From Citrus sinensis (lineage: Eukaryota > Streptophyta > Magnoliopsida > Sapindales > Rutaceae), in contig NC_068559.1 in the NCBI RefSeq assembly GCF_022201045.2, forward strand, positions 2,392,501 through 2,456,500: 64,000 bases of DNA. The letters run 5' to 3'. Both the position numbers and the translations under genes were made by a program. Numbering within the stretch: the stretch's first letter is position 1; the number at the start of each line of letters is the position of its first letter. This document shows, in pieces, positions 1-64,000 of this stretch. The notes beneath the pieces were generated by a model. It saw only the letters and a list, made by a program, of their open reading frames with translations. It did no database searches and was not told the origin of the DNA.

Positions 1-1501
1 GCCTACAACAATTCATATGAGCGGTGGCGTACATTTCATATCTAAATTATGAGATAATTATTGGGTGCTACATTTTATCCCATTCTATTTATGAAAACCT
101 CAAGTTTCCCAATCATCTTGTTATTGGTTTTGAAAATTTTCGTTTATAACCATTAAGTTATTGTGTATTATTTGACGCTTCAAGTTTCTGGGGTCAAGAA
201 TGAAAATTTGAGGATCAACAACAAATTACTTATAAAATGCTGGAAAACATATTGGAGCCATTTTGTTCCGATCCCAAATTAGAAGTGTGCTCCAGGATTC
301 AAATCCATTGTCATAATTTGTGTCAAAATCTCCAACAACTAATAATGAAGAGGGAAAAAAGCTGCCATTGCCACAAAACAAACAACAAATGAAAAAAAAA
401 AGTAGGATAAAAGAAAAAACCTGTTAATCCTGGAGATTACATGATGTGGTTATTGGCCTTCAAGAAAGTTAACATCACCCAAGAAAAAACCCATAAAGGC
501 AAAGTTTGAATTACACAATAAGAAAGAGAAACAAGAAAACTAATTGAATTTATTATGATCACTTGATTTGATACGGTTTTTGGTACATTGGTTTTTAATT
601 TGGTTGTGTTTTTTGAATTTCGACTCTCTTGGCTTGGTTCCTCTTTTTTTCTCTGACGTGTTGGTTAAGTTTTATAACGAACGCGTGAAAATAGGTGAAG
701 GCCGTTAATACGGATAAATTTATGTCGTTGTTAATGAGCTTAGCTGGATCCTATTGAATTAGAATCATACCAACCAGTTATGTTCAAATATCAACCGTCT
801 GATTCATCTCCAAGTGCCTCTGATGCATTCGTTTTATATTTTTTTTCCATTTTCGCCCAACAAACGGTTTATCGAAATTGTCAGTTATAATTTTTTTTTT
901 ATTGGTTCTTTTATAACAACAAAATAAGGTCATATTTTGTTTCGTTTTGAGAGTCTTGCTTAATTTCAATCAATGTAACTTACAACTCTTGAAACATGAC
1001 AGTCGATCCCACTATCATGTCACAAATATTTACATATTTTACCATTACTGTAAGTTACATTAAATGTAACTTAATAAAATTTTATTTTTGATTGCCCTTG
1101 TTAAATATTCACTTTTTTATTTTTAATTATTAACGTTATCTTTTGACTGGATGAGCCTTATTACAAGGCAGCCCATTACAGTTTGGATTTTCAGTGTTAT
1201 TTTTAGCCCATTTTAGGCCATGAAGATCCAAATATTAGTGAAATATAACAATAGGCACCATATATTAAAAATGAATGAGTGAGTATGAGGCAGCTGCAAT
1301 ATTTTCCAAAGTAAGCACAACAGTTACACACATATTTACAAAAAAAAAAAAAAAGAATAGTACCACAAGCTGAATTTGAAATTCACTAATTCAACGAATT
1401 CAGGGAGAATGGCCCAACATACAAATGTATCTTAGCTCAACATGGTTATTGAACAAACAAACAAAGTTGGCTTGAAGCATAATGCAAAATGTTCAAAGCA
1501 A
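1..1501. other. Gene-free AT-rich flank
   Basis: No coding region is supported here. The stretch is AT-rich with several A or T runs and only short chance frames. The part next to 1501 (about 1300-1501) is probably the 3' untranslated and downstream region of the receptor kinase gene, which is transcribed leftward. Confidence 0.5.
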
Positions 1502-3495
1502 TCAGGGTGTTTGGACATTAGATTCAGTTCCAGAAGATGCCCTGTTCTTCAACTCAGGTTGTTGAATTTGTTCTATCATTCTAACAACGTCATCCATTTT
1601 TGGCCTAGAGTCTGGGACCTTTGCTACACATGACAATGCAATCTGTAGCATCTGCACCATCTCCTCTTCAACATCTTGGTACTTCAGTAGCTCAACATCA
1701 AACACCTCGGCTGTCCATTCCTCGCGAACAACAGAACGGACCCATCTTGGAAGATCAACCACATCGTCATGGCCCGAGTGTTGGAGAGGGGCTTTGCCTG
1801 TCAGCATTTCCAGGAGGAGCACACCGAAGCTATAAACATCGGATTTTTGAGACGCTTTCCGGGTCTCAGTTACTTCTGGAGCACGGTACCCTATGGTTCG
1901 AGTTGCGGTTGTTGGGAAATTGATCAGATGAGCCAAGCCAACGTCAGATATGCAACCATTAAGGTCTTGGGTGAGTAGGACATTGGAGGATTTGATGTTG
2001 CCGTGTGTGAATTTAGCACCACCCTCGGAATGGATGAAAGCAATCCCCCTAGCAGTACCAAGAGCAATTTTCATTCTTGAATTCCAATCCAGTGCAGTTC
2101 CACCGTCACTTCTATTTCCTGTTGTTTCAGGAAAACACAAAATTGAAGCAACAATTCAATATCACTGCTAAAGAGTTAATAGATTTGTTTGAATAATGAT
2201 ACTAATGTAGAGTGGAGGTGAAACTTACTATGCAAGAGCATGAACAAGCTACCCGCAGGCATGTAGCTGTAGACTACAAGCTTCTCATCCTTTGAGTAGT
2301 AATAAGCACGGACTGGCACCACATTTGAGTGCTTTCCAATCGTCCCTACGACTTCCATCTGCTGCTCAAACTCCCTCTTGGTCGCTGCAACTTCCCTCAA
2401 TCTTTTCACTACCACGGTTGTACCATCCTCCAAAATGGCCTTGTAAGTTGAACCGTAGCTTCCCTTGCCAAGAACTTCAGCTGAAGCCCTCAACAAGTCC
2501 TCGAGATCAAAATTAAAATAAGAGCCATCCAAGAAACACAACTTATTCTTCTCGGCTTCCTGCACTCCACTTCCGAAGTCCTTAGGCTTCTCAGCGGTGC
2601 CCTTTCCCTTCAGCACACCACTGCCTTGGCGATCCAACTTCTTCAAGCAGCATAAAAAGAACAATGCTAGCAAAAGAAACAGCACTGCGCAGCCCCCAAC
2701 AGCAATAGCAATGATAGAACCTGAATTAAGTTTCTTTCTGGAAGCATTTTTATGTGGGGAAATTGTTGGAAAGTAACTTGGGGAAGGAGAAGGAGAAGAG
2801 GAAACCGTGGAGCAGGGGGTGAGTGGTAGCCCACATAACATAGAGTTCCCAACAAATGAAGAATTAGGGAACGTTTGGAGGGAGTCAGGAATGGAGCCAT
2901 TCAAGTTGTTATTGCTGAAATTCAAGATCTTCAGCCTGGGGAGATTGAGTGGGGGAATAGCTCCAGATATGGAATTGTTTTGAAGGTTCAACAAATGAAG
3001 TCGCGCAAGATTCTGAAATCCGGGTGGAATGTTTCCAGTGAATGCGTTGAAGGAAAGATCCAATGCATTGAGTTGGAGGGAACGAAAGGCCGGAAGGACA
3101 CCGGAGAAATAATTATTTTGAAGATAAACGTATTGAAGGGAGGAAATGGAGGTGATATCAGAAGGAAGAGTTCCGTTGAGATAGTTGGATCGGAGACTGA
3201 GGATCTTAAGAGCATCGAGCTTTCCGATGCTGTTGGCTGGGATGGGACCAGTGAATCCGATGCCAGGAAGATGGATGCCGATCACACGGCTTCTATTTAC
3301 ATTACAAGTGACACCAATCCAAGAGGAGCAAACAGGGGCAGCAGCATTCCAGTTGAGCTTTCGGGCATGTGGGACGGCGTCAGCAAAGTCAAGCAGGGCT
3401 TGCTTATCGGAGTTCAGATCAGCAACAACCGTAGGAAAGATAGGAAGTACAGTGAAAAGGAAAATAGGAACAACCATGGAGATCTGGAGCTTCAT
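1502..3495 (-). CDS. LRR-III receptor-like pseudokinase (At5g58300-type)
   Basis: Two coding exons, 3495-2229 and 2118-1502, joined by a GT-AG intron (GTAAGT donor), give 627 residues, usual for the family. The order is signal peptide (1-25), LRR N-terminal cap with a Cys pair (about 27-65), about five leucine-rich repeats (70-215), a Ser/Pro-rich juxtamembrane stretch, one membrane helix (261-286) and a cytoplasmic kinase-like domain (about 340-610). The glycine loop GKGSYGS and the VVVK lysine (364) are present. The catalytic HRD is HGN (461-463) and DFG is DVG (481-483), so catalysis is unlikely. Such proteins act at the plasma membrane as co-receptors or scaffolds. The start at 3495 is chosen because the signal peptide follows at once; an in-frame ATG 48 bases upstream would add 16 residues. 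The exact ligand and pathway cannot be read from sequence. Confidence 0.95.
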
Positions 3496-5835
3496 GGATA
3501 TTTCTTCAGTATGCTCTCCTGGATCAATCAAGAAAGGCCACAAGACAAAATTAGCTGAACATGCATCACATAAGCAGGAATCATTCTAAAGCAATATCAG
3601 CTCATGCATTTTCCTACCTTTCAGCATAATTGTTTTATGTTAAAAGTACGGTACGTGGGATTGAATTTTCTTTGACGAAATAAAATAGTAATGATACTTG
3701 ATTGAACCTTTTATATCAGAAAAAGAAAAGCTGAGTTTAAATTAAAAAAAAAAAAATTCCAAGTAAAAATTCAAAAATTTGAGAAACAAGTATTAAAGGT
3801 ACTCCACTAACAAAAGCAAAATGTTAATTCTATAAAGAAACCAAGAGAAAATTATTTGTCATCATAAAGAAGAAAAAGCAAAAGCTAATTTTCCTTTGTT
3901 CTGTAAAAGGGAGGATGTGCCACGCTAAAAGCAACCTTGCTCTCTCTTTTAATACTAATGAAAGGATATCACTAATATACAATCACACATCAAAGCTTTA
4001 GATGCCTTGATTGCAGGATCTACGCTTATAATTGACAAAAATAACTTCCACTGCTCATTTCTTTAGGAAGCAACAATGAGTTTACACTGGACGTGGAAAA
4101 AAGTGCGGCAAACAACTACAGAAAGTTGAAATTTTAGAATGATGATGACGGAGAAGCATGCGTGTGAACTATAACACAACTATAGAAACTACCTGGAGTG
4201 AAGATGTTATTGCAGGAAATAAGGCCAGTCCATATTCAAGTTTGGCACATGGGAAAGGCTAATTATGCTCTGTTTGCTTGTCTAGAAAATTAGGAATGGA
4301 AGAAAAGTGCTTGGCAATGTTTATACTTAGCTTTTACTTATCACTGTTTCATAAACTAGGCAGGGGACTCAGATAAAAAAAAGCGCCCTACGTAAACTTC
4401 TCAGCATATGGCAGTGGGATGAGCACCAGAGTGTAATGTACTGATCACTCCACTACCATGCCGAGGAGTACACACAAATTTACTTACAATCTTCAAGTGT
4501 CTTTTATTAGAAAGACAGCCCTCGTCCCAGAATCACTTAGCCTTTCTACGATGTCTTCAATATGCCTTTAAAGCTCTCATTAGTAATGAGTCATTACCCA
4601 ACCAACAACCCCATAATGAAATAATGTCTTCTTGTTGAAATAAAAAAGCTATTCAAAGCAAATGTCAAACGTAAAAAAATAGAAATGAAAGCATGCACTT
4701 CATTGATTGTGTCATATTTTGAGTATGGAGAGTACAGAATAGCCAGCAAATTTCCAATTTGATGTAATATTTGTGTGGGTATGTAATCTTGGCCTTTTGA
4801 TGCGGACCAGTGGGAATTGGTTGGTGTAACTAACTGGCCCAGTTAAAAAAATTGGGTGATTACTTGGCCAACTCACCCCTAAGTAATTAATAGCCTAAAT
4901 TATTGCTTATGGTTGGGTTTAGGATCTGCTCGATGCAACTGCAACTTTCACAAGTGGAGCTACTAAAACTGACGGTTGGTAGTAAGGATGAATTAAGCAA
5001 TCACATTATGTCATGGTTCAATGGGATTATGATGGCACATTAATGCCTTCTTCAAAAGGAAATTATGAATTCAAACAGAAAAATATTATCACATAACAAT
5101 CTTTGTTTTGACTTCAAACCCCAAACAGCAGAAAGTTCAAAATTATCATAATCATCTTCATAAAGAGAGAAACTTGTGCTTGCTCACATGGTAGGCCCCT
5201 TTCTTTCTCTTTGTAATTATCTTTTTCTCATGGTATATACCATCTAGAAAGGGGGTCCTTTTCCTCTTTAAAACAAATCTTTCTGGCATTGCAACAGCAC
5301 AGCAAAGATAAAGACACAGTCACAGCTCAGAATGCATTTGTTAACAAATAAATGCCACATCTTTAGGTCTTGCTAAGGTTAAGGTGTCATTTTCCAGTAC
5401 TGTTAAGGGAGTCCACAGGAATTAAAGACCAGAAAGGAACCTTTAACTTACTTCAGAATGAGACTAAACCATCCGTTCAAAACAGATGGTGGGTGTTGGC
5501 ACCCGGTTACCGCTTGTTCTTGTCCTTTTTACAGTAAACAGAGTATTAAACAAGTGCCAAGAAAAAGTAACACTTCTAAAATAAAGCATGCTCGAAAGCC
5601 CGCAATACTTCAATTGTACGCTTTATTTGTGTCTGCTTTAAATGCTGAAAATTTGGAATTCCAAACGATGTTTATCAACAAGGTAATACAACCTCGCCAA
5701 ACAGTCTGATATGGATGAAATGTGCTCCTGCATCATTTCTGTATATCTGAGATTGTCAAAGCCTTATGCAACCTTTAAAAACTCCTGCGAGAAACAAAAT
5801 GAAAACAAGCCAAGGGGACTGAAACAGTCACTGTG
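3496..5835. other. Intergenic region, promoter side of the receptor gene
   Basis: No gene is visible. The left part should hold the 5' leader and promoter of the receptor pseudokinase; the right end holds the 3' region of the Tim21-like gene. Open frames here are short and lack splice or codon support, including an 83-codon one at 5458-5709. Confidence 0.5.
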
Positions 5836-8637
5836 CTAGCTTTTTTCAAGCTTCTTAATTTCTTCACGGTGTTTTCTTTCAGCCTCCTGAAGTTCTCTCT
5901 CAGCATCCTCCTCATCCTCTATTCTGTCAAGATCATCGAATTCTTTGGTTGCTGCCATAGCTTTCACTACAGGATCCCTTAGCTCAGCTATAAGGCCATC
6001 TCCAACCTTGTACTCTTCTTCATCCCCAATCAGGAATAATCGCTGGTCAGGTCCTGATTTCATGGGAATGTCAATTGCCAACAGCTTCGTATCATGCTGC
6101 ATATTCAAACAACATAATTCTTCAATAAGCTAGATTCATGCTTTAAGAATTCATGAAGAGATCTCTCTCTTCCCATACTCATACATTCACATAGTTGCCA
6201 TATTCCGTTTCCTAATGAACTGATGCAATAGCAATACATATTTTGTAACACCAAACAATAATTAACTAATGTAACATCCTGAGAAAAGAAATGAGTGTGG
6301 CACAGAATTTGTTAGATGAGACTCAACTCATCAGTGAATAGGGTAATATACAGGGAAAACCATATTGGTGCGTGACAACATAGAGTTTAGCAATCAATTC
6401 AATCATCGCTTGATATATATCAACAATAGAGGAAAGGCCATCAACAAAGTTAAATTTCAAGAACGTCACAAGGAAAGGTCAAGGCAGAATGAGAAAAAAA
6501 TGCCTCACTCATAAACTGGAAGTTATATTTATGTTCTCTGTAAAAGCAACCTCACCTGGTATGGGAGTTCATGAGGAGCCGTATGCATGCTATGGTGTTG
6601 GGTGTGAGGAGAATGGGGAGAATGAGAAACAAACCTGTCCTTTTTTCTTCTTGACTTCAACACTGACTAGACCTTTTCTCTCAGAACCTCGTATTGGGAA
6701 AATGAGAAAACAGCGCTTGTTCCGGAACCTTGGCTTGAAGTTCTTCATTGTAATTCCACCTCCGGACATAACATACGCTCTCAAACTTGTTCCTGAGAGA
6801 GGGGCACCCATTACCTCAAGAATGCCAGCAGAAGTATTGAGCTTTCTCATAGCCATTCGATAAACTTTATCAGGATTGATTGTGAACCTTGAGCGAATGT
6901 ACAACCCCTTAAAGAAATAAAAAACACAGACACTCATAAGATATAAGCCATAAGACACAGCTCTCCACAATGATGTCAGCAACATTCCAGCATAAACTGG
7001 GAAAAACTCAGGATCTATAGATGTGGGCTTTACAAATGAATTGATAAGAGGGAAGGTTTTATGCCAATGAGCTAACTAGATGACACTGCTAGAGGTTTCA
7101 GATTCAAGCTCAGATGTCTGCAGTAATAATAATTTGTTTGAATTTCCTCTCATGTATCACCAACGATTCACCATATTGACTGATTCTGGCTTAAATGCTT
7201 GTGTATTGTGCACCATTATTCATGATGCTTTGCTCTCCAGTAAGCATCGGAAACTTATAAATCAGGAGGCCAAAATTCACAGATTTATGATGCTGTTACA
7301 AAATGCTACAAAAAGGTACTTCTAGATCCAAAACAAAAGCTTGTAAGACAACAATTTTAGGAAAAAATAAATCATTCACTAAACTTGCAATATCTGCAGA
7401 TAATTACAACTTTCATATTTAATAAACTACAACAACAAGTAGATCCATCTAACAGGAAATCAGAAAAAAAATATTCCTGATGATTTCCACTTATTTGCCT
7501 ATTCAAGTATAAGAAAAACGAACAAGTACAACAAATAGAATTCCTCAAATAACATATTGAGATCCAGATTGTAATAAGAGAACATATCAACTTAAGAAAC
7601 AGAGTTGGAGTTGAAATACTTAAATCTTAAGAATACCAGCAGACGAGCACACATTTTATCAGTGTAACTGCAAACGCCACCTCATCCATGGATCAATCAC
7701 CAGTAAAAAAAGAAAGGGGAGCTTCTTATTAATAGTTTAACACTACTCTTTCAGCCAACAGAAAATAGTGATAAGTATAATACAAACAATTCATTGATCA
7801 CCACAAGCATATTACGTATAGCATGTTCCAAGTTCTTGTCACACCTAAGGACAAAATAAAGTATATCCAGAAGAACCTTAAGTGCCCTTTAACAACTCAA
7901 TTAGCAAACAAGAATAATTTAAATAAACTAACACCCACACCAAAATTATCCTTGCCACTAATTGCAAGCCCCTCAGTACACAGCAAATATAAATTCCAAA
8001 TGCAAAGGAAGTCAAGCAAACCAAACAAGTGAAAATGCATTAGACATTGTGAAGCAGAACTTACTGCAAAAGCAACAATAGCAGTTGAAAGTGCAAGGAA
8101 CCCATACTTGGCCATGCCTTCTGAAATCCCCACAAAAGTATTTGCAATGCCAAACATAATCCTCCACAGCAACATACAAACCACAACCCCACCGGCACCA
8201 AACAGAAGCAGATAGTTCCCCTTGAAAAAAGCATCAATTTGCAACCCTATAGCTTCACGATACCTCGAAAAAGTAGAGGAAACGACAGAGGCCGGCTTCT
8301 CAAAAACCTTTTTTGTAAAATTCCCATTAAGCTTCTGACCAAATTCACTTTTAAAGGAAAAAAACCTGAACCCAGGAGAAATTTTCACATTGGGTTTGCG
8401 GGAATTTGATAAAATCTGAGCTAAACCAAGATTTGCAGAAGTGAATTTTGAAGGTAGCTTAGTGGAGTGGATGTGAGAAGTTGAAGTTGTGAAATTTGAG
8501 GACCCTCTTGATGAAAAATGAGAATAAAATGCTGAGGAGAGTGAGGGTTTTGATTTGGAAGATGGGTTGACTCTAAGAAGGTGGTCGAAATGGAGCCTGA
8601 GTAGGCCATTGATGATTGCTTTCGAGGGTTTCGACAT
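5836..8637 (-). CDS. Tim21-like mitochondrial inner-membrane protein
   Basis: Three phase-0 exons, 8637-8065, 6907-6635 and 6096-5836, give 368 residues. The N-terminus is rich in Ser, Lys and Arg with few acids, like a mitochondrial presequence. A membrane helix lies at about residues 152-170 with a second hydrophobic patch near 180-191. The part after the first splice (GLYIRSRF, then residues like KVYRMAMRKL and EVMGAPLSGT) resembles the Tim21 intermembrane-space fold, where Tim21 links the TIM23 presequence translocase to TOM and respiratory complexes. The C-terminus is a charged, probably coiled Glu/Lys/Arg tail. It resembles the Arabidopsis At2g40800/At3g56430 pair as I remember them. 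The start at 8637 is the first ATG followed by the basic leader; an in-frame ATG at 8694 is an alternative. Function is inferred from family likeness only. Confidence 0.82.
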
Positions 8638-8896
8638 AATGAGAGACAGATTAGAATTAGATTCACAAAACACACAAACTCGAATGCAATTCAATGAAAC
8701 GCAAGAATTTTATGACAGTGAATGGGAGAAAGAACCAAGAAAAATTGTACCTTTGATTTGAAATGACCAGACATAGGAACAAAGAGACAAGTTCAGTGAT
8801 TATTAATCATCGCAGGAAGTCGTTATTTTTGTGCTTAGAGATTCGTAGGAACTCATTTGTTCCTATGACGTTGGAAAAGAGACACAAGGCACCGAT

Positions 8897-9090
8897 TTTT
8901 TTTTTTTTTTTTATTTGAGGGAGGAGAGTAAACTTTTCATTACCGGCCTAAACGGCCAATAATTCACGATCACGGTAATGAAAATTCAATGTGGGAATAG
9001 ATTCGAATACAATACTTGAACATAAGATTAACAATAGTTAACTTAATTCTTAGCTTATTGACCTTTCAAATCATCATATTCATCACCTTA
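8897..9090 (-). repeat. Possible tRNA-derived SINE
   Basis: Read on the minus strand, a stretch resembling RNA polymerase III box A (AGCTAAGAATTAAG) is followed about 40 bases later by a box B-like TATTCGAATC. The sequence ends in a run of about 16 A (T run at 8899-8914 on +). This order is the layout of a plant tRNA-derived SINE. I could not find clear target-site duplications, and both boxes deviate from consensus. Confidence 0.35.
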
Positions 9091-9389
9091 CCATGCAATC
9101 CATAAACATCATAGTACATTAGAATGATGAAATTATTCTTTTCTTTGTGCAATACATTTCTTCTTTTTTTTTTAAAAAAAAAAAACTCCTTTTATGATTA
9201 ATTTGCCTATCAGGTTTATAGTATGAATGAATTGTTCTGTCGCAATTCAAGTTATTTAATGTACAATGTTGTCGTAGAAGTAGATTTCTTGTAATTTAGA
9301 AGAAAACCAATCTAGCATTTAACCAGTAATATAGCAAATCTCTTAACAAGACTTGTCGAAGTAGACTTAACGAAAATAGATTCTCCTTA

Positions 9390-9535
9390 TTTGAGAGCAG
9401 GCCTCTCCTTTAATAGAGCAAATTTTCAAAAGAAATGCACCATTTAGGCCACATTGAAACAGGTCTCTCTTTACCGAGCAAGTTTTTGAGTTTGACAGCA
9501 AGTCTCTCCTTCGATGGAGCAAGTTTCCAAGACTG
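9390..9535. repeat. Three degenerate copies of a CTCTCC...GAGCAA motif
   Basis: A unit of the form cagg-y-ctctcctt-...-agagcaa-gtttt occurs three times, near 9397, 9459 and 9499, with irregular spacing of about 40-60 bases. It may be a decayed local tandem repeat. No function is suggested. Confidence 0.4.
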
Positions 9536-9670
9536 CTATTCACAGAAACGTGGAACCTCGTTTGTTAAACATATAACCATTATCAAAATGTAGAACCCGT
9601 CACAAAGTCTCCAAGTTCACTGTTACACTTTCAGTGCAGTGCTTTCGTTTCACGTTATTGGCAATTATAC

Positions 9671-9772
9671 TTCCAAAAGGTATGGTTAGTTTTACAAAAA
9701 AAAATTGAATTTTAACACACATTCCAAAAGGTATGGATAGTTTTACCAAAAAAAAATTGAATTTTAACACAC
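9671..9772. repeat. Two-copy 51-bp tandem repeat ending in a CA microsatellite
   Basis: Copies at 9671-9720 and 9722-9772 start TTCCAAAAGGTATGG and end TTTTAACACAC. They differ at only a few positions. The second runs into a short (CA)n tract, which may have helped slippage duplication. Confidence 0.8.
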
Positions 9773-10263
9773 ACACACACAAACATCCAAAATATTCATT
9801 ACATTGTTGAATTTGAGAGTATAGTAAATTTTCAACGTAACCACTCAGACACGGGGACTCTATTTCCCCTGATTAATTGATAAAGATTCATCCATTCCAG
9901 TAAAAATTTTCAAAATGCAATTTATTAAAACCACGATTATTCTCACTTAATAGATCAGCAGAGTTTTACCAAATCAGCTAAACATGAATGACTCTTGGTG
10001 ATTAAGATAATAGCAACAAACCAAATTTGCCATGTTGCCCAATCAGCAAAGAGGAGAAAAGGTGAATAAAAATAAACCATACAAATCATATAGAAGAGTG
10101 CAAATTGCAAATTCACTAAGACAACTGCAAGGATCACATAGTTAAACCAAATAAACATGTCACTTCAACTTGAGAAATCCAGTTCAACTGAGAAAAGGTA
10201 CGAAATGGAAAATAATAAACTAGACAGTAGTCACAGCTCTGCTATTTTGAGACAGTAAATATC

Positions 10264-11809
<1,546 letters not shown>

Positions 11810-11900
11810 GGCGAGCGTTCGTGTTCGGTCTCAGCTATTCTCTCTTTCTGCTCGGCTCCGACGGTGGAGATTAAGAGCGTAGGAGCGGCTAATAAGATCC

Positions 11901-11998
11901 TTTATATAGTTGTTGGATAAAACCCTACGCTTCGACCAATTCTGTTATCACACGTGGCCATTGTTGTAAGCGTGTGGACTGTGGCGGTTTCGTGGGCT
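11901..11998 (-). promoter_or_regulatory. RPL10 promoter elements
   Basis: Upstream of the ATG (11809), the minus strand carries a TATA box (CTATATAAAG, 11901-11910). The telo-box AAACCCTA lies at 11920-11927 (plus strand), a CACGTGGC G-box/ABRE at 11951-11958, and a Site II motif TGGGCT at 11993-11998. Telo-box plus Site II is the known signature of plant translation-machinery genes active in dividing cells. Confidence 0.7.
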
Positions 11999-13548
11999 GG
12001 CTGTGATTTGAAAAACCCAATGGAGGAGTGGTCAAAGATTCCAGAAGCCCACATTTGATAGCCTACTATTAGTTATGACGGTGATGTACGACGTGTCGTT
12101 TGGTCTTTGAACGATTGAAAACATCTTCTACTTCTAATTCTCGAAAAGGCCAAGCATTCATAAACGGAAAAAAAAAAGATGAAATATTATTACCAGTAAA
12201 GAGAACTGTCGCTAACAAATAATTATATTTGAAATAAATTATAAAATCAGTGTCACTTCTCTTCACGAAAAATCTTTATATAAAAAACAGGAACAAGCAT
12301 GAAGAATAGTATACTATTTTTACCAACTATGTATGTGTTTACGACTTACGAGCTATGAGACAGTCATGTCTATTTGTCAGTTTTCACACCTTTCATTTTC
12401 GATTTTTACTAAATTTTCTGTGTTACATTAGTTTGTTAAAAAAAAAAAAAGATGCAATCAATTTTCATTTAAACGAGGTACGAATTCCAACTAAATCATG
12501 TTTTTATGATCTAATCTTATACTATGCAAACATTTTAAGTGCTGATAAGTGGTTAATAAATGACAAAAATAAAGAAAAATATAAGTTACAAAATCTTTAA
12601 AAGTTTAAGAGAGCCAAAAAAAAAAAAAACCTAAGGTCTTACCAATTCTAATCTCTTAAGGTGCAAAACATTAAGAGTACGTTTATTTATTGGATTTAAA
12701 ATCGAAATGAAAACATTAGGAAATAAGAATGAATTTTAGGTGAAAACCACATAAAATTGGGGATGAGAAATGAAAACTCCATTTTTATGGGAATGTGAGA
12801 TTGGAAAAAAGAGAATGGAAATAAAAAAACAAATAAAGTAAGTAAGAAGTCATCAACCTATATACCAACGCATAAAGTATAGGCATGTATGAATGGATAG
12901 AATGACATGTCGTTATAAACAAAAATTAAACGTGGATGCATACAATTTATGCTTATCAATTATATGAATAGATAAGATGACATGTTGACTCTAGGTAATT
13001 ATGAATGACAAATAGTTCGTGAGCAAAACAGTTAACAATGAGTACTTCAACGTATGCCTTCTACAATGTCGGTTTTATAAGTATATTAGGAAATAGAATC
13101 GCACTTTACGCGGTTTTAAAAAAAAATTAGTATCATCTTTTTTTTAACTTTGTACTTTATGAAATTAATAAAAAATATAAATTATTTTTTTTAAAGATGA
13201 CGCAGTCTTATAAAACTAATATTATTTATGAAAGTTAATTCATTTTTGTTAACTTTAAAAATATATATTAATGTGTATAGTTAAGTGTACACAACTTTTC
13301 ATTAATAACAAATATGTTCATACTAATCAATTCTCCATTCTTCTTGATATTAACAGACTCCCACATCCTACAAAACCTAACTCTTATCACCCAACTATCT
13401 TTATCATTGTACAACTCATGAAGAAAAACAAAAGAGTACTCCATGAAGCACACAACACTAAAAATTCAAATAAGTTAAAAAATAAAAATACAAGAACATT
13501 TATAAAGAGGATGTTGGGTAAATAACAAAAAAACTTAAACATAACAAA

Positions 13549-14358
13549 TCTTAAATACTTAATGTTTATAGAGTTTGAAGAAACCAAAAGACACTAAATA
13601 AGAGGTTGCATAATTAAATATGGGATTATGACATTAAAATTAGGCCCTAGTGACATTGGTGAGGGAAGATGAATGAACCTTCCTTCCTATATATAATTAA
13701 TTGATGTATTTTAAACCACTAAAGTTTAGTTGTTGGCTTAATAAAATAAATGAATGTTTCAAAACTTATAATTAATTATTATTAATGGTTACATATTGTT
13801 GAATTTAAATAAAAAGAGGAAGAGCCATGTAATCTTTTAAAATCTAATAATTATTTTCTATTTTTAATATTTTGTAATGTAATTATTTTTTAATCTCAAC
13901 CAATATATTTAATAATAGAGAATATAAAAAGATGAGAAATAATGGTGCCACAAATTTTAACTACTTAATATTTATAGAGTTTGAAGAAGCCAAAAGGTAC
14001 TAAACAAAAGATTGCATAATTAAATATGAAATTATGACATTAAAATTAGACCCTAATGACATTGTTGAGGGAAGATGAAGGAACCTTCCTTCCTATATTA
14101 ATTAATTGATGTATTTAGACCACTAAAGTTTAATTGTTAGCATAATAAAATAACTGAATGTTTCTAGAATTATAATTAATTATTATTAATGATTACTTAT
14201 TATTGAATTTAAATATAAAGAGGAAGAGACATGTAATCTTTTGTAATTTAATAATTATTTTTTATTTTTAATATTTTGTAATGTACTTATTTTTTTAATC
14301 TCAACCAATTTATTAGATAATAGAGACTACAAGAAGATGAGAAATGGTGATGCCACAT
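13549..14358. repeat. Direct tandem duplication, unit about 405 bp
   Basis: Two diverged copies lie end to end, about 13549-13953 and 13955-14358, offset by about 406 bases. Shared landmarks are GAGTTTGAAGAA (13571 and 13977), GAGGGAAGATGAA, CCTTCCTTCCTATAT and a terminal GATGAGAAAT. I judge roughly 85-90 percent identity by eye, with small indels. The unit has no coding content and may be an old AT-rich element or a local duplication. Confidence 0.85.
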
Positions 14359-14501
14359 CACCTCCTTTAGTCCCAACTTTATATATATATATATAGAAGA
14401 TTAGACTATATATTTTATTTTAAGTTTATAACAAGAACGACACACTTGCATTAATAAAGAATAATGAATCATTTAAGACTCGCATGTCGATTAAAATTTA
14501 A

Positions 14502-15083
14502 GGTGCATTTACATCTTAAATTTAGAAATTGGAATAATTAATTGTATTCTATTGTTAAAAACATTAAGAAATGAAAATAAATTTTAGATGGAATCTAAGA
14601 ATTTGGAAATGAGAAATGATAAAAATGAGAGAATAGAAATTTGGAAAAAATTAACACTTATACCCTTGAAGAAATTAAATATTTATTTTTGAAAATCCTA
14701 TTTAAATATTAATTTAATATTGATAAAAATTAATATTATTACTATTACCATTATTATAATAAAAATAATAATTATTACTATAAGTATTATTTTTATAATA
14801 ATAACTACATTTTTAAAAAAAATTATACTACCACACTCAATATTATAATAAATATGTATATAACTTAAAGACATTCTAATAACTAGCAACAATTTATTTT
14901 AATTACAAATAAAAATAAATACATCAATGAAAAAACAATTTATTTTCATTTTGATTTTTATAACTCAGATAAACAATTTATTCTTATATCAACTCATTTC
15001 AGTTCATGGTCAATTCTCATAGATCAAATAAACAATTTATTTTTTATTCCAATTTACTCCAATTTGGAGAAATCAAACGCACC
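14502..15083. mobile_element. Possible non-autonomous DNA element (MITE-like)
   Basis: The left edge reads GGTGCATTT and the right edge AAACGCACC, an imperfect inverted pair. The interior is AT-rich, non-coding, and has repeated ACAATTTATT blocks in its right half. GGTGCRTTT ends are common in plant hAT-like MITEs. No clear target duplication was found, so this is tentative. Confidence 0.3.
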
Positions 15084-15555
15084 ACAAATTCAGATCCCCA
15101 CCCGCACAAAAGATGAAGAAATTCATTAGGGCGAGAGAATTCCCAAAGCTACCATGTGATTCCTCTCCCACCATCTGGAATAAGACCAGCAAAAGATGGT
15201 TCTTCCCAAGAAGAAGCAAGGACTCCAGCCTAAATTCTTTTACCACAGGATGTTTCAGCTTTTTCGCTAATACAATTGAAACACATTCGATACTTTTAAA
15301 ATTATTGAAAAACAGAAACAACAACATCCGTGCATTTAGCAATCCATGCATCAAATTTATTTCATCAAAAGAAAGAGAAAATATTGCTCAGAATTTTGAC
15401 AATAGTTCTCAATCCATCAACAAAACCCACAAATCAAAACTACTGTAGTCTCAACTACATAGCAATTTCAATTATGTTTCACAACTTCAACAAGAGTTGT
15501 AGCTAATTCACAAGAACCTTAAGCTTCTGAAAAAATAGAGGCACATCAGCTTGCT

Positions 15556-16924
15556 TCAATACCTGTGTGCCAACTTCTCCTTCTCCTGGTAATTTTGGAC
15601 ATAACTGCACCAATTACAAACATCCAGCATATAAATAAACAGAGTAATTACATTAGCTGTGTAAGAATATCCGACAAGCCAAGAATGGCAGGCCTTATAG
15701 AGGGAAGAGAGGAAACAGAAAATGGGCAAAATTGTTTGATCTTCCAAGTGCAGTGCAGTACAGATTTTTGGCACATCATATATTTCTCAGAGTCAGAAAA
15801 TAAATGGGTAATTGGCACAGATAATGCTAACCTTAGTCAACAGTTAATTTTAGAACAAACAGACAGTGCAATTCAAGCATCTCTGAGTCATACATCTTTA
15901 ACACATCTTTCTTCTAATGCCTGGAATATGTGCATGATCGACACCGTATTACATGGCAACATAACAACAAGAAGTTGGACCAGATCCCCAAACTAGGGCA
16001 GCTTATACTGGGTGAGAAATTTAAAGACACAATAACTTGGATTATCTAAATTGAGTTTGAAGGCTTCAAAATCATAAACACAGTCACAGATTGAAGGCTT
16101 CAAAGTCATAAACACATTCACAAAATGTCAAATGTCAAGAATACACTAAGATGCTGAAACAGGTCTGCAATTTTTCAAATCTCTTTGAGCTTTTATAACA
16201 ACCATGATGCTTAGGAAGACATGTTGCATTCAAATCTACAGGTTCACTCCAAAATGACGAAATTTTTGCTCTACATCACACGGTAAAACTCTAGTTCACG
16301 GTCTTTGTGCTTTTATTACTACCATGATTCTTAGGAGACCATTTCCCATCTAACCTCTAGATGTTCACTTAATTTTTCTCCCCCTCTTCATCACACACCA
16401 AAGGCCAATCACCAAGTTTGCAAATTTACAAATGGCTTTCCAGCTACCATGATCCTTATGCAACCTTCACACATATTCCATTTCTAGATTTTTCACTTCA
16501 ACATGTTGAATCTATGCTCTCAATCCCTCAAATAATAAATCAAACAAAAAAACTACAAATTTTTACAGCGAGTCAGCCTAGAGAATGCGATAAATCAAAC
16601 ACTTTTTAACCTAATAATAAGTCATCAACTAGAAAAAATCGAATTTGCCAAACCCTATATTGAATTGCTAGGAGATATAGCAAATTCTATTGATTTAACA
16701 TGGAGCCTGGATACATAAGATAAAATAAAAATAAAACTAAAACAGAGAGCTTACGCATAGGTGCCGACGAGAGGACCGAGCAAAAGGATAGTGCTGATCC
16801 AATTATCGGAGACCTTGTGATGGATCTTACCGGTCAGATCCTTCCAAAGCCCCGGCATAATCTTTTGTTGAAATGGCGACAGTGCGTACACCACCGCCTT
16901 CATTCTCACCGGCTGCTTTCCCAT
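15556..16924 (-). CDS. QCR8: Cytochrome b-c1 complex subunit 8 (QCR8)
   Basis: Two exons, 16924-16755 and 15604-15556, give 72 residues, exactly the plant family length. It begins MGKQPVRMKAVVYALSPFQQ, contains PGLWKDLTGKIHHKVSDNW, and ends with EKEKLAHRY; these are hallmarks of plant QCR8, the small ubiquinone-binding-type subunit of mitochondrial complex III. One membrane helix spans about 43-60. The intron of about 1.15 kb splits the codon for Ala within YAY. The last exon is only 49 bases, so automated annotation may miss it. A (CT)n tract sits just upstream of the start at 16937-16962, probably in the leader. Confidence 0.97.
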
Positions 16925-16931
16925 GTCTTTT

Positions 16932-16966
<35 letters not shown>

Positions 16967-17265
16967 TCTTAATTTCTCGCAATTTCTCGCCCTCAGCAGT
17001 CAGCAGTCAGCTCCCAATTATAACCTAACCCGCGACCGGTTTTAGTTAAGCTTGGATATGGATACGCTTATCGCCTCACCCAAACACATTTCTCCAGAAT
17101 TGTCTCCTTGCCACGTGAGGTAAAGCTGACGACGTGGCTAGTCCTGTGGAACTCTCCAGATGATTACGTGTCTCTTCTTCGAACCTTTGACTTAATTGCC
17201 CATATGTCCAACGAAGGATCAGCAAACAGCTGCCGGAACTTCGTGCACTTGAGCAGAGAATAAAA
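16925..17265. promoter_or_regulatory. Short divergent promoter between QCR8 and glyoxalase II
   Basis: Only 341 bases separate the two start codons. The gap holds a (CT)n tract (16937-16962), a G-box CACGTG (17112-17117) and an ACGTGGC ABRE-like core (17132-17138). Such G-box/ABRE pairs bind bZIP and bHLH factors in plants. Shared control of both genes is inference. Confidence 0.6.
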
Positions 17266-19838
17266 ATGAAAATCTTTCATATTCCTTGTTTGGAAGACAA
17301 CTATGCCTACCTGTAAATTAACATAAATTTTTATTTTTTTAAATATTTTGATGAAGAAAATTAGTTTTTTTTTTTAATTATAAAAAATAAATTTTTTTCC
17401 TTTTTTTTCTGGGTTTTGCAGGGTCATTGATGAGACCACTAAAGAAGCTGCGGTTGTTGATCCAGTGGAGCCAGAGAAGATCATTGAGGCTGCCAAACAA
17501 CATGGTGTCAATCTCACCACCGTTCTCACTACTCATCATCACTGGTACTTGGCTTTTGTTTTGAAAAAAAAAAAAAGAATTGTTCAATTTTTATTTTTTA
17601 TTTTTATTTTTTCAGTTTGGTTTGTGTATGATTAGGGACCATGCTGGAGGGAACGAAAAGATGAAGGAGATGGTGCCTGGGATTAAGGTGTATGGTGGCT
17701 CACTTGATAATGTAAAGGGGTGCACTCATCAAGTGGAAAATGGTGATAAGTTCTCAATTGGAGCTCATGTCAATGTACTGTCTCTTCACACACCTTGGTA
17801 TGCTTATAATTACCTGTTCTCTTAAATATTTCTTCATTTTTAATTATTTATGACTGTGTTTTCAGTGTATGTTTGTGACTGGTTTCACTAAGTTTTGAAA
17901 GTAAGCACAACAACTGAAGTGTCTAATAAACACCCAATTTTATTTGGTAGCTAATGTTTACGAACTGCATATTCTTTTATGTTTGACAGCTAGTAATTCT
18001 AATTCACAGAGGCTCTGGATTAAAACTTAAAAAGCACAACTCCTCAAACCCAGACCAAACATGATTTTAGTTCGGTTCCCTTGCATCTATAGATTACTCT
18101 TTACTCTTCTTTAATTTCAGAACCTGCTTTTGTACTTAACAAACATCTTTTGCAAAGTCTGTGAACCTCCAACTTCCAATATGGTTTTAGACCATGAGTC
18201 TTTTAATCCACAGCTTGCTTTATTTTCTGTTTACCGAGGGTTTCTGACTTCTTTTTTGATTTGCTTACCACCAGCCATACCAAAGGTCACATAAGTTATT
18301 ATGTGACTGGAAAAGAGGGAGAAGACCCAGCTGTTTTCACTGGAGACACACTGGTGAGTTTAGGAAGGATTTTATTGCTTCCTTTTGCATGAAGCTGTCC
18401 ATCAAGAGATCTTTGGGCAAGTTAGAGAACATGTTTGCTAAAATGATGAGCAGCAAATTCAAAGCCTACAGTTAGATTCTCAAAATTCATGGATGTGTTA
18501 AGCCTTTTGCATTTTGGACCATCAAAAATCCCTGTTTATTGGAAATTTGTTGATCAGTCATTGGGCGGTTGTCCTTACGTTGTTTAAATTTTTTTTTTTT
18601 TTTAACTTGTATATCTGTTGCCTGACCATTTTTTAATATGCAGTTTGTTGCTGGTTGTGGAAAATTTTTTGAAGGCTCGGCAGAACAGATGTATCAATCC
18701 CTGTGCGTGACATTGGGCTCATTACCTCAGCCAACTCAAGTTTACTGTGGCCATGAGGTAAACTATTGAAACTAAAATGCTGAAATTACTTCTTAAGATA
18801 AGCTTGAAGTTTGGTCATAACTTAAAACTCCCTACTCTAGTAGATGAGTAATTATAAGCCTTCCATATGAAATCCTGCTTCTACAGATTTTGTGCAATTC
18901 TCTTAATGGACTATCATTACGTTAAAAACCTCCAAAAAAGATTTCAGAATTACTAAATCGGTTTTTCGACCATCTGGAGCTAGCATAGGTTACTGACTAC
19001 AGCTGTCAGTGAAACTGCAAAATTTAGAGCAAGGTTGGTGTGTGAGAAATTTACACGCCAGCTTCAGGTAGTTTGCAATGGAGGTTGTGACTTGTGAGAT
19101 AGTTAAGCATCTAAAACCCTTAATACTCTCAAGTGCTAGTTACTATTTTCTAGTTACTGGATTCTCCCTGTTGTGCACAAAATGTACCTGCTAAATACTT
19201 TACTCATAAGCTGCATCCCACGGGAATGTGATAATACAACAATGTGTAAGTATGAAGTTTAGAGTTGAATGGATTCCTTCCCTTGTAGTTGTTGAAACTT
19301 GTTATGTTCTACCTTAAGTCCAATTTTTACTATAAAGGAACTGGCATAAGTTTTGTTGTCCTTTCTTTTTTTTAAAGGTTAATGTAACATTTGATTTGTT
19401 GTTTCTCCAGTACACAGTGAAGAACCTACTATTTGCTCTTACTGTCGAACCAAGCAATGTGAAGCTACAGCAAAAATTGGCGTGGGCTCAGAACCAGCAG
19501 CAAGCTGGCTTGCCAACCATTCCCTCAACCATTGAGGAAGAGTTGGAGACGAACCCCTTCATGCGTGTTGATCTACCAGAGCTTCAGGTCACCTAATATC
19601 CACAAAAGAGTTACCTTTCAGTTGTGCAGAATAAAACAATTTAATGTTTGGACACAGATTATTCAGCCCACGTCAAAAGCTATCAATAATTCACGACACT
19701 GCATTTCCTTCAGAGTGCTTCATTTTGCAATATTTCTGATGTTGATATTTGCCTTGTTTACAGGAGTTGGTTGGTTTCAATGATCCCATTGAAGCTCTCC
19801 GGGAGATAAGGAAGCGAAAGGACAATTGGAGAGGCTGA
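17266..19838 (+). CDS. GLX2-2: Cytosolic hydroxyacylglutathione hydrolase (glyoxalase II)
   Basis: Seven exons, 17266-17312, 17422-17544, 17636-17797, 18275-18353, 18644-18757, 19411-19587 and 19764-19838, give 258 residues, the length of cytosolic GLX2-2. It hydrolyses S-D-lactoylglutathione to D-lactate and glutathione, the second step of methylglyoxal detoxification. The metallo-beta-lactamase binuclear site is complete: THHHWDH at 53-59, the later CHTKGH histidine, the FTGDTLF aspartate and the YCGHE histidine. The C-terminal substrate domain contains KRKDNWRG. There is no transit peptide, so the enzyme should be cytosolic. All splice sites are GT-AG; the metal motif is split between exons 2 and 3. 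Confidence 0.98.
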
Positions 19839-21742
19839 TTAAGGACCTGCATCAAGCCTTTACATTTTTTCCACCCCAGTTTGCTTTTGTTTATTTATTT
19901 GGGGTGGGAATGGTGCCATATATGGAACTTGGTTTGTTTTGTAAATGTCTGAAACTTACAGGCTACAGGGTTCCCAGTTGTTTGCTTCGACTTAAAACGG
20001 GCTCATGTTAGTGTTGTGTTCTTGATGTTGCTTGTCCTATGCTAATAATGATGAAATGTTGGAATTGTTTTAAGTTCCCTGATCTCAGTGTTTTATTAGA
20101 GTGAAAGATAAATTGTTTCTTTTTTGACTTAGGCTGCTGGCATCCCTCAACTGGGGTTCATGCTTCAGCCGGATGCATGGGTAGAATTCTCCCCAGTTCC
20201 TTTGCAACACAAAATCTCTAGTTTTATCCCCAACTATCCATCTTTCAATTGGTAACTCAAGATTTTTCAATGGATTCTCTCCAAAAAAAAAAAAAAAATT
20301 AAATTAAAAATCTGTATATAAAATAAATTGGGGTATATTAACAAAAATGGTCGCCGTGGTTCGCTACCCCTCAAAACATGACGTGCAATTACAGTTCAAG
20401 GGTTGCCGACTACACTGCTTTGACTTCATCCTTTTTCATTTGTGCGGTTGGTAACAGTACCAGATCTATGAAAATGTTACGAGCTTTGAAATGATTTTTT
20501 AAATCAAATTCCTATTAAAAAAAATGATTTTTTTATTTTTTATTTTTATCCAAACCATGACACTTCTTAATTCTAATTATTTGAATTGACTAGGCGTTAT
20601 AATACCGGTAAATTGCCAGCAGGAGCAGGTCTGCGAAAAAATATATATAAAACTCAGAGAAAGCGATTACCAACTGGTACGTGATGCTGATACCAATACC
20701 AAATCACATATTAAAAGAAATAAAAAAGGACAGAAAATACACAAGATGCCAAGGATTGCTTTAATTTACTTGCCCACCCCGATGTTCTAAGAATTGACAG
20801 AACGACCCTCTTTCTTTGTTTTTTTCTTTTTTGGCTTATTTAGACACCTTGAACAACGAGTGGGATTTTATTTTGACTTCTTTGGGATGACAAGAGCTGT
20901 TTCATAAAAGAAATAATGGATGAGTCATATACAATGTTAACCATAATTATTCTTAGCAGAAGAATATATAGATATATTAATGAGACTATTGAAAATACAT
21001 GTAAAGGAGTTGATTATTTTAATTGTTATGAGTACCTAAATATTTAAGAATTACTGTAATACATAATAATAGTTCCTTAACAATTAAGAAATGGGCACAC
21101 AATATTTTAAAAATAAGCATACTTTTCTTTTACATACATATTCTTTTGTTAATATTTATTAATTATTTTAGGATATTGAATATATTTTTATATTTTATTC
21201 TTCTAAAGTCTAAACCATGCGATGCTGAGAATGGTTTATCAAAAGAATCACTAGAGAACTCGCAAGTGCAAAGTGACTACCCAAATTTAGGGCGGGTTTA
21301 TATGTTCATTCTTGAAATAAATGAGGATCTGTGAACTAATTAAGTAAAAAAATAGGGGTTTACACGTTATTTCCTCGAGGACAAAATGGAAAATCAGAAG
21401 GAAACAGAAAATATCTCAGACACCACTTTTCCGGTACTTGCGGGGAAGGTTAGAATAATTTTTTTTTTTTTTAATAAATTTAACTTTGAAGCTGTAGATA
21501 GAGAGACGCGTTCTCGCATCACTTTCGTCCAATTTGCAGCGTAAGAATAAAGAAAAAGCCTTTTGAAGATCAAGCCAATCATATTGGATCATCGTCATCT
21601 CCACATCTGATTCATTCTTCAGCTTAATCTTTTTTGTCAAAATCGACTAAATACCCTCCAAAGTCTCAATCTTTTTCAAACAATCCCCCAGGTCCCAGGT
21701 CCAAGGTCACTGTGTCTGCATCATCGCGTCCCCTCGTTAAAA
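19839..21742. other. Intergenic region
   Basis: The left part is the glyoxalase II 3' region; the right part is the leader and promoter of the RING gene. Between them I see AT-rich sequence with no supported gene or clear element. Confidence 0.5.
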
Positions 21743-24700
21743 ATGGAAACTTCAGTTCCCGGTCATTCTTCTTCACCGCTGCCGGATGATGATCGTACTA
21801 GTACTAGTGCTAGTGCAAGTGATAATTCAAGAAGCTATGAGGTTCAGTTACCAGCTGCGCTCAACTTGTTCCGGTCACCACTCTCTCTTTTATTGGAATA
21901 TTCTCGTGTCATGTCTACAAGCCAAGAATCTGAGCAGGATCGTTTGACGGTCAATGCTGATTCTGAAGCTCGGGGTCAAACCCAGCTGCCCAATTCTGCT
22001 CTGAGTACAGGGGAGGTCTCTATTCAGATAATTAGGCAAGAAAATGGTGAAGCCACGGGGGCAGGAGAAGATAATGAGGGAAATGCAATTGGGGAAGGTG
22101 AAACGGTGCCGTTGGCGGCTTCAGAAGGTAGCACCAGTAGGGAAGGTTCTTATCAGAGCTATGATATTCACCAGTTTGCTCGGTGGGTGGAACAAGTTCT
22201 TCCTTTTTCCTTGCTGTTGTTGGTCGTTTTTGTTCGTCAGCATTTGCAAGGTACTTGTTCCTGATTCTGATTGTTCAAATCCTGAATGTTGTACATATTA
22301 TTATTGTAATTTCCATTTTCAATAGCTAATGTGTTTTGACTTTTGAATTTGGGATGGGAAAGCAATCGGATTTGGGTTAGTCAGTGGATGAAGGTTTTGT
22401 TAGTGAATGGAAACTTATTAAGTTGCCTTTACAACATATTTCCATGTGCTTCGTGTTCTTGTTTAGGCTGTTAGTTTGGGTTGTATGATGGAGAAAATTT
22501 TGAAAAACTCACTCAAGGTTCGGCGAGATTAAGGGTCAGATTGGTATTGTTGTGGCTTTTAAAATGATCGCTGGTGGTTGTGCTGAAAAAATAATCGAAT
22601 TTGTTTTCAAAAGTATTGTGGGTATTAAAAGCAATTTATATGCATTTGGTAATTTTCAATGTCGAAATGCGTCTATTTGGTCTCAAAATGTTACATAATA
22701 GCAAGATTGTGGTCTAATCTAAGATGTTGCGGATGTTAATTTACTGTAGACCTTGATTGGACAACTTGAAAGTGACCGGTTGGTCCAAGAAGCTGCAATT
22801 AGAGAGAATGCATTCAAGTTAGGTTCCTCACAGGGAAATGTGTTTCCTTTCTGTATCCTTCTGTTTGTACTGATAAAGTATTTGTCTATTATGTCAAGAA
22901 GAAAAGGAAAGAGAGAAATTAAGAACCGTGAAGATATGATCCTATGATTTACCCTAATGCTAGAGCAGCTATATTAATTCTTCATCACATGAAACAACCT
23001 ACAACCTGTTAGGGAAGTTTGATTGGTATTTTGGAAACTTTAAGTAAGCTTTTATTGCATTATCTCTGATCATGTATAGCTTCTGTGTCTAGTTCTTTAA
23101 TTATTCAACTCTTTGAAGAAACTTTTCTTAGTAACAATTTCTTTGTTGCAGGTTTCTTTGTTACTGTTTGGATTACAGCTGTAATTTTTAAGTCGAATGA
23201 TATTCTTCGAAAGCAGACTGCTTTAAAGGTGGTTTGACGTGTCTTCCAACTTTTAAAGTTCCTTGAATTCAAACTCACTCTCCAACCCACTTATTTTCTT
23301 TTCCCAAGCAACGACCTAATTTCTTGTTGCTTTTTGCAGGGAGAGAGGAAAAACTATATTCTCTTTATGATCTTTATAGGTTTTATGTTTCAGGTGATTG
23401 GTATCTACTGGTGGTTTCGGAGTGATGATATTTTATATCCATTGCTCATGATTCCTCCAAGTACAATACCACCTTTCTGGCATGCCGTATTCATCATCTT
23501 AGTGAATGGTATGTATTTGATTAGTCATTACTGTGCTTGTTTTGTAATTAGTACAATAGAGATTTTGGATTGCTTCTAACCTGGATTTGAACTCTCGCAT
23601 CTGTGCTGATGATGAAGATTCCTGTAATAATTAAGTTTTTTTGGTTTAAGTTCCCAGTTATTTAGTCATTTTGTGAAGTTATCACATGGTTTCTTTTTGT
23701 TGATTTCAGTTATTGTGTGGTCATGACTTTGTTTCATTTCACTTCTCCAGAAAAATCATTAATGTGGATGTGCAATCTGTAGCTTTATAAAAGATTTTGC
23801 TTTCCTTTCTCAATTGATTTGTCCAATTGCCCTTTCTCACTACTTTCACAGCATATATGCCTTAAATTTATGGCTTAGTGATATTTTGAATGTGCTGACA
23901 TGTTGAGCATTTGCTTCAATTTTTATCATATTCAGATACAATGGTAAGGCAGGCTGCTATGGCTATGAAGTGTCTACTGCTAATATATTACAAGAATGGA
24001 AGAGGCCACAATTTCCGTCGGCAGGTACAATGATTCCCTGGATCACTAAATTGTTTCCAAATAAAATGTGGAACTGCAAATATCGCTTTCATTCTCTCAG
24101 AATTCTCTGACTGTTTGCATCTGGTTTTGAAGGGTCAAATACTAACTCTAGTAGAGTATGCACTGCTGTTATACCGTGCCTTGTTGCCAACACCTGTCTG
24201 GTACAGATTTTTCTTGAACAAAGATTATGGAAGCCTCTTTTCATCTCTGACAACAGGGCTGTATTTAACTTTCAAGCTCACGACTGTTGTTGATAAGGTA
24301 CAGTTCCATCAGGGTCTTTAATTTTCTGCAGGTTGCACTTTGTTTCCTTTGAATAGGAAGAAATGCTTATAGTGTTGTTTAAAATGGTTTGGTTTGTTAT
24401 CTTTGGCAAATTGGAGCTACGCTTCAGGTTCAGAGTCTCTTTGCTGCCATAAGGGCATTATCACGGAAAGAAGTACACTATGGATCGTATGCCACTACAG
24501 AACAGGTATAATGGAGTCATTTTGTTTTATTTTTAAAAAGCATTGTGATTGATCTTTTCATTTGGTTTCTCTGCCTTATGGCCGAATGTAAGGACCTGTT
24601 GATGTTACTTTATGTTAAGAAGCTTTCTTGGTTTCCATAAATCCAGCTGTGCATATAATGTGAACTCCTGTATTTCTATTAGCGAGTTCTCCAATATATG

Positions 24701-25219
24701 CATTCTGAGTCCTAGATAATCTTTGTGCAGGTAAATGCAGCAGGGGATCTCTGTGCTATTTGCCAGGAAAAGATGCACGCTCCTATCCTGTTGCAATGTA
24801 AACACTTATTCTGTGAGGACTGTGTTTCTGAATGGTGAGTTTATGGTCTCATTTTCCTCATTTAACCTTTAGACTGTTATATTGTTAAATGTATAGTCCA
24901 AGATGCTTAAGAAGGAGTTAATAACTTGTTGCTTCCGGAGCTAATATTCTGGACTGCATAATGTTGATTTTCTTCAACCTCAATAAATGGATTTCAAGTT
25001 AGTCGGGCACAAAATGTTTCTATAAATTATGATAGGCAAGCAGATATCAACTGTATAGACTGTATTGCAAGGCTTCCTTCTTTGACTTGACCAATTCAAT
25101 GTCTGCATTTCAGGTTGGAGAGAGAAAGGACTTGCCCACTGTGCAGAGCTTTGGTTAAGCCTGCTGATCTGCGATCATTTGGGGATGGATCAACAAGCTT
25201 GCTCTTCCAGTTGTTCTAA
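21743..25219 (+). CDS. RNFT-like multi-pass membrane RING E3 ubiquitin ligase
   Basis: Eight exons, 21743-22250, 23152-23228, 23340-23508, 23936-24024, 24133-24297, 24428-24505, 24731-24834 and 25114-25219, give 431 residues. An acidic, Ser-rich disordered N-terminus (1-150) is followed by several hydrophobic segments (about 158-175, 178-190, 200-220, 232-250, 286-300, 318-335). A C-terminal C3HC4 RING begins LCAICQEK (first Cys about 370) and ends CPLCRALV. This matches RING finger and transmembrane-domain proteins (RNFT1/2-type), which in animals act in endoplasmic-reticulum ubiquitination; the plant role is inferred. The frame closes through every junction. Intron 1 is long (about 900 bases) and contains a coding-looking stretch noted in the findings. 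Confidence 0.93.
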
Positions 25220-28200
25220 AACCATGTTTTTGCTTCATTGTATATCTTTACACATGCAAATAGCTGATGCATATCATTTAAAACGTAATTCGTGGATTGG
25301 CTAGAGAGGTGGAAAAGAAAAATATTACCAGAATCAAGATCAGATTGGTAATGAGTTCATTCGTTACATATGTGAAGTTCGAGGATTGTTAAACAAAGGA
25401 GAGAGAATTCTAACCCCTATTCCATTCATACATTTAACTTTCTGATAAAAGAGGAAGCTTGTAGCTGTTTGCAACTTATTTTATGTTCATCTTTCGTTCA
25501 CACACTTAATTCAGAATGGGAATTGGGAAATCAACTGGAGATTATCTACATTACAGCCGTGGTCAGTTATAAATCAGGTTGGACTTAGTTTTATCTCTTG
25601 CATTCTCTCCTGAAAACTCCAAATTTTTTATAATGATGCCACCAAGTATTTAAAATTTTCAATGGGAGTAGACCCTCTGTACCTGACGGCGGTGGACGCA
25701 TGCACTATTCATCTTTTCTTCTAAATTTCTAATGGACTCCTTAAAAGTGCAGCGATCTGAATGAGGCCAGAATCTGCCTAGTTCATATGGGTTCATGACA
25801 CCAAACTTATGACTCCAAAAATGATCCTAGCACCTCTGAGAACTGGATCACGCTGGCCAATTTTGATTACGTAGATGCCGTAGTGCCCATTTATCATCAG
25901 ATTAATTAATAATAATCAGAATAAAATGGCAATTGTACTACATTGCCTGGACGGCCCTATCATTTCAAGCTCGCTAGTAAGATTGAGAACATTTACTGAC
26001 ACACTGACCATTAAGTGCGACCTTTTGCACAGTGCTTGAGTCTTAACAGGAAGTTTTGGGCCCACGGCTGTGTGGTGAAACTCAAAAACTCGTCAACATC
26101 ACATGATGGGATTTGTATACAGCATTGACCCTTCGATATTTGCATCATTATTGTTATCTCGGAGTATCTTTTCATGTTTCTTCTTTGCCAACATTGATAG
26201 TGGGATGATTCACATTCACCACAAAAATAACAAGACAAAAGGACAAACTATTTTATACTTGACCAAAGCTACAACTCACAACATATGACCACAGCACACT
26301 CAGGCCTCATCCCCTCCATTTGGGTTTTTTTCTGGTCAGGGATACTCGCAACCTCAACATATCTACCTCTTTTTGTTGTACAATTGTTGTATTCCTTGGC
26401 CATCAGATCATTTTTATGCACTCTAGATAAAAATGCTTATTACAGTATAGTTTAGGGGTCTGGAGATGGTTTTAATAATGTTCAGAGATCTAGAAAACAG
26501 TAAGATCATAAATTTACTACCATTAATATGTGGGGAGAAATCTATCTTCATTTCATCTCAAGATGAAATGATTTTATGTATGAATTGAGATTCTAAACAG
26601 AAACACTTATATAATCTAAAATCTATTGAGACTCTAGATAGATATTATATCCACTATTGTAAATTTAGAGATTTCAATAGAGTATAGGAAATTGTATAAA
26701 TATTCGTGCATTATACAAATATGCCTATCATTAACCTAAGATAAAAGATTTCAATTCAAATGTATATCTTGAGATGATACCTAGCCAAACTCTCCCACCT
26801 AATAATATCTTCCGTCTGAATTGGCCATGAGGGTGCCTTGGTCCAAAAAGAGGGGTAGTGGCTAGCTTTCGATTTACAGAATACGTAAAATAATGTTAAT
26901 GCTAGTAGTATTTCATTTTTCACTGTCTCCAACTTCCACTTATACTACACCATTCAAGTCATTTCATAAAGTCATACTAGAGTCAAGCTCAATAGAGTCA
27001 GCACACATCCTTCACTTTCATGGAGGATACATGTTTGTTGAGTTATTATATTTTAGCCTAAGAGTTTATTTAGTCCTTACATTTTGAAAAATATCTCAAA
27101 AAATCTTTATTATTAAATATATTACACTCATGCCCTTTCTTTTTCTTTACTTTTACAATAATATTCTTGGAACAATATTCTTGAGAATATTAATTAGTTT
27201 ATCTATAAAAAAATGTTATTTAATTAACAATTTAGCCTTAAAACTAAAAATAAATTTAATTTCTTTATTTTTCTTTTAGAATTAATTTAGTAAATTATTA
27301 TTTTTCACAAATAATTATTAGTAAGATTATAATTGCAACAGTATTAAACATTGCTATAAGTCATCCAATATTATTTATTTTAAATAATTAGAAGATTATT
27401 GTAAGGGTGTGAAAAGTATCAATTCATTCATACTAGTTATTAATTAACTTTTTTCATAAAATAATTGATTAATGTCTTTTCTAAAAGATTAAAAAAAAAA
27501 GAATGGTAAGAGTATCACATATTAAATAACAAAGGTGTCTTGAAATATTTTTTAAAATATAAAAACTAAACAAGTATTTAACCTAAAATATAGCAACTAT
27601 TCAAGCAAATACTCCTGTCACGAATTACATTTGGGCTTCACACAAGAGTCTATCCATCGAAAGGCACCTAAATCTCAGCGACTAGTTAGCAATGCGTGGT
27701 TTGGTTTGCAACTAGCGTTAGGATTGCCTGCTGACCTTAACATGACAAACAAAACTCCTTTCAAGTTGTGTCCAGATCATATGTGATATGTCCAGGATCC
27801 AATTGCATGATTTTCACGAGTTGATACTTTGCAGATTAAAGCTCATCCTCTCCCTGTAGCATTATAGCTACAGACAACTGGATGAGTGATGATACCAAAT
27901 GAGACTCAAGTGTGTGTGTGTGTGCACCACCTAAGTAGATAATAAGCTAACGTGTGGTCACCACAAAAGCACTTATCTCTATGAATTACCTGCACGATGC
28001 AGCTGAGCAGCGAGGAGTCAATAGGTAAAAGCACTTATTACCCTTTGAAATTCTCTGGCATTCTAAGAGCTTTATAGATATACGGGCTATCTTAAAAGAA
28101 GCTGCGTGCTGCTGCCACCGCTACTGCTGCTTATATATATGTGTGTACCTGCTTAACTGTTTTCCACCCACTTAAGTACTCCTTGGCTCGTTGTATCATC

Positions 28201-30559
28201 ATTCATTCATAATTCATAGCGATGAGGAATAATGTATGCAAGTACATCCATTTTTTTTCATGAATTTTTCTACATTAGGTTCAATTCTAGGCTCTCATGG
28301 TTCCTAAAAACTTGACAAATTATTGATGATTGCATTTTATGTTCACCTTGTGCGTGTGGTTTTGCTAAAGACTCGTTAACCCTTCGAAATTGAGTATTCT
28401 ATGTCAACAGAGTAATGTCTTAATCAATAGAAATAGCAAGTGGTTACCGGAAGCCTCGTCCTTGAGTACTTGTTCCGAAATTAATTAGCATGAAAATGTT
28501 CTAACATGTTGGTGCATCAGCTTCATCCATAAACAGTTTAGAGATTGGGACACGTATGACCTAACAATGTACACTAAACTTTAGACGTTACTTTTAACCT
28601 TACGAATCAAATTGCAAAAAACTTTAAGCAACAAGGAAAACGACAGCGGGTTAAGTATATTGAAAAAGAGAAAAAGTGAAATTTCTCGAATTTTCAAGAG
28701 GGTTGTCGAATCTACAACGTAAGGATCTCAGTGGAAAAATAGAATTTTGTAAAGGAAAAATTCAAGTTCAGAAGAGGGTTGTCAAATCCAAGAGAAGAGT
28801 CATTTTATGTTCATATAGCATCGTAATTTCTTCTCTTTTTACCGTATGCGTGTGAATATTATCATAATTAGATAAATATATGATGGCTAAGCTCCTATGA
28901 GACTTAACAAAAACAATTGTCCATGCATGTTCAAAAAACTTTAAAAGACGTGTTTTATCTTGTTCCATTGAAATTAAAAACTTGCCCTTATTGGATTGAT
29001 TATTTCGCTAATTTAATTTTAAATCTAAAAAAATCTCGTCGATTTATAACTTTTAGCCCAATTGTTGAATTTAAATCAAGCACAAATACCTAATCTAACG
29101 GAATCCATTAAACTCATTATTAACCCAAAAAAAAAAAAAAAAAAAACTAAAACCATATTTTAATTTTTCACCATTTGGGAATTTTGTTGCCTTTCTCCTA
29201 AAGGCTGAAGTCTTGGTTTCTAGCTAAAACTCAGATACGACAGATGAAATCATCGTTTATTTCTATACATTTTATTTTTTCTGGAGAATTTGATTTTTTT
29301 AGCTATGCCACTGTAAGTATGCACGTTACAAATAGTTTTTTTTAAAAAAAATTGTACTCATGGAACACCCAAAACTTTTCCCAAATGCACAGAACAATAA
29401 TTCTCGAAGGAAATGGAAATTTATTGACTAAAAGAATGATTAAGTAACACATATATGCTTGCCCTGTTTATTTGGTTATTTATAGTAATGGAAAGATCAC
29501 ATTTTAAAGTTAACTCAGACATGAAAAGAAAATTTTACTCTATTCAGGAAAAAGACTAAAAATACATGCCAAATATGACTTTAATTGAATTGACAAAAAT
29601 AAAAAATCTTGGTGCGACAACTTAAGTTACTAAACCCTAATTTGTCCTACATCAGAATCACCTGAAATATATTAGTATCATCAAGTACAACGTCAGAAAA
29701 TTATGAGATCGACCTTTGGTTCAAGAAAACACCTGATATATATTTATTAAATCAACAGCATCAAGAAAAGCAATTAAGTTTCTTAAGAACTTGCTTTATA
29801 ATATAATCTGATTGAGTTAATTACTTTAAGTTCCATAATGAACTAGTTTATTTTATGTGATAATGTGAATGAAAAGTAAATTGCGTATCAATCTGTCATT
29901 TGCATCTAAATCTATTAATAGTGACCCACATACATTTAAGATTAAAAATTACAAGTGCCAAATCAATTTAAAATCTAATGATGCGATCACATAATTAAAA
30001 CTAGGAATTTGTTAACTATATATATATATATAAAGAATCAATGCTAATAATTTGACAACAACAAAGTACAATATGCTTAGATTAATGACAATATTTCAAA
30101 CAGAAAGGGAATCAGATTTATCTCAAATGTCATTATTGTACTTCTTTATTTTCTATTTAATAACTAAAAGTATAAGAAGAAAATATTATCCCCAATTTGG
30201 TCATCATCTAGCAACATTTGAAAATTGAATATGGAAGTGTATATAAGCAGTGTTTGTGAAGTGTGAATCCATCATTCATGTCATGTTTATCAATTTATGG
30301 CAAAGGACTAGGCATTAATTATAGTGCAGTCTATTGCACAGTGGATTCAGTCATTCAATTTTCACAGCCACTCACAGTCACAGACTCACAGTGGTGCTAT
30401 CTTGGAAGTGGAAGTGTTTTCATATTTTCATGTGGCCACTGGCCAGAGTCAACTAGTTGGAATGCCTATATCTATTTATTTTTGCTGATTATTTATTATG
30501 AAAGTGAAATTAGTAACTCCTGCTCATTTATTCATTTACTTTTATTATGAATTTGCTTC
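25220..30559. other. Gene-poor AT-rich region
   Basis: About 5 kb with no supported gene. There is an imperfect 45-base hairpin near 27842-27886 (GTAGC/GCTAC inside CTCATCC/GGATGAG), a short (GT)n at 27910-27923 and an (AT)n tract near 30018-30032. A palindromic AT-rich patch at 26540-26790 could be a decayed MITE. Confidence 0.5.
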
Positions 30560-31884
30560 AACTCATTTTCATCTGGCTACAAATACAATACCCCCCCAAA
30601 GACAGAAAAGCAAAAGCTTGGGCTTGTGCTTCTGCTTCTGCTTCTTCTCTCTCTTCCATTGGATTTGTTAAGATCTCTTAGCTAGAGTCGCTTTCTTGTC
30701 TCTAACTCTCATGAAAGAAAATGACCCATCATCTTCTTTTGCAGCTACCTTCCCATATGAATTATGAAATCAAACTTCTTTATCTCCACCTTCCTTATTT
30801 TTTGCAACTTATTCTCTTTTCTTCTTTATTACAATTTCTTTTGTGTATTTATTTTCTACAAACATTACCTGAGCTTTCTCTTAAACTTTTCTCACACTTG
30901 GCCCTCTTTGTTTTGCTCAGTGAAGTGTGAGTTAATATAGTTAATAACATCACAGAAAGTTAGGGTTTCAAACTTCACGATCATTACTTGAGATTTAGGG
31001 TTTCAGTGTATGGAGAAAGCAAGGATGCCCAGTTAAGTTGAATCATGTTTACTTTCTTTAATTTGTTTTGTGTATCTTTCCAACTACTTTCTTGTATCAT
31101 TGATAATTAATTAAATCTTAATATGCTCTTTAATTTTATTTTCATATTTAATTATGTTTTCTGGAGGGAACTTAGCATATCATGTTCTTAGATGTATGCT
31201 TGACATTCTTCCTCAGAACATAACTTTTTGTTTGGATTCCAAGAATGAGAGAACAAGGATTAAGATTTAGGTGTCTGATTTTATGTAAATTAAATGTTTT
31301 TTTTCCTTTCTGAGGATGTTTTGATTGCAAGTATTATCAATGTTTCTTCGTTTCAGAAGATCAAGCAGAAAGAAAATCCCTGAAGCAATATTTGCTATTA
31401 AATTGTTAGTTTGTTGAGTGATTGCCTCTTTTTTTTTTTTTTTTCCTATCATAATATTACATCACAGTTTGGGTCCCTACCTTGTTATTTTCATACTGGG
31501 TTAATTATCATGTCTTGTACATAGTAATTGCCAATTTCAAGGCACATATAGCTAACATGTATAGATTAAGCAGAAACTGTTTCTTGTGTATGATTGAAGC
31601 TGCAGTCAGATTAACTCATTAGCTTTAGCTTGATCTCTTGATAGTACCTTTCTAATCCTGACTCCAATTTGGGCATTTTCAGCTACATTGAAATCTCTCC
31701 TAGCTAGCCTTGATTTTGTTGGCACAAAATTAGCCCTTGATATTGAAAGTTTCTTTTGCACACGCACACACACACACACACACACATATTGTTAGGAATT
31801 AATTGTAATAAGCTAAGCTGATTAATTAAGCTAGTAGTTGGATGATATACATGTGTGTGTGTGTGTGTGTGTGATGAAGAAATG
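30560..31884 (+). other. Probable 5' part of the miR319 primary transcript
   Basis: The sequence upstream of the hairpin has no supported protein frame but changes texture near 30575-30665. A TACAAATAC TATA-like stretch is followed by C- and CT-rich leader-like DNA (CTTCTGCTTCTGCTTCTTC), as seen at plant transcription starts. Microsatellites (CA)n at 31761-31786 and (TG)n at 31852-31873 follow. That this is the pri-miRNA leader is inference. Confidence 0.4.
31761..31873. repeat. Pair of complementary CA and TG microsatellites
   Basis: A (CA)n tract at 31761-31786 and a (TG)n tract at 31852-31873 lie 65 bases apart and are complementary. In RNA they could pair just upstream of the miR319 hairpin. 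Both should be length-variable between individuals. Confidence 0.9.
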
Positions 31885-32075
31885 GTGTGAGGGAGCTTCC
31901 TTCAGCCCACTCATGGATGGGAAAAAGGGGACGAACTAGCTGCCGACTCATTCATTCAAGCACTCAGTAGACGTGCTTTTTTTGTCGCTACTGTGATTGT
32001 GTGAATGATGCGGGAGATAATTTCCCTCCTCTCTTTTTCTGTGCTTGGACTGAAGGGAGCTCCTTCGTTCTATTC
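31885..32075 (+). ncRNA. MIR319: miR319 precursor hairpin (MIR319c-like)
   Basis: The 3' arm carries TTGGACTGAAGGGAGCTCCT at 32045-32064, the canonical mature miR319 form. The 5' arm carries the star region GGAGCTTCCTTCAGCCCACT at 31892-31911. The arms pair as GGAGCT/AGCTCC and CCTTCAG/CTGAAGG. A second paired block, near CTCATTCATTCA and TGTGAATGATG, extends toward the loop; this long two-duplex foldback of about 180-190 bases is typical of the MIR319/159 family, which is processed from the loop toward the base. miR319 cuts mRNAs of class II TCP factors and so controls leaf growth and flower development. The neighbour downstream is an ATG18 gene, as in Arabidopsis for MIR319C (from memory). 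Confidence 0.95.
32045..32064 (+). ncRNA. miR319: Mature miR319
   Basis: The 20-base sequence begins TTGGACTGAAGG, which distinguishes miR319 from miR159 (TTTGGATTGAAGG). The exact 5' and 3' ends and isoform need small-RNA reads. Confidence 0.93.
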
Positions 32076-33987
32076 CTTTCATTCATTAATTTAATTCTTA
32101 CATATTTATATGCAATTAATTTCTCTACTTTATTGTGATAATTAGCATTGCTCTCAAAGTTATTCCTGTTTCATCTTTGCCTAGGAGATGCACTTTCAAC
32201 TCTAACTAAGTGACGTCTTGGTCTAAAAGCCTAAACTGACTGGAAAAACCAAAATAAGGAGCATGTTCAGGTTACTTTCACTCATCAATCAATATTTGAG
32301 ATGATGAATGGTTATTGGTTATTATTAAAGAATAAGGAGCATTGAGTCTAGCCTGGAATCGAGACTCAGAGACTCTCAGTGGAGCTAGGATGATTGATCC
32401 ATTGAATGAAGGAAGGAGAGAAGAGTTTATCTTTTCCTTCGCCAAAAAGCCAGAAACCACAGTCGATTTTGCGGTGGGCTTCTCCACCAACCAATCAAAT
32501 TAATAACCTTTGCTTTTGAGTTTTGTCCGCTACGCAAACACAAACTTTCCTTTTGGTGGTTGTGATGAGCTCGATCCCTCTGCCACACTAGCTACTTGCA
32601 CGGTGCAATGCAATCAGATGAGGCAACTTTTACTGTTCATCCCAATTTTACATTTTAGTCCAAAGCTTACTGATCATGTTGTTGTATACTTGATTTGCAG
32701 CAGTTTCAAATACATTGCTTTGCTTTTGCTTTTGCTTTTATATATGTACAACATATAACTAGACAGTAATTTTTCTTGGGAGTAAAATAAACTAAAATCT
32801 AGGGTTTATGACTGGTGATTTGAAAAGTTGGTGAAAGCATATACTTTAATAACTAGTTATGTGAGTAACCAAGTACAGAAGAAAGCATAAAATAGACCCA
32901 TTTTGGAATTAAAAACCTCTAAATAATTAAAACTCTTTAATCTTTTCATTATTCAAGTGACAAAGTACAGTCGGATCCACTTCGCTTTTGGTCTACTCGC
33001 CATATTTTATTCAATTTTCGAGTACTTTGCTCAACTTGAATACTGCTTCGGTACTTGTTGCCCAACTTTGTGTTTTGTGATTGGGGCGTGTGTGTTATAC
33101 GTTGTGTTGTGTAATAATTTGCCAAATATGGATGAGCATACCGGTTTTAGAAATTAGTCTTTGAGTCAAGAAGCCCTTCCATCTCCATCTTCATCTTCAT
33201 CTATAGCCCTATGCCCTAGCGTCTGTTTCTGCCAATTCTATATGTTTTTTCCCCCCCTTTTTTTCTTTATTTAATTGGGTTTCGACGTTTGGTTTGGTCC
33301 ACCATAAAATCAGGAATCAAATCGTTCAGAATAATGAATTAAAATTGAAAAAAAGAAAAAGAAAAAGAAGAAGAAGAAGAGAGATTTGCATCAGCTGCCA
33401 AAACTATGCAAGTTGTGAGACATGATTGTCGGCAATATTTAATTCTTATTCTCGAGAAGAACCAAACATGAAACTATTAAAAAACAAACAATGATGTTTG
33501 ATCTAACGCTTGTTATTTGTGTGTGTGGGTAATGTAATTGTCTACGACTCACTTTATTTACGTATAATTTCATTGAAAATGGGGTCACCAAAAAATGGAT
33601 GATATCATCATGAGAACTATTGCTATTTCATGCGAGGGGGAAAGTTGTGCTTGCTTCTCTCTTTGATCACAAGTGTGTGCTCGCTTCCTTGTTCGCTATT
33701 ACGAAAATTTTTCTTTTTTTAAATTTTAACTCGGGAGTAAATAATAAACAGTAACGTACATTTAGATTAGTTCATCCGTTTCTGATCATAAACAGTTGGA
33801 TAACTATTGGAATCTATGATAAATCCAAAGAAATAATAATGCATGATTTGATTTTCTCATATGCTATTATTATTAAAAGATGGACGGTAAAAAGAGAGTC
33901 ATAATCACAAATATCTTTAAATATACATTCCATTCTCGGGCACATAATAAATTTGAGCTCTAAGAGAGGTAAACCTTATTATCATTA
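32076..33987. other. Intergenic region after MIR319
   Basis: The first few hundred bases are presumably the 3' part of the primary transcript. Frames of 60-80 codons at 32278-32490 (-) and 32510-32758 (+) show no domain and no splice context. A short GAAGAA-rich patch lies at 33357-33380. Confidence 0.5.
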
Positions 33988-34405
33988 GGGAAATTATCAT
34001 TTATATACTCTTAGTTTATTCCGTTATTAAAAATACTACAACACTTTGAGGGTGTATCAATCGTCCACCCTTAGTTGACAAAATGTATCAGCCGACCATC
34101 AAATCGTTAGTTGCCGTTTGAAAGTTAACGAAATTACAGTGAATTGACGATTTTACCCTTAAAAATTATCACTTGTATACCCTTAAATTCTTTTTTTTAT
34201 CACTTGTATACCCTTAAATTATCACTTGTATCATATGAAAAGACCAAATTATCCTTTTGACGTCATCATACTTAAACGGCAATTAACAATTTAGTGGTCA
34301 GCTGATACATTTTGTCAACTTAGAATAGACGATTGATACACCCTCAAAATGTTGTAGTATTTTTGATAATGGAATAAACTAAGAGTATATAAATAATAAT
34401 TTCGC
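33988..34405. mobile_element. MITE with very long terminal inverted repeats (Mutator-like)
   Basis: The outer about 140 bases on each side are inverted copies. The left starts GGGAAATTATCATTTATATA; the right ends TATAAATAATAATTTCGC. Both arms share ACTACAACA, GAGGGTGTATCAAT and TTGACAAAATGTATCAG. The centre has two to three direct copies of ATCACTTGTATACCCTTAAA. Long inverted ends with no coding capacity fit a Mutator-like MITE. Flanks are both TTATTAT-rich, so a 9-bp target duplication is possible but blurred by an (ATT)n run at 34406-34423. Confidence 0.85.
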
Positions 34406-35049
34406 TTATTATTATTATTATTATTGAGGGAGTACATCTTAATTCTTTTAAATTACCTCTGGTATCATAATAGAGCCTACAAAGTTAAAAGAGTTGCAAA
34501 TTTTCTAAATACATTGTACCCAACATGCATGGTACGTACGTGACGACAAAGAGCAATTATATTTGGCGACATAATTTTCTCTGTATCCAAGAAGCATCAT
34601 TGTGGTCATACAAAATTAAAGTTTCTATCTCTGTTTTGGCCAAATATCATTTTCCTGTCAGGTGAACAAAAAAAATCAACAAAATCTGATAAGCGAATTG
34701 TGCCAAATTCTGGGGGCACGGTACCCTTCGATTCCCATCGCCAGAGTCCAAGAGAAAACCCAACAAAATTGTAAAAGCATAAAATGAACGGTCTTCAAAT
34801 TTTTGTTTGGGTCCAGCCCAGTTCTACTTCTACTTCTACTCGTACGTATTAGCGTTGTTAGTGTATGTGACAATCATTAACCCACTCGATGCAGCTTAAG
34901 TTTTGAGCGGCAGACACGAGTCGTACGTCACAAGAAAATGAAAGATCGCCACGTGTACCAATTGATTTGTTGGGGAGGGAACAGAATAAATCCACGAATA
35001 ATTCAAAAAAAGAAAAAAAAAAAATTTGGGCTGTTTTGTTTCCTTTACG

Positions 35050-35081
<32 letters not shown>

Positions 35082-35514
35082 AGATCTCTCACAAAGCGAA
35101 AGAGAAAATTTGATCTGATGATCATTAATTTGATTTCTCATATCACAGCATCAAGGTTAGTGTCTCTATTCGATTTCTGCTTTCTGTACTCTTCGATTAA
35201 ATCACTTTATTTGTTTGGAATTATATAATATAGTAAGGAATCAGGAGGCCCGACTGATATTTTCACGATCGCAAATTTCCCGTTTCTGATCATTGATCAC
35301 TGGCTGCTGCCTGCTGGTGATTAGATGCATTAACTCTACATGCTATGAGAGATACAGAAGTTTGCAGAATCTGTGGGAATTAGCGTATTTGTATGACATT
35401 TCATAATATTGTGTGAATACAGGGGGTGCCACTGAAATTATTCACAATCGAGAAGATTTTCATATTTGATTGCTGCTGCTGCTGCTGCTGCTGCTGACCC
35501 TTTCTTCGTCCCAC
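34406..35514 (+). promoter_or_regulatory. Promoter, leader and 5' UTR intron of the ATG18 gene
   Basis: A G-box CACGTG lies at 34950-34955 and CGTACGTCAC nearby at 34922-34931. A (CT)n tract at 35050-35078 probably marks the leader. A likely 5' UTR intron runs from 35156 (GTTAGT donor after TCAAG) to 35422 (ATACAG acceptor). The leader ends in (CTG)8 at 35473-35496, just before the ATG at 35515. Confidence 0.6.
35473..35496 (+). repeat. (CTG)8 repeat in the ATG18 leader
   Basis: Eight CTG units follow TTG, in frame with the ATG 19 bases downstream and preceded by an in-frame TGA. The tract is probably polymorphic. Confidence 0.9.
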
Positions 35515-37374
35515 ATGACTTCAACTGTTTCGACATCTCGAGAAATTCTTCCACCGGGCCCCTTTGGATCCCCCAATGCTGGGGCTTCGGCTTCGGCTTT
35601 GGCTTCATTTGGCCACCCGCAAACGGGGTTCAGTGATGTTGACGAAATTGAGTTGATCTCTGTGTCTTGGAACCAGGACTATGGTTGTTTTGCCGCTGGA
35701 ACTAGTTGTGGGTTTCGAATTTATAATTGTGAGCCGTTTAAGGAAACTTTTAGACGTGATTTGAAAAGTGGTGGGTTTAGGATTGTTGAGATGTTGTTTC
35801 GTTGTAATATATTGGCACTCGTTGGTGCTGGGGATAATTCTCAGTATCCTCCTACTAAAGTTATTATTTGGGATGATCATCAGAGCAGGTGCATTGGTGA
35901 GTTTGCGTTTAGGTCTGATGTTCGCTCTGTGAAATTGAGTAGGGAACGAATTGTGGTTGTTCTTGAGCATAAGATATATGTTTATAGTTTTGTTGATCTC
36001 AAGTTGCTTCATCAGATTGAGACTCTCGCGAATCTGAGGGGGCTTTGTTGTCTTTCTCATAATTCGAGTACTTCTGTGTTGGCTTGCCCGGGTCTCCAAC
36101 GTGGACAGGTTCGCATTGAGCACTTTGGGCTCAATATGATAAAGCTAATAAATGCTCATGATTCTCATATTGCGTGCTTTACCCTCACATTGGATGGCCT
36201 GCTTCTTGCTACTGCTAGTACCAGGGGCACTTTGATAAGAATTTTCAACACGGTGGATGGTACTCGCTTGCAAGAGGTAGCTTAACGGATCATCAATTAT
36301 TGCTAATATTGCTATCATTTAAAGCGCATGCTGTTTTATCTCATACAACATTTTCAAAATTACTCATTTTACAAATACGAATACCCATTGGTTAAATGAT
36401 AAAGCATATTAATAAGCTTAGCGTAGGTCTCTATTGATATTCAGTTAGATTTATTTTGCCAGGGGTAACTTCTTTGACAATGTACTATAAATATAGTATG
36501 AAAAGTAACAATTAAGTTCCATTGTCCATGATATCTAAATTGTTTGTGGAGTTTTTGTAACGTTTTGAACCCATAAATCATCTACAAACGTACATTGAAT
36601 GTAATTGCTTCCATGTAGGTTCGAAGAGGTGTTGACAGAGCAGAGATTTACAGTATTGCTCTGTCTCCAAACGTCCAATGGTTGGCTGTGGCAAGTGACA
36701 AAGGCACTGTTCATATATTCAGTCTCAGGGTTAGAGTGGTTGGCGAGGACTCCTCATCCTCTCTTTCTACTCCTTCTCAGAGTACAGAACTTCTTAACCA
36801 TTCTTCTTCTTTTGACACTCTTATTTCTCCAAGCACTGGGGCCAACCCTGGTTCATCATTGTCTTTTATGAGAGGTAAGAAAGATTTGTTCATTATAGAA
36901 ACATTGTGGTAGCAGTAATCAGCATAGATAATTATCGTTAAGGTCTGAAGTTGGATAGAGTTCATTAGCTGTTGAGATTGTTGAATAACTAAATTCTAGT
37001 GTTTGTTTCCTGAACTTTTCATTCTTCTGATATCTTCTGCCAGGAGTTCTACCAAAATATTTTAGCTCAGAGTGGTCATTTGCTCAGTTCCACGTACCAG
37101 AAGTCACCCATTTCATTGCAGCATTTGGTTCTCAGAATACTGTCGTCATTGTTAGCATGGATGGAAGGTATGCGATTCTCCTCTATTCTTTGAACAGCTT
37201 CTGCTGCTTAGTTGCTGTGATGTGCACAAAGTTTTGAATGTTTCGGCATCCATCTCATACATCCTTTTCTCCATTTTCAGCTTCTATAGGTGCAGCTTTG
37301 ATCCAGTACATGGAGGAGAGATGTTGCAGCAAGAATATGTCCGCTTTCTGAAAACAGTCAGCAGGCCCCGGTAG
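35515..37374 (+). CDS. ATG18: ATG18-type PROPPIN, autophagy (ATG18c/d-like)
   Basis: Four coding exons, 35515-36276, 36619-36874, 37044-37167 and 37281-37374, give 411 residues. It is a seven-bladed beta-propeller that binds PI3P and PI(3,5)P2 on autophagic membranes together with ATG2. Typical blocks are [32 protein letters not shown] and SDKGTVHIF. The lipid-binding motif is VRRG at 255-258 (F/LRRG in yeast; VRRG is normal in plants) and begins exactly at exon 2. The membrane-insertion loop (about 285-335) is Ser/Thr-rich. The protein is short at both ends, like plant ATG18c/d rather than the BCAS3-type ATG18f-h. The start ATG is the first one after the CTG repeat. Confidence 0.95.
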
Positions 37375-38620
37375 GGCAATTCTGCCATTTGCACCTAATA
37401 TACATTCTTGCCCTCAGTAAATATGAAACCCAGAATTTGTTGTTAGTGTAAATATACTGATTTCTTGCAAAACAATTTGTTGCTTGTTAATGTATATGAC
37501 TTGAAATTGACATGTAGCAGAATGTTCATGGCAATAAAGTGCTTATGTTAGTGGACACTGTTGCATGTCACCTCACTCTAGTTCGAGCAATGAATAACGT
37601 CTGTGATTATGAATGTCTGTGCTCCATGTTGTATTTTTGTAAGTCCAACGTTCCCTACTGATATTAATCTGTTCGTACTTTGTAGACGATCCTGCAATTA
37701 GTTGCTGAATTTTCCCCATGGTATACAAACTGGAAGGTCTGTTGATTTGATTTTAATTTGCAACCTTACACGAGGCACAAGTCTTTTGACAGAGCATTTG
37801 AAAGTGCATAAGTAGTAACTAGTCAGCATCTGCTCGGAAGTATGTGAAATTGTGAAGCGCAAGTAGAAAGGATGTAATCCAAAGCTTTATAGACAATGTA
37901 ATGTAAAATATCGATAAATTAATACTTAATAAATTAATAATTTTGATTAAATAATAATCTTTATTAGTTTCCAACTTGAATAAATTAATAATTTTGATTA
38001 AATAATAATCTTTATTAGTTTCCAACTTGAAGTCAATGCGATAAATTAATAATTTAATAAATTCATGTTGAGAGAAGTTAAAATGATCAGCTTAATATAT
38101 TATTTCTAAAAAGTCTCATTTGACCAGTTGTTGTATAATTGTGATCCAATCATGCAATCCCACAAAAAAATTATCAAGTGATAGATTCAATCAATTAAGA
38201 TCAAATCAAAATCATATCATACAACTTGACAAAATCATTAAATTTTCTAATTATGCTACCTCTGTACTTCATAATTTTTCTTTTATGAACATAATCTTTA
38301 TTAAATTAATAAATTTTTCATTGTCCCAAGACTATTAATTTACCAAGATCTTACTGTGTAAATAAGTTAAGAAGTGCTTCAAAAAAATTAGACAGGCCAC
38401 ACGAGAAGGTTTTACGGTACGTATTTCGCATTCATTGTTATCCAAATTTTGACAACCTTAATTGCCAGGGACTTGCATTCTCATGCTTCACAACAAAGTC
38501 ATAGATTTTCTCTCATATAAGAGCAACTAAATGTGCCATGTATTAATTAAGGCTAATTTTGATGATCAAGAGCCGCAGAAACATTCTCCATTGCATACCA
38601 GCCCAGTAATGATGATCAAC
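37375..38620. other. Intergenic region between ATG18 and the oxidoreductase
   Basis: The two genes end toward each other. The gap holds the ATG18 3' region, an exact 51-bp tandem repeat, and AT-rich sequence. No gene is supported. Confidence 0.5.
37930..38031. repeat. Exact 51-bp tandem duplication
   Basis: Copies at 37930-37980 and 37981-38031 start TAAATTAATAATTTTGATTA and end TTTCCAACTTGAA; I see no difference between them. A partial third copy start follows near 38041. Identity implies a recent event. Confidence 0.95.
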
Positions 38621-41219
38621 TTAAAGCCTAGGCCTGATACTTTTCATGTCATCAAAAGCAATCATCACCTTTCCAATTACTTTCCTATCTTCAATGGCAG
38701 AGAAGGCAAGGTTGGCCTGTAAAGGAAAATTGATCAAGCAAGTCAGATCTCGCATTATATGCAATTGAAAAATCCCCAATTTATAGGCGGAAAAATAAGA
38801 TGATTAATTCCCCCCCCCACAAAAAAAAAAGGTGCAACATTCTATTTGTCAAAAGCAACCTTCCATACCAACCAACAAAACTCAGTCAGAAATAGATCAA
38901 AATATAGAGTAGGAGATCAAAGGTGACCACCTTCCTTGCAAGATCAAAGAAAGGAAAGAATAACTACAGATGTACTCTCAGTGAGTTGCCAGGTTGTGTT
39001 GTCCAAAAGGACCAAAGCCCCACTTCGACCCTCGTGACCTGGTCTAAGTGGGAAGTGGTCCCAAGACTTCTCACAAATCTACAAATCTTACCAGCCAAGT
39101 TACCTTGTACCCACAATTTGATACTTTACAAAGTTTACAATGTTCGGTTAAAAAAAAATAAAATTTAAAAGAGCATTAGAGAGCTTCTCACCTCTGATGG
39201 ACTGTAAGTATGAGAAATATGGATGGTAATCAAGCCCTTTGCAGCCCATAAGAGTAACTCCCTAAGAGAATCTTCAAGCACATGAGGTCGATGTATTTTA
39301 TAGCTACCCCAGTAAAGTCCGTGTACTGTCCAGTTCTGTACAAGGGCATACATTTGAAGAACACGTAATTTGTTAGAGAGAAGCAGTAATTTGTAGGCTG
39401 CATAAACACTAAATTAGTATCATTATTCAGACAAAAGATGTCAGAAACAACAGTTTCTCATGTCAAAAAGAATTATTCATGTCATTATTACAAAAAATTA
39501 GCCCATCATATGGCTTCTCGGGTGTAAATTAGGCTAACTAAACAATCTCTTAATCCTTTTTTTTTCCTTTTCTTGGAGGAATGTAAATGAAGAAGCTTTT
39601 AAGTAATTTGTCAGCCAGTGATAGTGTAAAAATTAGACAGAAAAAAGACTATAGGAATTTCAAAAGAGTGAGTAGGAATCAAGTACCTTAACAAGAGCAA
39701 TATTAGCAGGGATTACTGGAATCTCCCCACTTGCAAAGCCAATGACTAAGATTTGAGCACCCCAGTTCAAAAGCTTCAAGGATTCTTTAGTAAGCTTGCC
39801 TCCAACAGGATCATACAGAACATCAACCCCTTTGAGTTTCCTTGCCTTGAGGAACTCTTTGACACTCGGAATGACACTCTCATTGCTCAAGTCAACTACA
39901 TGATCGACGCCCAATGACTTCAAAAATTTTATCTTTTCAGCACCCCTGATATATAATATTCAACACAAAGCTTATGTATAGGTATAAAACAATACCTAAG
40001 GAAATCAATCGACCAATAGAAAACTAAATATTTACAGCAAAAACAGGTATAAAAGGAATTGTTGAATAGGGAACAAAGTACCTAGCAACGGCAATGATAG
40101 TGGCTCCGCAAACCTTGCCAATTTGAACAGCGGCAACACCAACACCTCCAGCAGCACCAAGAACAAGCAAGACCTAGTACCCATCCATCATTAACAATTA
40201 TAAAGGGTTTGTTTGTAACTGCTGTGCCTCTACTTAATATCGCAGCTAATATTTACCAATCACCCACTCGCTTATACCCAACAACAAGAGATTTAAACAT
40301 ATCCCCGGTAACTTATATTTATAGGCAAGCAATTCTTACCTACCACAACATTCAATTTGGCTTCAATTTGCCAAATTGACAAATTTGGCAATTGGTGCCA
40401 ACTTTGTCATGCAATTGTAGTCAAAGTCTACATGCTAGCTCAACAATTGCATGCTTGAATTTGGATAGTGATTCTCCATCGACCAAGGATGAAGAAGAGA
40501 GGTTCTGACCCAAGAACCTTCACAGCATGCAAAATTCAAGCATGCAATTGTTGAGCTAGCATGTAGGCTTTGACTACAATTGCATGACAAAGTTGGCACC
40601 GATTGCCAAATTTGTCAATTTGGCAAATTGAATGTTGTGGTATTTCTTATTCATAGGAATAATGTTACCTGACCGGAGGACAATTGGGCCCGATGAACAA
40701 GAGCAACATGTGAGGTTCCAAATGCAACAGGAAGTGCAGCAGCAGCCAACAAATCACATCCCTTTGGCACTGGAAACCTTTGATAAAGCAAAACATATCA
40801 AATGAAATTGAATTAAAAAATCATCCCAATTCCAACTTAGATTATTAAACAACAAAAATAGTAAAAAGTACGAACAATTCTGACTGATCAGCGACGATGA
40901 ATTGGGCAAAGGAGCCAAGGGCAGCAAATCCACAAACAGTGTCACCCACTTTGAAATTTGAGACATTGGGGCCCACCGCATCAACAGTGCCCGAATAATC
41001 GGAGCCGGGGACGAAGGGCAATGGTGGTTTCTCTTGATATTTCCCCAATATCTGCAAGTAATTAGCGTAGTTCAAGCTGGTGGCTTTCACTCTGACTCTA
41101 ACTGCAGTTGAAGAATTCAATTGTGGAATTGGCTCAGTTTTACTCAACAGAATCGGCGATTTTTCATCGTGAATTGAGACCGTTGGATCGCCCAGTTTCC
41201 TGCACACCAGTGCCTCCAT
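38621..41219 (-). CDS. Quinone oxidoreductase-like protein (MDR family, QOR2-like)
   Basis: Six exons, 41219-40876, 40777-40669, 40173-40082, 39945-39687, 39335-39192 and 38716-38621, give 347 residues. It has a GroES-like N-terminal domain (NYANYLQILGKYQ, PFVPGSDYSG) and a Rossmann fold with the AAGGVG nucleotide motif (around residue 158). It lacks the zinc ligands of alcohol dehydrogenase, as NADPH:quinone reductases do. It closely matches what I recall of Arabidopsis At3g56460. The exon 1 donor must be GTTCGT to keep frame, a weak site; all other sites are standard. An in-frame ATG at 41294 would add 25 residues. The second intron contains a foldback element. Substrate is unknown; quinones or reactive carbonyls are plausible. 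Confidence 0.94.
40341..40642. mobile_element. Intronic foldback element (near-perfect long inverted repeat)
   Basis: The left arm 40341-40462 and right arm 40531-40642 are inverted copies. They differ by an 11-base insertion in the left arm and two or three base changes. The loop is about 68 bases. Ends are TACCACAACATTCAATTTG and its complement. Both flanks contain TTCTTA within a few bases, a possible target duplication. It lies wholly inside intron 2 of the oxidoreductase gene, so that pre-mRNA carries it. It is either a foldback MITE or a young hairpin locus. Confidence 0.9.
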
Positions 41220-41638
41220 CTTCGTTCGAGTCAAGCACTTCAAAGTTTCCAATTTATTATGAAAATGTAAGGCGTTATCATCAAAAAAGCTCACATTGGT
41301 TCGAGTAATTTTTTATTAGTTCGTGTGTTTGTCAATTCAGTCGATCAATTTAATAGATGCCGTGTCGTTTCAATTTGTCACCCTTTATATTTTCCGAGGA
41401 CCAATTTGAGAAAGGTGATAAATTTATAAACTAATTCATTATTTTCTAACACTGTAGGGATACGGCTGCCGAAACGACATCGTTGTCTTTAAGTTAACAG
41501 TTGTGTTCTTGTCAGTTGGGTTCTGACGTGCTGTGATTCTCCTCTTCTTGAACTCTCCTGTCTTTCGGGGTGCTCGAGTGTGTGGCTTGAATTATGAAGT
41601 TGAATATCTAAAGTTGTATTTTCTATAAGAATGCTAAA
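41220..41638. promoter_or_regulatory. Divergent promoter, oxidoreductase and alpha/beta hydrolase
   Basis: 419 bases separate the two start codons. The gap contains GTCGTTTC (41364-41371) and GAAACGAC (41473-41480), an inverted pair of a motif common in plant promoters. No clear TATA box was assigned for either side. Confidence 0.5.
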
Positions 41639-44388
41639 ATGGGTGTTGCTGTAAATTCAGATTTTTTCAAGTTCACATATGAATTTAGGCGCCACAATCT
41701 CAAACAATTGGACAAGAACAAGCCAAGAGTCAGTTGCATTGCTAGTAGCAGCATATCCAAGAAGATCAAGAGGACCACCACCATCACCACCCATGCTGCT
41801 GCTTCTTCCTCTCCAGCCCCCGGTGCCCACTACCCCGGTTTATTTTCTTGTCCCTTTATTAATTTTTTTTTTATATTATCCATTTAGTTATTGCTTATCC
41901 TCTGCACACACAACACTTGCGAAATTGAGGACCTTGCTTCGTTTAAATAATTGTTAAAGATTTTTTATTTGCCGGTGCTCACATGCATTTTTATCATGCA
42001 TTTAATAATTCTCATGTATTTAGTTGATGGAGCCCTTTAATAAATTGAAGATAAAGCTAAAAGATCAAGAAAAATTCTAAATCCAAGACCAGTTTTTTTC
42101 TTTTTCTTTTTTGGTATGGTCTTTTAAAGTGTTCGAGTTGCTGTTATATTAACATTCCTGCTTCAAACAATAGATTTATGACAAAAACTTTGCCTGGCAA
42201 AATGGATAGCAGTAATTGGTATAATGGTACTTGACTCGGATCAACTTACTGTTAATTCTTTTTTCCTCTTTTGTAGTATTCGCTTTCTGTTGGGTGCTTT
42301 GGACATTGAGGGAAAGGAAATATATATATATATATTTTTTTTGTAAAAATTGTGCGCTAGTGAGTTTTTAGACTTATTGTGTTCTTCCTTGCCCTTTTCC
42401 AATGGCTACTTACAATACTGCATTGTTTGATTTGAGTTTTCAGAGCAACTGTTGGATGTGAAAACAAAGCAGAAAAGGAAAAGGATAGCTGGGATTGATC
42501 AAGATGAATTGGTGGATCCTAAACTTTTGGCTGATCCAGACAGTTGTTTCTGCGAGTTCAATGGGGTGCACTTACACTACAAGGTATACGATGCAGAATC
42601 ACAATCGCATAACTCATTACAAAGCCAGACTGCCTCTCAGCTTCCTCCAGCAACTAAGAAAATTGGTTTTCCAATGATTTTGTTTCACGGATTTGGAGCC
42701 TCAGTTTTCTCATGGAATCGAGCTATGAAGCCTTTGGCAAAGACCACCAGCTCCAAAGTTCTTGCCTTTGATAGGCCAGCCTTTGGGTTGACATCAAGGG
42801 TTTTTCCTTTTCAGCAGCCAACACCTGATACTGAGAATAAAAAGCCTTTGAATCCATACTCTATGGCATTTTCTGTGCTGGCTACCTTGTACTTCATTCA
42901 TATTTTGGCAGCTGAGAAGGCAATTCTTGTAGGGTATGTTCCTTACAGCTTTATTCTGTTGATTGCTCTCTTCATTTTAAATGTCTAGCTTGCATTGGGG
43001 TGTCAATTTCGGCACAGTTACCAACATGCTAGGCAGAAGTTTCTTTTTCCCTTTTCATTCAAATTGGATCATAATATGTGCAATTTGTCCATCTATAAAT
43101 AGTTTTTAGGCATTTCGGTTCTTGCACAAAAACCATGATCTATCTGAACTTAGTAAAACAATGGCTTGCCAGGCATTCTGCTGGTGCCCTTGTAGCAGTT
43201 AATTCATATTTTGAAGCTCCTGAAAGAGTCGCTGCCCTGATCCTCATTGCCCCTGCTATATTGGCCCCACGTCTCATACAAAAGGTTGATGAAGGAAATC
43301 CCCTGGGAAGAAATGAGCAGACTGAAAGAGACACATCAAATTTAGTTAATCTGTTGAAGCCATTTCTCAAAGTTTACACGATTTTGTCAATGTTTTTAAA
43401 ATACATCACCCAGGCTATGATGCAAGTAGCAAAGGGGATGGCAGATATGCTCCACTCTTTATATAAGAAAGTATTGTCAGCAACTCTGCGCTCTGCTGTT
43501 GGTGTAACACTGGTACATAATTTCTTTCTAGATGATTTTCATGGTACACTAGGTTTAAGTTTTTCACAGACCTTATTATATACTTACCAATGACTTGCCT
43601 ACATGATTCTCAGGTAAGAATATTGATTGATAAATTTGGCCTAGCTGCTGTTAGGCGTGCATGGTATAATTCTAAAGAAGTTGCTGAACATGTCATAGAG
43701 GGTTATACAAAGGTAATATTGCTTTATTATTCTTGTTTCTTCTCAGTTTTCTGTAAGGCAGAGTAAAGAACTTTAATCAATGGGATAATTTAAGTGGCAT
43801 AATCAGTGCGTGTCTACAGAGCACTGACATGGAATTTGTATTTTATGCAGCCATTGAGGGTCAAGGGTTGGGACAGGGCTCTTGTGGAATTCACAGCAGC
43901 ACTGCTAATAGATAATGAATCCAAGATGAATCCACCTCTGGCAAAAAGACTTCATGAAATCTCATGTCCTGGTAATGACACCAAGCTATATCTTAGTTGA
44001 GCACTTGAGCATCTAATCTAGACTGTATTAAGCCAATGTAAAGCATGCATGTTTCCTTGCATCCTATCAAAGATTGATCTCTTAGAATTTACTCTTCTTT
44101 ATCCTATCATTAAGCCTAATCAATATAAATTCTTGGTAATATTTGTTGTTCTCATGACGAAACCCAGTTCTGATTGTCACGGGCGACACTGATCGAATTG
44201 TCCCCTCCTGGAATGCGGAGAGACTTTCAAGAGCCATACCTGGATCTACCTTTGAAGTAATTAAGAATTGTGGCCACGTGCCCCAAGAAGAAAAAGTGGA
44301 GGAGTTTGTTTCAATTGTTGCAAGGTTTTTGCAAAGAGCTTTTGGGTATTCAGAATCAGAGGGGAAGAGCATGCAAGCAGTAAGTTAG
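41639..44388 (+). CDS. Alpha/beta-hydrolase fold protein, probably plastid-targeted
   Basis: Six exons, 41639-41837, 42444-42933, 43173-43512, 43614-43712, 43851-43971 and 44168-44388, give 489 residues. The first 60 residues are rich in Ser, Thr, Lys and Arg with few acids, like a chloroplast transit peptide. The fold motifs are in order: oxyanion-hole LFHGFGAS, nucleophile elbow GHSAG (230-234, Ser232), acid in GDTDRIVP (Asp425) and NCGHVPQ (His453). The cap domain lies between about 260 and 370. It resembles plant proteins of the At1g80280/At1g15490 kind; the substrate is unknown. Exon 1 is supported by transit-like composition and phase, less strongly than the others. The stop overlaps a good GTAAGT donor, so an alternative 3' end is possible. 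Confidence 0.9.
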
Positions 44389-44833
44389 AATCTGTACGCC
44401 TTATAAATTTGTGTTTATGCTGTTTAGAGAGCGGATTGGCGAGTTAATTAAACGGTAATCACCAAATTGTAAACCCATATTAAGTCCGCAGCTTTGCAAA
44501 AAATTCCACGGAAATGTAAGTGATTGTTGTGACATCGCTTGAATACACAACAGATGTAACATAGTATTGATGTCGATATTTCTGTCGTACAGCGGTTCAT
44601 ACGTTTTGCTATTTGATAGGAAACGCAAATTATTAGAGAACTTGGTAGTTGATCTTTTCACGCTGGTGTTGTAATATCTTTCCCTCAATATCTGCTATTG
44701 CAGCCATATAAGCCTTGAACAAATGAACGAACTGACTTGTGTATAATTGTTTCACCAAAGTAATCGGATCATTATAAAACTGAATTTGCTGCTTTCTTAT
44801 GTAATAAAACCATAATTACAGAAGAGAATAACA
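44389..44833. other. Convergent 3' ends
   Basis: The hydrolase and C2 genes end toward each other. The gap of 445 bases holds their 3' untranslated regions, and nothing else is seen. Confidence 0.6.
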
Positions 44834-45904
44834 TCAGAGAGGAGGATCAGTTGATATGGTAAGACTAGCATCATGTAAGCCTGCAGGAACATCAAATCCT
44901 GACATGAAGTCATCCCCAAAGATTACAGCACCTGCTGCTAGTGCTCCGGCACCTACTCCCATGCCAAAGCCTGGTCTCATCCCTCTTGCAGGGGGTCCAG
45001 ATGACGGCATATTAACATGAGTCTCGGACAAATTACCCGTTCTGGGCATAAAAGTTGGTATGTAACCTACATTGATAGGTGGGGGTGGCGGCGGAGGTGT
45101 TCGTGGTGGCTGATAGCTAGGTCCAGCAGCTGGAGCATAGCTTGGTCCTCCGTGGGATAGGTTTGAGTAGTTTGTAGAGTATGGTATTGAATTGTTATAT
45201 GGATAATTTGACTGTAATTGGTTATCTGGTCGGAGTGAGGCTAGTGGCTGCTGTGTTGGGTAGTTTTGTCCTGGTGCACCTTCAGTGGGCAACATAAAGT
45301 TGTTGCTGTGGTCCGCGAGCATGATTCCTCCCTCGTTACCTAAAAAATTGCCAGTTAAATGTAACGTTCATATACTTAAAAGCTTCATTCATATGCCAAA
45401 AATGTATCATAAAAAATTACAGGGAGGAGTTACTTGACAGACTCGTCAGATACCTGGGTATGAACTCGGCTCTTCCCTTTCTTCTGAGATACATACGGAA
45501 ACGTCAATAAATCCTCGAGGTTTGTTAGAATTTTTTCTACGCAGCTGGTAGCTCCCAACTTCTTCAATTCCTGATCTTGAACCCTCAGAATTTTTACTAT
45601 ACTTGGCCAAAAATTCTTTCAAGGCAATAGTTGCGGTTCCCAGGAGCCTTTCCCTAAGAAAAATAGGCTCTCTGCTATAGACTTCAACGTGCAGCGCCGC
45701 GTCTTGAAAGTTTGAGTCATCAACTACAGCAGCAAACTTAGTTCTCCATACAGGATTTTCCTTCCCAGAAGCATCAATCTTAGTACAGTACTTGTTGTTA
45801 GGATCAATCCACCCGACAGCAAACCATTGGAGCTTCCAAAGAGAGGAAGATCGCCGGAGTCCCCGGGCAGAAATGAGACAAACTTCAACCCAGATTTTCC
45901 CCAT
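44834..45904 (-). CDS. C2-domain protein, SRC2-like
   Basis: Two exons, 45904-45454 and 45339-44834, give 318 residues. The N-terminal C2 domain (about 1-135) opens MGKIWVEVCLISARGL and includes KENPVWRTKF and LLGTATIALKEFL, the pattern of plant SRC2/BAP-type lipid-binding domains. The middle is Pro/Tyr/Ser/Asn-rich with a run of seven prolines. The tail is Gly/Ala-rich (GFGMGVGAGALAAGAVIFGDD), as in SRC2 proteins, which are cold- and stress-linked and associate with membranes. Calcium-binding acids are not all evident, so calcium dependence is unsure. The ATG at 45904 is used because upstream in-frame codons lack an ATG. Confidence 0.9.
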
Positions 45905-46557
45905 ACAAGGCAAGTGAAGAAAATGAGAGATAGTGAGAGAATTTTGTCTCCTGTAGGTTCTTCTTTTGATAAAGTTGATTGGAAAAATAGGATAAGGAAA
46001 CTGTTGTGCATTGTTTAGAAGGCTACTTTACTTTGGTGATGAGAAACTTCTTATACCTGAGCATGTCATGTGGGGCAACATTGTGATAACTTTTCTCCTA
46101 CAAAGTGCATCACAGATGGCAGGAATCCGCGTAAGATGTGGCACAATGGTTAAAATTAAGTAAAAAAAGTCTGTATTATCCGAGTGGAAAAGTGTGAGTG
46201 TGCCATCAATGCTGCTTTTTCTAAACAAAAATATGCTTAATGTCAAAGATTAAACTTTCTGGAGCTCAATATTGAAACGATAAGATTTTACTGCATTGTG
46301 AAGTCTAAATTTGGATACCACTACCATACATTATATACAAGCCACAAGCCACATGGCCACCGCCCTTTCTGTACAGCACCCTTTTCTTGGTTTTTGCTTT
46401 TACTTTGATAATCTGTTATCTTTTAAGCAACCAGAGTAAGAAAATATGGAATCAGATTCACTCTATGTCTGTTAGGTACACAAAAAAGTCTTTTATCTTT
46501 GATTCTAAACCTTCAGCTGAAAGTGCGGCGTAAATCAACTTTTTGAACAGATAAGCT
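45905..46557. other. Intergenic, promoter of the C2 gene
   Basis: No gene is seen. It spans the C2 leader and promoter and the 3' region of the acetyltransferase gene. Confidence 0.55.
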
Positions 46558-47941
46558 TCAAAGATGAAGAGGTCCTCTTAATGGGGGAACTAACAAAAGC
46601 TTTCTACCCGCACGTTTAACCATTTGACTGCCTCCAAAACCAGTTGATGCCGTTTTTGCATACATCATGGTAGTGGATCCTAAAATGTCATTTCCAAATC
46701 CACATGCTTCAAAGAAGAGCCTGACGAAAGACCATATAGATCATGATCAGCAGTTATTTGTCTTTCCATGTAATTGCATTGAGTAATCCAGACATGAAGC
46801 AATCTACAGCCTCAACAATTTGACAGAGTAAAAGGATACTAGGGTAAATTTCAAGTAGATGCTTGCATATTCAAAAAAGATTTAATAATAACATAGAAAA
46901 CACATCTAGACAGAAACATTAAGATTTCAAGATTCAAGAAAGATAAGTTATAAATACCTCTCCTCCTCTGAGCAAAGGGCTGCTATGTCATAAATCTCTC
47001 TACTTGTGAGCATTCTGGGAGGAGAAATGGGTAAATTACTAAGATACCATAAACGGACAAGCAAGGTGTATGAATAGAATCTCCTAGTAATCAATAGGCT
47101 TAAAGAATTGAAGAAACATTTTGTATTACTGTGTGTCCTGGAAAACATATGCCATGAGAAAACACATGAAAAGGCAGAGTTCAAAATAGCATCAATTAGA
47201 GTAAGGGCATCAATGCTCAATGTCCACAAGCTTGTTAATTCAAAATTTCCAAAATAATAATTTTAAAAGAATCATTTTTCAGACAAAAAGAAAGAAAGAA
47301 AGAAATTTATTATATTGAAAATTAACAAACCTTAAGATTCTTTGAACTATCATCCGGCCAATTCCCATTTGCCGTAATGAAGGGATAACCTGATAGTCAA
47401 ATTACAAATTATTATGAATTTAAGAAAAATGATAGCGACAAATACTGAAACTGCGAAAGCTTACCATGATATCATGAATAGAAGCAGTTAATCCCACATC
47501 GGAAACAGCCCGCCCAAAACCCACAAGCTGGCCATTGGATGGAGTGACCGGCACCACTCTCTGCGCCAAATTTCCCAACAAAGGTACCATCAACCGCTTT
47601 GAAGATTCATCATCGGATAAGGCCAAGCTGGAAAAGACAGAGACAACGACAAAACTGTGAGACAAAGCAAGGCATAGCTTATCAATGTCAACAGCTTCTT
47701 CAATTGTCCTGTCTCTTGAGTCCAAAATGGGAAACCTGTTGCAAGAATGATTGCAGCTTATGAAGAGTCGACTCAGTTCTTGAGGATTAATATCAGATGG
47801 GTTTGTTGATATGTAAATGGGTATCATTGAAGGCTTAAAATTGAGCTCGCATTTGCCTTTTCCTCTTCCTCTTACCCATCTCAATTCCATGTATGCGGAC
47901 GGATAAACACTTGCAGCAGCAGTAGCGGCAAGAAATCCCAT
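46558..47941 (-). CDS. GNAT-family N-acetyltransferase, probably plastid
   Basis: Four exons, 47941-47465, 47389-47331, 47014-46958 and 46720-46558, give 251 residues. The acetyl-CoA motif RQMGIGRMIVQRIL sits in exon 2, preceded by a GFGRAVSD beta strand (LVGFGRAVSD) and followed by ALCSEEER and FFEACGF, the classic GNAT motif A and B order. The N-terminus (about 1-55) has few acids and many Ala, Arg, Lys and Ser, as in a plastid transit peptide. It resembles chloroplast GNATs of the GNAT10 (At1g24040) type, which can acetylate lysine and protein N-termini; specificity is inferred. Exons 2 and 3 are under 60 bases, so automated models may miss them. Confidence 0.88.
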
Positions 47942-48454
47942 TTCTGATACTTAAATTTCTATCTCTTCTTCAACTGATGTGGCTTCTTGTACTACATCTC
48001 GAGTCTATGATAATGGCTAATTTCTTACTTTCCAAAAAAACCAAGTAATTTAACGTGCTTGATAAACACCCACTTTCACTAACATCTTTGAAATACCCAC
48101 TATTATCTGATGGCTTAAAAGTCCCGGCAGCTAGATCTCAAACATATCCCTGGATTTGATATAGAATATCATATATATACACACAATATAGGATAAGGAT
48201 TAAGATAGAATTATCAAAGAGGGGAAAAAAATAAAATAAAATAAAATAAAACAAATAAACACAAAATCACCAAATTTCCAGCCACTTAAATGTGAGGCAT
48301 AAAGTACCAACTGGATTTTCATAATTCTATATAAAACCCATTATTTCTTAAATTCCCAATCAGGATGAGAAAGGATGTCTAAATATATAGCAACAGACCA
48401 GATATGGTCATGTTATAGTTGGTTTATGGTAACTGCAAATTACGCATGTTCACT
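47942..48454. other. Intergenic, AT-rich
   Basis: It holds the acetyltransferase leader and promoter and the 3' region of the bromodomain gene. An AAAAT-type microsatellite (AAAATAAAATAAAAT) lies near 48229-48250. Confidence 0.55.
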
Positions 48455-51400
48455 TCAAGGATGATAAGCCAACTGAGGGAAGCCAGAATCCTGTAATGAT
48501 TGGTTCTGATGATTATCTGTTGGAGCTCCAATTGTCAACTGTCCCTGTCCAGAAGTTGCACCCTTGCCGTTGTCATACAAATTTGAATTTGGTGGCCAAA
48601 TCATGCTTCCACCAGGAGTGCTTTCCCAGTAGTGCTGAAGCTGTTGCTGCTGCCGCCAGGGTTGAGCTTGAGATGACAATTCGGCTGCAGTTAAAGATCT
48701 ACACTGCTGCTGGAGCCAATCATCAGTGCTAGGCTGTGGCCCCAACTCTGTTGGCATGAACCAATTTGAATATTGTCCTCCATTGATGGCACTACCACCA
48801 TGGTGCGTGCCCACTGCATCAGAACCTAGCTCTGTTGGCTTGAACCAATGCGAAAATGGTCCTCCATTTATGCTGTTGCCAAGGCTTGTGCCTGCTGCAT
48901 TAGACCCCAACACTGTTGGCTTAAGCCAATCTGGAACTTGACCTCCTGGCGGTGTGCTGCCTTCATGGCTTGGGCCTGCCTTATCAGCTGTTGGCTGCAT
49001 TTGATAATTTAAATCCAACCCCTGGATGGAGCTGAAGGGTTGAGCGCTACTCGACCCCAATAGTGTTGGCCTAATCCAATTTGGAACTTGACCTCCTGGC
49101 AGCATTCTACCTCCATGGCTTGAGACTGCCTTGTCAGCTGTTGGTTGGATTTGATGCATTCCCCCAAGATAATTTGAATCCAATCCCTCAAAGGAGCCGA
49201 ATGGTTGAGTGCTACTTGACTCCAACAATGTTGGCTTAAGCCAATTTGGAACTTGACCTCCTGGCAGTATACTGCCACTATGGCTTGGGCCTGCCTGATC
49301 AGCCGTCCCTTGGATTTGCTGCACTCCATCAAGAGCATCTGAACCTAACCCCCGAAACAAACCGAAGGATTGAGTGCTACGTGACCCCAACTCTGTTGGC
49401 TTAAGCCAATTTGGAACTTGACCTCCTGGCAGTAAACTGTCTACATGCCCTTGCCCTTCCTGATCAGCTGTTGGTTGGATTTGATGCACTCCACCAAGAT
49501 AATTTGAATCTAACCCCTCAAAGGAGCCAAAGGGTTGAGTGCTACTTGACCCCAACACTATCGGCCTAAGCCAATTTGGAACTTGACCTGATGGCAGCAT
49601 ACTGCCTTGAAAGCTTGGGCCTGCCTTGTCAGCTGCAGATTGGATTTGATGCACTGCACCAACAGAATTTGAATCTAACCCCTGAAAGGAGCCAAAGGGT
49701 TGAGAGCTACTTGACCCTTCTTCAATGTTCAGCTTCAACCAATCAACCTGTCCTCCCTGCTCTATACCCCATCGGTAGCTTGGGCCTTCCCTATCTTGGA
49801 TAGCTTGAAGTTGATGTACTCCACCATGATTGAGTGAATCCACCTCAGGCATGAATCCAATTGTTTGACTACTGTTTGACCCTCCAGGCATAGCTAGCCA
49901 CATGGAAGATGATGATGGACAACTATATCCTGCAGATACAGAATCTGGCACTTCAGACCCTGAAGAAACAACCTTACTTGTCTGGTCTGGACTCTTAATA
50001 GAATCTAGCATAAACTTTACAAAACTGAAACTGTTTAGGTTGCCGTCTCTGATCCATGCTGCAGGAATATCTAGCTCTTCATATCCAGATAAGGAGATGG
50101 GGTTTTTAAAAGCAGTAAGTGTATCAAAACCACCGGTTGTCGTCTGAACCATTTTTCCTTGTACCTTACCAAGATTTTCATTTGTCCTAATACCCAGAGT
50201 GATTGCTTCACTTGTGGGCCCAAATTTATTTATGGTGTCAACAACAGACGTCTTCTGCCCACCTAAATTGCCATTCCAAATATCCAATTCTCTACTAGCA
50301 GAATTCCCAAGGAGTTTCACTGATGGAGCAACAGTGATACTCTTTCGTGCCGATCCTGCACCAGTGAATGTATTCTTCGGAGCTTGAACCATTTTCCCGC
50401 GCATCTCATCAAGGGCTTTCATGGTGGTACTAGCCTGAGCAATTCCTCCTCTTAAGACATCATATATATCTATGGTGTCAACTATAGGTGCTTTTCCTCC
50501 ATTCAAAGCACTATGATTGTCCATTTCCCTTTCTGAAGATCTTTGACAACCAGCAGAATTTCCCGGGAACTTCAAAGAGGGAGTACTGGAGATATTCTCA
50601 AGTGCAGATCCAACACCAGATATAAAAGTATTTGGAGCTTGAAGATGACAGTTGAAAGTTGCAGTCTGGAGTTTCGAAGTTTCCGCTATGGTGCTTCTTA
50701 ACTTCCTCTGGGCAACCATTTGAGCTGTTGGCCCCAAATTACTAGCAAACTGCATCAAGCTCTTAGCAAATCCAATTTTGTTCTGCTTACCCTACACAGA
50801 GAATAACCAACAAGCAGAAGAAAGATAAATTCAAAGATTTAACATAAACCAAACAATTAGGAAGCAGCATAGCAGATACTCTCCTCTTATTCTTCATGTT
50901 TCTATTTAAGGTTGAAGGAAAGTTAGATAATAGTAGGTTGTACAAAATTTTTTAACAAACTTGAATCAAAGACGCAAATAGTAGCAAATACAAATACGCA
51001 GCCATGCTCATGTTCTCCTACCGGCTCAAATTTTTTTGAGCTGTTATAAACTTGTGTCACTGACAATTCATTCTCAGAGAGGAATGAAGTACAAGGAATA
51101 TAGCTCTGACGGGGTTGTACTTCAAAATTTTCTAATCCTCTTTCACCTCTACAGCCTGTTCACAGGAAAGACAGAAGAAGTAATTGGACAATTGAAATCA
51201 TACTATATACTTGCGCAAAATATTCAAGGTAGTTGACAAAATATATATTGTGAACAATCAACCATTACTAGTACTTCATTGAACAAGTGATAGTACCAGT
51301 TGTCTTGTTGCAGGAGTGAGAATTCAGAGGTCCAGATATGGCCTTGTTCCTCCTACGACCTCTCATGGAACATGCAGCTTCAAAATTCTCGGGATCATTT

Positions 51401-53996
51401 TTCAGAGTTCGGAAGAGCTTATTAGCTAGTTCTTTCATTGCATGAGCCTGGTAAAACACAATTCAGAATTTGAAAAGAGAAACAATGTGGAGTTTGAGAG
51501 CGTAAAATTTTGCCAACACAGATAAAAAGGAAATATTTTGTTCATCCACTAAAGCAAAATGATTTGACTTACCTGTCTGTAGTAAACAGTATCTGAAGCA
51601 TTGAAATGCATTGCATTTTTGAACATCAAATATATGTCGTGCTGCATATCAATAATGAACAAACAATCGATCAATCTAGTAGTTCGAACCCAGCACACAT
51701 GGGGAGGACAGGATTTGGTTAGTCTCAATTTTTTTTTTTTTTTTCAATAAGAAACTACGAGTATTTCTATTAATAAATAATGGAAAAAATATATCCTATT
51801 TTTCTTCTTCCTATAAAATCTACCAATTATGAAGTTTCATCAAACTAAGAAAGTAGATCACTTACAAATTTAGACTAACAAAACATAATCCAGAGCTTAT
51901 TAAAAAATAAAATAAGGTAAATAAAAACATTACATTGGTGGATAAAAGGCACAAGTTCTAAATGTCAAAGAGAGGTTAAAAGGCCTCATAATGCAATGAC
52001 TTCCAGGATTGAAGTAATCCATAGTCCGACCTACCTAAGGTTGACTGTAAATGATATGCGAGAAGAGAAACTGTGGAAGAAGTAATACAGATAGTGACTA
52101 CTATCAATTATCCACATCAATTCCATGCAGATTTCTGGTCCACCTTGTATCATTTTCAATCCTTATTAACTAAGGCTTCAGTTTCTTATTATAGAAAAAT
52201 AACAATAATAATAGGCACATCAATATCAAAATTTCGAAAGATGTAAGAGTTCCAAGGAAAAACAACTGGTTCCCTCCCTTTTCCCAAAGGCTGAAAACCG
52301 ACAAAAAGAAAGAATAGCCCAGTTCCAGAAGTCATCATTTATAAGGGAAAAACTGTGTTTGAAGGTACAGATTGCATTCCTTAACCCAAGTGCCTAAGAA
52401 GCGGACATGAGAATTTACATCATTAAGACCAAAGATGAGAAGAGTATTTGTTTCCAAATTCCTAAAAAGGATAGCTTTTCTATTATGGGCCTGAGGAAAA
52501 AGGGGACAGAGTACAAGGAAAAGATCAAACCTCAAAATCTCCCAGTGTTTGATAGCTTCCTTCATTGAGTTTTTCAGTAATTTTGCTGAGGTCCATTGGG
52601 TGTTTAATGACCTTGTAATAGTCTTCAACCTTTCAAATTAAGATATATAGATAGTCAACATCAATCATATGGCAAACAATAAATAAGTAACTGGATACAA
52701 CCTCTGTCCCATCTACTGGCTTTGCAAAGATTTTGTAGGAGTCTCTCCTGTAGTTAAAATAAAATGCAAAATTCAATTCCCTTATGCAGAAGAAATTAAA
52801 ATTCTTCTGACTCATTCATAGATAAAGAGTGCTAAACACTTGTGCATTCTAGTCATAACCCAACTTAAGAAAGTACATACCTCTTCAGCCTATCAAGTAA
52901 TAGATCAAGCATTTTTCTTTCCGGCATTGCAATTATAGATGACATGTCAACTGCTTGAATTCATAATAAGCAATGAGTTAATTATTATATGAAAGTCTAT
53001 CAACATGTTTTGATTTACATAAAGATAAAACTGCAATTTACATTTTAAATAGGAAAACAAGCTCACCAGCATTTGTGTGATGATCTCCATCACCAGTCTG
53101 TGGTGCCAACGTGAAATCAAACACGAACGGTTAAAAGTTTGAGCAATGCCTCATTCAAGGAAAAAGAGTAGCACAAATGAAATGCTTCAAACACGTTTCC
53201 ACTATAGGAAATATAATTTCGTTGTATGTGCCATTAAAATAGAGGGAAAAAATGATAGCTCACTGCTTTGGGAATCACCTTTAGGAGTGTAAGACTGAGA
53301 GTGTGTCAAGCCAGACACTACTCTTCCCGGAAAAAAATTAAAATGATACGTCTTTGCAAATTCAAATTAGATAATATGTTGCTCCTACACACATTCTCCT
53401 TTTAACCTAAATATGAGCAAAGACCTTTACCCAGATAATAAACAGCACAAGCATGCACATGTGGATATAAACAAAACAATAGAAGGCAAGCAGGCAGGTA
53501 GCAAACTAAAAGCAATCTTAATAGTCATTTATGCTTCCTAGGTGCATTTTTTTCATCAATACTTTCGTCTTTGGCGAAATCATGTATGAATAATACAACT
53601 GACCAGCATGTAACCATAGGAGTACCAAAAAGGACACTTGGCAGCGTAGACATTTCCCCACTTCCAGCTAGCCAATTGTAGGAATTAACTTTTGTATAGA
53701 TGAAATCTAACCCTTTTCAGAAAATGAACAAGTGATGTGAATGTAGAGCAAATAAATGAAAAATACAGGGGTACCTTCCGAACTTGGATTTCAACATCGT
53801 TATCTACCAGATCATGGACAGGTCTGGTCTTCCTTTTTCTAGCCAGCTTGTGGTCAGAACTTTTTCTAGTACCCTGACCTTGTGCCATTCTTGAATTGAT
53901 TGCTCTATTGCCCTCATTTCGGCTCTTTGCTTTCTGGGCCCTCCGTGCATCTAATTCAGATATACGTGCACTCCTTCGATATTCTCCAGTCGACAT
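48455..53996 (-). CDS. Bromodomain protein with C-terminal tandem repeats
   Basis: Nine exons, 53996-53775, 53097-53067, 52950-52881, 52747-52702, 52629-52531, 51641-51573, 51447-51297, 51155-51022 and 50791-48455, give 1052 residues. The N-terminus is basic (RRSARISELDARRAQ). The bromodomain is at about 90-200, with FAKPVDGTEV, VIKHPMDLSKITEKL and NAMHFNASDTVYYRQA. The acetyl-lysine Asn is Asn170, and the spacing is most like BRD7/BRD9, which are subunits of SWI/SNF remodellers; membership here is inferred. Residues 200-560 are low-complexity. Residues about 575-960 form the repeat array listed separately. Exon 8 was found because it alone keeps frame between exons 7 and 9 (joint reads GCRGERGLENF). 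The small exons 2-4 (31, 70 and 46 bases) are easily missed. Confidence 0.9.
48735..49890 (-). repeat. Coding tandem repeat, unit about 55 codons
   Basis: Six full units and two to three shortened ones lie in the last exon of the bromodomain gene. A typical unit has GSSSTQPFGSFEGLDSN, then HQIQPTAD, then GGQVPNWLKPTEL, 55 residues (165 bases). The Trp in the GGQVPNWLKP core is kept in nearly all copies, even the shortened last ones (WFKPTEL, WFMPTEL). Copies differ by substitutions spread along the unit, so the array is old. Confidence 0.9.
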
Positions 53997-54566
53997 GAAT
54001 GCTACTGTTATGCTACAATGATAATTGTAAGATCCAAATCTTCTAACCTTATTTAGGCAATAGAACACAGTAGCATTCTTTCTTCTTCTTCTTCTTCTTC
54101 TTCTTCTACTTTCTTTTCTTCCTGTTTCATAACCAAGTAATAAAAGTTAGGTTTTCTATCACTTCCCAAGACATTGCAAATATTATTGGAACTACCAAAC
54201 CAGAAACATTTATCCTGTTTTAAAAAGAATAAAGATATCACTATCATTAATATCATGTAAAACCCTGATTTAAAGTGGAAAAAAATTACAGAAATACTTT
54301 TATTAGTAGTGTAATCATTCAAACAGTTTTTTAGGTAAATTTATAAATAAAGTACAGAAGTGATGATCTGTGTCTGATATGGGATTGTCACACATATGCA
54401 CAAATTAGGCTATAGGTGTCCACTAAATTCCGATAAACTATGTGATTTATGCATCAGAAAGCTTATCATAAATGGTTAGCAGAAAACCATATTCTGCTGT
54501 AGCCCAAAGAAAACTCAATCCAAGAGAAAAGAGGCAACTTTCACACTCCGTGTCTTGGTGTTATAT
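53997..54566. other. Leader and promoter of the bromodomain gene
   Basis: A (TTC)n tract at about 54080-54107 (GAA on the sense strand) lies 85 bases upstream of the start codon, probably in the 5' leader. No other gene is seen. Confidence 0.55.
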
Positions 54567-56794
54567 CTAATTACCAACAAGAGAAAGATCAACACTTATA
54601 ATGAAGCCTGGAATCTCCAATGAAAGAATTGATGTAACCTGGGCAGTTGCTTCAGTCAGATCAGTCTGACGTCAAGAGACATTATCAAAGCTATGAAATT
54701 TATGAAGTTACGATAAGGATAGAGATACAAGCATGGATACTAGATTCAAGAAACGTATGATTACGATGTAGGCATTTCTTGGAAAAGTAGGAAATCTGCG
54801 TCAAAACAAATACTTGTGGCTCATTATAGTATAATCTCACAAGCATTTGTCTATGGGGCATTCAATGAATCAAATAGAAAAACCCATGTAATTACTTCCT
54901 TTCTAGTGAGGAAGGAGTTTCTTTCAAAACAATTCAACTATAACACATTAAAAAATTAACAAAACTATCATGTACGTTCAATTGATTTAACTAAGTAAAT
55001 TTACCAAAAATAAATCTTAAAATCCCTCGTGCTTTGATCACGGTAGTGAGATCAATAGGTAATTACAAAAAAAAATATATATATATATATATACATATTA
55101 AAAAAATCCAATGGACTCTCATTATCCAATTATCCCACTTCTGTGCCATTCGACTCACCATATGACATTAAAGGAAAGCAACTAGAAATTTTCAGTGAGA
55201 GATACGATGACATGGCATGCATAGATCAAATGGGATGATGTGCACAAGCATATTAGGTAGATTTGAAAGTAATGATAGTATCAGAATATACAACCATAAT
55301 CAATAGAGCGAAGAAGGGCACATTACCAAATACACATCCTTTCAGCAACCAAGCGGCGAAAGATTTTGCAGAGCTTCTCACTCAATTTCTCAGAACCACC
55401 ATTGTCGTAGTGCTTATGAAGCCCCACTCCCAACAAGGAAATTAATAGAGCCTTTAATGAATTGAACCCATTTAAGGTAATCTTGGTGGATTTTCCAAGA
55501 TATGAACGCATAATGACTAGAAAAAGGTTCTCGCTGCATGCTGAGAAAGAATTGACAATTGTATGATGGATGTGTAGATGCTTTCTGGCAATGATGCCAC
55601 GTCGGCAGGGTAATAATCTTCAATTACGTCAACAAGGGTCCACAAAAATGCTCGTAGTTAATTTCAAATCCACTTTCAGGTAAAAAAATCTCGAGCCAAA
55701 GTTGTCAGATAATTTTTTCCAATATTTTGAAGCAACAAGGATCCATTGAAAGTAATAACATTTTCCACTTCCAAACAATCAAGCATTTTCCGATAATTTC
55801 TTCATCAAATTTTCACAAACTACAGTCTTGCAGTAAGATCAAAACTAATTTAGAACAATTAAATGACAACTAAATTATACGTCTTTGTACCAATTATGTC
55901 ATATTTTTTGTCACATTTGACATAATAAAACACATATATGACATACACAGTATGTGCAACTGTGATGAATCTTATGTGTAAACTTGTTATTGGCAACATA
56001 CAACTTCCAAACTAAACGCCAGATCACTGCAGTTTTAGTAACGTATATAGTGCAGTGATAACACTAGAAAGTGCATTCGATTTTGTATTTTGGTCACTGT
56101 CCCCAGTGTAACTTTGACCCAGCTAAAGCTTTTTTCACTTTTACTTGACATGACCAAAAATGTAAGCCGTCGTTACCAGTCGATTCAACTGTTAAAATCG
56201 ATTGTGGTAATACAAGAGGGATGTGGTTCGAGCCCGGCTCCCACCCCTGTGGGAAGGAACTTGGCTAACATCATGGTCACAAATTTATTTTTTTAAAAAA
56301 AAGAAAGAAAACATCGACACAACCAAATGCCAAGACATACAATAAAAAAATACTTGAAACATAGAACGAAAAATGAATTACTAGCACTAACTCTCACTAA
56401 ATTGGCTTCTGGAATTCTCAAAAACGCTATAGACCAATCAAAATTTCCTCATTTCAACAGAATTATTGGAAAATTATATCACTAGTCAAAATTTATTCAA
56501 CAATTTATACACGTCGGGACAAGAAGCTAACCTTGAATGGAATTTGTTGCAAATATAGTAAGACGGGCCATCGCCAAAATCTGACAAGGACGCGTTTGTT
56601 TGATCCTTGAGAATTTGGATTCCAAAATCTTTGGAGTCTCAAATTCATGGGTGGCATTGATTTTGTAGACGCTTGTTGAATCTTGAAAATGCTTCTCTTC
56701 TGCAAATCATAACAAAGAATGATCATTACAAAATGAGTGAAAATGTTAGAATAAAAGAGAAATTTTTGAATTCGGGATTCACCTTCGCGGCCAT
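54567..56794 (-). CDS. Unresolved multi-exon gene candidate
   Basis: Several exon-like pieces lie on the minus strand but I could not join them. An ATG at 56794 starts MAAK, followed by a GT donor and an acceptor leading to 56699-56532 (56 open codons, phase 0). A 99-base terminal exon is likely at 54665-54567 (starts TDLTEATAQV, ends at TAG), after a clean CAG acceptor. Between them, 55320-55640 has open stretches such as DVIEDYYPADVASLPESI in one frame and MRSYLGKSTKITLNGF in another. I recognise no family. It may be a real gene with unusual exons, or a decaying one. Confidence 0.35.
56160..56310 (+). repeat. Possible SINE fragment
   Basis: GTGGTTCGAGCCCGGCTCCC at 56224-56243 fits RNA polymerase III box B. 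It is followed by CACCCCTGTGGGAAGGAACTTGGC and an A-rich tail (56296-56314). A box A-like stretch lies about 50 bases upstream. This is the layout of a tRNA-derived SINE, but boundaries and target duplications were not resolved. It is not a tRNA gene, since no cloverleaf forms. Confidence 0.4.
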
Positions 56795-57199
56795 TGTTGA
56801 TTTCAGAGTGGCTTGGAGCTCTATGTACGTTTTTATTACTTCGTGTGAGATGAGAAAGAAATCGCGTTAGTTATTATCCATGAGGCTTTGTTCGAATGTA
56901 TATTTGAATAAAAAAAAATTTAAACTAATTTTTTTTTTTAAGTCGTGCGAAGTACGTTTTATTTCCTAGCTTAATATATAATTTTCGAATCGATTTCAAG
57001 TGGTGCATTATATAATTGCCAAATATGAAACATTTTAATAATGTAACCATGCACGTTTTTACGCTCGTGCGCCGGGTAAAATATAAATAAAATATATATA
57101 GATAATTAAATATTAATCATATTTTATACATAAACTCAACGTAGATCATATACCTATGATATCTAGATTATTTTTTATCTTTGTTAAGTAAATAAAAGT
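56795..57199. other. Intergenic, AT-rich
   Basis: Nothing is recognised between the unresolved gene candidate and the retrotransposon. A leader for the candidate gene may start here. Confidence 0.45.
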
Positions 57200-60100
57200 A
57201 TCAGGTCGGCCATGTTACTATTTTCGCCCCGGCATGGATCACCTTAGCCAAATGGTATGAGCAGAACACAAGGATAAATATGAGCCAACCAGAGACGAGT
57301 ACCGGTCAGTGTAATATACCGACCAGAGTCATATACCGAGCCGATACCAATCCCCAAAAAGCGGGAACATGATCCCACATAATCACGGTAGTTGCACTTT
57401 TCTCAGAACCGTTGCGGGAGACGCGAGATCACACGTTTGCCCACAACGTAGCAGTTAAAGTCCTATGAGGGGCTGTTACTACCCGAAAAAGGGGGGATGA
57501 AGAATAAATGGAAACGTGGGACAGCGGCTATAAAAGAAGAAGAAATCGATGAAGAAGGACACAAAAAAACCTGAGAGGGGGAAAACGCTGCCAAATTACA
57601 ACCATGCCATTTTCTTACAAACTTCGAATAAATTAGAAACCATTCTTCAATCCAAATTGAACTGTTTTCCCGTAAACACCTTGTACTAACTTAGGCATCG
57701 GAGGGTTTACGTCGGCAAAACCACCGGCGTCTCTTATCCGTTTTTGGTGAACGCAGGTCTAGTAAGAGAAGGGAGGGTGATTCCAACCCCAGTGATTCGA
57801 GTAACAGTTGATAACTTAAACGTTGGTGAAAGAATCTGGTCGGTCAAAGGGCGAGCAGATTTCAGCATTAACATTTTAGCGCCGTCTGTGGGGAGCTGGA
57901 TAAAAAGCTACCACCGAATTAGTAGTTACCGGAGAAACAACGAACGGTTAGACATGGATGTGCCAAGGAAGGACGCTTTGAGGGAGGATAACGAAGCTCG
58001 GGAGACAATCACTCTTCGGGAAATTGCAAATGAAGCCCGGGAGAGGATGATGCAAGATCGATTGGAGAAACAAATGGAGACTCTCGCAACCATACTGTAA
58101 AAGCTGAGGGATGAGCGGAGAAGGGATTGTGAAACCCCCGTGGGGAGAGATGATGTTGGAGCAGAACCCAGCCTCTAGAGGCGTAGAGTCGAGGAAACCC
58201 TCCGTCGGCAGACCAACCTAACGGGGTGCATCCCCACGGAAGCACTGGTCGGGTTCCAGGAGAACGAGTAGATGAAGGGAGGGACCAACCTCTCCCCGAA
58301 CGGGTACTGAAAGTCAATGGCCGAGGGGCCAGTGTTGACGAATGAGAGCTCAGACAACGGTTGCACAATGCCGAGCTGGAACGAGACTAGATAGCTGCAC
58401 GTGATCCTGATCGTGCCGTAGAATTGGAGGGGGAGGTGCGCAGATTGGCGCAGGTGATGGAGGAGATACAGGGCAAGAGAAAGCCCCCGAGCTGAAGGAT
58501 AATGTTGGATGAAGAATCTCCGTTATCAACCGAGATCATGGGTACAGTAATCCCAAGAGATTTCTGCTTCCCCGACCTCAAATACTCTGGTCGAAGTGAC
58601 CCGCTGGTGCATATTGAGCGTTTCAACGACATGACGGGGGTGCAAGAGTTGACACCAGCTCAAAGGTGCAGGGTGTTCCCGTTGACACTCGAGGGGCGAG
58701 CCCGAGAATGGTACCGCAAGCTGCCCCGAGGAGTTATAAAAGGGTACGAGCAGATGTGCTAAGAGTTGGCCGAACAGTTCCGAGGAGCAGTAGCCCCAGA
58801 GGACGACATGATGGAACTGATGGGGATGAAACAGGAGGAGCATGAGTCCCTTCGGGATTTTGTAAAGCGATATCATCGGGCCGTGCTAGATTTGGGAGCT
58901 TTTAATCACCCACAGGCGTTGAGGGGATTAAAAGAAGGTGTAAGAATCGGCTGATTGTGGTATAACTTAAAAAGCCCCCCAGTGCAAAATTATTCACATG
59001 GAAGAGCTGAGGCGAAAAGAACGGAGAACCCCGAACAGGAGCAGATCGGGAAAGCGAGCTAGGGAATCCTCAGTTATAGGCGGAGTATCAGCTCGGTCCC
59101 GCCCTTACCCCATAGCTCAGAGACCACAACAGTTCCAACACAGCCGGGCCCAACCTCCGCGCACCCCGTTCCCGGAGCGGCAACGAGAATTCAGGCAGAT
59201 GGCTACCCACCCTTATCACAACACTCCTAGAGTGTTACATGCAACTGGTTCCAGGGCTGGACGACCAGATCAGCTAGCGACTATACCAGCCCGAGATGAC
59301 ATTCATGATAGCCGAGTAGTTCAGCTGGTAGACCAGAGCTTAGCATATAGACAGTAAACTCCATTAAAGATCTCCATTGAGGAATTGTATGAGAGGATTG
59401 AGGGACGAGGCCTGTTGTACCCTCCAGTGCCTATAACAAAATTGGCTCACCAACGGGATAAGAGCAGATTCTGTAAATTTCATGACACTCACGGTCACAC
59501 TATCAGCCAATGTCGTGACCTGAAGATTCAGGTGGAAGATTTAGTGAGGAACCGATACTTGGATGAGTATGTAGATAGAGTGTCCCCTGTCATTGAATCA
59601 CAGTACACGTGAGATGAAGGAGTTGAGAGGGGTCTGGAACGTGGATAGCCGACCATCCGTGTAATAGCAGGAGGGCCAACATTGACCGGGGATTCGAACA
59701 GGGCACGGAAGAACTATGGGAGATACGCCATGACTGGTAAAGAGGTGCTTCTAAATTTGCCAGCAGCTAAGAGGGCAAAAGTGCGGCAAGTTCCCATTAT
59801 GTGGACGGAGGATGACGAAGAGGGTATTTTGTATCCTCATGAGGATGCACTGGTGATTAAAGCATTGGTAGCTTGTACAGAATTGCGGCGAATACTGATG
59901 GACACGGGCAGCTCAGTCGATATTCTGTTTAAGTCGGCCCTAGATGATATGGGGATTTCAAACTTAAAGCTGGAGCGGAGAGCAGAAGCAGCCCGAGCAG
60001 AGTGATTAAGATCGGGCCAAGATTGGTCGGGACAGTAAAAGGCGAGCTGGTAAAGTGCCTACAGTCCCATGCATATATATTCGCCTGGTCTCACGAGGAC

Positions 60101-61567
60101 ATGTCAGGAATTGATCGCAGGGTAGCTTGCCACAAGTTGGCAATCAAGAAGGGGGTGAGGCCGGTAAGACAGAAAATGAGATGCTTTAACCAGAAAAGGT
60201 ATGAGGCCATAAACACCGAGGTGGAGAAGCTGTTGAAAGCAGGATTTATAAGGGAAGCCAAGTATCCGGAATGGATTTCCAATGTAGTACTGGTAAAAAA
60301 GGCCAACGGGAAGTGGAGAATGTGTGTGGACTTCACGGACCTCAATAAGACATGCCCGAAGGACAGCTTCCCCCTACCCAAAATAGATCAGCTGGTGGAC
60401 TCAACAGCAGGTCACAGTCTGCTCATTTTCATGGATGCCTTTTCTGGATACAACCAGATACCCATGGACGAGCAGGATGAGGAAACACCACCTTTATAAC
60501 TAACATGAGTTTGTTTTGCTACAGGATAATGCCTTTCGGCTTAAAAAATGCAGGAGCCACCTATCAAAGATTGGTAAACAAGATCTTCAAACCGTTGATT
60601 GGACACACTATAGAGGTGTATGTGGATGATATGATTACAAAGTCCAAAGAGCCAAGGGATCATGTGAAGCATCTAGAAGAGACCTTTGAATTGCTGAGGA
60701 AGTACGAAATGAAGCTGAACCCAGACAAATGTGCATTCGGGGTCAGCTCAGGCAAGTTCTTGGGATTCCTGGTAAGCCACCAAGGGATCGAGGCCAACCC
60801 GAAAAAAATACGGGCGGTGACAGAAATGAGGTCCCCACAGACAGTTAAGGAGGTGCAAAGCCTTATAGGGAAATTGGCAGCATTGAACCGATTCATCTCG
60901 CGGGTCACAGATAAATGCCAACCTTTCTTCCAAACCATAAAGAAAGGGAGAAAGATAGAGTGGACATTAGAGTGCGAGGAAGCATTTGGGCAGCTGAAGA
61001 AATAACTGACCCGCGCCCCGTTACTATCAACTCCGAGAGAGGGTAACCAGCTGTTTCTATACTTGGCAATCTCTAAATGGGCTACCAGCTCGGTATTAGT
61101 CAGGGAAGAAGAATGAAAGCAACACCCGGTATACTACACAAGCAAGGCTCTGGTAGACGCAGAAACCAGATATCTATTGATGGAGAGGTGGGCACTGGCT
61201 CTGATAACGGCAGCACGAAAACTCCGACCATATTTTCAAGCCCACCAGATTGTTGTGATGACTGACCAGCCCCTTTGGCAAATACTTCAAAAATCAGATG
61301 CATCTGGTCGGTTAGTAAAATGGTCCGTGGAGTTAAGTGAATTTGACCTCTCCTATAGGCCCCGAGGAGCAATCAAAACCCAAGTTCTGGCAGAATTTAT
61401 GGTTGACCAAGCTGAGCCAGGGGAAGAAATTCGGGAGGAGCAACTAATAGAGCAGGAGAAACCAAAGAGGGTGTGGCTGGTAATGGTTGACGGATCATGT
61501 AGTGAGCAAGGATCCGGAACAGGAGTTGTAATACGAAGTCCAAAAGAAACCGAAATAACGTATACAG
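57200..61567 (+). mobile_element. Ty3/gypsy LTR retrotransposon, Tat/Retand-like, broken fossil
   Basis: Parts in order: a 5' LTR (about 57200-57885, start uncertain) with a CTATAAAAG TATA box near 57527; a primer-binding region with GCGCCGTCTGTGGGGA at about 57881-57896; gag (about 57950-59610) with a CX2-type nucleic-acid motif near its end; protease with DTGSSVD (about 59890-59930); reverse transcriptase (about 60140-60950) with MDAFSGYNQI and YVDDM; RNase H (about 61170-61400); and the start of a second RNase H-like domain, a Tat-clade trait. The coding part is broken in several places (of the order of half a dozen or more), so it is a fossil. The integrase and 3' LTR are not visible because a hAT element interrupts it. 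Age cannot be set without the second LTR. Confidence 0.9.
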
Positions 61568-61580
61568 TAGGGGTGGGCAC

Positions 61581-61748
61581 CAACCCGCCCAACCCGTGAA
61601 CCCGACCCAACCCGTATGAATTTTTGCGGGTTGGGTTGGGTTGATAAAATTTACGGGTCGGGTTGGGTTGTTAAATTTTCAACCCGCACTGTTTGCGGGT
61701 TGGGTCGGGTTGTAAATTTTTAACCCAGCCCGACCCGTCAACCCGTAT
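61581..61748. repeat. Subterminal AACCCG/CGGGTT array of the hAT element
   Basis: At least six AACCCG and four CGGGTT copies occur in 168 bases, in both orientations. This forms imperfect hairpins. Subterminal clusters of short motifs are where hAT transposases such as Ac bind. That these are binding sites is inferred. Confidence 0.75.
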
Positions 61749-62402
61749 ATATGAATATATATTTAGCAACTTCTCTGAACCCTAAACTCAAATTTTCTTG
61801 TTTAAAGAACAGCTGCAGCTGCTCATCTGCTCGCGCATAGAACACAACAACATCACAACTCAACGTTTCTTGAAAAGCTGCTCAAATTGCTCAAACTACA
61901 CATCGTCACATGCTTAGGTTCTTTCTTCTTTCTATTTTACTAATTTATTATTATTTTGAAACAAGTTGGTCATTTGATTTCATGATTTGGTGCTTTATAA
62001 TATTTTTTTATTGATAAAAGTTGGTCAAATTTTGGTTGTTATGATGGTGTCAAGCTTAATCAACAATCGGATTAACATAAATAAAATAATTGTTATTATT
62101 ACAATCTTAGGGAAAAAGCTTTTCGACAAACATCTCTTGGGCATTGTTCTGCAGAAATATATTCAGTATTACTATTAACTAGTCATGCTCTCAAATTCAC
62201 ATATGTATTCTATCTCCGATGGATTTTTTTTTCATAAAATTATTTTAATCATATTTATTTATTGTAGTATCCAAACATGGTTAAATGTATTAATAAAAGA
62301 GCTTTAAGCTTGCTGTGACCACTATTTGTTATTTTTTTGATTATTTGTTAATTATTAATAGGATAATAACAATATTCTTGGCCTGGAATTTTTTCCTTGT
62401 AG

Positions 62403-64000
62403 ATGGAAGTAAATTCATCCAGTAATCCAGGAGTTAATATCTCTACACCTTCAACAACTCAAAGTACAACTGATAGTGCTATTAATACAAATGCAGGCAA
62501 TGGAAAAGGTGGAAAAGCGTCAAAAGTATGGGAACATTACACAAAATTAGAGAATGATACAAAATGTAAGTGTAACTACTGTTCTAAAGTGTATGCGTAT
62601 CATTCTAGATTTATTGGGACCCGTACTTTATGGAATCACTTGGCAGCATGCACAGCCTATGCTGATAGGAAAGTTGATTTAAAACAAAAAACCTTGGTGT
62701 TTGAGGATAACACAACTGGTGGTGGCAGTAATCTTGTGGCAATATCTTGTAGCAAAGAGGACATTAGAAAAGCATGCATTGAGATGATAATTATCGATGA
62801 ATTGCCCTTTAGTTTTGTTGAAAAAGAAGGGTTTCGGAAATTTATGAGCAAAGCTTGTCCAAAACTTGATCGTTTTTCTAGGAGAACTGTTGCTAGAGAT
62901 GTGTATCAGTTGTACTTAAATGAGAAGAATAATTTGAAAAAAGTGTTTGCTCGTAATAAGTATAGGGTTTGTATAACAACTGATTGTTGGACTTCAATAC
63001 AAAATTTGAATTACATGGTTATTACAGCCCATTTTATTGATGATGAGTGGCAACTTCATAAAAGGATATTAAACTTTTGCCAGATCGATGATCATAAAGG
63101 AGATACAATTGGAAAATTGATTGAGTCTTGCTTGCTTGAATGGGGTATTGATAGAGTGTTTACAATTACTGTTGATAATGCAAGTTCGAATGATTTGGTC
63201 ATTTCTTATTTAAAAAAGAAGCTAAATAATTGGGGTGGGCTTGTGTTGAATGGTGATTACCTTCATGTTAGATGTTGTGCACATATTATAAATTTGATTG
63301 TGACTGAGGGGTTGAAAGAGATGAATAATTCTGTTTCTAGCATTCGCAATGCTGTGAAATATGTAAGATCATCACCGGCTAGATTAGTAAGGTTTAGAAA
63401 ATGTGTTGAGCATGAAAAACTTGATTCTAAACGTATTGTTGTGATGGATGTTCCTACTAGGTGGAATTCCACCTATTTGATGTTAGAGAGTGCTCTTGTA
63501 TATCAAAAAGCTTTTGAACGATTGGAGGATGATGATGGATTTTATAGATCCTATTTTGAAGAGAAAGAGGGTGGAAAAAAAAGGATTGGGCCACCGGAAC
63601 ATATAGATTGGGTGAATGCAAGTGTGTTGAATAATTTTTTGGAGAATTTCTATGAAATTACAAAAAAATTTAGTGCTTCTTTGTCTGTTACATCACATTT
63701 GTATTTTCATGAGATGCATTCTATAGAGTCAAATTTAAAAGGATTGATAGTAAGTGATGATTCTTATTTCAGTGCAATGGCCAAGAAGATGAAAGAGAAG
63801 TATGACAAATATTGGGGTTCCCTCAACACTCTAAATAAGTTGTTAATTGTTGCTGTTGTGCTTGATCCGCGTTATAAATTGAGTTTTGTGAAATTTTGTT
63901 TTGAGGAGTTGTATGATGAAAATGTTGTGTGTGAGCTCATAAAAGTGATTAAGGGCTTATTATCTTCTTTGTATGATTTTTACACAAATAATAACTCTAG
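62403..64000 (+). CDS. hAT transposase with BED zinc finger (partial at window end)
   Basis: From the ATG at 62403 the frame is open for 532 codons up to base 64000 with no stop; I translated every line. A BED finger lies at about 40-82 (CKCNYC, then WNHLAAC). The RNase H-like catalytic core follows: TTDCWTS (first Asp near 194), TVDNASSN (second Asp), RCCAHIINLIV and PTRWNSTYLML. The VVLDPRYK block follows near 485. The third catalytic Glu and the dimerisation domain should lie around or beyond the window edge. It resembles RICESLEEPER/DAYSLEEPER-type plant hAT proteins. The frame looks intact, in contrast to the host retrotransposon. The ATG follows a CTTGTAG acceptor directly, so a leader intron is likely. 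Confidence 0.92.
   Translation, partial: MEVNSSSNPGVNISTPSTTQSTTDSAINTNAGNGKGGKASKVWEHYTKLENDTKCKCNYCSKVYAYHSRFIGTRTLWNHLAACTAYADRKVDLKQKTLVFEDNTTGGGSNLVAISCSKEDIRKACIEMIIIDELPFSFVEKEGFRKFMSKACPKLDRFSRRTVARDVYQLYLNEKNNLKKVFARNKYRVCITTDCWTSIQNLNYMVITAHFIDDEWQLHKRILNFCQIDDHKGDTIGKLIESCLLEWGIDRVFTITVDNASSNDLVISYLKKKLNNWGGLVLNGDYLHVRCCAHIINLIVTEGLKEMNNSVSSIRNAVKYVRSSPARLVRFRKCVEHEKLDSKRIVVMDVPTRWNSTYLMLESALVYQKAFERLEDDDGFYRSYFEEKEGGKKRIGPPEHIDWVNASVLNNFLENFYEITKKFSASLSVTSHLYFHEMHSIESNLKGLIVSDDSYFSAMAKKMKEKYDKYWGSLNTLNKLLIVAVVLDPRYKLSFVKFCFEELYDENVVCELIKVIKGLLSSLYDFYTNNNS

Follow-up and report, generated by a model that had tools for sequence, protein, structure and literature searches.

A MIR319 gene in the window

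Positions 31881 to 32076 of the window (the whole 64,000-nucleotide stretch of Citrus sinensis DNA that was analyzed) most probably hold a functional-looking angiosperm MIR319 gene on the + strand. Judging from the sequence, we put the probability of this reading as a whole at about 96%. MIR319 is an ancient plant microRNA gene that keeps TCP-family regulators of leaf growth in check. The locus is an ordinary, textbook MIR319 gene of an already well-described kind; it can be found by a standard Rfam scan, and it would regulate, in a conserved role, the leaf growth that TCP proteins control.

The Rfam MIR159/319 model (RF00638) matches 31881 to 32076 on the + strand over its full length (model positions 1 to 196 of 196), with 152.3 bits against a gathering threshold of 74 and an E value of 5.5e-34. 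The minus strand of the hairpin also exceeds the threshold (104.4 bits), because a near-perfect, near-palindromic stem resembles its own reverse complement. This second match is 48 bits weaker than that of the + strand, and we took it for the mirror image of the stem and rejected an antisense precursor. The same 31881-to-32076 region folds into one long unbranched stem of 74 pairs at -84.2 kcal/mol; a stem of about 85 bp had been predicted. A 211-nt piece, 31875 to 32085, reaches -87.7 kcal/mol, with a z score of -7.12 relative to dinucleotide shuffles, 0 of 200 of which folded as low. Apart from the length of the stem, the original prediction of a miR319 precursor with pairing arms is borne out by the full-length family match, the strand, the single stem, and the exact mature sequence that it contains.

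Fold alone would be insufficient to pick out the gene, since the twelve most stable stretches in a scan of the window (2606 stretches of 196 nt, step 49) all lie elsewhere. Ten of these stretches are near 40.4 and 61.5 kb, and seven of the twelve fold below the value of the full hairpin. The identification of this candidate as MIR319 is based on family sequence and conservation.

Mature sequence, star, and loop-proximal duplex

Mature miR319, TTGGACTGAAGGGAGCTCCTT, is present on the 3' arm as an exact 21-mer at 32045 to 32065 (+), within one base of the site originally given. Its first 19 letters match the window twice when up to 3 mismatches are allowed, where 0.02 matches are expected: once as the exact mature sequence and once, with 3 mismatches, at the star on the minus strand. 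In the MFE fold, 19 of the 21 mature bases are paired, with 32045 and 32049 unpaired, and the partner of the mature sequence with 2-nt 3' overhangs is a predicted star on the 5' arm at 31892 to 31912 (+). A star had been predicted at 31891 to 31911; it is present, shifted by one base under the duplex rule. Star and mature are 132 nt apart (31912 to 32045) within one stem. The miR319c of Arabidopsis ends in CTCCTT. The window mature also has this ending and differs there from Arabidopsis miR319a and miR319b, which end in CTCCCT (PMC2945783). The core of the window star is shared by a soybean product, gma-MIR319i-p5 (PMC4877674).

In its architecture, the hairpin shares the features described for type 1 stem-loops (Li et al. 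2011, PMC3118147): a long unbranched stem, a mature sequence on the 3' arm, and a loop-proximal duplex that is kept in both sequence and pairing. Its star-to-mature distance compares with the more than 60 nt given there for type 1. From the type 1 members of the MIR319/MIR159 family (RF00638), as that source describes them, the window hairpin differs in nothing of substance. The MIR319 genes of Arabidopsis likewise have a 3'-arm mature, a.2-type product (miR319b.2; PMC2945783), and TCP targets (PMC6195573).

The loop-proximal duplex corresponds to the second paired block of the original prediction. It is formed by 32000 to 32020 (15 of 21 bases paired) with 31937 to 31955. With boundaries set here, the conserved block on the 5' arm spans 31934 to 31959 (+; ACR5 of Li et al. 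2011) and that on the 3' arm spans 32000 to 32020 (+; ACR3, the miR319.2-type product).

Paralogues and the pattern of conservation

A blast search of the genome (299.7 Mb, 11 contigs) with the hairpin found two other places only, C7:21.40 Mb (81%) and C3:1.24 Mb (71%), indicating that the hairpin is not a repeat family. A genome search with RF00638, in which 34 candidates were scored, gave at least 21 hits on the two strands together at E 0.001; among the matches listed, ten hits over threshold fall at eight distinct places, and three further places lie below it. Exact copies of the 19-mer core of the mature sequence occur at six places in the genome. The whole 21-mer is also exact in the C7 paralogue and in no other among the loci examined.

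In comparison with the two closest copies, the hairpin is best kept in four parts, namely, the mature, the star, and the two loop-proximal blocks. Identity to the C7 paralogue is 21/21 in the mature, 18/21 in the star, 24/26 in ACR5, and 20/21 in ACR3, whereas the spacers keep 14/21 and 19/24, the loop 21/40, and the stretches just outside 6/10 and 4/11. The corresponding values for C3:1.24 Mb are 19/21, 17/21, 23/26, and 19/21 in the four blocks, against 12/21 and 13/24 in the spacers, 19/40 in the loop, and 3/10 and 1/11 just outside. Conservation of this kind has been described as the "bi-duplex" pattern for type 1 stem-loops (PMC3118147). Both copies have a T in the star opposite mature position 5, whereas the window copy has a C (31906, facing 32049). 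A blastn comparison of the window with the C7 and C3:1.24 Mb loci (4.5 kb each) found no similarity beyond 31877 to 32065, and hence no conserved promoter blocks outside the hairpin. In five more distant paralogues that were aligned, the loop-proximal blocks keep 10 to 19 of 26 and 11 to 14 of 21 letters, which is not clearly above the remainder.

The locus is redundant with the C7 copy at least, where the mature 21-mer is identical, and this leaves some room for a decayed or unexpressed MIR319 duplicate that has kept its hairpin and lost transcription or correct dicing. Some family members with degenerate loop-proximal regions are suspected pseudogenes (PMC3118147). Here, however, the four conserved blocks are intact and, relative to the two closest copies, better kept than the spacers, loop, and flanks, as expected under selection, since a dead copy would drift evenly. 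We regard decay as very improbable and favor a functional-looking MIR319 gene.

Pairing was also compared across the family. When the window structure is applied to eight hairpins, 77.0% of cells are paired; shuffles give 67.9% (sd 1.2) and slid partners 40 to 49%. Part of this excess is built in, because the structure was taken from the window itself. Changes on both sides are seen in 38 of the 74 stem pairs across the eight oriented hairpins. In the pair-count test, 22 of 500 shuffles attained the observed value on one of the five measures, that of further pair types. The pair counts used eight of the ten extracted hairpins, leaving out L007, whose hairpin is identical to that of L006, and L015, which is very like L014.

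On C3, a pair of MIR159/319-like hairpins about 8 kb apart is found twice, at C3:48.410/48.418 Mb and C3:49.754/49.763 Mb, a distance of 1.34 Mb. The hairpins at C3:48.418 and 49.763 Mb are identical, and the surrounding 3.2-kb loci, compared ungapped, differ at 874 letters. The doubled pair reflects either a segmental duplication or an assembly duplication.

TCP genes as predicted targets

The mRNAs on which miR319 acts are those of TCP genes (PMC6195573), and target prediction in trifoliate orange has likewise assigned a TCP to miR319 (PMC2996959). Among 21 TCP loci of the present genome, three carry a miR319 site, with penalties of 2.5, 3.0, and 3.0, in frame and coding for RGTLQS or RGPLQS; none of the remaining 18 has a site at a penalty of 6 or less. 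The three site-bearing loci, C1:16559308, C2:7189643, and C2:28473605, look CIN-type when their TCP domains are inspected by eye. In a control run with minus-strand loci not turned, an average of 0.02 loci had a site at a penalty of 5.5 or less for shuffled microRNAs. Across the genome, the TCP-site pattern has nine exact places, namely, six microRNA loci with that core and the three TCP genes; one mismatch gives ten places, and a reversed control pattern gave five. The proposal that this microRNA regulates TCP genes is supported as predicted targeting, through the matching in-frame sites that TCP genes carry in this genome.

These sites also bear on whether the locus could be a MIR159 gene with GAMYB-type mRNAs as its targets. 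MIR159 is the name of the Rfam model, which includes both families, but the mature sequence has the letters of miR319 and the TCP sites match, and we give a MIR159 gene practically no weight. The letters of miR159 are absent from the hairpin and, among the loci examined, are found only at C3:42.28 Mb.

As a MIR319 gene, the locus would give rise to an RNA polymerase II transcript containing the hairpin at 31881 to 32076. MIR319 precursors are diced from loop to base by four DCL1 cuts (PMC6195573), and the window hairpin would be expected to follow its family in this, in four steps. The loop-proximal duplex (within 31934 to 31959, and 32000 to 32020) would be released before the spacer duplex, and miR319/miR319* would come last. 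In AGO1, miR319 would then guide cleavage of the CIN-type TCP mRNAs at the sites described above, and this cleavage would restrain TCP control of leaf growth and differentiation.

The loop-proximal duplex and the miR4414 name

The block at 32000 to 32020 is letter-for-letter the longan small RNA dlo-miR26. This RNA came from longan sequencing, where it had a count of 14, and was one of 29 potentially novel miRNAs, placed on the poplar genome, and called orthologous to mtr-miR4414b by its authors (PMC3623967). Further small RNAs fall in the same kind of hairpin: dlo-miR9, from the longan table in PMC3623967, is exact inside the C3:1.24 Mb MIR319 copy, and mtr-miR4414a (PMC3160423) is exact inside a MIR319-like copy at C2:24.85 Mb. 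Castor rco-miR4414* (PMC3722108) is similar and has no exact occurrence in the window. By these sequence matches, MIR319-type hairpins are the source of miR4414 and of longan miR9 and miR26. They illustrate how parts of a single type of precursor have come to be named as different microRNAs.

The Rfam model for MIR4414 (RF03440) covers just the inner part of the window hairpin. Its match to this inner hairpin (31927 to 32030) is weak, at 32.8 bits against a curated threshold of 100, and membership of the window hairpin in MIR4414 was rejected. A better match is found at the MIR319-like C2:24.85 Mb copy (C2:24851653-24851846), where 83.8 bits are still below 100. Rfam MIR4414 seems to describe the part of MIR319/159-type precursors next to the loop, and its name looks redundant. 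The overlap in naming is not new in print, since a table in PMC5048172 already assigns miR4414b products to miR319 precursors.

In Arabidopsis, miR319b.2 had 491 reads versus 30 for miR319b (PMC2945783), and ACR3 products are reported to predominate in some tissues (PMC3118147). The complement of 32000 to 32020 has ten places in the genome at up to 3 mismatches, against two for a reversed control pattern; three of the ten are MIR319 hairpins, the window's own included. We consider it unlikely that the 32000-to-32020 product is a separately selected regulatory small RNA, which would make the locus a two-output microRNA gene. If it were, the miR4414 name would denote a second function of MIR319 genes.

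Genomic surroundings of the hairpin

The hairpin lies in an intergenic interval at 25220 to 35469, bounded by the stop of a RING-domain gene on the left and by a PROPPIN (ATG18-like) frame that opens at 35470 on the right. The RING exon of the left neighbor (24731 to 24835) was identified with Pfam; the next exon, at 25115 to 25216, was set by eye, has no Pfam match, and is followed by the stop at 25217 to 25219. Two stop-to-stop frames of at least 90 aa lie wholly within the gap, at 30260 to 30550 and 34881 to 35228. Pfam gives no match at E 0.01 for either one, and a protein gene among frames of this length in the gap was rejected on this basis. Short frames upstream of the hairpin were considered as a miPEP, and none is supported by anything tested. 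A TATA-like stretch at 30240 is a tentative lead on the transcript.

The expectation that protein-based annotation would leave 25 to 35 kb empty is probably right. The "gene desert" proposed for this region is correct in that no protein gene is recognized in the gap, and is overstated in that the gap is just about 10 kb between two genes, a size that in our judgment is not unusual for a plant with a genome of 299.7 Mb. The locus is a reminder that stretches empty of annotated proteins may contain regulators of development. Although the same gap holds inverted repeats and a MITE-like element, the full-length family match refutes a chance or transposon-derived inverted repeat as the origin of the hairpin, leaving that origin next to no probability beside a MIR319 gene.

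Just upstream of the hairpin, at 31750 to 31882, a (CA)n run faces a (TG)n run, and the two could pair. On either strand, these runs give an Rfam mir-3149 match that falls below threshold and is probably meaningless. The MITE-like element, at 33978 to 34415, about 1.9 kb downstream of the hairpin, has 142-nt inverted arms that are 88% complementary. At least 40 near-full-length copies, including itself, are found in the genome (707 candidates), the others at 90 to 93% identity.

In the right part of the window, an inverted repeat at 40362 to 40632 has 101-nt arms that are 98% complementary and 69 nt apart, and it is among the window's most stable folds; it may be a MITE of recent origin or a hairpin that yields small RNAs. 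On the minus strand, a 778-aa stop-to-stop frame at 48455 to 50791 holds a 165-bp tandem repeat of about four copies. Frames at 57690 to 61600 (+) resemble, by eye, a Ty3/gypsy-type retrotransposon polyprotein, with a reverse-transcriptase-like stretch, likewise recognized by eye, at 59948 to 61005 (+).
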